Assembly: GCA_024408565.1 (NCBI GenBank)
Contig: JAKSUW010000007.1
Location: forward strand, 1 to 48,404
Length of the DNA stretch: 48,404 bases
Source of the DNA: Bacilli bacterium
Lineage (GTDB): Bacteria > Bacillota_I > Bacilli_A > RFN20 > CAG-826
Reading direction: 5' to 3'
In this document: positions 1 through 48,404 of the stretch, piece after piece
Layout: each line of letters opens with the position of its first letter
Position numbering within the stretch: the stretch's first letter is position 1
The notes under the pieces: model-generated
Database searches by the model: none
Told to the model about the DNA's origin: nothing
What the model saw: only the letters and a program-made list of their open reading frames with translations
Translations under genes and position numbers: made by a program

Positions 1-49
1 CGACCTCCGCCGTGTAAAGGCGATGCTCTCCCAGCTGAGCTAAGCATCC
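1..49 (-). tRNA. tRNA-Val (anticodon TAC), 3' part outside the window
   Basis: Reading the minus strand from 49, a 7-base acceptor strand (GGATGCT) is followed by TA, a D-arm GCTC...GAGC, and an anticodon stem-loop with loop TTTACAC, giving anticodon TAC (valine). The variable region begins and the gene then runs off the window edge, so the T-arm and 3' acceptor strand are missing here. A promoter with 17-base spacing lies just upstream at 76..104. Confidence 0.9.
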
Positions 50-75
50 GCTTAGTCCAATTTACGTGCCTTATA

Positions 76-104
76 AATATATCATTGACCACTCACGTAG
101 TCAA
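76..104 (-). promoter_or_regulatory. Promoter of tRNA-Val
   Basis: On the minus strand a -35 box TTGACT (99..104) and a -10 box TATATT (76..81) are separated by exactly 17 bases. The predicted start is near 69, about 20 bases before the mature tRNA 5' end. It lies in the gap directly after the S1-Pgi gene, so the tRNA is probably transcribed independently. Confidence 0.7.
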
Positions 105-121
105 TTAAGATATTTCGTAAA

Positions 122-1786
122 TTAATAACCTTTTTTGCCTAAAAGGTGGAACATATTTTTCTTATAGATTTCCACCCCGGGTTGGTCAAACGGATTGACA
201 TCTAAAAGATAGGCGCTCATCGCACACGCTTTCATGAAGAAATAGAAGAGATAACCTAAACTTTTCGCGGTTAATTCTTCAACCTCTAAGACAACATTAT
301 TGACCTTGCCATCGTGTTCATGGGCGGCAAGCGTTCCTAAGTAGGCTCGTTCATTCACAAAGCTTAAAGCTTTGTTTTCAATATAATTAAGGCCATCTAA
401 GTCTTCATTATCGTGGGGGATGATGACGTCTTTCATTGGCTTTTTAATAAACAATAAGGTTTCAAATAATACGGGCGAACCATCTTGGATAAATTGACCT
501 AAGGAGTGAAGGTCAGTGGAGAAAGTCGCACTGGTGGGTAATAAACCTTTATGTCCTTTGCCTTCGCTTTCGGCAAAGAGCTGTTTAAGCCATTCGGCGA
601 TTTCTTTTAAGTGCGGTTCATAAGTAACAAACATTTCGCATTGTTTATCATGATGGTACATATAATCACGAATCACCGCGTATTGATAGCAGGGGTTATT
701 CATTAGTTCGGCGTTATTATAATTATTCATCGCTTCTTTAGCGCCTTCGAGCATCGCCTTAATATCAATTCCCGCACAAGCGATGGGGAATAAACCAACG
801 GGTGATAAAACACTATAGCGACCGCCAATATCACCAGGTAATGTAAAGGTGGTGTAGCCTTCTTTCATTGCTTCTTGTTTTAAAGCGCCTTTTTCTTTGT
901 CAGTCGTAGCAAAGATAGCGTTCTTCGCTTTTTCTTTACCAACCTTACTCTCTAAGAGTTGTTTTAATAAACGGAAGGAGATACTTGTTTCCGTGGTGGT
1001 GCCACTTTTAGAAATGACGTTAATGGCAAAGTTTCTGTTTTTTAAGTAATCCATCACTTGGGCAATATAAGTCGCAGAGAAGGTTTGACCCATAAAGATA
1101 ATTTTAAAAGGATCATCCGGGTATAAGCCTTTTAAAGCGTTAATCGCGGCGAGAGCGCCTAGATAGGAGCCACCAATGCCACACACAACTAACGTATCAA
1201 AGTGACTACGGACTTCTTTCGCCTTTTCCATCATGAGGGCTAATTCATTTTGGTCATATTCATTTGGATAATTAAGCCAACCGAGGAAATCATTACCCGG
1301 CAAGCTCTTCGCGTGGATCCCTTCGTGAATTGTTTTTACCTTCGCCTCGTAACTAGCGAAGTCGACTTTGTCGACTAAATGAGATAAATCAACTTTTACC
1401 ATACTTTCTTCCTCCTTGTTAGCAGTGGTGTGATTAATTTTATTTAAAGCCTCGTCAATAAATTTTGGCATTGCCGCTTTTAAAGCAGTGAAATCAATCC
1501 GACTTTTAATTCGGTCATTAAGACCGCCTTTATCGGCGAGTCGTTCTTCTTTACTCACTTGTTTAAGTGAGACTTTTAAGAAGTTCTTTTCTTCATCGAC
1601 CGCGATTACTTTCACAAGATATATCGCTCCAACATGTAAGTAGTGATATAAATTACGGATATAACTATTGGCAACTTCGCTAATATGAAGTAAACCTTGA
1701 GTTTCATCTTCAAACACCATAAACGCGCCATAGGAGACGATACGCGTAATCGTGCCTTGCACTAAATCACCGACTTGGTAATTCAT
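122..1786 (-). CDS. pgi: S1 RNA-binding domain fused to glucose-6-phosphate isomerase
   Basis: A 554-residue protein with two parts. Residues 1-80 are an S1/OB fold of the GSP13/YugI/CvfD type (VGDLVQGTITRI, GLLHISEV, VKVIAVDEE), with a charged linker to about 128. Residues 129-554 are a full-length phosphoglucose isomerase (glucose-6-P to fructose-6-P, glycolysis) with GIGGSYLGA, SKSGTTTETS and GGRYSVLSPVG. The first start has a GGAGG 7 bases upstream and overlaps the ispD stop as ATGA. The natural Pgi start, ATG at 1402..1400, has its own AAGGAGG (1411..1417) 8 bases upstream, in frame, so both the fusion and free Pgi may be made. It is last gene of the HAD-ispD-pgi operon. The Pgi call is certain; the role of the S1 part is unknown. 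Confidence 0.93.
   Translation of the reverse strand: MNYQVGDLVQGTITRIVSYGAFMVFEDETQGLLHISEVANSYIRNLYHYLHVGAIYLVKVIAVDEEKNFLKVSLKQVSKEERLADKGGLNDRIKSRIDFTALKAAMPKFIDEALNKINHTTANKEEESMVKVDLSHLVDKVDFASYEAKVKTIHEGIHAKSLPGNDFLGWLNYPNEYDQNELALMMEKAKEVRSHFDTLVVCGIGGSYLGALAAINALKGLYPDDPFKIIFMGQTFSATYIAQVMDYLKNRNFAINVISKSGTTTETSISFRLLKQLLESKVGKEKAKNAIFATTDKEKGALKQEAMKEGYTTFTLPGDIGGRYSVLSPVGLFPIACAGIDIKAMLEGAKEAMNNYNNAELMNNPCYQYAVIRDYMYHHDKQCEMFVTYEPHLKEIAEWLKQLFAESEGKGHKGLLPTSATFSTDLHSLGQFIQDGSPVLFETLLFIKKPMKDVIIPHDNEDLDGLNYIENKALSFVNERAYLGTLAAHEHDGKVNNVVLEVEELTAKSLGYLFYFFMKACAMSAYLLDVNPFDQPGVEIYKKNMFHLLGKKGY
1400..1417 (-). promoter_or_regulatory. Internal ribosome binding site and start inside the S1-Pgi gene
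   Basis: Within the open frame the minus strand carries AAGGAGG (1417..1411), 8 bases, then ATG (1402..1400), which begins MVKVDLSHL, the expected N-terminus of Pgi. In the fusion this stretch encodes KEEESM. An optimal Shine-Dalgarno at the domain junction suggests either a recent fusion of two adjacent genes or deliberate production of two products. Confidence 0.7.
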
Positions 1787-2457
1787 TTCAGTGCCTCCAT
1801 GACTTTATTAACATCTTCACTTCGTGTGACTTTAAATAAATGTTCTTTGCCTTTAAGTAAATGAACGGGTTTTTTAAGACGATAAACAATTTCGGTATCA
1901 TCAAATGTTGGTCCGTTGTTTTTTTGGTACGCTTCTTTAATTAGACCATATTTAAAAGTTTGGGGCGTTTGTAAATAAAAAGTATCAAGACGACTTACAT
2001 ATTCTTTCACTTGGTAGTTAGGGTAAGCGCGAACTAAAGTGTCATAAACACGAAGTGCAAAAGTCGTAGCGCCCTTTATTTTTGTTTCACTAATCGCCGT
2101 GTGAATGGTTTCTTTATCAAGTAACGCTCTTGCGGCGTCATGAATTAAGACGATGTCATCGTCATGGATAAACTCTTGGAGTTTATTTAAACCAAATTTT
2201 ACGGTGTCATTCCGGGAAGCGCCACCCGCGATGACCGCTTTAATTTTTTGAATGTGATTAGCGTTAGTGAAGTTATAAACTTCCATTACTTTATCTTCGT
2301 TAGTTAATAAGATAATGCCATCGATATCTTCTGAAGCTTCAAGCGCTTTTAAAGGATAGTAATAAAGAGGGCGACCATTAATTAAATAAAATTGTTTAGG
2401 CGTTTTTTGTTTAAAGCGTTTACTACTTCCAGCGAGTAATAATAAAGCGTAATTCAT
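1783..2457 (-). CDS. 2-C-methylerythritol-4-P / ribitol-5-P cytidylyltransferase (IspD/TarI family)
   Basis: A 224-residue nucleotidyltransferase of the GT-A-like IspD/TarI family. Visible marks are the N-terminal LLLAGSSKRF loop with KQF (CTP binding), VLIHDAARALL, and QTPQTF, with a late D-D-T motif (TFDDTEIVY). IspD makes CDP-methylerythritol for isoprenoids; TarI makes CDP-ribitol for teichoic acid. No other MEP or tar gene is in the window, so the two cannot be separated. It overlaps the HAD gene upstream and the S1-Pgi gene downstream by four bases each (ATGA), so the three genes are translationally coupled. Family confident, substrate not. Confidence 0.85.
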   Translation of the reverse strand: MNYALLLLAGSSKRFKQKTPKQFYLINGRPLYYYPLKALEASEDIDGIILLTNEDKVMEVYNFTNANHIQKIKAVIAGGASRNDTVKFGLNKLQEFIHDDDIVLIHDAARALLDKETIHTAISETKIKGATTFALRVYDTLVRAYPNYQVKEYVSRLDTFYLQTPQTFKYGLIKEAYQKNNGPTFDDTEIVYRLKKPVHLLKGKEHLFKVTRSEDVNKVMEALK

Positions 2458-3290
2458 AATTTCTTCTTTTCTTTAGCGCGCCGGTGGGCGAGTTTTTCGT
2501 GGACAGCGATATTATCAATAATTAATTTCACGACTTTATCTAATTCCTGGTCTTTCCGATAATCCGCTAGACAAGCATAACTAATGCGTTCTTCTTGCAT
2601 TAATTTAAGAGCGATATCTTTTTTCTTTTTATCATAGACCGCAATCGAGTGACCGCCACTATTTTTGACCACGGTCATACAGGGGACATCGGTGATGCCA
2701 TCACCAATGTAAATCATGTTGGAGTGGGGGATTCGGGGTTTACTCTTTTGGTTAATCTTAATATCATCATTAACATTTAAGACGCCTTTTTCAATTCGGT
2801 ATAGATATTGTGTTTTTTGGGTGTAATTAATAACAAACTTAGGCCAGACGGCTAATTTACTGTCTTTATCATAGTGGTATTCACACGCAAAGATCTTTTT
2901 AAATTCTTTGGCGATGGGTCCACCTTCGATAATTTCTTTATTTCCACTACTAACGACGTAGTGTTCTAAGATAATGCCTTTGCTCTTTGCGTATTCGTTC
3001 ATTTTCTGAAACCAAGTTAAGACCCCAGGATAATGTTTAATATTTTTTCCTAAGGAATTAAACCACTCGCGAGTGGGTTTAATGCCTTTGGTGAGGGCTT
3101 GTCGAACGGTGGAATAAAGAAAAGAGAGAATCATTTCACATTGTGTCTCTTTGGTGTTTTTAGCGACTTTCGCCCAATATGCACTTGGTGTTAAACCTAA
3201 AGCGGGAGCGAGACCATAATTCTGCATGTCTTCTTTGCATAAAGTATGATCATAGTCATACATAATAGCGACAATGGGTTTATTACTCAT
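2454..3290 (-). CDS. HAD-superfamily phosphatase
   Basis: A 278-residue HAD hydrolase resembling phosphoserine-phosphatase-like members. Motif I is YDYDHTLCKED (nucleophile Asp near residue 12), motif II VVSSGNKE and motif IV IYIGDGITDVPCM; the C-terminus is lysine-rich. The start chosen is MSNKP at 3290. A longer reading begins six codons upstream at 3308, but those codons fall inside a perfect inverted repeat (3298..3320) and give an unlikely N-terminus. No Shine-Dalgarno precedes 3290. It is first gene of the operon with the cytidylyltransferase and S1-Pgi. The substrate is unknown; a sugar or polyol phosphate linked to its neighbour is a guess. Confidence 0.8.
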   Translation of the reverse strand: MSNKPIVAIMYDYDHTLCKEDMQNYGLAPALGLTPSAYWAKVAKNTKETQCEMILSFLYSTVRQALTKGIKPTREWFNSLGKNIKHYPGVLTWFQKMNEYAKSKGIILEHYVVSSGNKEIIEGGPIAKEFKKIFACEYHYDKDSKLAVWPKFVINYTQKTQYLYRIEKGVLNVNDDIKINQKSKPRIPHSNMIYIGDGITDVPCMTVVKNSGGHSIAVYDKKKKDIALKLMQEERISYACLADYRKDQELDKVVKLIIDNIAVHEKLAHRRAKEKKKL

Positions 3291-3297
3291 ATAAAAA

Positions 3298-3320
3298 GAT
3301 ATTATCAAACTGATAATATC
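3298..3320. repeat. Perfect inverted repeat before the HAD-ispD-pgi operon
   Basis: GATATTATC (3298..3306), AAACT, GATAATATC (3312..3320): nine perfect base pairs with a 5-base centre. On the minus strand it is followed by TTTTT and then, after ATA-like bases, the ATG of the HAD gene at 3290. It could be an operator over the promoter (it contains GATAAT-like -10 sequence) or a hairpin at the mRNA 5' end. Confidence 0.6.
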
Positions 3321-3361
3321 AAGTCAAAAAATAATTGCGAGTAAAAATAAAAATTGCTAAA

Positions 3362-3385
3362 CTTAATAGCGTTATTCTTATTAAG
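3362..3385. repeat. Inverted repeat before the lipoprotein-ABC operon
   Basis: CTTAATA (3362..3368) and TATTAAG (3379..3385) are perfect inverted arms around 10 bases. The right arm runs into the Shine-Dalgarno (AAGAGGT) of the lipoprotein at 3397. It may be an operator or a hairpin controlling ribosome access. Confidence 0.4.
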
Positions 3386-3396
3386 AGGTAAATATT

Positions 3397-4257
3397 ATGA
3401 AAAAATTCTTAATCTCTTTCGCTGTTGCCGCGACAGCACTCATTAGTTGTAATGGTGTCAACAAGATGTATGGCACTTATAGTTTCATGATGGGTAAAGA
3501 AAAGGAAACTCACTTTGGTGTAGAGGTTACTTTAGGTGATAAAAATTATGTGCCACCAATCGGTGAAGAATCAATTGAAGGCGCTAAACAGCTTGCATTA
3601 AAACTTAATTTGAGTGATGACATCATGCCCCCTGAACCTGATCCAGACTCTCCGAATGTGTTAGAACAATTTTTTGCTTGGATGTTTGCTACAATCCTTT
3701 GCGATGGATTAGACGACGGGTATTACGTTCTTAAAGAAGGACTTTATGAGGAAGGCGAAAGACTCGCAATTGGCTTTGATCTTTTCCGAGGGTTGATTCC
3801 AATCCCAGTTCCTGATGATTTCATTGAAAATTTCATTGTCTCTTATTACAACAAAAAGGCTAAATCTGTGAAACTTATTCTCCCCACTTCATTAATGGAT
3901 CTAAAAGAACAATTATGTTGGTATGGATATTTTCTTGATGTCAAAATTGATATTACTATCCTGCCTGATCCTCTGCCGCCGGATGTAGATGTGTCAATTA
4001 CTTTTGTGGATTTATCGACTGGCGAAGGATTAATTGATGAAGTAGTAATCACTGATCCTAGCCTCTATAAAATCGAATTGCCGCCTCCACCATCTGGTCG
4101 TGTAGATAGAATCGGAACTCACCCAACCAAGGACAACGAAATATATATGAATGAAAAATGTAAAAAACTATTTGATGACGTTCAAAAAGCAATTGGCGGA
4201 GAACGATTTGAATTCCGCGACTATCACTCACTAACGGTTGATTTACAAAAACAATAA
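3397..4257 (+). CDS. Lipoprotein of unknown function, first gene of an ABC exporter operon
   Basis: A 286-residue protein with a classic lipoprotein signal (MKKF, hydrophobic stretch, lipobox LISC with Cys at residue 18). The mature part is acidic and proline-rich in places (PPEPDPDSP, ILPDPLPPDVD) and contains a hydrophobic segment near residues 85-100 (FFAWMFATILCDGL). I recognise no domain. GAGGT eight bases upstream supports the ATG. It sits five bases before two ABC ATPases and a permease, so it may be the surface component or substrate-handling partner of that transporter. It could also be an unrelated surface antigen; its sequence alone does not decide. Confidence 0.75.
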   Translation: MKKFLISFAVAATALISCNGVNKMYGTYSFMMGKEKETHFGVEVTLGDKNYVPPIGEESIEGAKQLALKLNLSDDIMPPEPDPDSPNVLEQFFAWMFATILCDGLDDGYYVLKEGLYEEGERLAIGFDLFRGLIPIPVPDDFIENFIVSYYNKKAKSVKLILPTSLMDLKEQLCWYGYFLDVKIDITILPDPLPPDVDVSITFVDLSTGEGLIDEVVITDPSLYKIELPPPPSGRVDRIGTHPTKDNEIYMNEKCKKLFDDVQKAIGGERFEFRDYHSLTVDLQKQ

Positions 4258-4262
4258 AAATT

Positions 4263-5222
4263 ATGCAAGAGACGTTTGATAACAAAGAAGTCATTATCGA
4301 AGTAAGCCATTTAACCAAAAACTATGGTTATGGGCGTGGTGTTTTTGACGTCTCGATTCAAGTCCATAAAGGCGAATGTTATGGTTATCTAGGACCTAAT
4401 GGTGCGGGTAAATCAACCACCATTCGGCACATTATGGGTTTCTCTAAACCCACGACTGGTTTTACGAAAATCTTTGGGATTGATACCTTTGGTAATACCG
4501 ATAAGATTCTAAAAAACGTTGGTTATCTTCCTGGTGAACCAAGTATTCCGGCTGGATTAGATGGTTGGGGCTTTATCCATATGATGCAAGAAATGCGGGG
4601 CGAAGCGAATGAGAAACGTCTTAATTACTTATTAGATTTATTTAAACTTAATCCCAAACAAAACGTGAAAGAGATGTCATTAGGTGATAAGCGTAAATTA
4701 GCGGTCGTGACCGCCTTTATGAACGATCCCCAAGTGTTGATTCTTGATGAACCGACGAGTGGTCTAGATCCCATCATGCAACAAGTGTTTATTAAATTTA
4801 TTGTGGAAGAGAAGAAACGGGGCAAAACGATTTTATTATCAAGTCACATCTTCCAAGAAGTCGATGCCACATGTGATAACATCTCGATTATCAAAGACGG
4901 GAGACACGTTTCGACCTTTAACGCACACAAGATTAAGAACACTAAACTTAAAACTTATGTTTTAGAATTCGCCAATAAGAAAGAATATGAGCGGTTTAAG
5001 CGGACAAAGAAATATAAGATTTTAAATAGTGATGATAAATTGTTAACCATCGCGATTGAACTTGATATTAAGAAATATGATGAGTTCACGAAATTCTTAA
5101 CGCATTATCACTTAAAGTCATTAAGTGAAAAGCCATTTAATTTACAAGATTACTTTATGTCCTTCTATAAAGAAGAGAAGACCTTTAGTGGTTTAGCGGG
5201 AGTCGCAGGGAACGCCAAATAG
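4263..5222 (+). CDS. ABC transporter ATP-binding protein (first of a tandem pair)
   Basis: A 319-residue ABC ATPase. Walker A GPNGAGKST (about residue 46), a degenerate signature MSLGDKRKLAVV, Walker B VLILDEPTSGLD and switch histidine SSHIF are visible, followed by about 90 residues of a C-terminal domain typical of ABC-2 drug/antibiotic exporters. It is closely similar to the next gene (both begin SHLTK.YG.GRGVFDVS), so the pair arose by duplication. The ATG follows the lipoprotein stop by five bases without any visible Shine-Dalgarno, suggesting re-initiation by ribosomes finishing the upstream gene. The exported substrate is unknown. Confidence 0.92.
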   Translation: MQETFDNKEVIIEVSHLTKNYGYGRGVFDVSIQVHKGECYGYLGPNGAGKSTTIRHIMGFSKPTTGFTKIFGIDTFGNTDKILKNVGYLPGEPSIPAGLDGWGFIHMMQEMRGEANEKRLNYLLDLFKLNPKQNVKEMSLGDKRKLAVVTAFMNDPQVLILDEPTSGLDPIMQQVFIKFIVEEKKRGKTILLSSHIFQEVDATCDNISIIKDGRHVSTFNAHKIKNTKLKTYVLEFANKKEYERFKRTKKYKILNSDDKLLTIAIELDIKKYDEFTKFLTHYHLKSLSEKPFNLQDYFMSFYKEEKTFSGLAGVAGNAK

Positions 5223-5224
5223 TT

Positions 5225-6199
5225 ATGAGTGAAAAAGATATTTATCAACACGCAAGACGCTTAGAAAAAGTAGCGGATAATAAAATCGCTATTAGCGTGT
5301 CTCATTTAACCAAAGACTATGGTCGTGGTCGGGGTGTTTTTGATGTTTCCTTTAAAGTTCCTTATGGCACAACGTTTGGCTATTGTGGCACAAATGGGGC
5401 GGGTAAAACAACCACTTTACGTCACATCATGGGCTTTTTAAAACCCGCGAAAGGAAAGATTACTGTTAAAGGTTTAGACGCGTGGGAGAACGCGGAAAAG
5501 ATTAAACAATATGTTGGTTATCTTCCGGGCGAAATTGCTTTCCCACCAGTGAGTAATGGTAGTGAGTTCCTTAAGATTCAAGCGGAAATGCTTGGTTTAA
5601 AAGATATGAGCAAAGCGGAAAAAATTATTAACGCGTTACAACTAGACCCAACCGCAAACTTAAAAAGAATGAGTAAAGGGATGAAACAAAAAACCGCTTT
5701 AGTTGCGGCCTTTATGCATTCACCCGAAATTATCTTACTTGATGAACCAACGACCGGACTAGATCCCTTAATGCGGGAAGCGTTTAAAAATATTATTCGC
5801 GCTGAACAAGCGCGGGGCGCGACCATCATTATGAGTAATCACATGTTTGATGAATTAGAAGAAACTTGTGATTATGTCGCGTTTATTAAAGACGGTCATA
5901 TTGTGGATATTGTCGATATGAAAGAAATTAAAGAACGGCCGATTAAAGATTACGTGATTACTTTTAAAAACATTAAAGACTTTAACGCGTTTAAGCGCGA
6001 TAAAATTGCTAAATGTCTTACATTTGATCAAAAGACTTTAACGATTACTTGCCAAGTGAATAAAAAAGATACGAACGTTTTTATTAAGCGTTTAACTAAA
6101 TATCATGTCGCGTTAATTAAAGAAAATTTATATAACCTAGAACGGTTCTTTATGGAAAATATTGCAGGAGGTATGCAAAATGGAACAACTAGCAATTAG
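5225..6199 (+). CDS. ABC transporter ATP-binding protein (second of a tandem pair)
   Basis: A 324-residue ABC ATPase, paralogous to its neighbour. Walker A is GTNGAGKTT, the signature is altered to MSKGMKQKTAL, Walker B is IILLDEPTTGLD and the switch region SNHMFDE. An N-terminal extension of about 20 residues precedes the fold. The gene starts two bases after the previous stop and its end overlaps the permease start by 20 bases. Both ATPases look catalytically intact (Walker A Lys, Walker B Asp-Glu, switch His), so the natural reading is a heterodimeric motor for the single permease that follows. Confidence 0.92.
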   Translation: MSEKDIYQHARRLEKVADNKIAISVSHLTKDYGRGRGVFDVSFKVPYGTTFGYCGTNGAGKTTTLRHIMGFLKPAKGKITVKGLDAWENAEKIKQYVGYLPGEIAFPPVSNGSEFLKIQAEMLGLKDMSKAEKIINALQLDPTANLKRMSKGMKQKTALVAAFMHSPEIILLDEPTTGLDPLMREAFKNIIRAEQARGATIIMSNHMFDELEETCDYVAFIKDGHIVDIVDMKEIKERPIKDYVITFKNIKDFNAFKRDKIAKCLTFDQKTLTITCQVNKKDTNVFIKRLTKYHVALIKENLYNLERFFMENIAGGMQNGTTSN

Positions 6200-7202
6200 A
6201 AACGTACGGGAGAAGGTGAAAGCCAAGGCCAAAGAAGAAAAATTCTCGTGGCCCCTTTTTCGGCAATCGATTAAGTCAAATCGCGTGCTGTGGCTCGTGA
6301 TGGCCTTAGGTAGTGCGGCCATCTTTATCATTGTTAACTTAGTGGTGGGCACGAAAGCCATCTTCACTAACATTGATATGCAAGCCGTTCAACAATACGT
6401 GAAAGACGAAGGTATGTCGTGGCTTCAAGTGTTAGGGTTACTCGAAAAGATGGGTTTCTCCTTAGCGCGAATCCAGATTATGACGCAGATTGACCTCAAC
6501 TCGATTCTCAATGAATTAATCTATAAGATTGCGGGTGTCTTATTACCAATGATTTATGTCATGATTGTCTCGAACCGCTTACTCGCCTCCCAAGTAAGTG
6601 ATGGCTCAATGGCGTATGTCTTATCAACACCCACGAACCGGAAAAAAGTGGTGAGAACCCAATACTTATTCTTATTCCTTTCCTTAGTCGCAATGTATTT
6701 AGTCATTTCAATTTGCGCGATTGGTAGTGGCGCAATTGCTTTAGCGATTGTTAACCAAACCATTCCGTTTGCGCAACAAACAAGTTTTGCGACTTATTTC
6801 TTAAGAAGCTTCTTATATTGTTTCTCCTCGTTCTTAGCGATGTTTGGCTTATCCGGTGTTTGTTTTGGCGCGAGTGCGTTATTTAATAAATCTTCGCAAT
6901 CAATCGCCGTCGGTGGTGGCTCATGTGTCTTTGCTTTCTTATTCTGTATCTTAGGTTTATTTAGCCACAAAGTTTTAGTCTCCGCGGGTGTTGGTGTTGA
7001 AGCGATGAAGATCTTTAACTATTTATCGATTTATACCCTAATTGATACCGAATCTATTTCGAACTTCGCCAAAGCCGCAACTGGTGTTGATGCACCAATT
7101 TCCTTTAACTGGATTTGGGAACTTTGTATTCTCTTTGTGATTGGTGTCTCACTTGCCTATGTCGGCGCTAGACGCTTTGAAAAGAAAGACTTACCACTAT
7201 AA
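6180..7202 (+). CDS. ABC-2 type permease
   Basis: A 340-residue integral membrane protein with a charged N-terminus (KVKAKAKEEK) and about six hydrophobic segments, the first near residues 40-60 and the last close to the C-terminus. The architecture is that of ABC-2 export permeases. The start at 6180 is set by AGGAGGT seven bases upstream; an in-frame ATG at 6162 lacks a site. It overlaps the second ATPase by 20 bases. Only one permease gene follows two ATPase genes, so it may homodimerise or the pairing may be asymmetric. Confidence 0.88.
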   Translation: MEQLAIRNVREKVKAKAKEEKFSWPLFRQSIKSNRVLWLVMALGSAAIFIIVNLVVGTKAIFTNIDMQAVQQYVKDEGMSWLQVLGLLEKMGFSLARIQIMTQIDLNSILNELIYKIAGVLLPMIYVMIVSNRLLASQVSDGSMAYVLSTPTNRKKVVRTQYLFLFLSLVAMYLVISICAIGSGAIALAIVNQTIPFAQQTSFATYFLRSFLYCFSSFLAMFGLSGVCFGASALFNKSSQSIAVGGGSCVFAFLFCILGLFSHKVLVSAGVGVEAMKIFNYLSIYTLIDTESISNFAKAATGVDAPISFNWIWELCILFVIGVSLAYVGARRFEKKDLPL

Positions 7203-7216
7203 TCTTTGCTTACACA

Positions 7217-7441
7217 ATGAAAACAACTACAGAGAAACCTAGTAAAGAGCATTGGAGTAAAAGACATCCTACATTAAGTAGAATTGTGACTACATCATTG
7301 TTCACCGCGATTCTATTTGCAATTTGCTTTGTGGTGTGGTGGATTAAAAAAGATTCAGTTGTGTATACTGCATCAAGCTGGATTGCGTTTGGATTTGGAT
7401 TCATTTTGCTCGTTGTACTAATTTGGAAAGCATCTGATTAA
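7217..7441 (+). CDS. Small two-segment membrane protein
   Basis: A 74-residue protein: a basic, hydrophilic N-terminus (KPSKEHWSKRH) followed by two hydrophobic segments (about residues 24-43 and 50-69) with a short KKDS turn. It begins 14 bases after the ABC permease stop on the same strand and is likely the last gene of that operon. I recognise no family. Shine-Dalgarno is weak, and the gene is short, so it is a probable rather than certain gene. Confidence 0.55.
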   Translation: MKTTTEKPSKEHWSKRHPTLSRIVTTSLFTAILFAICFVVWWIKKDSVVYTASSWIAFGFGFILLVVLIWKASD

Positions 7442-7478
7442 TATTTGATTGGCATATAAATAATCTAATCAAAAATAT
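7441..7478. repeat. Hairpin-forming inverted repeat after the ABC operon
   Basis: TTTGATT (7444..7450) and AATCAAA (7467..7473) are perfect arms, extended by ATA/TAT with a two-base bulge. There is no clean T-run after it, so it may be a weak terminator or an mRNA 3' end stabiliser for the ABC operon. Confidence 0.35.
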
Positions 7479-7483
7479 GAAAT

Positions 7484-7529
7484 AAAAAAGAGAGTCGGAC
7501 GGTGCTCCAATTGCATTCCTTGGACTCTC
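7484..7529 (-). terminator. Terminator downstream of tRNA-Leu
   Basis: On the minus strand GAGAGTC (7529..7523) pairs perfectly with GACTCTC (7496..7490), followed by six T (7489..7484). The loop is long (26 bases) and itself has short pairings. It lies about 70 bases beyond the tRNA-Leu 3' end and fits its terminator. The 317-base stretch 7442..7758 holds this, the tRNA and its promoter, and no protein gene. Confidence 0.6.
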
Positions 7530-7601
7530 GATTCGTCATTATTATATACAAATTGTTTCTAAGAAACAAGCGAGTTTATTACGTTTAATAAACAATAATT
7601 T

Positions 7602-7684
7602 TGGTGGGCGAAGCGGGACTTGAACCCGCACGGGAACCCATACGCCCCTCAAACGTACGCGTCTACCAATTCCGCCATTCGCCC
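7602..7684 (-). tRNA. tRNA-Leu (anticodon GAG)
   Basis: An 83-base class II tRNA on the minus strand. Acceptor GGGCGAA (7684..7678) pairs with TTCGCCC (7612..7606), then discriminator A and an encoded CCA (7604..7602). The anticodon stem TACGT/GCGTA encloses loop TTGAGGG, giving anticodon GAG. A long variable arm and a T-arm with GGTTCAAGTCC are present. Confidence 0.95.
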
Positions 7685-7694
7685 GGTAGTGAAT

Positions 7695-7723
7695 ATCTTA
7701 CTGAAAAGTGTGAGAAAAAACAA
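7695..7723 (-). promoter_or_regulatory. Promoter of tRNA-Leu
   Basis: On the minus strand -35 TTGTTT (7723..7718) and -10 TAAGAT (7700..7695), 17 bases apart. Predicted start near 7688, four bases before the mature tRNA. Confidence 0.5.
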
Positions 7724-7729
7724 CCAAAT

Positions 7730-7751
7730 TATGATAGAATCATATGCGGAG
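7730..7751 (+). promoter_or_regulatory. Promoter and ribosome binding site of pduL
   Basis: An extended -10 (TGA TAGAAT, -10 at 7735..7740) predicts a start near 7747, directly at the GGAGG (7747..7751) that precedes the ATG at 7759 by seven bases. The leader would be about 12 bases. TATGAT at 7730..7735 is an alternative -10. The GGAGG decides the start and excludes the upstream in-frame ATG at 7744. Confidence 0.5.
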
Positions 7752-7758
7752 GATTTTT

Positions 7759-8331
7759 ATGAAAGATATCTTAGTTGAAACCAGTGCTCGCCATATTCAC
7801 GTCACGGACGAAGCACTAGAAATTTTATGTGGTAAAGGCTTTGCCTTAAAAGCCCGGAAAGAATTAAGTCAACCTGGACAATTTGTGAGCGAAACTCGGT
7901 TAGACATTGTCGGTCCCAAGAACACGATTAAAAATGTTTCTATCTTAGGTCCAACTAGAAAAGTTAACCAAGTCGAAATTAGCGCTACTGATGCGCGTAC
8001 ACTTGGTGTACCAGCGGTAATTCGTGAATCAGGCGATGTCGCGGGTAGTGCGCCCGTTACGATTGTTGGTCCAGTCGGGAAGATTGAATTAAAAGAAGGT
8101 TGTATTGTGGCGAAACGTCATATCCATATGACACCAGCGGATGCCCAAGAAGCGGGTGTTAATAATGGTGACATCGTGAAAGTTGAATTAAAGACCAATG
8201 GTCGTTCTTTAATTTTTGGTGACACCGTTATTCGGGTGAGTGATAAATTTAAACTCGCGATGCACATTGATACCGACGAAAGTAATGCGGCCGGTTGTGC
8301 GGGTCAAGTGTTTGGTACGATTGTTAAATAA
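7759..8331 (+). CDS. pduL: Phosphate acyltransferase PduL (phosphotransacetylase type)
   Basis: A 190-residue member of the PduL family, which interconverts acyl-CoA and acyl-phosphate and is unrelated to Pta. It has the two repeated beta-barrel halves and the metal-binding histidines (ETSARHIHVT near residue 10, VAKRHIHMTP near residue 125) and the CxxH-like end seen in the family (HIDTDESNAAG). There is no N-terminal encapsulation peptide and no microcompartment gene nearby, so it is probably the cytosolic enzyme that turns acetyl-CoA into acetyl-phosphate for ATP production by acetate kinase. It is monocistronic between its own promoter and a terminator. Confidence 0.93.
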   Translation: MKDILVETSARHIHVTDEALEILCGKGFALKARKELSQPGQFVSETRLDIVGPKNTIKNVSILGPTRKVNQVEISATDARTLGVPAVIRESGDVAGSAPVTIVGPVGKIELKEGCIVAKRHIHMTPADAQEAGVNNGDIVKVELKTNGRSLIFGDTVIRVSDKFKLAMHIDTDESNAAGCAGQVFGTIVK

Positions 8332-8348
8332 CGATTAATTAATCAAGA

Positions 8349-8379
8349 AAGATCTAGGCGAAAGTTTAGGTCTTTTTTT
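8349..8379 (+). terminator. Terminator of pduL
   Basis: AAGATCTA (8349..8356) pairs with TAGGTCTT (8367..8374; one G-T pair) around a 10-base loop and is followed by five further T, seven in total to 8379. Confidence 0.8.
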
Positions 8380-8438
8380 GTTCGTTTTTTGAAGAAATTC
8401 ACATTATATTTTTTTATATTACTTTCTTTTTTTAAATT

Positions 8439-8506
8439 TTGACAAATTTGACAAAATTTAATTTTATCAATAAAATGTTGTTATCCTTGGGTTTTGTTTA
8501 TAAAAT
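8439..8506 (+). promoter_or_regulatory. Promoter region of the large BspA-like lipoprotein gene
   Basis: A consensus -35 TTGACA (8448..8453), 17 bases, and -10 TAAAAT (8471..8476) predict a start near 8483, giving a 53-base leader. A second TTGACA lies nine bases upstream (8439..8444). A weaker tandem promoter, TTGTTA (8478..8483), 17 bases, TAAAAT (8501..8506), follows. The surrounding 8380..8470 is T-rich with no gene. Confidence 0.65.
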
Positions 8507-8535
8507 CTTGAGTTTTATTTAAGGTGGGAAAAATT

Positions 8536-11500
8536 ATGAAGAAAAAAATCGCTCTAGCTCTGATCGGATTACCGTTTTTTATCTCGGTACTTACGGGATG
8601 TACGACTTTACACATCCATACCTTTACGGTTGATTACGAACACGATGAACATTCCCATTGGAAAACTTGTAAGATTTGCCACCAAAAATTTGAACAACAC
8701 GAGCACGTATTTAACCAATTTAATGACACATGTTTTATTTGTGATTACCACGACCCACTAGTGATTGTTGATCAAGATAACGAAATGATTGGAATGACCG
8801 AATATGGAAAAACCAAGTTAACTTTTGATGTTCCATCAAATGTAACCGGTATTAAAAAAGGCGCCTTTGATGACGCGAAAGCGGTAACGGTTAAATTAAA
8901 TAAAGAATTACTCTATTACGATGTAGGAACCTTTGATGATACTTCCGTTAAAATCATCACCAATGAAGAAGGTGATACCGTTCAATGGGAATACGATGAA
9001 GAAAGTCAAAGAATGAAAAAACATAGTGACTATCAAGCGATGGTTGATGGCGTATATTATGAAACCTTAAGAGAAGCGTTTGATTCGGTTGGAGTAGGTG
9101 ACACTACTATTACCTTATTAGAAGACGGATTAAAGATTGTAGAACCAATTGAAGTCAAACATTCAATTACTTTAGTGGGTTACTTCTCTAAAATGACCTT
9201 AACGTGTGATTTTAACTTTTTACCCAATGGAATTTTATACGTACCAGATACGATTGAATGTATTGGCACCTTTAAATTATTATTATCTGATTTTGATGAA
9301 GAACATGCGAAAGGTGATGCCTCAGTAGATGGTAATACAACCGAAGAAGCCTATACCACTGGAGCCGTGGCTTTCGCTAATAAGAATAGCTGCCCAGAAC
9401 GCGTCAAAGTTTATTATGTTACTTCCCTTGGCGCAGGCGCACATCAATACGAGGCCATAGGCGCTAAACAAGTCGCCAATGATTTTTTAATCATTCCTAA
9501 TAACTATTTCGCTTTTGGAACCTTACGCTTTACTCGTGACTTTAAATCAGTTATAGGTTTAACGAAATTTGGTCAAACCGTTACTAAATTAACCATTACA
9601 AATGCAGTGAAAGGTACTCCGGCGATTATTGGTCCAAGATCATTTAATATTGCTTGGAGAATATTTATTGATCTTCCTAAGATTATAGGCGATAAATATA
9701 TTCGTTTCTGTCGTCCGAAAGGGTTCTTCACTGATTTAACTATCGGTGAAGGAATAACCTCCATTGGTCGTTCGGCCTTTAATAACTGGATTGATGGTTT
9801 CTTCCAACCACAACTCCTTGAATGGATTGATATTCCCTTCTCTCACTTATTTAGAGTAACGATTGGTCCAGAAGTAAAAGAAATTGGCTATCATGCTTTC
9901 TACGATAACGTTGCGTTAACTGATGTAGGCATAGCGTCAAGTAAAGATAAAACAAAAACACCTGCGCTAGAAATAGTAGGCGAAGAAGCCTTCGCCCATG
10001 CTTATAATTTAACTTCAGTTGATTTAAATAAAGCGAATAATCTTCAATCAATTAAAAAGAAAGCGTTTAGCGGATGTAAGAATTTAACCCAATTAGCTCT
10101 ACCTCAAGGAAGATGGACAATTGGTAGTGATAAATACTTCCCGTATGATTTGACTTCCACGCGTGCTGGAGCGTTAGCGCATAGTAACACCGGTGAATGG
10201 AAAAAGAGTGATCCAATTAAGGACAAACCAATTAGTTACACTAAATCAAATAAAAAAGATTCTATTGGTAGATTTATTGATGTTGAATTCACTAATGATA
10301 TAAATGAAGCGCTCACTAACTGCGCTCAAGGTGGAGAAATTTATATATCGGAAGAATATAAGCAGGGAAACGAGATTGATGTATCTTCTGCCACTATGAC
10401 TAATTTACAATTAACCATTAATGTTGCGCCTGAGTTACCTACATTATTAGGAAGAGATTTTATCGTTAAAAGAGGCGCTGGTAGTAATATCACCCTTAAT
10501 CAAAACGAATATCTCATCTTAAATAACGCTAAACCAGTTGGAGATATCGTGTTAAAGGCGAACGGCACTACTACTCAAGTTGGTGATCATGACCATGGTA
10601 CCTATATGGATCCAGCCGGTTTTGCTACTAATTTAGATGAAGGCTTTAATGTTACTTTACAAAACGAAAATGCACAAAAAGAAGGGGTAAGCAATGAAGT
10701 CGTTATTAGAGATAACGCTTATAAAGCCTATGGATTATTCGGTTTTAATCACGATGATTATATAACCGCAACTAATCCACAAATTGAACAACTAAGTAAT
10801 TTATCTAAAGTAACCTCAACCCTTACCTTTGGTGATCAATATGAAGTTGAACAAGGTATTAATTCTTACATTGATATTAATAGAACCGGGACACCATTTT
10901 CTAGTCTCTTTAGTGAAATCACGCATATAAATTTTGTTGGTTCAGTAGATGCGATTGGTCGAAATACTTTCGCGAATTTTAAGAAACTTAAAGAAGTGAC
11001 CTTCGGTGAAAACCTTACTCAGATTTTAGATGGAGCGTTTAAGAATTGTTCCGGTTTAGAAACCGTAGACTTTACTAGAGTAAATACTAAGGGAGAAAAT
11101 TTCATTTTCGAACCGAATGTATTTAGTGGTTGCACAAGTTTAAATCGACTTGATATCCCAGAAGGTACCATAGCACTTGATCCTACTGTGTATAAAGATT
11201 GTGTCTCATTATCTTCAATTACGCTTCCTAGTACTTTAACTACTATTCCTAGCTTTGAAGGTTACACTAATCTTATCTTTGCAACACTTCCTAGTACTTT
11301 AACTAGTATCCCAGCTAATGGTTTCAAAGATTGTATCTACTTATCATATATTGATATTCCAGATACCGTTACTAGTATTGGTAATAGTGCATTTGAAGGT
11401 TGCGGAAGTTTAACTTCGCTTGCGCTTCCAGGCGGCTTAACCACCATTGGTGAAAAAGCATTTATGAATTGTGTATCGTTAGAAAGCGTAACTTTACCAG

Positions 11501-11721
11501 ATGATAATAGTTTAGCTTCAATTGGTGCAAAAGCATTTAGTTGTGCGGATAGCGAAAATCCTGAAATATATGTCGGTTCTTTAATGAGTTTCCATCTTGG
11601 AAATAACATCAATTGGAAAGCAGGAGAAACTGCTTTAACTGAAGACTTAGGCGATGGTTGGGTAGCCGCTAAATGTATAAGTCAAACGTATGACGACCTC
11701 GCTTGGACAAGGATTATATAA
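8536..11721 (+). CDS. Large BspA-like leucine-rich-repeat surface lipoprotein
   Basis: A 1061-residue lipoprotein: signal peptide MKKKIALALIGL..., lipobox LTGC (Cys near residue 22). Residues about 30-75 hold a His/Cys-rich zinc-ribbon-like module (HEHDEH type, CKIC, CFIC). Then come beta-rich regions with scattered LRR_5 units (GITSIGRSAF; IVGEEAFAHAYNL; IKKKAFSGCKNL) and a C-terminal run of at least seven BspA/TpLRR units of the form IGxxAFxxCxxLxxLxLPxx (about residues 780-1020). Such proteins are anchored outside the membrane and bind host or microbial ligands. AAGGTGGG ten bases upstream supports ATG 8536 over an in-frame GTG at 8524. The stop overlaps the next ATG (TAATG). The exact ligand is unknown. 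Confidence 0.9.
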   Translation: MKKKIALALIGLPFFISVLTGCTTLHIHTFTVDYEHDEHSHWKTCKICHQKFEQHEHVFNQFNDTCFICDYHDPLVIVDQDNEMIGMTEYGKTKLTFDVPSNVTGIKKGAFDDAKAVTVKLNKELLYYDVGTFDDTSVKIITNEEGDTVQWEYDEESQRMKKHSDYQAMVDGVYYETLREAFDSVGVGDTTITLLEDGLKIVEPIEVKHSITLVGYFSKMTLTCDFNFLPNGILYVPDTIECIGTFKLLLSDFDEEHAKGDASVDGNTTEEAYTTGAVAFANKNSCPERVKVYYVTSLGAGAHQYEAIGAKQVANDFLIIPNNYFAFGTLRFTRDFKSVIGLTKFGQTVTKLTITNAVKGTPAIIGPRSFNIAWRIFIDLPKIIGDKYIRFCRPKGFFTDLTIGEGITSIGRSAFNNWIDGFFQPQLLEWIDIPFSHLFRVTIGPEVKEIGYHAFYDNVALTDVGIASSKDKTKTPALEIVGEEAFAHAYNLTSVDLNKANNLQSIKKKAFSGCKNLTQLALPQGRWTIGSDKYFPYDLTSTRAGALAHSNTGEWKKSDPIKDKPISYTKSNKKDSIGRFIDVEFTNDINEALTNCAQGGEIYISEEYKQGNEIDVSSATMTNLQLTINVAPELPTLLGRDFIVKRGAGSNITLNQNEYLILNNAKPVGDIVLKANGTTTQVGDHDHGTYMDPAGFATNLDEGFNVTLQNENAQKEGVSNEVVIRDNAYKAYGLFGFNHDDYITATNPQIEQLSNLSKVTSTLTFGDQYEVEQGINSYIDINRTGTPFSSLFSEITHINFVGSVDAIGRNTFANFKKLKEVTFGENLTQILDGAFKNCSGLETVDFTRVNTKGENFIFEPNVFSGCTSLNRLDIPEGTIALDPTVYKDCVSLSSITLPSTLTTIPSFEGYTNLIFATLPSTLTSIPANGFKDCIYLSYIDIPDTVTSIGNSAFEGCGSLTSLALPGGLTTIGEKAFMNCVSLESVTLPDDNSLASIGAKAFSCADSENPEIYVGSLMSFHLGNNINWKAGETALTEDLGDGWVAAKCISQTYDDLAWTRII

Positions 11722-12695
11722 TGATTAGATCGACTTTACACATCTATCGAAAAAATGTTTGGAACATCTTTGCGGTGGTCGGCATTGTTTCGCTTGGGAT
11801 TATTGTAGCCCTTATTGTCGCTGCTCCAACGATATACGATTTACTCTTTTATAACGTCACTAAAATCATCGCAAGTGCTTCAGCCATCCCCCAATCTGGC
11901 TTTAACGCAACGGCCTTCATCGATTCACTAACCAAACAATTAGGTGGACTAAACTGGGGTGACCCTTTTCTTTCCATCACTTCCTTATTAGATAACCAAG
12001 GGTATGTGCATTTATTCACGCAAGCGCTAATTGATTCCGGTTTCCAAAAAGAGGTACTGGGCAATTTAACGACGACGATTAGTGAATGTGCGACTGCGCT
12101 TGTCGATGGGATTAAAGCCCAATTACTAACAATGCTAGTTTTAATTGGTGTTGCTTGTCTGATTGCTTTTATTGCATCACGCGTCGTCATTCAACTAAGA
12201 ACCGCTAGGATTAGAAGCCCCCATAAAGATAAAGAATTTGCGAAAAATATTAAACGCTTCTTCATTATGTTCGGCTTAAATTTATTTACGGTTCTTCTAG
12301 CGTATACCTTAGTTATTTTATGTCTTCTCTATTGTCTTTATATCATCGCGTCGATATTCATCATTTTAGCGATTCTTTTAGGGTTATTTACCTGCTCATT
12401 TTTATGGGCTACACTATGTTACCGGAGTAAAAATCTTCACTTCAAGAAAGTCTTTAATCTCAAAACGTATTGCAAATATCTTTTGTGTTGTTTAATTACC
12501 ATCAGTATTTCGTTAGTGATTTTGGTTGTTACTTTCTTCATTAGTGACATCATCGCGATATTAATCGCGTTACCATTAATCTTTGTTAGTAACATCATTA
12601 TGGAAAATATCGCGATTTCTTATACAACTAATTATTACAAGATTATCCGGGCCACGAATAAAAGACGGCGCGCGAAATTAGCGAAAGCGATGTAA
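11721..12695 (+). CDS. Polytopic membrane protein coupled to the LRR lipoprotein
   Basis: A 324-residue protein with a hydrophobic segment near residues 15-38, an external-looking domain of about 100 residues (40-140), then about five or six membrane segments, and a very basic C-terminus (ATNKRRRAKLAKAM). I do not recognise a family. The ATG shares its A with the TAA stop of the LRR lipoprotein (TAATG), so translation is coupled and the two products are likely made in fixed proportion. It may help display or export the lipoprotein; this is inference from position only. Confidence 0.7.
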   Translation: MIRSTLHIYRKNVWNIFAVVGIVSLGIIVALIVAAPTIYDLLFYNVTKIIASASAIPQSGFNATAFIDSLTKQLGGLNWGDPFLSITSLLDNQGYVHLFTQALIDSGFQKEVLGNLTTTISECATALVDGIKAQLLTMLVLIGVACLIAFIASRVVIQLRTARIRSPHKDKEFAKNIKRFFIMFGLNLFTVLLAYTLVILCLLYCLYIIASIFIILAILLGLFTCSFLWATLCYRSKNLHFKKVFNLKTYCKYLLCCLITISISLVILVVTFFISDIIAILIALPLIFVSNIIMENIAISYTTNYYKIIRATNKRRRAKLAKAM

Positions 12696-12714
12696 CAAAA
12701 ACTAGTCTTATCTA

Positions 12715-12743
12715 TTGACTATTCTTTTTTTAATGTGTAACAT
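12715..12743 (+). promoter_or_regulatory. Promoter of metK
   Basis: -35 TTGACT (12715..12720), 17 bases, -10 TAACAT (12738..12743); predicted start 12750, six bases before the riboswitch P1 stem. The -10 lies within an inverted repeat TAATGT (12731..12736) / ACATTA (12745..12750), which could be an operator. Confidence 0.6.
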
Positions 12744-12755
12744 TACATTAACTTG

Positions 12756-12880
12756 CTTGTCAAGAATACGTACATCGAGATGAAAAAGTACGTTAGCAAC
12801 TCTCTTGGGGTCATAACCACGAGTAAGTGCTTCTCTCTAGCAACGATATGAAAACGTTAATCATATGGTTGAACGACAAG
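12756..12880 (+). ncRNA. SAM-I-type riboswitch aptamer upstream of metK
   Basis: The leader matches the SAM-I layout. P1 is CTTGTC (12756..12761) with GACAAG (12875..12880). The TCAAGA after P1, the P2 stem ACGTAC (12768..12773) with GTACGT (12788..12793) enclosing GATGAAAA, and the conserved AGCAAC (12795..12800) follow in order. A 3-way interior has a GGT-cata-ACC hairpin and a P4-like stem ATATGA/TCATAT near 12846-12866. The canonical GGUGCUAA box is not matched exactly (TGCTtct), so it may be a divergent subtype. Its place before S-adenosylmethionine synthetase fits feedback by SAM. Confidence 0.75.
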
Positions 12881-12944
12881 GCGATGGAATTAGTTGATAA
12901 AGTTTCCTCGTCTTGAGGAAATTTTATTTTATAGGAGCCATCGC
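12877..12944 (+). promoter_or_regulatory. Expression platform of the metK riboswitch
   Basis: Three alternative pairings compete. Terminator: TTTCCTC (12903..12909) with GAGGAAA (12915..12921), then TTTTATTTT. Antiterminator: CAAGGCGA (12877..12884) with TCGTCTTG (12908..12915), extended with one mismatch to 12889/12903; it uses the 3' half of P1. Start-region block: GCGATGG (12881..12887) with CCATCGC (12938..12944), lying between the GGAG (12934..12937) and ATG (12946). With SAM bound, P1 holds GACAAG, so the terminator, and perhaps the start block, form. Without SAM the antiterminator forms and removes both. Confidence 0.65.
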
Positions 12945-12945
12945 T

Positions 12946-14112
12946 ATGAAGAAAGAACAATTGTTTACTTCCGAAGCCGTGAGTGAAGGTCACCCCGATA
13001 AGGTGTGTGATCAAATTGCCGACCGGATTTTAGACGCCGCACTTAAAGTCGATTCATCTTCACATGTTGCGTGTGAAGTTTTTACGAGTCGAGAATATGT
13101 GTTAGTGGGTGGCGAAATCACCAGTAAAGCAAAGCTTAATTACGAAAAAATTGTGCGGGATGCCCTAAAAGATATCGGTTATTTAAAACCAGCATTAGGG
13201 ATTGGTTATAAAACCGCTCAAGTCGATGTGCGGGTTCGTGAACAATCACCCGAAATTAATCACGCGGTGTCGAACAAAGATATTTTGAAGTTAGGGGCGG
13301 GTGATCAAGGGATTGTTTTTGGCTATGCGACTAGCGAAACGAAAAACTATATGCCCCTTCCGATTACTTTAGCGAGCGCCATTATGAAGCGCGCTTCTAA
13401 GTTAAGAAAGGATGGCAAGTTTAAAGGCGCGCGTCCGGATATGAAAGCGCAAGTGACGTTTGATTATAAGACACGAAAGATTAATAACGTATTAGTAAGT
13501 ATTCAACATGACCCTGATATTAATAAAAATAAATTTAAGGATTATGTTTTACATAATGTTATTATTCCGGTGATCAAAGAATATAAATTAAACACTAACT
13601 TTAAAACATTAATTAATCCAAGTGGTAGTTTTGTTGTTGGTGGACCATTAGGTGATACCGGTTTAACTGGAAGAAAACTCGTCTGTGATACCTATGGTGG
13701 CTCTGCGCATCAAGGTGGGGGCGCCTTATCAGGTAAAGACTCAACTAAGATTGATCGGAGCGCTACTTACTATGCGCGTTATATGGCGAAAAACCTTGTC
13801 GCGGCGGGAGTTGCTAAACGTTTAGAAGTCCAAATCTCTTACGCGATTGGCGTGAGCGAACCATTAAGCATTTCCTTCTTAACCTTTAAGACGGGTAAAT
13901 ATGATGATGAATTAATTGAAAAGATTATTAAGAAAGTTTTTGATGCGCGGGTTGGGGCGATTATTAAAGCCTTCTCGCTTAACAAACCAAAATTTCGTTA
14001 TGTTGATACATCAACCTATGGTCATTTTGGTCGCGATGACTTAAATCTTCCGTGGGAAAAACTCGATAAGGTCAACGAAATTAAAAAGTTATTAAGACAA
14101 AGGAAACTTTAA
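12946..14112 (+). CDS. metK: S-adenosylmethionine synthetase
   Basis: A 388-residue enzyme making SAM from methionine and ATP. All family marks are present: SEAVSEGHPDKVCDQIAD at the N-terminus, the GAGDQGIVFGYA hexapeptide region, SGKDSTKIDRSATY and the C-terminal STYGHFGRDDLNLPWE. ATG 12946 with GGAG eight bases upstream is the start; codons upstream of it belong to the riboswitch. Expression should fall when SAM is abundant. The stop overlaps by four bases the stop of a convergent nucleosidase-like lipoprotein gene. Confidence 0.98.
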   Translation: MKKEQLFTSEAVSEGHPDKVCDQIADRILDAALKVDSSSHVACEVFTSREYVLVGGEITSKAKLNYEKIVRDALKDIGYLKPALGIGYKTAQVDVRVREQSPEINHAVSNKDILKLGAGDQGIVFGYATSETKNYMPLPITLASAIMKRASKLRKDGKFKGARPDMKAQVTFDYKTRKINNVLVSIQHDPDINKNKFKDYVLHNVIIPVIKEYKLNTNFKTLINPSGSFVVGGPLGDTGLTGRKLVCDTYGGSAHQGGGALSGKDSTKIDRSATYYARYMAKNLVAAGVAKRLEVQISYAIGVSEPLSISFLTFKTGKYDDELIEKIIKKVFDARVGAIIKAFSLNKPKFRYVDTSTYGHFGRDDLNLPWEKLDKVNEIKKLLRQRKL

Positions 14113-14873
14113 AGCGCTTTAATTAAATCAATCGTATATTTTTGACCGTTTTCCGCTACCTTTAGTTCAGGTTTATATTCTTCATTATTAGTGATGTTAT
14201 TCGAGATGATGCGGATTGCTAAAGCAGGCGTTTTATAAAAGTCGCAAACATTTAAGACCGCATAGCTTTCCATTTCTTCGCAATCTTCCTTAAATTGTTC
14301 ATGAAGTTCCATAACATATTCTTTATTTGTGTTCCAACAATCGCTTGAAGAGATTACGCCATTAGGAACTATAGATTCACCAACGGGATTTTTAATTTCT
14401 TCAGCTTTATCTAATAAAAATTGATCACTATGAAGGGTGGGATCTTGTAATTCCATACTTGAAGGATCAGAAGGATCACCTTTATAAGAAGCGATATTTA
14501 AAATATCTTTTCCTAAGATAATATCGTTATAATGCAGGTCTTCATGATGACCTCCGCTGGTGCCTTCGGTAATCACGTATTTAGGGCTAAAATGTTCAAT
14601 GCCAACGGTAGTAACCATAGCTGCTTCGCTTGAACCAATCGGAGCTTCGGCCACCACAACATTCTTCTCATCAATTTTACCCGAATAGAAATTAACGCTA
14701 TTAATCGTTTGTTTATGGGCGTTATCCAAATTATCTAATAAAACCGCAATTTCGTCCCAACCATCTTCGTTTACTCCGATAATCATGACATCGGTGGTGG
14801 TTTTGTTACAACTGGTGAACACTCCGCATGAGAAAAAGAGAGTGCTTAATAAGAAAAATTTTATCTTTTGCAT
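14109..14873 (-). CDS. Lipoprotein of the nucleoside phosphorylase / MTA-SAH nucleosidase fold
   Basis: A 254-residue protein with a lipoprotein signal (MQKIKFFLLS..., FTSC, Cys near residue 21) followed by a PNP/UDP phosphorylase domain: MIIGVNEDGWDEIAVLL at the start of the fold, VITEGTSGG, and CEEMESYAVLNVC, equivalent to the EMExxA substrate motif. The catalytic Asp of the following (R)xISD motif in MTA/SAH nucleosidases is Asn here (IRIISNNIT). MTA/SAH nucleosidases are normally cytosolic, so a membrane-anchored outer-face form is unusual. It may salvage extracellular nucleosides or be a binding protein. It converges on metK; a palindromic promoter is shared with hpf. Confidence 0.75.
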   Translation of the reverse strand: MQKIKFFLLSTLFFSCGVFTSCNKTTTDVMIIGVNEDGWDEIAVLLDNLDNAHKQTINSVNFYSGKIDEKNVVVAEAPIGSSEAAMVTTVGIEHFSPKYVITEGTSGGHHEDLHYNDIILGKDILNIASYKGDPSDPSSMELQDPTLHSDQFLLDKAEEIKNPVGESIVPNGVISSSDCWNTNKEYVMELHEQFKEDCEEMESYAVLNVCDFYKTPALAIRIISNNITNNEEYKPELKVAENGQKYTIDLIKAL

Positions 14874-14880
14874 ATACTAA

Positions 14881-14920
14881 CCTCGTTAGAATTATTATAT
14901 AATATAATAAAATAACGAGG
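14881..14920. promoter_or_regulatory. Near-perfect 40-bp palindrome holding two divergent promoters and mirrored ribosome binding sites
   Basis: CCTCGTTA (14881..14888) and TAACGAGG (14913..14920) are perfect outer arms and 17 of 20 positions are symmetric. TATAAT occurs on the plus strand (14898..14903 and 14903..14908) and on the minus strand (14899..14894). The outer arms are the Shine-Dalgarno (CGAGG) of hpf on plus and of the nucleosidase-like lipoprotein on minus. Transcripts would start 15-20 bases before each ATG. Confidence 0.65.
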
Positions 14921-14929
14921 AGATGAACT

Positions 14930-15478
14930 ATGAAACTAACTGTTACTGGTAAAAACATTACAATTACCGATGGTATTAAGCAAGCCTTAGAAACAAAATT
15001 TGCTAAATTTGATAAATTCTTTGACCGCGATGATGTTTCGGGTCGCGTCGTCATGAGAACTTATCCGGTGGGAACCAAGATTGAAGTAACGATTTTTGTG
15101 CCGCATATGGTACTCCGTGCTGAAGTCACTGATCCAGATTTATATAACGCGATGGATTTAGCGGTCGAAAAACTTGATGGTCAATTACGGAAAGTTAAAA
15201 CCCGGATGGAGAAAAAGAAGAGTCGTCCATCATTAGCCGAAGCGATTGCGTTAGAAAAGATTGAACAAGAAAAGGCCAAGAGCGAAAGTGATGAAGTCGT
15301 ACGCGCTAAATCGTTCTACCTTGAGCCAATGACACTAGAAGAAGCAATTACTCGTATGGAAGCGATTGGTCATGACTTCTTCTTATATCTTGACGCTGAC
15401 GAAGAAAGAGTCTCCGTCGTTTATCGCCGTTTCGCTGGTGGGTACGGCGTTTTAGAAGCCGAGAATAAATTAAAATAG
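14930..15478 (+). CDS. hpf: Ribosome hibernation promoting factor, long form
   Basis: A 182-residue long HPF. Residues 1-100 are the ribosome-binding beta-alpha domain (MKLTVTGKNITITDGIKQAL; FDKFFDRD), a charged linker follows, and residues about 125-180 are the dimerisation domain (KSFYLEPMTLEEAI, GHDFFLYLDADE, VVYRRFAGGYGVLE). Long HPF joins 70S ribosomes into inactive 100S dimers in slow growth. GAGGAG seven bases upstream fixes the start. The next gene starts one base after its stop, so hpf leads a run of genes to the pseudouridine synthase at 19839. Confidence 0.96.
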   Translation: MKLTVTGKNITITDGIKQALETKFAKFDKFFDRDDVSGRVVMRTYPVGTKIEVTIFVPHMVLRAEVTDPDLYNAMDLAVEKLDGQLRKVKTRMEKKKSRPSLAEAIALEKIEQEKAKSESDEVVRAKSFYLEPMTLEEAITRMEAIGHDFFLYLDADEERVSVVYRRFAGGYGVLEAENKLK

Positions 15479-15479
15479 C

Positions 15480-16319
15480 ATGGAAGCCAAGGGGAAAGTT
15501 TTAGCTACAGATTTAGATGGTACGCTCTTTTTCCCGAAGCGCCGTATTCGTATGCTTTCAAGCACGAATAAAAAGTTCGTGCGCCAATTTGTTGATAATG
15601 GTGGTCGCTTAGTGATTGTTTCGGGACGGAACCGTTTTTACGCCCAAAAAGTTATTCGCCGGATTAAGCGTCCAGCGGACGTGATTGGTTGTAATTCAGC
15701 GTTTATTATCGCTAATGGAAAAGATATTCAAACGACATTATTAGATAACAAGAATCTTGACCAGATTATTGAAGAGATTAAAAAGCGTTTTCATATCACA
15801 GGTATTTTCGTGATGAGTGATCGCTATAATCTCATCATTCCAAGAAGAGAGTTTTGGTGGTTACATCGCTTTGGTTACCACATTTATAACTTTATCCAAG
15901 GTACTTACAAAGAGCCTTCGATTCATAGTGATAAATTGTTGCACGCTGAATTAAAACACGGAAAAGTTTATAAAATTATGCTGTTCTTTGGCATCACTAG
16001 ACGGGCGAAACTACGGTCGTTAGGAGTCATTCGTGAATTACGCGAACTTTATCCCGCCTTTGAATTTTCTTGGTGCGGGCAACTCATCGAGATGACTAAA
16101 AAAGGTGTCACGAAAGCCAATGGGATAAAACATTATCTTGATTATCTAAAGATAAAACACGATAATATAATGGTCGTGGGAGACTCGGGTAACGATATCT
16201 CGATGCTTAAGAGTTTCAAACATAGTTTCTGTATGTCACATGCGCCACTTCATGTGAGCCAATACGCTCGTCACATTATTGACCGAGTGAGTGACATCGA
16301 AGATTATCTCACGAAATAA
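15480..16319 (+). CDS. Cof-type HAD hydrolase
   Basis: A 279-residue HAD phosphatase of the Cof/YkrA (IIB) type: motif I ATDLDGTLFF (residues 9-18), motif II VIVSGRN, a cap domain, and motif III/IV MVVGDSGNDISML near residue 230. Such enzymes dephosphorylate sugar phosphates, FMN or pyridoxal phosphate; the substrate cannot be told here. It starts one base after the hpf stop. A second Cof-type gene lies at 19820..20641, the two sharing only the motifs and general length. Confidence 0.9.
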   Translation: MEAKGKVLATDLDGTLFFPKRRIRMLSSTNKKFVRQFVDNGGRLVIVSGRNRFYAQKVIRRIKRPADVIGCNSAFIIANGKDIQTTLLDNKNLDQIIEEIKKRFHITGIFVMSDRYNLIIPRREFWWLHRFGYHIYNFIQGTYKEPSIHSDKLLHAELKHGKVYKIMLFFGITRRAKLRSLGVIRELRELYPAFEFSWCGQLIEMTKKGVTKANGIKHYLDYLKIKHDNIMVVGDSGNDISMLKSFKHSFCMSHAPLHVSQYARHIIDRVSDIEDYLTK

Positions 16320-16332
16320 CTGGAGGATATTT

Positions 16333-17205
16333 ATGAATAATTTTTCACTCTCAATCTTAACTTTACTTCACTATAACGTGATTGTTCGTGATACGTTAGA
16401 GTACGCTTTAAACCGTCCGACTTATACGGTGAAATCTTTCCAATACAAGAAAAGAGGCGTGATGGTGGAGATTGAACAACCAACGGTCTTAAAACAATTC
16501 TTAGACAAGAACCAAGAGATTGGTAAAAAGGTCTTAGATGAGATTAACGCTTTATACGCTGCGGTTTATAACGATGATTCCACAATCTGTAAAGTCGCGG
16601 GCGAAGAACTCCGGGTTGACCATGGTCAACACATTGCGATTTATGACACGGTGATTCCTCTTCACGAAGATGTGAAGCGCATTATTGATGCTCACCTTGG
16701 CTTTGCGAAAAAGAATAATCTTTTAGAAGATGATTTAATGAAACTCATCGCCGCCGACGAAAGAATGTACCGTGGCGTCATCTTCCTTTGCTTATACCGT
16801 GATTTAGAAGCGTTATTTATTGAATATAATAAAGCGAGAAACGAAGCGAAAGGCGCCTTAACACCTCAATCCAATTTCGTTCAAGGCGAATTATTAAAAA
16901 TCGTGAAACACATTCAATTTGTAAAAGACCATCAATCCGCGACCGATGAAGAATATTGGAACGTAGTGGATTATGTGATTCGGACGGTTGACCAGACAAG
17001 CGGCCGTCGGGCTTTACCAAAAGATAAGAACTTCAAAGTGATTTTCCAAGAAGGCAAAAAGCTCATTAATGAATTCGTGGGCAAGGCCGAGAAAGCTTGG
17101 AAAGAGTTATATGAACCCGCGGTGAATGAGTTATTAGAAAAGAGTAAGGCGGGGAATGGTCAAATTAAAGTTGACGTCAAAGCCCCTGAAGAAAAGAAAA
17201 ACTAA
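16333..17205 (+). CDS. Unrecognised soluble protein
   Basis: A 290-residue protein, largely helical in appearance, without signal peptide or membrane segment. The N-terminus (MNNFSLSILTLLHYNVIV) is mildly hydrophobic; the rest has many charged residues and a lysine-rich tail (KAPEEKKN). I recognise no family. GGAGG seven bases upstream of 16333 sets the start, in preference to an earlier in-frame ATG inside the HAD gene. It lies between a HAD hydrolase and a small membrane protein, three bases before the latter, with which it may work. Confidence 0.75.
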   Translation: MNNFSLSILTLLHYNVIVRDTLEYALNRPTYTVKSFQYKKRGVMVEIEQPTVLKQFLDKNQEIGKKVLDEINALYAAVYNDDSTICKVAGEELRVDHGQHIAIYDTVIPLHEDVKRIIDAHLGFAKKNNLLEDDLMKLIAADERMYRGVIFLCLYRDLEALFIEYNKARNEAKGALTPQSNFVQGELLKIVKHIQFVKDHQSATDEEYWNVVDYVIRTVDQTSGRRALPKDKNFKVIFQEGKKLINEFVGKAEKAWKELYEPAVNELLEKSKAGNGQIKVDVKAPEEKKN

Positions 17206-17208
17206 TTT

Positions 17209-17688
17209 ATGCATAAACTCAAAGACCTCCTAAAACGCTTTAGTAAACAAGAATTAATTCTCACTCTTTTTGCTTGGGGTGTGATGGTAGTTGGCTTTGT
17301 GTTTTTAATCTTAGGAATCGTCGCTAGTTATTTACCAGTTGATCATCCTTTGCCCGAAGCCCAAGCGAATTTCTCTTGGCGTTATCTTGGTTTAATTATT
17401 ATCGCAAGTGGCGCCGTTATTTATCTTGGGACTTTGTTATTTTTTGCGAAGCAAACCGACCGGGTTTTTGAAAAAGAGAAACGCCGGAAACAACGCTTAG
17501 AAGCGATGATGAGTGACTATAAAGATGAAAGTGAAACCGTCGTGGTGGGGCAAAATGGACAAATCGAAGAAAGCAAACCGGCCACTACCACCATTGCGCC
17601 AGAAGCTGAAGTTAATACTAAACCAGTTGAAGAACATAATACTTCCCTTGATAATGCGGTGATTGACGCCGAAATTAAAGGAAAATAA
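17209..17688 (+). CDS. Small two-pass membrane protein
   Basis: A 159-residue protein with two hydrophobic segments (about residues 18-42 and 60-83) followed by a basic stretch (EKEKRRKQRLEA) and a hydrophilic acidic tail rich in E, T and A. I recognise no family. The gene starts three bases after the previous stop and tyrS starts one base after its own stop, so it belongs to the hpf-tyrS run. The basic segment after the second membrane span suggests the tail is cytoplasmic. Confidence 0.7.
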   Translation: MHKLKDLLKRFSKQELILTLFAWGVMVVGFVFLILGIVASYLPVDHPLPEAQANFSWRYLGLIIIASGAVIYLGTLLFFAKQTDRVFEKEKRRKQRLEAMMSDYKDESETVVVGQNGQIEESKPATTTIAPEAEVNTKPVEEHNTSLDNAVIDAEIKGK

Positions 17689-17689
17689 T

Positions 17690-18889
17690 ATGGGCATTTA
17701 CGAAGAATTAGCGCAGCGTGGTCTTATTGCCCAGGTCACCGATGAAAAAGAAATTAAAGCGTTAATTAATCGTGGGGGAGCGAAGTTTTATATTGGCTTT
17801 GATCCGACCGCGGATTCTTTGCATGTTGGTCACTATGTGACACTCGCCTTAATGAAACGTTTGCAATTAGCGGGTAATACCCCAATTATCTTACTTGGTG
17901 GGGGAACCGGTTTAGTCGGTGATCCGAGTGGCAAGAGTGATATGCGCAAAATGTTAACGCGCGAAGAGATTAACCATAACTGTGAATGTTTTAAAAAACA
18001 GATTGCTCGTTTAATTGATTTAGATCATGCACTTGTACTTAATAATGCCGATTGGCTCGCTGATTTAAAATACGTCGAGATGTTACGGGAAGTTGGACCA
18101 CACTTTATGGTCAACAATATGCTCCGGGCGGAATGCTATAAACTCCGGATGGAAAAAGGTCTATCCTTTTTAGAATTTAACTATATGATGATGCAAGCCT
18201 ATGACTTCTATCATCTTTTTAAAGAATACGGCTGTCAGTTAGAATTTGGTGGCGATGATCAATGGAGCAATATGTTAGCCGGCACCGAACTCATTCGGAA
18301 GAAGACGGGAAAAGACGCCTACGCTTTAACGGTTAATCTTTTATTAACGAGCGAAGGTAAAAAGATGGGTAAAACTGAAAAAGGCGCTATCTGGCTTGAC
18401 GCGAAGAAAACGAGCCCATTTGATTTCTATCAATATTGGCGGAACGTTGATGATAAAGATGTGATTAAATGTTTAAAAATGTTAACCTTCTTATCATTAG
18501 ATAAGATTAGCGTTTTTGAAAAAGATTTTGCCCATAAAGTTAACGACGCTAAAGAAGTGTTGGCCTATGAGATGACTAAAGTGGTACATGGCGAAGATGA
18601 AGCAAAAAAATGTTTAACAATGGCCCATAATCTATTCGCGGGAAAAGGCGATCAAATGCCAACCGTTAAGATTGACGTTGGTGCGGATTTAGATATTAAA
18701 GATGTTTTAGTGTTAGCGAAAATCACGACGAGTAAAGGCGAAGCGCGGCGTTTAATTGAACAAAACGGCTTAAAGATTAATGACGAAAAAATCACGGATG
18801 TTAATTTACTAATTAAATTATCCGCTTTAAAAGCGGGTCTAAAAGTGCAGAAAGGCAAAAAAGTTTTTGTTAAAGTGCTTGCCGCATGA
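17690..18889 (+). CDS. tyrS: Tyrosyl-tRNA synthetase
   Basis: A 399-residue class Ic synthetase charging tRNA-Tyr. It shows YIGFDPTADSLHVGH (HIGH motif), GGDDQWSNM in the tyrosine pocket, and GKKMGKTEKG (KMSKS equivalent), with a C-terminal S4-like RNA-binding domain (SKGEARRLIEQNGLKIND). Start chosen at MGIYEEL (17690); earlier codons overlap the preceding gene. No T-box leader precedes it because it lies inside an operon. The TGA stop overlaps the ATG of the pseudouridine synthase (ATGA). Confidence 0.97.
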   Translation: MGIYEELAQRGLIAQVTDEKEIKALINRGGAKFYIGFDPTADSLHVGHYVTLALMKRLQLAGNTPIILLGGGTGLVGDPSGKSDMRKMLTREEINHNCECFKKQIARLIDLDHALVLNNADWLADLKYVEMLREVGPHFMVNNMLRAECYKLRMEKGLSFLEFNYMMMQAYDFYHLFKEYGCQLEFGGDDQWSNMLAGTELIRKKTGKDAYALTVNLLLTSEGKKMGKTEKGAIWLDAKKTSPFDFYQYWRNVDDKDVIKCLKMLTFLSLDKISVFEKDFAHKVNDAKEVLAYEMTKVVHGEDEAKKCLTMAHNLFAGKGDQMPTVKIDVGADLDIKDVLVLAKITTSKGEARRLIEQNGLKINDEKITDVNLLIKLSALKAGLKVQKGKKVFVKVLAA

Positions 18890-19839
18890 AAGAAATAATT
18901 ATTTCGCCATTAGAAAATCAACAAACCGCTTTTAAGTATGTAAAAAAATATTTAAAAGACGCCCCTTTATCATTTATTGAGAAATTATTTCGTAAGAAAG
19001 ATGTCAAAGTAAATAAGCATTGGGTGAAGAAAGACTACCTCTTAAAAACTAATGACCTTTTACAAATCTATGTGAAGGATGAACAATTAGAGGAATTCAC
19101 CAAACGTCCACGGCAAGTCGCCGCGAGTGTAAAAATTATGGTGGTGTATGAAGATGAGAATATCTTAATCTTAAATAAACCAAAAGGTGTTTTAGTGCAT
19201 GAAGATAAAAACGAAAAAGTTAACACACTCGCAAATGGTGTCATTACTTATTTAACGAATAAAGGCGAATATTCACCTTTATTTAATAACGCTTTTACAC
19301 CTGCTCCGTGTCACCGGTTAGACCGCAACACTTCTGGTTTAATTGTTTTTGCGAAGAACTTTGAATCACTCCAAGCGATGGAAAAACTTTTTAAAGAAAA
19401 ATCATCATTAGATAAATATTATTTAGCGTTAGTGGTGGGTGAGGTCAATAGTGATGGTGTAGTGAATGCGCCATTAAAGAAAGACGCGACGAGTGGTTTA
19501 GTGCGAGTAGCAAAGGATGGAAAAACCGCGATTAGCGAATATCAGGTCGTTAAAAAACTTCATGGCTATACTTTGCTGAAGATTCATCTTATCACCGGCC
19601 GGACGCACCAAATTCGCGTTCATATGGCCTATATCCATCATCCAGTGGTGGGCGATGGTAAGTATGGTGACTTTAAAGTTAACCGCGATTTTAAAGCGAA
19701 ATATAAATACGACACGCAGTTTTTATGCGCGAACGAATTACACTTTGACAAAGTGACTGGCAAATTAGCGTATCTATCAAATAAGACTTTCCACCAAGAC
19801 TTATCGGATAAAGAGAAAGCTATTTTAGCTTCTTTATAA
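18886..19839 (+). CDS. RluA-family 23S rRNA pseudouridine synthase
   Basis: A 317-residue pseudouridine synthase with an N-terminal S4-like domain (residues 1-70), and the catalytic motif HRLDRNTSGLIVFAK near residue 147 containing the essential Asp. LITGRTHQIRVHM and HPVVGDGKYG are also family marks. It most resembles RluC/RluD enzymes that modify the large-subunit rRNA; the exact site cannot be assigned. It overlaps tyrS by four bases at its start and a convergent HAD gene by 20 bases at its end. Confidence 0.92.
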   Translation: MKEIIISPLENQQTAFKYVKKYLKDAPLSFIEKLFRKKDVKVNKHWVKKDYLLKTNDLLQIYVKDEQLEEFTKRPRQVAASVKIMVVYEDENILILNKPKGVLVHEDKNEKVNTLANGVITYLTNKGEYSPLFNNAFTPAPCHRLDRNTSGLIVFAKNFESLQAMEKLFKEKSSLDKYYLALVVGEVNSDGVVNAPLKKDATSGLVRVAKDGKTAISEYQVVKKLHGYTLLKIHLITGRTHQIRVHMAYIHHPVVGDGKYGDFKVNRDFKAKYKYDTQFLCANELHFDKVTGKLAYLSNKTFHQDLSDKEKAILASL

Positions 19840-20641
19840 TCGCTTTAACTTCTTTTTTTACGCCTTCGTGTTCGTTATCGTGACGGGTTTCGTGCTTGGC
19901 GAATTTCTTAATATCGGGTTTCGCGTTTTTCATAACATAGGAATTAGGTAATTCACGGAGCATCTCAATATCATTAAGATCATCGCCAAAGGCGAAAACG
20001 TTATCGATATCAACTTTTAATTCTTTTGCGAGGCGAATAATCGCCGCGGCTTTATTTGAATAAATGTTAAAGATTTCAATGAAACCTTGATAATCATCGA
20101 CCCAGCAGCGAACATCGCAACCAGTTCTATCGAATAATTGTTTTAGTTTTGCTTGATCGAAGTCACGGTCTTCTAATTCCATGAGGAAAGTCATAACCGG
20201 GTGTTTAAGATTTTCTTCTAAGGTCCCGTAAACGACTTTCATGTTGGTCAACCAGAATTCAGGTTGTAAATATGCATCTTTATTTGTGATATAAATCTCT
20301 TTATCGGTTTCACAAATGATGTTTTTGATTTTAAATTTGGCATTAACAAGCTTAACGATATTTTTAATCGTATCGGGTGGAAAATAAATCCGGTGGTCTT
20401 TCTTTTCATTATTCGGATAATGAATATGAAGACCATTTAAGGCGATAATGGGGGAAGTTAAACCAAGGTCACTTTGGAACTTTTCAATATTGCGCGCGGG
20501 TCGACCACTACATAAAACAATCTTATAACCGCGTTTAATAATGCGCTTTAAATAGCGTTTAGTAAAATACGGGATTTCTTTATTTTTTGGTAAAAGCGTT
20601 CCGTCTAAATCAAACGCAAAAAGAATATCACTGGTTTTCAT
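19820..20641 (-). CDS. Cof-type HAD hydrolase
   Basis: A 273-residue HAD phosphatase (IIB cap): motif I FAFDLDGTLLPKN (residues 8-20), motif II IVLCSGRPARN, and motif IV VFAFGDDLNDIEML near residue 218. The substrate is not evident. Its start overlaps the end of trpS by 14 bases, so the two are co-transcribed, and its 3' end overlaps the pseudouridine synthase on the other strand by 20 bases, with no room for a separate terminator. Confidence 0.9.
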   Translation of the reverse strand: MKTSDILFAFDLDGTLLPKNKEIPYFTKRYLKRIIKRGYKIVLCSGRPARNIEKFQSDLGLTSPIIALNGLHIHYPNNEKKDHRIYFPPDTIKNIVKLVNAKFKIKNIICETDKEIYITNKDAYLQPEFWLTNMKVVYGTLEENLKHPVMTFLMELEDRDFDQAKLKQLFDRTGCDVRCWVDDYQGFIEIFNIYSNKAAAIIRLAKELKVDIDNVFAFGDDLNDIEMLRELPNSYVMKNAKPDIKKFAKHETRHDNEHEGVKKEVKAIIKKLK

Positions 20642-21614
20642 CTAATAGGCCAACGGCGTGTTTAATGCGTTTAAGCGTTGCGTTCGCCACAACACTCGCT
20701 TTCTTAGCACCTGCGTGAAGGATGTCCAACACCTTACCGCTACGAATGATTTCTTGATAACGTTTTTGGAAGGGTTCAAGTTCAGCGACCACCGCATCGG
20801 CCACCGCTTTTTTAAAGTCGCCATAGCGATACCCTTTAAAATGCGCTTCAGCGGCTTGTAAGTCGATGTCTTTTAAAGCGGCGTAGATAACTAAAAGGTT
20901 AGAAATACCGGGTTTATGTTCGACATCGTATTTTATTTCGCTCCCACTATCAGTGACCGCACTCATAATTTTTTTTCGGACTGTCGCCATATCATCTTTT
21001 AAATAGATGTCACCTTTTACATCAGATTTACTCATTTTTTTAGTGGGATCAGATAAGGACATAATCCGCTTACCAACTTTACCGACTTCCGCTTTTGGCA
21101 TAATGAGAACTTTGCCATAACGTTTATTAAAACGATTTACTAAGTCACGAGTTAATTCGATGTGTTGAGTTTGGTCTTCGCCGACAGGAACGATATTAGC
21201 ATCATAAAGCAAAATATCCGCACTCATTAAGACGGGATAGGCAAATAAACCTAAACCAATCGCACTATCTTTCATCGTGTGTGATTTTTCTTTAAACTGG
21301 GTCATTCGACTTAACTCGCCCATGTATAAATAGTTTTGGAGGATGGCGTTAGCCTCTGCGTGAGCGCTCACTTCGCTTTGTAAAAAGAGGGTGCACTTTT
21401 TTGGATCAAGGCCACTTGCTAAATAAAAGGCGGCAATATCTAAACTATTACTCCGTAATACTTTGGGATCAATTGGTAAAGTTAAGGCGTGTAAGTCCGC
21501 AATAAAAATGAAACATTCACCCTTGTCTTGAAAGGTTTTGAAGTTTCTTAAGGCGCCAATATAATTCCCTAAGGTTAATTGGCCAGTTGGTTTAATGCCA
21601 CTTAAAATCCGCAT
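20628..21614 (-). CDS. trpS: Tryptophanyl-tRNA synthetase
   Basis: A 328-residue class Ic synthetase charging tRNA-Trp: SGIKPTGQLTLGNYIGAL (HIGH-equivalent TLGN), PVGEDQTQHIEL and KKMSKSD. Length is typical. The ATG has TAGGAG upstream and a promoter with TTGATG (21665..21660) and TATAAT (21640..21635). No T-box leader is present in the 13-base leader. It is divergent from spx, whose promoter interleaves with its own. Confidence 0.97.
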   Translation of the reverse strand: MRILSGIKPTGQLTLGNYIGALRNFKTFQDKGECFIFIADLHALTLPIDPKVLRSNSLDIAAFYLASGLDPKKCTLFLQSEVSAHAEANAILQNYLYMGELSRMTQFKEKSHTMKDSAIGLGLFAYPVLMSADILLYDANIVPVGEDQTQHIELTRDLVNRFNKRYGKVLIMPKAEVGKVGKRIMSLSDPTKKMSKSDVKGDIYLKDDMATVRKKIMSAVTDSGSEIKYDVEHKPGISNLLVIYAALKDIDLQAAEAHFKGYRYGDFKKAVADAVVAELEPFQKRYQEIIRSGKVLDILHAGAKKASVVANATLKRIKHAVGLLDENQ

Positions 21615-21634
21615 ACTAAACTCCTAACGATATT

Positions 21635-21665
21635 ATTATATCTTTCTTTACACTTTTTACATCAA
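21635..21665 (-). promoter_or_regulatory. Promoter of trpS
   Basis: On the minus strand -35 TTGATG (21665..21660) and -10 TATAAT (21640..21635), 19 bases apart, start near 21628; the leader is short and carries TAGGAG (21626..21621). It overlaps the divergent spx promoter. Confidence 0.55.
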
Positions 21666-21682
21666 AAACTATAATTTAGATA
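21647..21682 (+). promoter_or_regulatory. Promoter of spx giving a leaderless mRNA
   Basis: -35 TTTACA (21647..21652), 17 bases, -10 TATAAT (21670..21675); the predicted start (seven bases after the box) is 21682, the A of the ATG. No Shine-Dalgarno exists upstream. Confidence 0.65.
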
Positions 21683-22116
21683 TGCTAAAAGTCTACATTT
21701 CACCATCGTGTCAAAGCTGCCGAAAAGTTCGTGAATTCTTTAAGCGGCGGAAGATTCCGTTTCAAGAGATAAATATTTTTAAGGACCTTAATTATGGCGA
21801 TCTTCTTTATCTACTTACCAAAAGTGATAATGGCACGGATGATATCATTTCTTTGCGTAGCAAAATTGTTAAAGAACAGAAAATTGATTTCAATAAAATG
21901 AAACTGAGTGAGACGATTAATTTTATTCTCCATAACCCGAGCGTTTTAAAACGACCCATCATTGTGAATAGCCAAGAAATGCAGGTCGGCTATAACGCTT
22001 ACGATATCACGAGTTTTATCCCCCGAGCACGTGAACTCGCGAAGGCAAAGTGCAACCAAAGCGATTGCCCGACTTTTAAAACTTGCGAGCATAACACTGA
22101 TTATTTAAGAAAGTAA
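21682..22116 (+). CDS. spx: Spx/ArsC-family redox regulator with a Cys-rich tail
   Basis: A 144-residue thioredoxin-fold protein. CxxC is at Cys10 and Cys13 (SPSCQSCRKVREFF), with DIISLRS and RPIIV as in Spx, which binds the RNA polymerase alpha subunit and turns on thiol-stress genes. Unlike the roughly 131-residue Bacillus Spx, it ends in an added segment with Cys124, Cys129, Cys135 and His137. This could be a second metal or thiol sensor; the idea is inference. The mRNA is predicted leaderless. An arsenate-reductase-like role is less likely because of the CxxC. Confidence 0.88.
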   Translation: MLKVYISPSCQSCRKVREFFKRRKIPFQEINIFKDLNYGDLLYLLTKSDNGTDDIISLRSKIVKEQKIDFNKMKLSETINFILHNPSVLKRPIIVNSQEMQVGYNAYDITSFIPRARELAKAKCNQSDCPTFKTCEHNTDYLRK

Positions 22117-22120
22117 ATAA

Positions 22121-22660
22121 TCATTTATTTAAACTAGCGATAATGTTTTCAACCGGAAGCCCAACTACATTATCGTAGCTACCATCAATTGATTTAACTA
22201 AAGGATATCTATCTTGAATACCATAGGCGCCGGCCTTACCTTTCGCTAAACCTTTACTAACATATTCATTAATTAAAGAAGTCGATAATTTATTAAAGGT
22301 CACTTTAGTTTTAACGGTCCGCTTAATGGATCGCTTTTGACCTAGATAAACATAACCACTTATGACAATATGTGTTTTATTACTTAAAAGTTTTAAGATG
22401 CGAATCGCGTCTTTATCATCTTTTGGTTTATTAATAATTTTATTATTTAAGACAACAATCGTGTCGCACGCTAAGACATCGTCATGAGGGTAACGCTTCT
22501 TCACTTCATTCGCTTTTAGCTCCGCTAATTTAAGCGGATAGATCGCGATAGGAAAATGGTAGTGACGCTCATCAATATTTGGTTTAACGACTTTAAAACG
22601 ATGAGTTATTTTCTTAATTAATTCTTTTCTTCGGGGTGAAGAAGACGCTAAGATGAGCAT
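22121..22660 (-). CDS. maf: Maf family nucleotide pyrophosphatase
   Basis: A 179-residue Maf protein: N-terminal ILASSSPRRKELI, VLACDTIVVLNN, and KAGAYGIQDR with the family's conserved Gln-Asp. Maf enzymes hydrolyse non-canonical dNTP/NTP such as dTTP/UTP or m5UTP and influence septation. It overlaps the last base of the RNase J gene upstream, so the two form an operon. Convergent with spx, separated by four bases. Confidence 0.93.
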   Translation of the reverse strand: MLILASSSPRRKELIKKITHRFKVVKPNIDERHYHFPIAIYPLKLAELKANEVKKRYPHDDVLACDTIVVLNNKIINKPKDDKDAIRILKLLSNKTHIVISGYVYLGQKRSIKRTVKTKVTFNKLSTSLINEYVSKGLAKGKAGAYGIQDRYPLVKSIDGSYDNVVGLPVENIIASLNK

Positions 22661-24330
22661 TAGTTACTCGTTAATAAAATTGGCACAATGAGTGGGTTAC
22701 GTTCCGTCACTTGGCGAATCGCGTTAAGCGCGGTTGATAACATCTTCGCTTTAATTTCTTCGTTACTAAGACGTAAGGAATGAATGAGTTCATCATAAAC
22801 CGCGTTTTCAACGACGGTCCGGAACTTATCTTCGTTATTAATGACGAAGCCTTTGTAATAAACCCGGGGTCGCTTTAATAATTTATGGTCACGGTTATCA
22901 ATGGTCGCTGTAATAGCGATTAGTCCTTCTTCTTTTAGCATCTTCCGTTCCCGGATGATGTTACTAGAAATACCATTAATGTTATAGCCATCAAGATAAA
23001 TATCATCCACGGGTACATTCTTGCCACGCGTGACGATATGATTACGAAGCACTAAGGAGTTACCATTATCGTTAATAAAGATGTTTTCCTTCGGAATACC
23101 AAGACTTTCGGCAATCATCGCATGAAGTTTAAGCATCCGGTATTCACCATGATCAGGCATAAAGTATTTAGGTTGAAAGAGTTTTAACATTAAACGTAAT
23201 TCTTGGCGACTTGGGTGGCCAGAACTATGGAGTGAGAACATGCCGTTAGTTAAAACGTTCGCACCGCGTTTACTAAGCGTGTTAATTAAACGATCAATCG
23301 CTTCGCCATTCCCGGGGATTGGTGAAGAGGAAAAGACGATGGTATCACCGGGGACTACATGAATACTTTTATGCTCGCCCGCGGCAATCTTGCTGAGCGC
23401 GGCATTAACTTCACCTTGCGAGCCCGTACAAATAATACAAATTTCGTGCGTCTTAAAATTATTCACATTTTCGCTATTAATGATTGCGTCATCGGGAATT
23501 TTGATATAACCATATTTACGTGATACTTGAATCGCAAATTCCATACTCCGACCCACAATTGCAATTTTGCGGTGATGACGGTACGCCGCAATTGCCACTT
23601 GTTGAATCCGCGAAATATTACTACTAAAGGTGGAAACAATAATACGGCCCGGTGCTTTCCGGAAAACATCGTTTAACGATTGAAAAACATTTTTCTCACT
23701 TGGGGTATAGCCTTCGATTTCGGCGTTCGTGGAATCACTAAGTAATAAATCCACCCCTTGTTCGCCAAAGTGCGCAATTTTGTTTAATTCCATTTGTTCG
23801 CCAACGGGTGTTAAATCAACTTTAAAGTCACCTGTGGTAGCGATACGACCTTCTTTCGTATCAATCACGATGCCATAGGCGTCAGGAATAGAGTGGGTGA
23901 CTCGGAAGAAATTAATTTTAAATTCATCGCCATTAATTTTTAAATGGGAATTCGCGTTATATTCGACGATATTAATTGGTTCCCGCACCCGCATCATGTC
24001 AAGTTTATGACGGATGAGCTCAGCTGCAAGTTTTGGGGCATAAACGGTGGGGATATGAACCATTTGGATTAAAAACGGAATACCACCAATATGGTCTTCA
24101 TGACCATGCGTAATAATTAAAGCTTTAATCTTGTGTTTATTTAATTTAAGGTGCGTGTAATCTGGGATGACATAGTCAACACCGGGTAAATTGGCTTCAG
24201 GGAATTTCACACCGGCGTCGATTAAAACAATCGACTGTTCGGTTTCAAGGCAATAAGTATTTTTACCAACTTCGCCTAAACCCCCAAGCGCATAGATAGA
24301 AACACCATCATGGCTAGAAAAGTTATTCAT
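22660..24330 (-). CDS. rnj: Ribonuclease J
   Basis: A 556-residue metallo-beta-lactamase/beta-CASP nuclease: THGHEDHIGG (zinc site), TGDFKVD, SDSTNAE, FSSNISRIQQV (beta-CASP) and SSGHPSRQEL, with a C-terminal domain. RNase J degrades mRNA 5' to 3' and processes rRNA; in Bacilli it replaces RNase E. No Shine-Dalgarno precedes the ATG; a TACAAT-like -10 lies roughly 20-25 bases upstream. Whether it is J1 or J2 cannot be told from one copy. Followed by maf. Confidence 0.95.
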   Translation of the reverse strand: MNNFSSHDGVSIYALGGLGEVGKNTYCLETEQSIVLIDAGVKFPEANLPGVDYVIPDYTHLKLNKHKIKALIITHGHEDHIGGIPFLIQMVHIPTVYAPKLAAELIRHKLDMMRVREPINIVEYNANSHLKINGDEFKINFFRVTHSIPDAYGIVIDTKEGRIATTGDFKVDLTPVGEQMELNKIAHFGEQGVDLLLSDSTNAEIEGYTPSEKNVFQSLNDVFRKAPGRIIVSTFSSNISRIQQVAIAAYRHHRKIAIVGRSMEFAIQVSRKYGYIKIPDDAIINSENVNNFKTHEICIICTGSQGEVNAALSKIAAGEHKSIHVVPGDTIVFSSSPIPGNGEAIDRLINTLSKRGANVLTNGMFSLHSSGHPSRQELRLMLKLFQPKYFMPDHGEYRMLKLHAMIAESLGIPKENIFINDNGNSLVLRNHIVTRGKNVPVDDIYLDGYNINGISSNIIRERKMLKEEGLIAITATIDNRDHKLLKRPRVYYKGFVINNEDKFRTVVENAVYDELIHSLRLSNEEIKAKMLSTALNAIRQVTERNPLIVPILLTSN

Positions 24331-24388
24331 AATTTAAAAAATGGTAATGATATTGTATAGCAATTTCTCCAAGATTACTAATTATTTA

Positions 24389-24940
24389 TTAAAGCGCAAT
24401 AAAATCTTCGGGCGCTGACAAAGGATCAAGTTTATTAATCCGGTCATAATATAGAATACCCGAAAGGTGATCAATTTCGTGTTGTAAAACAATCGCTTCT
24501 AGGCCTTGCGCTTTAAAGGAAACGTTTTGTTTTAATAAAGCGTCATAGCCTTCCACGCGAATGGCGTAATGACGGAAGACGTAGCCTTCGTGCGTTTCGT
24601 CAACACTTAAACAGCCTTCGCCACCTTTTAAGTAGCATTGTTTAGCGCTTGTGGAAACAATCTTTGGGTTCACGAGGGCGTGCGAGACTTCTTGTCCATC
24701 TTCATTAGTTAAATGAACCACAATCATTTTTTTATTAATGCCGATTTGGGGAGCGGCTAAACCAATCCCTTCGCGCACATCCGGATGCGTTTTGCGGTAG
24801 TTTTCGTCTTGGCTATTTTTTAAATATTCCATCATATCGCTAATCGTTTCTTCGTCTTCTTTACTAATCGGTAAAGTGACATCGACTGATTTATTACGAA
24901 GACTTGGGTTATTGTCTTTAACAATATTAAGTTTCTTATT
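24389..24940 (-). other. def: Peptide deformylase domain of the fusion gene
   Basis: The segment coding residues about 604-786. It begins KLNIVKDNNPSLR, as free deformylases do, so the whole catalytic domain is present, and includes the three canonical motifs. It may be the cell's only deformylase; this window cannot show that. Confidence 0.9.
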
Positions 24941-26749
24941 GCGGTGAGCACCAGCCATAATCTTGCCATTTACATATGTGGCAATGACCGATGTCTTACT
25001 AACCTTATAATTAGCTTGGGCGGTAGTCTTAGAATCCGTAAAATCACACGGATAAATCGAGAAGTCCGCGGCGCGACCAACTTCGATAACACCAATATTG
25101 TTTTCTTCAAATAGCAAATAAGCAGGATCACGGGTTAATGCCCGTAACGCTAAATCGGGAGTGATACATTCGCGCGGATCACGCGGGCCAAGATAGTTCG
25201 GTGAAGTCGGGTCAGCGTTATCCGGATCAACCCGGTTCACTGCGGCATAAATCATGTAAGGAACGCCTTCGGAACACATGCCATCTGTGTGGAAAGAAAC
25301 GCGATTATGATTATCTTGACCAAATAAGGATTTAATTAAATAGCCACGTTGAATGCTCCGTTTATCCGGATTTTGTGGGTCATATTTACCATAAATTTCT
25401 TCTTCATAGCGATCCGCCGCTTGCTTCCGCACACACCAATGAGGTGCGACAAGCGGGGTCACATGATATTTTTCAAATAACGGGACATCTTCATCACGAA
25501 TATAGGCGCAGTGGGCAATACTATTACGATTATAGGGATAAATTTGGTAAGCTTTGCCAAATTCATTTAACGCGAAACGAACTGCTCCATCCCCATAAGC
25601 GTGTACATCAACGGCTAAATCGTTTTTATTGGCCTCGACAATTAAGTCCGCCATCGAAGGAGCGCCGTGCCGTAAACTCTCACGCCAACGGAAAATGCCG
25701 TGATAACCTTGTGGGTAATAACGTTCAAATGGATTAGTAACATATTTTTCCGTTGTGTAAGCACTATATTTTTCCGTTGTGCCATCAATAAATAGTTTCA
25801 CGCCGACAATTTTAAAGAATTCGTGTGAATATTTTTTCCGCAGGTTAATAGCCACTTGGATTTGCTCTTGTGCGCTTGCGGTACTAATTTCGTCGATTAA
25901 GAAAAAGGAACGAACTTTGTATTTGAGTTTGCCTTCAACCGCTAATTGATACATCGCTTCGACGAGTTGAACAGAGGAATCATTAATAATGGTACAATCA
26001 CCGATGGTGGTGTAACCAGTCGGTAGATAAATTCGTTTTTGGGTGTTTAAAATGCTACTTTTAACTTCTTCAATATTCCGTGGGATATAAAGAGCGATGA
26101 TATGGAATGGTGTTTCGCACACATTCCCATCAAGTTCTGGCCCATGGCCAAAATCTTCAAGACCAAACATATCATAGAAATCGTTATCTTTAACAAATTT
26201 AGCATCATCGGTGATGTGGAAACGCTTACGGATAAGATTAAGTGCAGTACTATTAAGGCAACCCGAGTGTCCACTTGTATCAACAACGATGAGAGGACGA
26301 TTTAATGGTTGTCCATTTAATCGAACTTTTTCATCTAGCATTTTACAAGTGAAATGATATTTACCTTGGCTTAAACTAGCGTAAGAACCATAAGTCGAAT
26401 AGAAGGCTTTATCCGGATGAGCGGCAATATAACGGTTAAGTTTCGCAATCGTTTGAGCAGCGGTATCGTCATTCGTGCATAAACAACCGGAGGAGAGACC
26501 CGCACCCATTATGCTCGGATGGGCGTGACCATCAACAAAGCCTGGATAAATATAGTTATCTTGGTAATCGACGACTCTGGTTTTTTTATCAATGTAATTC
26601 TGGGCATCGTTCTTGCTACCAATAAAAATAATTTTGCCATCTTTACTCGCCACAGCTTCCGCGGTAGTTTTTTTCTTGTCGAGAGTAATCACGTGACCAT
26701 ACAAAACGAGGTCAGCTTTTGCCAATTGGCTGTTTGGGAAATTATCCAT
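24389..26749 (-). CDS. Fusion of YtcJ-type amidohydrolase and peptide deformylase
   Basis: A 786-residue open frame with two complete enzymes. Residues 1-598 are an amidohydrolase_3 (YtcJ-like) with the metal motif VDGHAHP (His75, His77), the candidate bridging Lys in VKLFIDGT, VDVHAYGDG, IAHCAY and FHTDG. Residues about 604-786 are a class II peptide deformylase: GIGLAAPQIG (661-670), EGCLSV (711-716) and QHEIDHLSG (His757, Glu758, His761), all metal and catalytic residues present. Deformylase removes formyl from nascent proteins. An internal ATG (residue 598) has no Shine-Dalgarno, so a true fusion is likely. The amidohydrolase substrate is unknown. No Shine-Dalgarno precedes the first ATG either. 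Confidence 0.9.
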   Translation of the reverse strand: MDNFPNSQLAKADLVLYGHVITLDKKKTTAEAVASKDGKIIFIGSKNDAQNYIDKKTRVVDYQDNYIYPGFVDGHAHPSIMGAGLSSGCLCTNDDTAAQTIAKLNRYIAAHPDKAFYSTYGSYASLSQGKYHFTCKMLDEKVRLNGQPLNRPLIVVDTSGHSGCLNSTALNLIRKRFHITDDAKFVKDNDFYDMFGLEDFGHGPELDGNVCETPFHIIALYIPRNIEEVKSSILNTQKRIYLPTGYTTIGDCTIINDSSVQLVEAMYQLAVEGKLKYKVRSFFLIDEISTASAQEQIQVAINLRKKYSHEFFKIVGVKLFIDGTTEKYSAYTTEKYVTNPFERYYPQGYHGIFRWRESLRHGAPSMADLIVEANKNDLAVDVHAYGDGAVRFALNEFGKAYQIYPYNRNSIAHCAYIRDEDVPLFEKYHVTPLVAPHWCVRKQAADRYEEEIYGKYDPQNPDKRSIQRGYLIKSLFGQDNHNRVSFHTDGMCSEGVPYMIYAAVNRVDPDNADPTSPNYLGPRDPRECITPDLALRALTRDPAYLLFEENNIGVIEVGRAADFSIYPCDFTDSKTTAQANYKVSKTSVIATYVNGKIMAGAHRNKKLNIVKDNNPSLRNKSVDVTLPISKEDEETISDMMEYLKNSQDENYRKTHPDVREGIGLAAPQIGINKKMIVVHLTNEDGQEVSHALVNPKIVSTSAKQCYLKGGEGCLSVDETHEGYVFRHYAIRVEGYDALLKQNVSFKAQGLEAIVLQHEIDHLSGILYYDRINKLDPLSAPEDFIAL

Positions 26750-26807
26750 ACAATTTTATATTTTATGCTATATGCATAACATTTCAATATTTTTTTTATT
26801 TTTTTTG

Positions 26808-26813
26808 TATAAT
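26808..26813 (+). promoter_or_regulatory. -10 box of rsmD placed eleven bases before the ATG
   Basis: TATAAT 26808..26813 predicts a start near 26820, four bases before the rsmD ATG at 26824. There is no Shine-Dalgarno. A T-rich tract lies upstream; no clear -35. Confidence 0.5.
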
Positions 26814-26823
26814 TATGGTTGTT

Positions 26824-27360
26824 ATGCGTGTAGTGGCTGGAATATATCGGCATCGTGAATTATTGATGCCAAAAGGCGAAAATACCCGTCCAAGTAAAGA
26901 CATGGTGAAAGAGGGTTTTTTCTCAGCGCTTGGTGAATTAGTAAAAGGCGCAACCGTTTTAGATTTATTTGCGGGTAGTGGGGCACTTGGTATTGAAGCC
27001 ATTAGTCGTGGGGCAAAATTGGTTTATTTGGTTGACCATGACCGCGAAGCGCTTAAAACAATTAGAACTAATCTCGATAATCTAAAGATTACGAATGCAA
27101 AAGTGATGGCGTTAGATTATTCAGTTGCACTAGAGCAAATTAAAAAAGACGGAATTAAATTTGATTTAGTTTTACTTGATCCACCATATCAACTAGATGT
27201 GATTAAGAAGATTGTTCAGCAATTAGTTGATGATGGGCTTCTATCGAAACAAGCGGCGATTGTGATTGAAAGCGAAAAAGAAATTAAACTCGATATCACT
27301 TTTACTAAGGTACGCGATTACCGTTATGGGCGGACATTAATTAAGATTATATGGCGGTAA
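26824..27360 (+). CDS. rsmD: 16S rRNA (guanine-N2)-methyltransferase RsmD
   Basis: A 178-residue Rossmann methyltransferase: MRVVAGIYRHREL, the start typical of RsmD, then NTRPSKDMVKEGFF, SAM motif LDLFAGSGALGIEA and the catalytic LLDPPYQ. It methylates G966 of 16S rRNA. The start at 26824 is chosen because the family begins there and because the -10 box rules out the longer reading upstream; the ATG at 26815 is before the predicted transcription start. It overlaps coaD by 10 bases, the usual rsmD-coaD arrangement. Confidence 0.95.
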   Translation: MRVVAGIYRHRELLMPKGENTRPSKDMVKEGFFSALGELVKGATVLDLFAGSGALGIEAISRGAKLVYLVDHDREALKTIRTNLDNLKITNAKVMALDYSVALEQIKKDGIKFDLVLLDPPYQLDVIKKIVQQLVDDGLLSKQAAIVIESEKEIKLDITFTKVRDYRYGRTLIKIIWR

Positions 27361-27821
27361 AAAAGGTTGCGGTTTTTGCGGGCAGTTTTGACCCGATTAC
27401 CAATGGTCATTTATCGATTCTTAAACTGGCTTTAAAAGATTTTAATCAAGTGATACTACTTTTAGCCGTTAATCCAAAAAAGCGTGCATATTTTACGAGT
27501 AAAAAACGTTTAGCGATGATGAAGGCAGCGGTGAAAGACTTAGACCGTGTCAAAGTTGATTACACGAAAGGCTATACCGTTAATTACGCGAGAAGTCACC
27601 ATGCCGAGTTTCTTATTCGTGGGGTGCGCAATAAAACTGATCAACAATACGAAAATAAACTGGCGAAGATTAACCAAAAACTTGCGCCAGAGATTAAAAC
27701 CATTATTTATCCATGCGAAGCCTGTCACAAAAATTTATCGTCCACAAAGATTAAGCAATTAATAAAAAACGGGAGTGATTTAACTCAGTTCCTCCCGCAT
27801 TCAGTAATTAAACTGATTTAA
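27351..27821 (+). CDS. coaD: Phosphopantetheine adenylyltransferase
   Basis: A 156-residue nucleotidyltransferase that makes dephospho-CoA from phosphopantetheine and ATP. FAGSFDPITNGHLSIL (residues 9-24) holds the T/HxGH motif, RGVRNKTD and NLSSTKIKQL (ISSTxxR) follow. It overlaps rsmD by 10 bases. With the coaX gene at 36101 it gives two steps of CoA synthesis in this window. Its stop abuts a convergent gene (one base away). Confidence 0.96.
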   Translation: MAVKKVAVFAGSFDPITNGHLSILKLALKDFNQVILLLAVNPKKRAYFTSKKRLAMMKAAVKDLDRVKVDYTKGYTVNYARSHHAEFLIRGVRNKTDQQYENKLAKINQKLAPEIKTIIYPCEACHKNLSSTKIKQLIKNGSDLTQFLPHSVIKLI

Positions 27822-28637
27822 TTATTTAGGTTCGAATTCGCCTTCGCCGTTCCAACAATCGACGAGGAATTTCGCCTTCGCCCAGTTATCATCACCAGTT
27901 AGACCAAAGGTTAATTGAGTGATACCAATGTTTGTTTCATCTGGTTCATCTTGGAGTAAAATCTTCCAATCAACGAGAACAAGTAAAGGAAGCTGGAAGT
28001 TGCTTGGATCACAATCGCTAAGTTTTGTTAATTGATCGTCGGTGATTTTACCGTTTTTGTAATATTCAGTTTTTTCACCATTCACCGCCGCTTCTTCAAA
28101 GAACCAACTCTTGCTGTCCATAAAAGTTTCAAACGCGGGTTTCTTTGTAGTGGCAGTGGTCGTTTCTTCATCGGTAAAGATGGTATAAAGGCGAAAATCA
28201 TCTTTGACACCAAAGGTAGTTTTCCAATAGGTTTCCGCAATTTCAAAGCCCGACTTTAAATCATCGTTAACGGTGGCGTAACTAGTGAAGAATAAGAAAA
28301 ACTTTTTTTCTTTATCGGGGATTTTATTGATAACCGCTTTTTTCTGTTCGGGAGTTTTCTGTTCATTATATTCTTTGCGGCTAATGTCATAGCGATCTAA
28401 AAGTTTTTGGGCTTCGCTATCTTTATCGCCTTCCATCTTTAGTTGATAGGTTTCAAAGAATTTTCTCGCACTGTTGTTGTTTTTGATTAAATTTTGAATC
28501 GCGCTCGTAATTGCAGGGATTGAGAAAATTACGCCGAAAATTAAACCGACGATTAAAAGGGGTTGAACCCAAGCGGTGTTCTTAATCCAACGCCAGATTT
28601 TTACAAAAACATTACCAATCGCTTTTAAAATTTTCAT
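27822..28637 (-). CDS. Membrane-anchored protein of unknown function
   Basis: A 271-residue protein with a basic amphipathic N-terminus (KIWRWIKN), one hydrophobic segment (about residues 25-45) and a large hydrophilic C-terminal domain of about 220 residues predicted outside the membrane by the positive-inside rule. Some features (FLFFTSYATVNDD, LPLLVLVDW) would fit a thioredoxin-like beta core, but there is no CxxC and I do not assign it. A TATCAT -10 lies close upstream and no Shine-Dalgarno is seen. Confidence 0.7.
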   Translation of the reverse strand: MKILKAIGNVFVKIWRWIKNTAWVQPLLIVGLIFGVIFSIPAITSAIQNLIKNNNSARKFFETYQLKMEGDKDSEAQKLLDRYDISRKEYNEQKTPEQKKAVINKIPDKEKKFFLFFTSYATVNDDLKSGFEIAETYWKTTFGVKDDFRLYTIFTDEETTTATTKKPAFETFMDSKSWFFEEAAVNGEKTEYYKNGKITDDQLTKLSDCDPSNFQLPLLVLVDWKILLQDEPDETNIGITQLTFGLTGDDNWAKAKFLVDCWNGEGEFEPK

Positions 28638-28659
28638 AAATTTTGCTTGATATGATACC

Positions 28660-28734
28660 GGTTTATGATAACTTACCTATAGGATTTTTGCAAATTATTT
28701 GTATAAACCAATTAGTTCATAAACTAATTTTTTT
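28660..28734 (+). promoter_or_regulatory. Structured leader before the YitT gene
   Basis: GGTTTAT (28660..28666) can pair perfectly with ATAAACC (28703..28709). Immediately after comes AATTAGTT (28710..28717), loop CATA, AACTAATT (28722..28729) and a T-run (28730..28734), an intrinsic-terminator shape about 17 bases before the ATG. The layout of a long-range stem next to a terminator resembles a riboswitch or attenuator, but it matches no class I know. Confidence 0.4.
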
Positions 28735-28751
28735 GTTTAGGTTGTATTTTT

Positions 28752-29849
28752 ATGGGCTTATACTACAATAAAAGTCAGCGAAAGATGAAAAGTGCGTTTG
28801 AGAACCACAAAAATAGAGTTGATGCATATTTAAACAAGCATCCGAAGACGAAAATATTTTATGAATATTTTTATTCGATTCTTATTACTTTGTTTGCTGC
28901 CTTATTATTTGCTCTAACTTTTAAAATATTCCAATCACCGACGATGACCGAAGGTACTCCTCAGGCTTTACCACTTATTTCGGGGGGTAGTAGCGGTCTT
29001 GCTCGGATTATTGCTTTAATTTTCAATATGTCGACGGGCACGAATGAAAATATGACACTTATTTACTCGGTTTCCTACGCAATTATTAACGTCCCGATTA
29101 TTATCTTGGCCTTCCGCAAGATTAGTTTCCGGTTTGCTTTATTTACGACGATTAATGTCGTTGCTACTTCTTTACTGACTAATTTTGTGAATTTTAAATT
29201 TATTGATACATTAGCAACCCAGATTGCTTGTGTGATTGAACTTGACAATGGCTCAATTATTCAAGCGGGTCTATTAACTCGTGCGATGCTAGCTGGTATT
29301 TTTTCTGGGGTGGCAAGTAGTTTCTCGTTTGCTTGTGGTGGTTCTTCGGGTGGTGTTGATACGATTGGCTATTATTACTCGATGAGAAAATCCAGTAACA
29401 TTGGGCGCTACAATATTTTAATTAACTCGGTGATTTTTGCCTTATTTGCCATTTTAAGTGGCTTCTCAGAAGTACAATCAGGTACACCCGGACCTGATGC
29501 GGTTGCGAATGCGATTGTAATCTTGCTATTTGTCACGATTTTCTCATTTGTGTCGGCGACCGTGATTGATTTAATCACCCGGACTAATAAAAAGGAACAA
29601 ATTCAAATTATTACGAAAGTGGAGAATCTACCAAAATTACTTTTAGCAAATATTCCCCATGGTGCGACTATTGTGCGTTCTAAAGGCGCGTTTACGGGCG
29701 AAGAACGAATTATTATTTATGCGATTGTTTCCACCTACGAAACCCCTCAAGTTATTAAACTAGTGCGGGATGCTGATCCAAAGAGTTTTATTAGCGTGAC
29801 GAGTATCAAACAAGTCTACGGCAATTTCCGCTTACGGAAAATCAAATAG
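28752..29849 (+). CDS. YitT family membrane protein (DUF161 + DUF2179)
   Basis: A 365-residue protein: hydrophilic N-terminus, then about five to six membrane segments with the YitT glycine-rich loops (ISGGSSGLARI; FACGGSSGGVDTI), and a cytosolic C-terminal DUF2179 domain (ITKVENLPKLL, HGATIVRSKGAFTGEER, VYGNFRLRKIK). Function of the family is not established. The ATG at 28752 is preceded by a weak AGG; a second ATG at 28785 is possible. It has its own leader with a terminator-like hairpin. Confidence 0.9.
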   Translation: MGLYYNKSQRKMKSAFENHKNRVDAYLNKHPKTKIFYEYFYSILITLFAALLFALTFKIFQSPTMTEGTPQALPLISGGSSGLARIIALIFNMSTGTNENMTLIYSVSYAIINVPIIILAFRKISFRFALFTTINVVATSLLTNFVNFKFIDTLATQIACVIELDNGSIIQAGLLTRAMLAGIFSGVASSFSFACGGSSGGVDTIGYYYSMRKSSNIGRYNILINSVIFALFAILSGFSEVQSGTPGPDAVANAIVILLFVTIFSFVSATVIDLITRTNKKEQIQIITKVENLPKLLLANIPHGATIVRSKGAFTGEERIIIYAIVSTYETPQVIKLVRDADPKSFISVTSIKQVYGNFRLRKIK

Positions 29850-29854
29850 TTATT

Positions 29855-29884
29855 AAAAAACGATATTGCTAGTACAATACCGTT
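29855..29884 (-). terminator. Terminator of tRNA-Ser
   Basis: On the minus strand AACGGTATTG (29884..29875) pairs with CAATATCGTT (29868..29859), ten pairs with one G-T, six-base loop, followed by T-run (29860..29855 complement). It lies nine bases past the tRNA end. Confidence 0.8.
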
Positions 29885-29892
29885 ACTTTAGT

Positions 29893-29983
29893 TGGCGGAG
29901 GATTAGGGATTTGAACCCTAGCGCCCTGTTACAGGCCTACGAGCTTTCCAAGCCCGCCCCTTCAGCCACTTGGGTAATCCTCC
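29893..29983 (-). tRNA. tRNA-Ser (anticodon GGA)
   Basis: A 91-base class II tRNA on the minus strand. GGAGGAT (29983..29977) pairs with ATCCTCC (29903..29897), discriminator G, encoded CCA (29895..29893). Anticodon stem CGGGC/GCTCG encloses TTGGAAA, anticodon GGA. Long variable arm and GGTTCAAATCC T-arm are present. Confidence 0.95.
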
Positions 29984-30001
29984 AGTTTTTAAGGCGAGTT
30001 A

Positions 30002-30007
30002 ATTATA
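30002..30007 (-). promoter_or_regulatory. -10 box of tRNA-Ser
   Basis: TATAAT on the minus strand at 30007..30002 predicts a start near 29995, 12 bases before the mature tRNA. No good -35 is seen. Confidence 0.4.
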
Positions 30008-30030
30008 ATGATATTTTTGCATTTCTTCAA

Positions 30031-30060
30031 TATAATGTGCTTTAATTATATTAAAGAGGT
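30031..30060 (+). promoter_or_regulatory. -10 box and operator-like palindrome of the flavoprotein operon
   Basis: TATAAT (30031..30036) predicts a start at 30043, inside a perfect 17-base palindrome CTTTAATTATATTAAAG (30040..30056). The right arm merges with the Shine-Dalgarno AGAGGT (30055..30060), ten bases before the ATG at 30070. A repressor bound here would block both the start site and the ribosome site. Confidence 0.55.
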
Positions 30061-30069
30061 AACGAAAAT

Positions 30070-31620
30070 ATGAGCAATCAATTACACTATGATGTGGTGG
30101 TTGTTGGCGCTGGTAACGGTGGCCTTTCAGCCGCGGCTTATTTAGCCCAAAATCACAAAAAAGTTCTCTTACTTGAGAAACATAATTTACCCGGTGGTTG
30201 TGCGACAAGTTTCCGTCGGGGCCGCTTCGAGTTTGAAGCCACTTTACACGAAATGTGTTCGGTTGGTGAAGGAGAAACCGCGGGTGCGGTTCGTCGTTTG
30301 CTTGATAGTTATGGCTTACAAGTGAAGTGGGTCGCGATGAACGAAGCCTTCTGCTCAATTAGTTTAGATAAAAAGGATCCATTCAACGTGTATATGCCAG
30401 TGGGCGTAAAAGCGTTTGCGGATGCGATGGAAAAGGCAGTGCCTGGTTGCCGTAAGAGTGTAGAAACGTTCTTAGAGTTTGGTCGGATGTTTACCGATGG
30501 TGTCGAATGGTTAGATTCTTATCATAATGAACCCGGTGGCTTAGCCAAAATGAAAATGCTCTTCCAATGGAAAGACCTCATGAAACTTGTTCCAATTGAT
30601 ACTGATACGATGTTAAGAAAGATTGGGATGCCTGATAAAGCTAGAGAAATTATTGAATCTTATTGGGACTATATTGCTACACCTAGCGACTCGATGTCCT
30701 TCGCGGTGTACGCGTTTATGACCTATAGTTATATTTACCGGAAACCTTATATTTGTCATGACCGGAGTCATGAAATTTCGCTGGCCTTTGATGCAGCGAT
30801 TCGCAAGATGGGTGGCGATATTTGGTATTGTTCACCTGTAAAGAGCTTTGATGTGCGTGATAATGTTTGTCATGGGGTGACCTTAAATGATGGCACCTAT
30901 ATTAGTGCGGACTATGTGATTGCTAATATCCATCCTGGAACAGTGTTTGGCAAGATGATGGATCCAAAAGAAGTGCCAGTGCGTGACCGTAAGAGTATGA
31001 ACGCACGCCACATTGGTCAACCTTGTCTCACTGTCTATTTTGCCTTAGATGTCACGGCGAAAGAGTTAGGCTTAGATGGCCGTTATGATACTTTCATTCG
31101 GACGACTGGTAATAACCGGATTCAATTTGAAAATAGTAAGAGTTTAGAAACCCATAAGGAAAACTGCATTACGATTCTTAACGAAGTGATTCCGGATTGT
31201 TCACCGAAAGGCACTTGCTTACTCCAATTCACCAAATTCTATGATTGCGACATTATGAAAGGTGTAACACCTGAAAACTACTTTAAGTTTAAAGATAAAA
31301 TCACGATGGATACGATTAAACAGTTTGAAAAAGATATGAAAGTGAATATTCGTGATCATATCGAAGAAGTGGTGATTGCGACACCAACTACTTGGGCGCG
31401 TTACGTTGGTTCACCCAATGGCAATACCTACGGTTATATTCCACAAAATTGGGATGGCATGTTTGCGCGGGTCCAATCTGGTCATAAGCTTGATCACACG
31501 ATTAAACGGTTAAGACTTTGTGGTGGACACGGCACCCAGATGGATGGTTATTCCCAATCTTATTTAAGCGGACGCGAACAAGCCCGTTACGCCTTACTTG
31601 ATATGGCAAAAGGAGAATAA
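30070..31620 (+). CDS. CrtI / retinol-saturase-like FAD oxidoreductase
   Basis: A 516-residue flavoprotein of the phytoene desaturase/isomerase/saturase superfamily (COG1233 type). The dinucleotide fold [18 protein letters not shown] (residues 9-26), [15 protein letters not shown] and the C-terminal [26 protein letters not shown] motif are clear. Members desaturate, isomerise or reduce conjugated polyenes and polyprenols. No carotenoid synthase is nearby. The next gene, two bases later, is a ferredoxin-type reductase, so the pair may act reductively on an isoprenoid or conjugated lipid. The substrate is inference. Confidence 0.88.
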
Positions 31621-31622
31621 TT

Positions 31623-32810
31623 ATGGCGAAGTATAATTACGATAAAAAACATTTAAAAGGCTTAGGCGTTGGTGCGTTTTTAGGCTTAGTGAAAGAAAGA
31701 AATAAACACATCGAAGCGGCGAGTGATGAACTCCATCCGTTTGATTATCCCGCGAATAAATTAGTGGACGCTCTCCACCCCGCGAGTCAATTAACGAAAG
31801 TGAGTAAAGTCATTGCCCGGGCGAATGCGAAAAGCTTTGTTTTAACCTCAACCGAAAATAAGCCACTCGCTTATTTCCGCGCTGGTCAATACGTTGTCCT
31901 TGATATCAAAGTTGGGAAAGTGGTGGTGAGTCGCCCCTTCTCAATTTCTTCTTCACCCAAGAAAGCGTTAGGCAAAGATTCTCATTATGTAATTACCATT
32001 AAAGATAATGTTGATGGTTTCTCGTCAAAAGAAGTTAACAAGAAATGGAAAGTGGGACAAGCGGTTAAGATCTCAGGTCCCCAAGGCGAATTCTACTATA
32101 GTCCCATTCGCGATGCGAAGACCGTCGTCGCGGTCGCGGGTGGTAGTGGTATTACTCCATTTATTTCGATGGCCGAAGCCATCGCCGATGGTACCGAAGA
32201 CTTTAACCTCACCATTATTTATGGAGCGAAAAATAAGAGTGCATTACTCTTTAAGGATGAATTAGACGCGATTACAAAAAAGTGTAAGAAAGTGAAAGTT
32301 GCTTATGTCTTAGAAGACAAAGATGGCTTTATTACCGCTAAGATTATTAAGAAATACGCGAAAGGCGATTATTCCCTCTTTGTTTGTGGTCCGCGTGGTT
32401 TATATCGCGCGATGGATAAGGTGGCGAAAGAACTTAAACTCACCCGTCGTCGGTTTAGAAAAGAAGCGTTTGGGGAATATGGTGATCCAACGAAGGATAA
32501 AGATTTCCCGAAAGACGCGATTAATAAGAGTTATAAACTCACTGTTATTATGCGGGATAAGAAATATCATCTCACCTGCCATAGTAATGAGACTTTACTT
32601 AATGCGATGGAAAAGGGCGGCGTCCACGCGCCAAGCCGTTGCCGGAGTGGTGAATGTGGGTGGTGCCATTCGTTACTTGTTAGTGGTAAGATCTATGCAC
32701 CAAAAGAAACCGAAGGTCGTCGTTTAGCCGACTATACCTTTAACTGGATTCATCCGTGCTCTTCATATCCATTAAGTGATATTGTGCTTGAAGTTCCTTA
32801 CAATAAATAA
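31623..32810 (+). CDS. Ferredoxin-NAD(P) reductase with C-terminal 2Fe-2S domain
   Basis: A 395-residue electron-transfer protein. Residues 1-60 form an N-terminal extension, about 60-150 an FAD-binding barrel (RPFSISSSP), about 165-290 an NAD(P)-binding fold (VAGGSGITPFISMA; FVCGPRG), and about 310-395 a plant-type ferredoxin with Cys340, Cys345, Cys348 and Cys379 (C-x4-C-x2-C-x30-C). The order FAD-NAD-2Fe2S matches class IA-like oxygenase reductases. It is two bases after the CrtI-like gene and is surely its electron partner. A strong bidirectional terminator follows. Confidence 0.92.
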   Translation: MAKYNYDKKHLKGLGVGAFLGLVKERNKHIEAASDELHPFDYPANKLVDALHPASQLTKVSKVIARANAKSFVLTSTENKPLAYFRAGQYVVLDIKVGKVVVSRPFSISSSPKKALGKDSHYVITIKDNVDGFSSKEVNKKWKVGQAVKISGPQGEFYYSPIRDAKTVVAVAGGSGITPFISMAEAIADGTEDFNLTIIYGAKNKSALLFKDELDAITKKCKKVKVAYVLEDKDGFITAKIIKKYAKGDYSLFVCGPRGLYRAMDKVAKELKLTRRRFRKEAFGEYGDPTKDKDFPKDAINKSYKLTVIMRDKKYHLTCHSNETLLNAMEKGGVHAPSRCRSGECGWCHSLLVSGKIYAPKETEGRRLADYTFNWIHPCSSYPLSDIVLEVPYNK

Positions 32811-32822
32811 AAATTAGGATAA

Positions 32823-32850
32823 AAAAAGAAGGCCGACTGGCCTTCTTTTT
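32823..32850. terminator. Bidirectional terminator
   Basis: A perfect hairpin: AAAAAGAAGGCC (32823..32834), GACT, GGCCTTCTTTTT (32839..32850). It carries A- and T-runs on opposite sides, so it can end the flavoprotein operon on plus and rpmB on minus. Confidence 0.9.
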
Positions 32851-32864
32851 ATTTACTTATTTAT

Positions 32865-33119
32865 TTACTTTGCGGTTTCCGTAGCGGGCGCTTTGGCTTC
32901 CGCTTTTGGGGCGGTAATTTTCTTCGTCTTCGCTTTTTGGGCTTTCATTAATGTCCGATAGCCACGGGCACTTAAACGCACGGTAATCATTTTGCCGTTC
33001 ACGTTAAGCTTAAATTTTTGTAAATTCGGATTTTGAACTCGACGAGTCGCTCTTAAAGAGTGGCTCCGGTTGTTACCACTTAATGGACCTTTACCAGTCA
33101 CTGGACAAACTCTACTCAT
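32865..33119 (-). CDS. rpmB: Ribosomal protein L28
   Basis: An 84-residue L28 of the large subunit: MSRVCPVTGKGPLSGNNRSHS, TRRVQNPNLQ, and VRLSARGYRTL. A tail of about 22 residues rich in Ala, Lys and Glu (ITAPKAEAKAPATETAK) extends beyond the usual 60-65 residues. Only one Cys of the zinc-type L28 remains, so it is a zinc-free form. It has a proper promoter and a GAGGT ribosome site. Confidence 0.97.
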   Translation of the reverse strand: MSRVCPVTGKGPLSGNNRSHSLRATRRVQNPNLQKFKLNVNGKMITVRLSARGYRTLMKAQKAKTKKITAPKAEAKAPATETAK

Positions 33120-33146
33120 ACATTTACCTCGTAAATCGCACTTAAT

Positions 33147-33175
33147 ACTATAAGGGAAGAGAAAAATAATTGCAA
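33147..33175 (-). promoter_or_regulatory. Promoter of rpmB
   Basis: Minus strand -35 TTGCAA (33175..33170), 17 bases, -10 TATAGT (33152..33147); start near 33140, with a 20-base leader containing GAGGT. Confidence 0.65.
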
Positions 33176-33185
33176 TTATTTGTTA

Positions 33186-33644
33186 TTAGTCAACGGGGGC
33201 TTTGGGGTATTTAGCCCGGAAGGCATCATAATCTAATAAAGGTGATTTTTGTTTAATAATTTTGTATAAGTCGTGTTGGCGGGTATCGGTAAGATAAACC
33301 CAATAACCACTGTTACTATAGAATTTTAAATCGACGTGTTTTTTACTATACTTTTCGTCAAGATAAACAATATTATTAAAGCGGTACATCATGATTTTAC
33401 TACCATGACGAACGATTTGTTCATCTTCGATGACATAGTAAATTTTACTAATATAAATGATCATCCCAATTACCATCACGACAAAACTAACTGATAGATA
33501 AATGGCTTCTTTCCTTAAATCAATCGTTTCGACTAACCAAGACTTGCTACCAAAGATGGTCCAAAGGAGTCCGGCTAAAGCAACCCACAAAATAAAAAAG
33601 GTGCAATAGGTAAGTTTATGATTCGGCCGTAATCTTGTCTTCAT
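33186..33644 (-). CDS. Small membrane protein with PH-like domain
   Basis: A 152-residue protein with two hydrophobic segments (about residues 15-33 and 45-66) and a C-terminal cytosolic region of about 85 residues. The latter (YYVIEDEQIVRHG, YRFNNIVYLDEKY) resembles the bacterial PH-like fold found after two membrane spans. Function unknown. Start chosen at ATG 33644; a GTG one codon earlier lies upstream of the predicted transcription start. -10 TATAAT at 33658..33653 predicts a transcript beginning two bases before the ATG, with no Shine-Dalgarno. Confidence 0.7.
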   Translation of the reverse strand: MKTRLRPNHKLTYCTFFILWVALAGLLWTIFGSKSWLVETIDLRKEAIYLSVSFVVMVIGMIIYISKIYYVIEDEQIVRHGSKIMMYRFNNIVYLDEKYSKKHVDLKFYSNSGYWVYLTDTRQHDLYKIIKQKSPLLDYDAFRAKYPKAPVD

Positions 33645-33652
33645 CACTAGTT

Positions 33653-33685
33653 ATTATAATCAAAAACAAATAATTTTGATATAAT
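33653..33685. promoter_or_regulatory. Divergent leaderless promoters of the PH-like gene and leuS
   Basis: Minus strand TATAAT 33658..33653 (start near 33646; ATG 33644). Plus strand extended -10 TGA-TATAAT, box 33680..33685 (start near 33692; ATG 33695). Both boxes lie within 50 bases and neither gene has a Shine-Dalgarno. Confidence 0.55.
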
Positions 33686-33694
33686 ATATCAAGT

Positions 33695-36100
33695 ATGAGC
33701 CGTACGTATGAGCATTTAACCATCGAAAAAAAGTGGCGGGAATATTGGGCAAAACACAATACTTTTTATTGCGATACGCACGATTTTAAGAAACCGAAAT
33801 ATTACATCTTAGATATGTTCCCTTATCCTAGTGGCGAAGGTCTACACGTTGGTCACCCGGAAGGCTATACGGCGAGTGATATCATCGCACGGGTGAAACG
33901 GATGCAAGGCTACAATGTGCTTCATCCAATGGGTTGGGATGCGTTTGGTTTACCCGCTGAACAATTCGCTTTAAAAAATAATGTTCATCCGGAAGCCTTT
34001 ACGCGAAAAAATATCGCCCACTTTAAAGAACAAATTGAATCATTAGGTTTTTCTTACGACTGGAGTAAAGAAATCTCCACGATTGATCCTAGTTACTATA
34101 AATGGACCCAATGGATTTTTCTTAAACTCTATGAACATGGTCTAGCGGAAGTAAAAAATATCCCAGTGAATTTTTGTCCGAAACTTGGGACAGTTCTCGC
34201 TAATGAAGAAGTAATTGATGGAAAAAGTGAACGGGGTGGTTATCCGGTTATCCGGATGCCAATGCGGCAATGGATTTTAAAAATTACTAAATACGCAGAT
34301 AAACTCCTTGATGGTTTAAAAGAACTTGATTGGCCGAAGTCCACGATTGATATGCAAACCAATTGGATTGGTAAATCAATCGGTACCACGGTGACCTTTA
34401 AGATTAAAGGTAGTAATAAAACTTTTGATGTCTTTACAACTCGCGCGGATACTTTATTTGGTTGTACCTATTGCACCTTAGCGCCTGAGCATCCATTAGT
34501 GAAAGAGATTGTGAGTCAAGAACAAAAAGAGGAAGTTCTCGCCTATATTGAAAAAGTTTCACATAAGTCTGATCTAGAACGGACTGATTTAAATAAAGAT
34601 AAGTCCGGGGTATTTTTAGGCGTCTACGCGATTAATCCCATTAACCAAAAAGAAGTCCCGATTTATATTGCTGACTATGTTTTAGCAAGTTATGGGACTG
34701 GTGCTGTGATGGCGGTTCCCGCGCACGATAGTCGCGACTACGCGTTTGCTAAACTTCATCATCTTCCCATGATTCAAGTCTTAGAAGGTGATATTACTAA
34801 AGCGGCAATGGAAGAAGACGCGAAGCATATTAATAGTGATTTTATTAACGGCTTAATGATTGATGAAGCGAAACAAAAAATCACCAAACAATTAATGAAG
34901 ATTAAAGCGGGTAGTTTTACCGTTCACTATAAATTACGCGATTGGCTGTTCTCCCGGCAACGGTATTGGGGTGAACCAATTCCGATGTTAATGGACGAGA
35001 ATGATTTAAAGCCGTTAAATGAAAAAGACTTACCTTTGGTTTTACCAAAACTAGAGAAGTATGCGCCAAGTGGAACAGGTGAGTCGCCACTTGTTCATGC
35101 GGGTGATTGGTTAAATGTTAAGTTAAACAATAAAACCTATAAACGCGAAACGAACACAATGCCCCAATGGGCGGGCTCTTGTTGGTATTATCTCCGCTAT
35201 ATTGATCCAAAGAATGATAACGCGATTGCTGATCCTAATTTACTAAAACACTGGCTACCAGTGGACTTATATATCGGTGGGAGTGAACACGCGGTGCTGC
35301 ATCTACTTTATGCACGGTTCTGGCATAAATTCTTACACGATATTAACGTTGTACCAACTAGTGAACCATTTAAGAAATTATTCCACCAAGGTATGATCTT
35401 AGGGGAAAACGGCGAGAAGATGAGTAAGAGCCGTGGTAACGTCATTAATCCGGATGATATTGTAAAACAATACGGCGCGGATTCTTTACGTTTATACGAA
35501 ATGTTTATGGGGCCACTTGAAGCCTCGCTTCCCTGGAGTATGACGGGTCTAGATGGAGCAAGACGCTTTATTGAACGCGTCTGGCGGGTTTATACAAGCG
35601 ATGAACTCACAAAACGCTATAGTAAAGATAACGACCATAAGCTTGATTACATCTATCACTTTACGGTGAAGAAAGTAACCGAAGATTTCACGAATCTTCA
35701 ATTTAACACGGCGATTAGCCAAATGATGATTTTTATTAACGAAGTTTATAAAGCGGATAAAATCTATGAACCTTACATGCTTAATTTCTTAAAGATGTTC
35801 AGTTGTGTTTGTCCCTTTATTGGTGAAGAAATTAATGAACTTTTAGGAAGTCATGATTCCTTAGCCTACGCTTCTTGGCCAACTTATGATGAATCGAAAA
35901 TTGTGTTAGATGAAATTGAAATCGCTTTAAGCGTCAACGGAAAGATGAAGACAACTGTCAAGATTAAAACTAACGCGAGTGATGAAGAAATGAAAAACAT
36001 CGCCCTTAATAACGAAGTCATTAAGAAACATATTGACGGGAAAACCATTCGCAAGGTCATTACCGTGAAGAATAAAATTGTGAACGTGGTGGTAAGTTAA
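33695..36100 (+). CDS. leuS: Leucyl-tRNA synthetase
   Basis: An 801-residue class Ia synthetase charging tRNA-Leu. HVGH is at residues 51-54 in [12 protein letters not shown]; the CP1 editing domain is present ([26 protein letters not shown]); KMSKS is near residue 575; the C-terminal domain ends in VNVVVS. Unlike many Bacillota synthetase genes it has no T-box leader and is predicted leaderless. It heads the leuS-coaX-M20-trmB-pncB operon; coaX begins on the next base after its stop. Confidence 0.98.
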
Positions 36101-36835
36101 ATGGAATTAGTCATTGATATTGGTAATAGTTTTATTAAATGCGCTTGGGTGGATTTAAAGCATCGTCCCCAAGTTTTAAAATGTGAACGGTTTACATCGA
36201 AACAAAAACTTAATTTCGCTAATTTTAAAAATCCCGCGATTAAAGCGGTTGTGATTTGTAGTGTCGTGCCAAGTGTCACCAAGAAAGTTAAATCACTCGT
36301 AAAGCAAATCACTTCGGCGAAGATTTACGAAGTAAAGAATCTAAAAAAGAAAGTTAAACTTAATCAATTAACCGCGAAAGAAAACGAGATTGGCAGTGAC
36401 TTATTTGCCGATTTAGTGGGGGCCCGCTATTTATACGGGATGCCCGCGGTAATTTTTGATATCGGCACGGTCGCGAAAGTTTTAGGACTTGATCACAATA
36501 ATCATTTTATTGGCGCTTCCTTTTTACCCGGTTCTTTTGGTGCCGTTCAAGCCATGAATATTAATACCGCGAGTTTACCAACGATTAAATTAATCGCGTC
36601 ACGCTCACCGATTGGTAAAGATACCCATATGAGTATTAATAACGGAGTTATTTATTCATTAGTTTACGCGATTGAAGGCTTTACGCGTGACTATACAAAA
36701 GCTTTAAAAGCGAAACCGAAAGTTATTATTACTGGTGGTGGAGCGCGTTTAATTGTTGATAAATTAAAAAACGTTATCTATAATCCTCACTTAACCTTAA
36801 TCGGAAGTGATTACATTTATCAGGAGAATCTATGA
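36101..36835 (+). CDS. coaX: Type III pantothenate kinase
   Basis: A 244-residue ASKHA-fold kinase starting CoA synthesis. VIDIGNSFIKCAWV is the N-terminal phosphate motif, EIGSDLFADLVGARY the pantothenate/K+ site, and GKDTHMSINNGVIY and VIITGGGA the later motifs. The usual D-x-GTATT(x)D stretch is altered to FDIGTVAKVLGLD, so nucleotide binding may differ or activity may be lowered. It follows leuS with no gap and overlaps the M20 peptidase by four bases. Confidence 0.88.
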   Translation: MELVIDIGNSFIKCAWVDLKHRPQVLKCERFTSKQKLNFANFKNPAIKAVVICSVVPSVTKKVKSLVKQITSAKIYEVKNLKKKVKLNQLTAKENEIGSDLFADLVGARYLYGMPAVIFDIGTVAKVLGLDHNNHFIGASFLPGSFGAVQAMNINTASLPTIKLIASRSPIGKDTHMSINNGVIYSLVYAIEGFTRDYTKALKAKPKVIITGGGARLIVDKLKNVIYNPHLTLIGSDYIYQENL

Positions 36836-38163
36836 TTAATTTTAAAAAGCTAGTGGCACCATACGAAAATGATTTACTAAAAACTTTAGCGCATTTTGTT
36901 AGTATCCCGAGCGCTTATGATAAGGCGAGCGCGACAGAAGAAATGCCGTATGGAAAAAATATTGATCGCGCGATTAAAGAATTCGCTAAACTTGGCGAAA
37001 TGTATGGCTTTAAAGTTGAACGGAACAATCGTTACACGGAATTATCGCTTGGCGAAAAGGGCAAAGTCATTGGTATTTATGGTCACCTTGATGTAGTTCC
37101 GGTAAGTCCTAACGCGAAGCGTAATATGTACGAAATGAGTCGAGTGAAAGATACGCTTTATGGCCGTGGGGTAGCCGATGATAAAGGTCCGTTACTGGCT
37201 GCTTTTTACGCGGTTAAAGCCCTAAAAGATAATAATTTAATTCATCATCACCAAATTCGCATTTTCGCGGGTGGGGATGAAGAAAGACAAAATTCATGCA
37301 TCGAGGCTTATTTAAAAAAGCATTCATCACCCGATTATGGCTTTTCGCCTGATTCAAACTTCCCATTAATTTTTGGGGAGAAAGGGATGATGCATTTATT
37401 ACTCGGCAAGAAAATTACCTTCAAACATATTAGTAAAATTACTGGCGGTTTAGTCGCGAACGCGGTGAACTCTCGCACCACCTTTACCGTTGATAATATT
37501 GACGAAGTAAAAGATCACTTAACTGTTCCTCATACGATTGAAGGCAATAGCATTACCTTTAACGGTGTGGCTGCGCATGGTAGCACGCCCCAATTAGGGA
37601 AGAACGCTTTCTTGCTTGGCTTAAAAGAATTAGCAACGTTAAACCACGATGAGGTCGCTTTAAAACTTGCTGAGGATTTTTTAGACACGACTTGTAAACG
37701 CCTTGGCGCGTATCATACTGGAAAGTTATTAGAAACAACCGTTTGTGTGGGCATCGTTGATTATCACGATGGCGAATTAAAAATGACCGCGAATGTTCGC
37801 TGTCCCGAAGCACCGAGTGTTACCGAAATTATGCAAGAGGTTCTTAAAACTACTGGTTTTACCTTACTCCATGAAGAACACTGCGAGCACTTATATCGTG
37901 ATCCGTCCTCCCCTTTAATTAAAACGTTAATGAAGGCTTATCAAGATGAAACTGGTGATACAAAGACTCCACCAGTTGTTACCGGCGGTGGAACTTACGC
38001 CCATCATCTTAATAATACAGTCGCCTTTGGGGCGGAACCCGCCGGTGCGAACTACGCGATGCACCAAGACGATGAATATATTCCTGTTAAAAGCTTAATG
38101 CAAGCCGCCGCAATTTACGCTCGCGCGATTTATTACTTTCTTAACTTAAACGATGAGAACTAA
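36832..38163 (+). CDS. M20 family dipeptidase (PepV/Sapep type)
   Basis: A 443-residue zinc peptidase. GIYGHLDVVP (metal His) with GRGVADDKGP (bridging Asp), GGDEERQNS (catalytic Glu pair), GVAAHGSTP and the C-terminal GGGTYAHHLNN with a final metal His are present. Such enzymes cleave dipeptides or N-acyl amino acids in the cytosol. It overlaps coaX by ATGA and trmB by 11 bases. No signal peptide. Confidence 0.93.
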   Translation: MINFKKLVAPYENDLLKTLAHFVSIPSAYDKASATEEMPYGKNIDRAIKEFAKLGEMYGFKVERNNRYTELSLGEKGKVIGIYGHLDVVPVSPNAKRNMYEMSRVKDTLYGRGVADDKGPLLAAFYAVKALKDNNLIHHHQIRIFAGGDEERQNSCIEAYLKKHSSPDYGFSPDSNFPLIFGEKGMMHLLLGKKITFKHISKITGGLVANAVNSRTTFTVDNIDEVKDHLTVPHTIEGNSITFNGVAAHGSTPQLGKNAFLLGLKELATLNHDEVALKLAEDFLDTTCKRLGAYHTGKLLETTVCVGIVDYHDGELKMTANVRCPEAPSVTEIMQEVLKTTGFTLLHEEHCEHLYRDPSSPLIKTLMKAYQDETGDTKTPPVVTGGGTYAHHLNNTVAFGAEPAGANYAMHQDDEYIPVKSLMQAAAIYARAIYYFLNLNDEN

Positions 38164-38770
38164 ATATAAGCCTTGGGCTCTTCCTTATCTAAAAGCCCAC
38201 GCGGATTTTGCCTACGCGAGCTTTGATCCAAAGAATCCATTTTACAAACGGAATTTATGGATGGAAGTAGGCGGAGGTAAGGGTGACTTTATCATCCAAA
38301 TGGCGAAACTTAATCCCAAGATTCATTTTGTCATGATTGAACGAGTTATCTCCGTCGCGGGTCCCGCTTTAAAAAAGTTAAACGAAACGGACTTAAAAAA
38401 TGTTCGGATTATCTACGATAATTTTATTAATGTGATTCGTGATATTCCTTCTCGTGCGGTGACCAAAATCTTTCTTAATTTTTCTGATCCCTGGCCCAAA
38501 AAGAAACACGCCAAAAGGCGATTAACTTCACCAAACTTTATGCTTGATTATTACCGGATTTTAAAAAAGCATGGACAAATTGTGATGAAAACGGATCAAG
38601 ATAATCTATATGAATACACCAAATTAGTGTTGCCAAAAGAAAAATTTAAGATAATTGTTGATAATCCCCATTATAATAGATTAGACGTTAACGACGCTTT
38701 AACTGAATACGAAGCGAAGTTCCGTCAAGAGGGCAAGACGATTTATCGTCTTATCATTGAAAAAATATGA
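38153..38770 (+). CDS. trmB: tRNA (guanine-N7)-methyltransferase
   Basis: A 205-residue methyltransferase forming m7G46 in tRNA. VGGGKGDFIIQMA is the SAM motif, ERVISVAGPALKK follows, and NFSDPWPKKKHAKRRLTSP is the family signature; TDQDNLYEY near the end is typical. The start overlaps the M20 gene and the end overlaps pncB by four bases. Confidence 0.96.
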   Translation: MRTKYKPWALPYLKAHADFAYASFDPKNPFYKRNLWMEVGGGKGDFIIQMAKLNPKIHFVMIERVISVAGPALKKLNETDLKNVRIIYDNFINVIRDIPSRAVTKIFLNFSDPWPKKKHAKRRLTSPNFMLDYYRILKKHGQIVMKTDQDNLYEYTKLVLPKEKFKIIVDNPHYNRLDVNDALTEYEAKFRQEGKTIYRLIIEKI

Positions 38771-39864
38771 AACCATTAGAAGTTACCTTAAAAGAACAGG
38801 GGAAAATAAAACATTTAACGAACAAAACTTTTTGTTTTCCAAAAAGTATTGCTGATGGTTTTTATAGTGCGAACTACTTTTTAAAAACTCGTAACATTGT
38901 TTTAAAACATTTAAAGAATCATAAAGTCACCATGCAATTTTTCGCTCGTACGGACGACGCAATGCTCTGTGGTATTGATGAAGTTTTAGCGTTAATTAAA
39001 ACCTTCGCGAAAAATCCTACCCAATTAAAAATTGAAGCCTTAAATGATGGTGATTTAATGAAGGCCAACGAACCGGTTTTAAAAATCACTGGCCGCTACG
39101 AAGACTTTGGTTATCTTGAATCGTTAATTGATGGTATTTTAGCTAGACGTAGTAGTGTCGCCACGAACACCTACCGGATTAAAAAAGTGTTAGGTAAAAA
39201 ATATGATATGTTTTCGATGGCGGACCGCCAGGATGATTATTTGACCCAAGTGGGTGATGGTTACGCTAGTTATGTGGCAGGGGTAAGAAAAGTTTCCACT
39301 GACGCCCAAGGTTTATGGTGGGGCGGCCATGGTGTTGGCACGATGCCGCACGCGCTCATCCAAATGTGTGGTGGCGATATCGTGAAAGCTTGTAAACTAT
39401 ATCACGCGACTTATCCAAACGAAAAAGTCACGGCTCTGATTGATTATCATAACGATGTGATTACTGACTCGTTAAAGGTAGCGAAAGTCTTAGGTCGTCA
39501 TTTAGGCGCCGTGCGCGTAGACACATCCAAGGCCCTCATTGATAAATATTTTAAAAACAAGAACACTAAAGGCTTTGATCCACATGGTGTTTGTAAAGAA
39601 TTAATTTTTGCTTTACGGAAAGCGTTAGATAATCATGGTTATCGTTATGTGCGGATTATTGTTTCTTCTTCTTTTGATTTAGCAAAAATCAAAGAATGGG
39701 TAAAACTAAAAGTCCCAGTGGATGTCTTTGGTGTTGGTAGTGCCTTAGTGGTTAATAACACGGTCGGCTTTACGGGCGACCTCGTGCGGTTAGATAATAA
39801 ACCCCAAGCAAAAGTCGGGCGAAAAGATATCCCGAATAAGCGTTTAAAAATCGTAAAACTTTAA
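38767..39864 (+). CDS. pncB: Nicotinate phosphoribosyltransferase
   Basis: A 365-residue enzyme of the NAPRTase family that makes nicotinate mononucleotide for NAD salvage. Marks: FFARTDDAMLCGIDE, LESLIDGILARRSSVATN, WWGGHGVGTMPHAL with the active-site His, VRVDTSKALIDKY, and FGVGSALVVN near the C-terminus. It is of the shorter archaeal/Mollicutes-like kind. It is the last gene of the leuS operon and overlaps trmB by ATGA. Confidence 0.93.
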   Translation: MKPLEVTLKEQGKIKHLTNKTFCFPKSIADGFYSANYFLKTRNIVLKHLKNHKVTMQFFARTDDAMLCGIDEVLALIKTFAKNPTQLKIEALNDGDLMKANEPVLKITGRYEDFGYLESLIDGILARRSSVATNTYRIKKVLGKKYDMFSMADRQDDYLTQVGDGYASYVAGVRKVSTDAQGLWWGGHGVGTMPHALIQMCGGDIVKACKLYHATYPNEKVTALIDYHNDVITDSLKVAKVLGRHLGAVRVDTSKALIDKYFKNKNTKGFDPHGVCKELIFALRKALDNHGYRYVRIIVSSSFDLAKIKEWVKLKVPVDVFGVGSALVVNNTVGFTGDLVRLDNKPQAKVGRKDIPNKRLKIVKL

Positions 39865-39886
39865 TGTAAATATCTTCGCTTACATT
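39863..39886. promoter_or_regulatory. Operator-like inverted repeat before the LacI gene
   Basis: AATGTAA (39863..39869), 10 bases, TTACATT (39880..39886): perfect arms. The same half-site recurs at 39932..39938 in the -10 region of the LacI-type gene, so the regulator may bind here and control itself. Confidence 0.45.
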
Positions 39887-39899
39887 TCATAATGATTTC

Positions 39900-39922
39900 T
39901 TTTTTCATTGATAATGAAAGAA
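39900..39922. repeat. Hairpin between pncB and the LacI-type gene
   Basis: TTTTTTCATT (39900..39909), GAT, AATGAAAGAA (39913..39922): ten pairs with one T-G. Flanks are A-rich rather than T-rich on the plus strand, so it is not a textbook terminator. Confidence 0.4.
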
Positions 39923-39928
39923 AAAAAG

Positions 39929-39934
39929 TGTAAT
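39929..39934 (+). promoter_or_regulatory. -10 box of the LacI-type gene
   Basis: TGTAAT at 39929..39934 predicts a start at 39941, four bases before ATG 39945. No Shine-Dalgarno. It overlaps the AATGTAA half-site. Confidence 0.4.
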
Positions 39935-39944
39935 GTAAAGAAAC

Positions 39945-40952
39945 ATGGGTAACTTTAAAGACCGAGTCACCATTTATGAAGTCGCTAAGGCAAGTGGAGT
40001 TTCTCTTGCCACCGTTTCGCGAGTCATTAATAAACAGAGTAATGTGACACAAGCTACTCGTGATAAAGTGAATGCCACTATCGCGCGTTTAGGTTATAAA
40101 CCAAGTGCCTTAGCTCAAGCCCTTGCCACTAACCGTACCACCAATATTGGTGTCATTATTCCAAGCGCAAATTATGTTTATATTGCAAATCTTTTATATG
40201 GTCTAACCGAAGTGGCGCGGGCGAATGGCTTTTTAATTTCTTTATTTGTTACTTCGCATAACAAAGAAGAAGCGAACCGGATGCTAGAAAAAGTGATTAC
40301 GACGCACGTGGATGGAGCGATTATCTTTGATGATGAACTTGATGAACATGATATTGCCAAAGTTTCTAGTTATAATGTCCCCACCATTGTTATCAATAAC
40401 AATATTACGGATGAAAAGGTTGGTTGCGTTTATTTTGGTTATGAACATTTATTAAAGAAAATTGTCGCGGCAGTGTTAACCCGTGAGAAGAATAAAAAAG
40501 AAGTTACCTTCTTACATATGGAAAATGGTGGACGCCTATTATCTAGAATGGAGAAGGCTTTTTATGAAGTGCACGAATTACTGAATAAAAAAGCCTATTC
40601 GATTATGACCGATGATTCTTATACCAGAACCTACGATTACTTTAAACGTTATTTTAAAACCCACCGAAATCCAGGTTACTTTATTGCGTATCGTGACTCA
40701 TTAGCGAAAGCAGTTATTAACGCAGCGAAAGACAATGATCTAAAAGTGCCGGAAGATATTGAAGTGCTTTCGATTATCGGCACTAAATACGCGCACATTA
40801 TGTCACCCACAATCTCAAGTATGCATATTGATATGATTGAAGTGGGGAAGACGGCGGTTAATATGTTAAGTGCTTTAATTAAACATAACTTAACTGAGAA
40901 AGCGCATAAATTTGAAAGCGTCTACGAGAAGCGGGAGTCAACATTAGATTAA
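39945..40952 (+). CDS. LacI/GalR-family transcriptional regulator
   Basis: A 335-residue repressor: N-terminal helix-turn-helix TIYEVAKASGVSLATVSRVIN with hinge LGYKPSALAQAL (residues 1-60), then a periplasmic-binding-type effector domain (IGVIIPSANYVYIANLLYG; DGAIIFDDEL). It is one base ahead of a Ca2+-type P-ATPase and an ABC exporter, so it likely regulates that operon and itself. LacI regulators usually sense sugars or nucleosides, so the linkage to cation transport is unusual. The effector is unknown. Confidence 0.93.
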   Translation: MGNFKDRVTIYEVAKASGVSLATVSRVINKQSNVTQATRDKVNATIARLGYKPSALAQALATNRTTNIGVIIPSANYVYIANLLYGLTEVARANGFLISLFVTSHNKEEANRMLEKVITTHVDGAIIFDDELDEHDIAKVSSYNVPTIVINNNITDEKVGCVYFGYEHLLKKIVAAVLTREKNKKEVTFLHMENGGRLLSRMEKAFYEVHELLNKKAYSIMTDDSYTRTYDYFKRYFKTHRNPGYFIAYRDSLAKAVINAAKDNDLKVPEDIEVLSIIGTKYAHIMSPTISSMHIDMIEVGKTAVNMLSALIKHNLTEKAHKFESVYEKRESTLD

Positions 40953-40953
40953 G

Positions 40954-43644
40954 ATGGATAATAACAATTGTTTTGTTAGTCAAAGTGCGAAGGAAGTGGC
41001 GCACGCTCTACAAGTTGACGTTCGTCATGGTTTAAGCCAGGAAGAAGCAAAAAAGCGGCAAGAGCAATACGGCGAAAATAAATTAAACGAAGGCAAAAAG
41101 AAATCGATTATTCGTTTGTTCCTCGAACAAATGAACAACCCAATGATTTATGTCTTGTTTGCTGCGATTGCGATTACTTTAGGTGTCGCGGTTTATCAAA
41201 CGGTCAAGACTGGTTTTGATTTCTTTGAAAACTGGGCCGATGTCATTATTATTCTCGCTGTCATTATCCTTAATGCGGTGATTGGGGTTGTTCAAGAAAA
41301 GAAAGCGGAAGCGAGTCTCGAATCGTTAAAGAAATTATCTTCACCTTTGGTGAGCGTGTTGCGTGATGGGAAATTAACACGCGTAAAAGCGAGCGCTCTT
41401 ACCATTGGTGATGTGGTGGTGTTTGAAGAAGGCGAAGTCATTGGCGCTGATCTTCGTTTAATTGAAAGTGTTAATTTAAAAATTAATGAATCAAGTTTAA
41501 CCGGTGAATCTGTCGCGGTAGAAAAGAACGCGGATTTAGTGTTCACTGATCAAGTACCTTTAGGTGACCGGCTTAATATGGCCTACGCCTCCACGATTGT
41601 CGCGTATGGGCGTGGTAAGGGTGTGGTCGTTAAAATTGGCATGGATACCGAAATTGGTAAGATTGCCGATAGCATTGCCCAAGAAACCCCTGAATTAACC
41701 CCTTTACAGAAAGTTCTAGCCAAGTTATCCAAGTTCTTGGGTTTCTTAACGATTGGAATTGTTTTGCTCGTTCTCGCGGTTAATATCATTTGGATTTGTG
41801 TTGATGGGAGTGGTAGTCAAATTGATGTTTGGATTAACGCGGTCTTAAACGCGATTGCCTTAGCCGTTGCCGCCATCCCTGAAGGACTCGTAGCGGTGGT
41901 GACGATAGTTTTATCCCTTGGCGTCACGCGCATGGTTAAGGCCAATACCATTGTGCGGAAATTACCGAGTGTTGAAACACTTGGTAGTGTCAATGTTATT
42001 TGTAGTGATAAGACTGGCACCTTAACCCAAAACAAGATGACGGTAGTAGAAGCCTATTTTAACAATAAAAAATATTTACGGGAACACTTCACCCATGACT
42101 TAGATTTCTTAGCGAAAGGCTTGGCCTTATGTAGTAACGCTACTATTAACTTTGGTGATCCAACTGAAATTGCGTTAGTGGAATTCGCGCATACTTTAAA
42201 ACTCGAAAAAGATGATTTAGAGAAACAATATCCACGGACGAGTGAACTACCCTTTGATAGTGTGAGAAAAATGATGTCGACGCAAAACGGAGAATACATT
42301 TTTACCAAAGGCGCGTTTGATGAAATTATTAAACGGAGTAAGTCAATTGTTATTAATAACAAATGTATTGCTCTTACCAAGAAACATATCGAAGCCTTAA
42401 AGAAAATTAATCAACAATATTCAACTCATGGACTTCGTGTCTTAGCGTTAGCCTATAGTCAAAAAAAGAAAATTGATGAGCACGATTTAATTTTTGTTGG
42501 ACTAGTAGCGATGATTGATCCTCCACGTCCTGAAGTCGCGAGTGCGGTTAGTAAACTAAAAGGTGCGGGAATTCGCACGATTATGATTACCGGTGACCAC
42601 ATTGATACGGCTTACGCGATTGCACATAAATTAGGCATCTCGGATAATCCGAAAGCGTGTCTTACGGGTCTAGAACTTGATGCTCTTTCGTTTGATGAAT
42701 TAAAAGAAAAAGTAAAGACGGTGAATGTCTATGGACGCGTCTCACCACAAAATAAAGTTGATATTGTAAAAGCCCTTAAAGCTAATCAAGAAACGGTGGC
42801 GATGACAGGCGATGGGGTGAATGATGCACCAAGTTTAAAAAGTGCGGATATTGGTATTGCGATGGGTATTACTGGTACCGATGTTGCAAAAGACGCTAGT
42901 GACATGATTTTAACGGATGATAACTTTGCTTCAATTGAAAAGGCGGTGGAAGAAGGGCGAGGAATTTTCGCTAATATTCGGAAGACGGTACTCTTCTTAT
43001 TATCAAGTAACATTGCGGAAGTGTTTGTGATGTTTATTATTGTTTGTCTTGGTTTACCTGCGCCTTTAATTGCGGTCCATTTACTATGGATTAACCTTGT
43101 GACTGATTCAACTCCAGCGATTGCTTTAGGTATTGATCCAAAAGATAAAAACGTCATGAAGGAAAAGCCACGGAAGCAAAAAGAGAGCTTCTTATCGAAT
43201 GGTCGTTTAGAGTCAATGCTTCTTTATGGCATAGTGATTACGATTGGTGTTTTAATTGCTTTCTTTATTCCCGCTTGGCAAGCTGGAGCGTTTACGCTTA
43301 GTGAAATTAAATCGCTTTATACTGGTGATACTTTATTAGTGGCCCAAACGATGGCCTTTAGCACTTTAGCGTTCGCTGAACTCTTCCATATGTTAGGGAT
43401 GAGTGAGCCAAACCGGAGTTTTGTCACTGTCTTTAAACACAAGAACAAATTAATGTATTTATCTTTTGCCTTAGGAATTATCTTACAACTCTTTGTTGTT
43501 CTCACTCCTGGTGTAAGCGCGGTCTTTAAGACGATAGCCTTTGCGCCCATTAATTGGCTCTATGTTTCTTTACTCTCGCTTTCTCCATTAGTTGTTCACG
43601 AGGTGATGGCGCTAGTAAAATATATAAAGCGCAAGAAAAAATAA
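40954..43644 (+). CDS. P-type cation ATPase, Ca2+-transporting (P2A) type
   Basis: An 896-residue membrane pump. The N-terminal cation ATPase domain (residues 1-70) is followed by TGES, membrane segment 4 with AAIPEGLVAVVTIVLSLG (Ca2+-site PEGL), phosphorylation motif DKTGTLTQN (Asp352), MTGDGVNDAPSLK, and segment 6 NLVTDSTPAIALGIDP. About ten membrane segments. The PEGL and NLVTD motifs match SERCA/PMR1-like Ca2+ or Mn2+ exporters. It follows the regulator by one base without a Shine-Dalgarno, so it depends on coupling. Confidence 0.93.
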   Translation: MDNNNCFVSQSAKEVAHALQVDVRHGLSQEEAKKRQEQYGENKLNEGKKKSIIRLFLEQMNNPMIYVLFAAIAITLGVAVYQTVKTGFDFFENWADVIIILAVIILNAVIGVVQEKKAEASLESLKKLSSPLVSVLRDGKLTRVKASALTIGDVVVFEEGEVIGADLRLIESVNLKINESSLTGESVAVEKNADLVFTDQVPLGDRLNMAYASTIVAYGRGKGVVVKIGMDTEIGKIADSIAQETPELTPLQKVLAKLSKFLGFLTIGIVLLVLAVNIIWICVDGSGSQIDVWINAVLNAIALAVAAIPEGLVAVVTIVLSLGVTRMVKANTIVRKLPSVETLGSVNVICSDKTGTLTQNKMTVVEAYFNNKKYLREHFTHDLDFLAKGLALCSNATINFGDPTEIALVEFAHTLKLEKDDLEKQYPRTSELPFDSVRKMMSTQNGEYIFTKGAFDEIIKRSKSIVINNKCIALTKKHIEALKKINQQYSTHGLRVLALAYSQKKKIDEHDLIFVGLVAMIDPPRPEVASAVSKLKGAGIRTIMITGDHIDTAYAIAHKLGISDNPKACLTGLELDALSFDELKEKVKTVNVYGRVSPQNKVDIVKALKANQETVAMTGDGVNDAPSLKSADIGIAMGITGTDVAKDASDMILTDDNFASIEKAVEEGRGIFANIRKTVLFLLSSNIAEVFVMFIIVCLGLPAPLIAVHLLWINLVTDSTPAIALGIDPKDKNVMKEKPRKQKESFLSNGRLESMLLYGIVITIGVLIAFFIPAWQAGAFTLSEIKSLYTGDTLLVAQTMAFSTLAFAELFHMLGMSEPNRSFVTVFKHKNKLMYLSFALGIILQLFVVLTPGVSAVFKTIAFAPINWLYVSLLSLSPLVVHEVMALVKYIKRKKK

Positions 43645-43653
43645 AAGGTTTGT

Positions 43654-45399
43654 ATGTTTAAAAGATTTATTGCTTATTATCGTCCACATAAGAAAATCTT
43701 TGTCTTAGATATGCTCGCGGCGTTTTTAATTGCCGCGATTGGGATGGGTTATCCCATCTTAACGCGCTACATGTTAGCGAACTGGATCCCGGATAAGAAT
43801 ATTCAAATGATTGTGATTGGTGGATGTTCGCTCTTAGGTATTTATATTGTAAGAGCCTTACTTCGTTACTTTGTGCAATATTATGGCCACGTGATGGGAG
43901 TAAGAATGCAAGCGAGTATGCGAAGCGAACTCTTTGCGAAATTACAAAAACTCCCGTTTACCTATTACGATAATCACGATACGGGCACGATCTTATCTAC
44001 GATGACGAACGACCTATTTGATATTAGTGAGGTCGCTCATCATGGGCCCGAAAATATCTTAATTGCGGGTTTTACCATTGTTGGTTCAATTGTGTATCTA
44101 TTAACCATTAACTGGATTCTTGGTTTAGTGTTATTAGTCATCGTCCCGATTTTGTTATTTGTTACTTATCACTTCCGGAAACAATTTATTACTAATATGC
44201 GGAAGACCCGTCAAGCGACGGCTGAGCTTAATACCCGGGTCGCTAATTCAATCTCCGGTATTCGTGTTACGAAAGCCTTCACGAACCAAGACTTAGAACA
44301 AAAGCGTTTCGAAGAAATTAATGAAGAATATGTAAAGATTAGGACCAATGTCTTTGGTTCAATGGGTAAATACTTTTCGATTTCTCAATTTGTGACTGAT
44401 TTATTTAACGTCGTCGTGATTTTACTTGGTGGAACTTTACTCTATCTTGGCTTTGACCGTTTCCAAGTCGCGGATTATTCCGCTTTTGTTGTTTCGGTGT
44501 CTTTATTTATTACTCCAGTAAACCAACTAATTATGTTCTTAGAACAATTAGAAAGTGCTTCGAGTGGCTTTGAACGGTTTGTGAGCGTAGTGGAAGAAAA
44601 GGAAGAAACAATTGAAAATGGCACTAAAACATTAGAAACCTTAGAAGGTGACTTAGAATTCTCCCATGTGACCTTCTCTTATAACGACGAGAAGAAAGTA
44701 CTTGACGATGTTTCCTTTAAACTTAAGAAGGGACAAGTTTTAGCCTTTGTTGGTCCATCCGGTGGCGGTAAGACTTCGATTTGTCACTTAATCCCCCGTT
44801 TCTATTTCTTAAAGAAAGACGCTGGCGAGATATATCTTGATGGTCATAACATCAACGAATATACCTTAGCGAGTTTACGAAAGAACATTGGGATTGTCCA
44901 ACAAGATGTTTATCTATTTGCGGGCACGATTAAAGATAACATTCGTTATGGTCGTCCGGACGCAAGTGATGAAGAGATTAAAAACGCCGCCATTCGCGCG
45001 GATATTTATGATTACATCAAAACCTTACCGAAGGGTTGGGACACCGATATTGGTGAACGGGGATCGAAATTATCCGGTGGACAAAAACAACGAATTGCGA
45101 TTGCCCGGATCTTCTTAAAGAATCCTCCGTTACTAATTCTTGATGAAGCAACGAGCGCTCTTGATAACGCGACCGAAGTCATTATTCAACGTGCCTTAAC
45201 TGAACTAGCGAAAGACCGCACCTGTATTATTGTGGCGCACCGTTTATCCACCATTAAACAAGCCGATTTAATCGCGGTGGTGGATGAAGGCAAGATTGTT
45301 GAAATGGGTACCCACGATGAATTATTAAAGAAAGGTGGATTCTATACGATTTTACATAATTTACAATTCCGGTTAGATAAGCACCGGATTGTTAATTAA
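43654..45399 (+). CDS. ABC exporter, fused membrane and ATPase domains
   Basis: A 581-residue type IV (MsbA/BmrA-like) half-transporter. Residues 1-320 hold about six membrane segments; residues about 335-575 are the ATPase with Walker A GPSGGGKTS, Q-loop, signature LSGGQKQR, Walker B LLILDEATSALD and switch His in VAHRLS. It should homodimerise and export lipids, peptides or drugs; the substrate cannot be told. AAAGG lies before the ATG. It follows the P-ATPase by nine bases. Confidence 0.94.
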   Translation: MFKRFIAYYRPHKKIFVLDMLAAFLIAAIGMGYPILTRYMLANWIPDKNIQMIVIGGCSLLGIYIVRALLRYFVQYYGHVMGVRMQASMRSELFAKLQKLPFTYYDNHDTGTILSTMTNDLFDISEVAHHGPENILIAGFTIVGSIVYLLTINWILGLVLLVIVPILLFVTYHFRKQFITNMRKTRQATAELNTRVANSISGIRVTKAFTNQDLEQKRFEEINEEYVKIRTNVFGSMGKYFSISQFVTDLFNVVVILLGGTLLYLGFDRFQVADYSAFVVSVSLFITPVNQLIMFLEQLESASSGFERFVSVVEEKEETIENGTKTLETLEGDLEFSHVTFSYNDEKKVLDDVSFKLKKGQVLAFVGPSGGGKTSICHLIPRFYFLKKDAGEIYLDGHNINEYTLASLRKNIGIVQQDVYLFAGTIKDNIRYGRPDASDEEIKNAAIRADIYDYIKTLPKGWDTDIGERGSKLSGGQKQRIAIARIFLKNPPLLILDEATSALDNATEVIIQRALTELAKDRTCIIVAHRLSTIKQADLIAVVDEGKIVEMGTHDELLKKGGFYTILHNLQFRLDKHRIVN

Positions 45400-45403
45400 A
45401 TCG

Positions 45404-45432
45404 TTGCTAATTTATTTGGCTTTAATTAATAT
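45404..45432 (+). promoter_or_regulatory. Promoter of tRNA-Thr
   Basis: -35 TTGCTA (45404..45409), 17 bases, -10 TAATAT (45427..45432); start near 45439, three bases before the mature tRNA. Confidence 0.6.
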
Positions 45433-45441
45433 TAATAGCGT

Positions 45442-45517
45442 GCCGACTTAGCTCAATTGGTAGAGCAACTGAATCGTAATCAGTAGGTTGGCGGTTCGAT
45501 TCCGTTAGTCGGCACCA
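45442..45517 (+). tRNA. tRNA-Thr (anticodon CGT)
   Basis: A 76-base tRNA with encoded CCA (45515..45517). GCCGACT pairs with AGTCGGC; anticodon stem ACTGA/TCAGT encloses ATCGTAA, anticodon CGT; T-arm GGTTCGATTCC is present. Confidence 0.96.
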
Positions 45518-45528
45518 TATTAATTTAT

Positions 45529-45552
45529 AAGAGCGAGATAACCGCTCTTTTT
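45529..45552 (+). terminator. Terminator of tRNA-Thr
   Basis: AAGAGCG (45529..45535) pairs perfectly with CGCTCTT (45543..45549) around a seven-base loop, followed by TTT. Confidence 0.75.
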
Positions 45553-45558
45553 CATTGG

Positions 45559-45567
45559 TGATATAAT
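45559..45567 (+). promoter_or_regulatory. Extended -10 of the 45593 lipoprotein gene
   Basis: TGA-TATAAT (box 45562..45567) predicts a start at 45574, one base before an in-frame GTG (45575) and 19 bases before ATG 45593. The stretch from CGCTCTTTTT to GAAAA is nearly the same as that before the 46156 gene. Confidence 0.5.
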
Positions 45568-45592
45568 GGAAATGGTGAAAAGTGGTATAAGT

Positions 45593-46114
45593 ATGTTTAA
45601 ACAAAGAATTGTTCCATTAATTAGTGTAGTCTTATTACTAACTGCCTGTGCAACGAAGGTGACCACAATCAATGTTGATGTCCCTAAGGGCGAGTTTATA
45701 TTTTCTGATGAATTCGCTGCAACCAAAGGCGAAACTTTTAAATTTAAAGTGGCTTTGATTGATGACAAACACTTTGACGATAAAGATATAACTGGCCACT
45801 TATTTTTTACGGATGCTCCAGAAGGTAAATACTATATGCCTTTTATCGATTTAAATAAGACTATTGAGGTTATCTATAACAATAAGGCGTTGCACCATTT
45901 TAACGGCACTCCTAATGATTTGATGGAATTAATTAAAACCGATCCAACAAAAGCCGAGGATCAATTTGCCGTTGGGCCATTTCAAACCGAAGGAACGAAA
46001 GGAGAACAAACACTAATTTTTTGTCACTCTAATCAAACAAAAAATGATAAAATCGACTTTCTTGTGACTAGCGCAATGGCATACAAGACTGTCACCGCCG
46101 CTTTTTTAAATTGA
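45593..46114 (+). CDS. Lipoprotein of unknown function
   Basis: A 173-residue protein from ATG 45593: signal MFKQRIVPLISVVLLL, lipobox LTAC (Cys at residue 19). The mature part is hydrophilic with beta character and no domain I recognise. Alternative starts are GTG 45575, which would make a leaderless mRNA and adds six residues, and ATG 45572. No good Shine-Dalgarno is present for any of them; the ATG 45593 is chosen because it gives a standard signal peptide. It lies between tRNA-Thr and the LRR lipoprotein, each with its own promoter. Confidence 0.7.
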   Translation: MFKQRIVPLISVVLLLTACATKVTTINVDVPKGEFIFSDEFAATKGETFKFKVALIDDKHFDDKDITGHLFFTDAPEGKYYMPFIDLNKTIEVIYNNKALHHFNGTPNDLMELIKTDPTKAEDQFAVGPFQTEGTKGEQTLIFCHSNQTKNDKIDFLVTSAMAYKTVTAAFLN

Positions 46115-46140
46115 CATAAAATCGTCGCTCTTTTTATTAG

Positions 46141-46156
46141 TGGTATAATGAAATTA
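46141..46156 (+). promoter_or_regulatory. Extended -10 of the BspA-like lipoprotein gene; leaderless start
   Basis: TGG-TATAAT (box 46144..46149) predicts a start at 46156, the A of the ATG. No Shine-Dalgarno. The TTGACA at 46111..46116 is 27 bases from the box and is not a -35. Confidence 0.55.
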
Positions 46157-48045
46157 TGAAAAAACTAGGATTATTAGTAATACCAGTGATGGCGGTATCT
46201 CTTTTGGCGAGTTGTGTCCACGGGCCAGAACCAACGCCGACTACTAAATATACCTTAAACTTTATTCTCGATGATTGTAATGTCGGAGGCGAAACCACCT
46301 ACTCTAAAACATATGATAAAGGAGCAACAATTGAACCTGTTACGGTTTCGCCCGTTGATAGTTTTGTTTTAACCGATGACAGTGTTGAAACTAGATATCA
46401 ACAATATTGGAGTGAAGCAACCGGTGGAAATTATACTTTCTCTAATTTAACAATGAACACTAATTATACAATCGTTATTGCTGCGACGCCGACTTATACT
46501 ATCACTTTTAAAAATGAAGGCGATGAAGACAAAAAAATAGACAATATTAAAGCGGGCAGTATTATCACAGATAATATTCCCACCCCCTCTCCGCGAGAGG
46601 GATACGACTTTATTGGTTGGTGCACTAATGCTGGCGGCGAATGTGTTTTTGATTTTAGTAAAATTAAAATTTATCAAGATTACACTTTGTATTCAGGATG
46701 GAAAGAAAGTAGAGCAACCGCTTATACCGTCACTTGGTTTGATTGGGATGGTACAAAGTTAAAGGTTGATTTAAATGTAAAAGATGGTACAGTGCCGGTT
46801 TATGAAGATCCAACCCATCCTACACCAACAAGAGAATCTGACATTTATATTTACAATTTTAAATCCTGGCTACCAATACCTAAAGAAATTCATTGTGACA
46901 CAGTGTACATTGCTACTTATGACAAAACTCTCAACGCTCAATTTTGCTCGAACATTGATATGAAAGAAGATAATCAAACATTTAAATTTAGCGATATAAG
47001 TGCAGATGAATTTATTATCGATTGGGGAGATGATAGTGGACTATCACAAGAGTTATCACATCAGTATACTAGTAAAGGCAAATATGATATTAAAGTAGGC
47101 GCAAAATCCTTATCAGATTTTAAAATTGATGATACTTCTAAGGCGTTTATTCAAACTGCGCATTTAGGAACTGGCGTTAGAGAAATTAGCGATGGAGCTT
47201 TTAATGGTTGTTCTAATCTTACTAGTATCGATCTTCCTGATAGTATAATTGCTATCGGTAGCAAGGCTTTCAAAGAATGTTCTCAACTTGCGAGTATTAA
47301 ATTACCAAATAATCCTAGTCTAACCTCTATTAATAACGACACTTTCCGTGGTTGTTCTAACCTTGCTAGTGTTATTTTCCCTAGTAAATTATCCTCTATT
47401 GGCGAAAATACTTTCCGAGGTTGTGCAAAACTTGATGTTGTTAATATTCCCGATACCGTAACTTCCATCGGCGAGTATGCTTTTGCAGGTTGTCATAGCC
47501 TCACTTCCATCATTATCCCCGATGGTGTAGAATCCATTTCACAATTTACTTTTCAGCATTGTTTTAATCTTGTTAACATTACATTACCTAGCGCGTTAGT
47601 TTCTATCGAGGAAGATGCTTTCTATGAGTGCACAAGCCTCGCCACTATTAACTTACCCAATACGGTAACTTCAATCTCTAGAGGCGCTTTCTTTGGGTGC
47701 TCTAGTCTCACCACTATTAACATTCCTAATAGTTTAAGATCTATTGATGGTCAGGTTTTTTCTAATTGCACTAGTCTTGCTACTATCAGCATTCCTAATA
47801 CTGTAACTTCGATTGGTGATCTTACTTTCCACAAGTGTGGGAGTCTAGAAAAAGTCGATTTAACTACTTATACCACCAGTAGCACAATTCCAACTTGTAA
47901 TTCCGATTCCTTCTATGAGTGTTCTACAAAACTTAAATTTCATGTGGCTAGCGAAGAAATGGCCAATAAGTTTAAAGATAGTGGTAAAGGTTGGCCTAAC
48001 ATTCTTGATAAATATCATTGGCCGGGAAAACCAGAAAAAATCTAA
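46156..48045 (+). CDS. BspA-like leucine-rich-repeat lipoprotein with InlB-type repeat
   Basis: A 629-residue lipoprotein: signal MKKLGLLVIPVMAVSLLASC (Cys at residue 20), then beta domains. Residues about 115-175 match a Listeria-Bacteroides/InlB B-repeat (YTITFKNEGDE; GYDFIGWCT; YTLYSGWK), about 285-325 have a PKD-like pattern (IDWGDDSG, HQYTSKGKYDI), and about 335-590 hold some ten TpLRR units of about 23 residues (xxIGxxAFxxCxxLxxIxLPxx) before a cap. Surface-exposed binding protein. It shares repeat type with the 8536 gene but not the overall layout. Confidence 0.9.
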   Translation: MKKLGLLVIPVMAVSLLASCVHGPEPTPTTKYTLNFILDDCNVGGETTYSKTYDKGATIEPVTVSPVDSFVLTDDSVETRYQQYWSEATGGNYTFSNLTMNTNYTIVIAATPTYTITFKNEGDEDKKIDNIKAGSIITDNIPTPSPREGYDFIGWCTNAGGECVFDFSKIKIYQDYTLYSGWKESRATAYTVTWFDWDGTKLKVDLNVKDGTVPVYEDPTHPTPTRESDIYIYNFKSWLPIPKEIHCDTVYIATYDKTLNAQFCSNIDMKEDNQTFKFSDISADEFIIDWGDDSGLSQELSHQYTSKGKYDIKVGAKSLSDFKIDDTSKAFIQTAHLGTGVREISDGAFNGCSNLTSIDLPDSIIAIGSKAFKECSQLASIKLPNNPSLTSINNDTFRGCSNLASVIFPSKLSSIGENTFRGCAKLDVVNIPDTVTSIGEYAFAGCHSLTSIIIPDGVESISQFTFQHCFNLVNITLPSALVSIEEDAFYECTSLATINLPNTVTSISRGAFFGCSSLTTINIPNSLRSIDGQVFSNCTSLATISIPNTVTSIGDLTFHKCGSLEKVDLTTYTTSSTIPTCNSDSFYECSTKLKFHVASEEMANKFKDSGKGWPNILDKYHWPGKPEKI

Positions 48046-48131
48046 AATCATCACTTTTTCATTATCGGCATAACGAAATTACGAAAAAATAATCTCGGTA
48101 ATAATGCCACATTTTAGTTTGGGGCTTGTGT
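48046..48131 (+). pseudogene. Decayed copy of a lipoprotein promoter and signal peptide
   Basis: From AAAATCATCACT this stretch aligns with the region upstream of and including the start of the 46156 gene. TATAATGAAATTATG has become CATAACGAAATTACG, destroying both -10 and start codon. Similarity continues through the signal-peptide codons to a TTGTG equivalent to the lipobox Cys codon near 48130. No open frame remains. It looks like the remnant of a duplicated lipoprotein gene start. Confidence 0.5.
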
Positions 48132-48153
48132 TAACTTCACTTTCACTTATTCT

Positions 48154-48164
48154 TATACTATGAT
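48154..48164 (+). promoter_or_regulatory. -10 region of the GH97-like gene
   Basis: TATACT (48154..48159) or TATGAT (48159..48164) would start transcription at 48166 or 48171, one to six bases before ATG 48172. No Shine-Dalgarno. Confidence 0.4.
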
Positions 48165-48171
48165 GTTAAGT

Positions 48172-48404
48172 ATGAGAAAGATTATTTATTTATTAACACC
48201 AGTAATGGTTGTCTCGCTTTTGGCTAACTGCGGGGCGGAAAACAAAACATCATGGCAACTAACTAATCCCGATGGATCGTTAGTGATTGATGTGGCCTTA
48301 TCGAATAAGGGGTCGCTCACTTATTCGGTGAAAAAGAACAATCAAGCGATTGTGAATTCTTCATTACTCGGAATGGAGTTTGTCACGAATGTTGATGGAG
48401 TGGA
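48172..48404 (+). CDS. N-terminus of a lipoprotein glycoside hydrolase family 97-like protein (partial)
   Basis: Frame open from ATG 48172 to the window end, 77 residues. Signal MRKIIYLLTPVMVVSLLANC (Cys at residue 20) is nearly the same as that of the 46156 protein. The following WQLTNPDGSLVIDVALS, LTYSVKKNNQAIV and SLLGMEF match the start of the GH97 N-terminal beta-sandwich domain (alpha-glucosidase/galactosidase, SusB-like). The catalytic barrel lies outside the window, so activity is inferred from the N-terminal pattern only. Confidence 0.65.
   Translation, partial: MRKIIYLLTPVMVVSLLANCGAENKTSWQLTNPDGSLVIDVALSNKGSLTYSVKKNNQAIVNSSLLGMEFVTNVDGV

Follow-up and report, generated by a model that had tools for sequence, protein, structure and literature searches.

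The stretch of DNA analysed here (the window, 48,404 nucleotides) comes from a bacterium of the class Bacilli. On its minus strand it carries one ATG-to-stop frame of 786 codons, with no interruption, in which a YtcJ-type amidohydrolase is followed directly by a class II peptide deformylase (def). The fused gene lies downstream of a short divergent intergenic region that it shares with the 16S rRNA methyltransferase gene rsmD, and upstream of the RNase J gene rnjA (Table 1).

Table 1. Features of the fusion locus and its neighbourhood (positions are those of the window).
Feature	Position	Strand	Basis or remarks
rnjA (RNase J), conserved downstream neighbour of def	22660..24330	-	synteny in relatives
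Fused amidohydrolase-deformylase gene, 786 aa	24389..26749	-	same architecture in the sister species G003; dN/dS 0.079 overall
Complete class II peptide deformylase, residues 605-786	24392..24937	-	PF01327 and TIGR00079 above cut-off
Junction A-G-A-H-R-N, residues 599-604	24938..24955	-	comparison with free amidohydrolase and free def
YtcJ-type (Amidohydro_3) amidohydrolase without signal peptide, residues 1-602	24944..26749	-	PF07969
Internal ATG, codon 598	24956..24958	-	no Shine-Dalgarno, no leaderless-type -10 box
Divergent intergenic region common to the fusion and rsmD	26750..26823	-	probable descendant of the def promoter region
rsmD (16S rRNA methyltransferase), divergent neighbour of def	26824..27360	+	TATAAT 10 nt before ATG
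coaD, conserved next neighbour	27351..27821	+	

The preliminary description had read this frame as a complete amidohydrolase joined to a complete deformylase, and profile searches bear this out. In Pfam, Amidohydro_3 (PF07969) matches residues 58-598 of the fused protein (E 3e-35), the amidohydrolase half scoring 123 bits against a cut-off of 29.7, and Pep_deformylase (PF01327) matches residues 607-775 (E 2e-43). The tail also scores 153 bits with the NCBIfam model TIGR00079, whose equivalog cut-off is 103.95. Like class II deformylases such as 2okl, the nearest solved structure, the tail possesses the full domain and all three motifs intact (GIGLAAPQIG, EGCLSV and QHEIDH; GxGLAAPQ, EGCLS and HEIDH are invariant in seven aligned deformylases), together with the genomic neighbourhood of the free def genes of the family. 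It differs in that deformylase is a free protein in all listed relatives and is here a C-terminal domain without a start codon of its own. The N-terminal half shares with YtcJ-like amidohydrolases (PF07969; 3icj, 3igh) the fold, the catalytic histidine and the pattern of a dinuclear metal site (HxH, Lys, His, His, Asp), with all six metal ligands present (H75, H77, K318, H383, H413 and D489) and conserved in 19 homologues, but it carries a deformylase at its C-terminus and lacks the lipoprotein signal of its close family relatives. In the predicted structure of the fusion (mean pLDDT 74.5) the amidohydrolase barrel is confident, with 3icj and 3igh as best Foldseek hits; the deformylase domain, for which the alignment was shallow, is less so, and the joint at residues 601-614 is of low confidence.

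Comparison with the separate genes of relatives locates the junction precisely. The amidohydrolase half aligns through the native C-terminus of its nearest free counterpart, whose stop codon is gone, and the deformylase half aligns with free def from codon 2 onward, Asn604 standing at the position of the def start codon, so that there is essentially no linker. The identical 786-aa architecture is carried by a second species of the same genus, represented by a metagenome genome from horse faeces (G003, contig JAKSUV010000008.1), in which the junction is likewise open and conserved and the gene neighbourhood matches. The two fused proteins are 94.7% identical in amino acids and their genes differ by 134 synonymous and 47 nonsynonymous changes (dS 0.33), with no indel; the stop codon or frameshift between the domains that, according to the preliminary description, would speak against a fusion is thus absent from an independent assembly. 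Given dN/dS ratios of 0.073 for the amidohydrolase half and 0.085 for the deformylase half, and the lack of indels, both halves are maintained by purifying selection and the junction has been kept open through considerable divergence.

Fused and unfused homologues were surveyed in samples of 395 genomes of the class and 392 of the phylum and in 224 genomes of the family. No further amidohydrolase-def fusion was found among the amidohydrolase homologues of these genomes, all of them being free frames except in the host (G000) and G003. Amidohydrolases of this kind occur in 10 of the 224 family genomes. A pattern scan of genome contigs yielded only three relatives, and a deeper mixed alignment, in which partial sequences were misaligned, was left out of the results. 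Also, a literature search recovered no description of an amidohydrolase-deformylase fusion. The fusion is a genuine new domain architecture, clade-specific and mechanistically modest; it probably arose before the host and its sister species diverged and would be evolutionarily young.

Across the 26 contigs of the host genome, which total 929,526 bp and are 90.8% complete, the fused tail is the only PF01327 match; G003 also has a single one. In the family, 215 of the 224 genomes have a PF01327 match, nearly always one per genome. Among the matches listed, which were inspected one by one and outside which lie about 65 weaker def matches, the frames are free and of approximately 160-270 codons, except those of the two fused species (788). 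A profile search for a second def in the 90.8%-complete host genome found none; a hidden second copy was discarded as an explanation, given that the native def locus is the fusion itself and that the family nearly always has one def. Each fused species has one formyltransferase gene (fmt), separate from the fusion (on contig G000:C21 in the host), and methionine aminopeptidase (map) is above cut-off in the host and gives a weak, sub-threshold match in the 66%-complete G003. Since fmt and map are present and no other def was found, the cycle of formylation and deformylation appears intact and must depend on the fused protein, barring a def in the 9% of the genome that is missing. A bacterial deformylase in one gene with a larger enzyme has a parallel in the def-fmt fusion of Exiguobacterium, which is functional, complements an E. 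coli def-fmt deletion and coexists with a second, free PDF (PMC12690207). There, however, the partner is a pathway enzyme, whereas here it is an unrelated amidohydrolase, fmt stands apart and def is single.

In relatives, free def adjoins the divergent rsmD, with rnjA downstream (G001, G002 and G004 of the same genus, G014 and G051 of the same family), and the fusion occupies exactly this position of the free gene in every relative examined. Because a free def stands at precisely this locus in relatives, the tail can be identified, on gene order, as the native housekeeping def. The view of the preliminary description that deformylase seems to exist only as the fused tail appears to hold: there is one def per genome, the ancestral def locus is occupied and the def start codon has been replaced. 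G004 and G001 each have a small ORF in the gap between rnjA and def, on the strand opposite to these genes (L033 6916-7245 (+) and L036 3035-3442 (+), respectively); the fused species lack it. Beyond coaD, positions 27822-28637 (-) encode a 271-aa protein with no Pfam match that is conserved beside coaD/rsmD across the family and evolves fast (81% between the sister species). Further along, an FAD amine-oxidase-like protein is encoded beside a ferredoxin/NAD reductase (30070-32810 (+)); these proteins are 99.4-99.5% identical to those of G003, with dN/dS about 0.01, and are more constrained than several of their neighbours.

The amidohydrolase half has a different history. Its nearest free counterparts, 46% identical in G004 (encoded beside rplQ) and 33% identical in G001, lie at loci unrelated to def, and a maximum-likelihood tree joins the fused pair first to that of G004 and then to the G001 lipoprotein, with 99-100% support. 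These two and most other amidohydrolases of the family start with lipoprotein signal peptides that end in a lipobox cysteine, as judged by eye. The fused copy has no signal peptide, its first residues lying roughly at the start of the mature lipoprotein, and for this reason the amidohydrolase appears to have moved from the cell surface to the cytoplasm on fusing. The amidohydrolase of G105, from the same family, has neither a signal peptide nor a fusion partner; cytoplasmic amidohydrolases of this clade can therefore exist unfused. Elsewhere in the window, a BspA-type lipoprotein with leucine-rich repeats is encoded at 46156-48045 (+). Its signal peptide, MKKLGLLVIPVMAVSLLASC, is almost identical to the one on the amidohydrolase lipoprotein of G001, MKKLGLLVIPIMSVSLLTGC, which suggests that lipoprotein signals are shuffled or conserved.

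Related genomes with two separate genes, which the preliminary description would have taken as evidence against the fusion, were thus encountered (G004, G001), but they mean that the fusion is derived, which does not make it false. A tandem or operon of both genes in the ancestor was discarded, as the free amidohydrolase and the free def are at unrelated loci in these two genomes. A recent arrival of foreign DNA was also discarded: third-position GC is 36.0% in the amidohydrolase half and 37.3% in the def half, close to host genes, and no compositional trace is left. The AT-rich intergenic DNA does not allow the breakpoints of the presumed insertion to be placed exactly.

A promoter-like site precedes the fusion, consisting of TTGAAA (26787-26782), a spacer of 16 nt and TAAAAT (26765-26760), 10 nt from the ATG at 26749; the start is near-leaderless and lacks a Shine-Dalgarno sequence. 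In 351 kb of the host genome (window 1-48404 and L070-L089), a 4-base match resembling a Shine-Dalgarno sequence precedes only about 45% of ORF starts, and an exact TATAAT occurs 6-11 nt before the start of 24 of the 244 ORFs, as against none of 237 internal ATGs. This pile-up corresponds to the layout of leaderless genes, and starts of this type are common in the present lineage of Bacilli; in the window they are exemplified by rsmD (26824) and by the ORFs at 33695 and 46156. The free def genes of the family are mostly without a Shine-Dalgarno sequence too, and in many of them a -10 box lies 4-8 nt before the ATG.

Our preferred explanation, which we hold to be reasonably probable, is that a lipoprotein amidohydrolase inserted in frame at native def, that the tail is the housekeeping deformylase and that the fusion has been kept through expression coupling rather than substrate channelling. 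An exported lipoprotein amidohydrolase, reduced to its mature part by loss of signal peptide and stop, would have entered between the def promoter and def codon 2 in the common ancestor of the two fused species. At its own ATG, a leaderless def cut off from its promoter in this way would have lacked both a transcript end and a ribosome site, and would have been rescued by translation within the upstream frame; def being essential, an insertion would have survived only if it kept the frame. The apparently leaderless def gene of this lineage, with no ribosome-binding site, is most likely the reason why the fusion has lasted. The tail would continue ordinary deformylation of nascent proteins as the only deformylase of the cell, and the amidohydrolase half would be an intact dinuclear metal hydrolase, now cytoplasmic and under the def promoter. 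Expression coupling may account for the structural features found. On its own it does not explain the strong purifying selection on the amidohydrolase half, and from this selection since the fusion it follows that some useful cytoplasmic role must exist.

A free deformylase might still be produced, either by an internal start at ATG 598 or by proteolysis at the junction, the fused form being a precursor or by-product. This ATG is conserved in both fused species, seven codons before the def core, and the low confidence of the predicted structure at residues 601-614 is as expected of a flexible joint. The preliminary description had argued from the lack of a Shine-Dalgarno sequence at codon 598 that deformylase seems to exist only in fused form; the absence itself stands, but it carries little weight as an argument, because leaderless starts are common in the host and the start of the fusion ORF, like over half of host starts, also lacks one. 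Against an internal start it can be added that the best match to a -10 box at ATG 598 has two mismatches, and that promoter-like matches around it are no more numerous than in shuffled sequence. We consider the production of a free enzyme unlikely, if conceivable.

The preliminary description had also proposed that the amidohydrolase might act on a formylated or amide product linked to N-terminal processing. Both halves would then be functionally coupled, with formyl or acyl amino acids or N-formyl peptides as substrates, in a joint enzyme of N-terminal processing or formyl recycling. Conservation of the fusion, constraint on both halves and the change of compartment to join a cytoplasmic enzyme would all be consistent with such a role, and characterised PF07969 members include the N-substituted formamide deformylase NfdA and aminoacylases (PMC13081902). 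However, the ancestral amidohydrolase was, to judge by its relatives, an exported lipoprotein from an unrelated locus, and so would have had no prior link to deformylation and no contact with ribosomes or nascent chains. Its rarity in the family and the rate of the def half, which evolves no differently from free def, point the same way. The proposal is thus unsupported, and coupling of this sort seems rather improbable. In its most specific form, the fusion would be a dedicated two-step enzyme whose amidohydrolase half acts on amino acids or peptides from translation that bear formyl or acyl groups, this half having been recruited from the surface to the nascent-chain deformylase; this is very doubtful, but if true it would represent a new kind of N-terminal processing enzyme.

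The family PF07969 includes formamide deformylase, aminoacylases, deaminases and the recently described metal-dependent bile salt hydrolases (metalloBSH) (PMC13081902), and capture of a metalloBSH by def could be imagined in a gut bacterium. Like the metalloBSH of Bilophila, a gut PF07969 enzyme, the fused half has the six metal ligands; residues of this kind have been shown by mutagenesis to be essential in BwBSH1, whose catalytic H196 corresponds by position to H161 here (PMC13081902). The two differ in substrate-binding residues, secretion and C-terminal domain. By position relative to the conserved ligands, S194 of the taurine-sulfonate residues is matched by S159, the predicted sulfonate-binding Q381 and N443 are replaced by E326 and Y385, and an equivalent of H544 was not placed; also, the C-terminal domain is absent, with def in its stead, and the fused form has no secretion signal. 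Judged by these residues, the amidohydrolase half does not read as a metalloBSH, and its capture as such is highly improbable. Finally, an assembly or sequencing error that joined two genes is scarcely credible: the two genomes, possibly from similar kinds of sample, are both metagenome-type assemblies, but the same frame with the exact same junction is common to two separately assembled species at 8% nucleotide divergence, and the synteny of the native locus is preserved on either side.

Peptide deformylase is an essential, ribosome-associated antibiotic target that nearly always occurs as a small enzyme on its own. The host and its sister species are related horse-gut-type bacteria in which the fusion is real, evolutionarily young, unusual in being the sole deformylase and narrowly distributed. 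With an 87 kDa hydrolase that bears their only deformylase at its C-terminus, they provide a test of how much N-terminal bulk is tolerated at the ribosome. They also suggest a general route to odd fusions where genes are leaderless: if a gene comes to lie between an essential gene and its leaderless promoter, in-frame fusion may be the outcome most easily survived.
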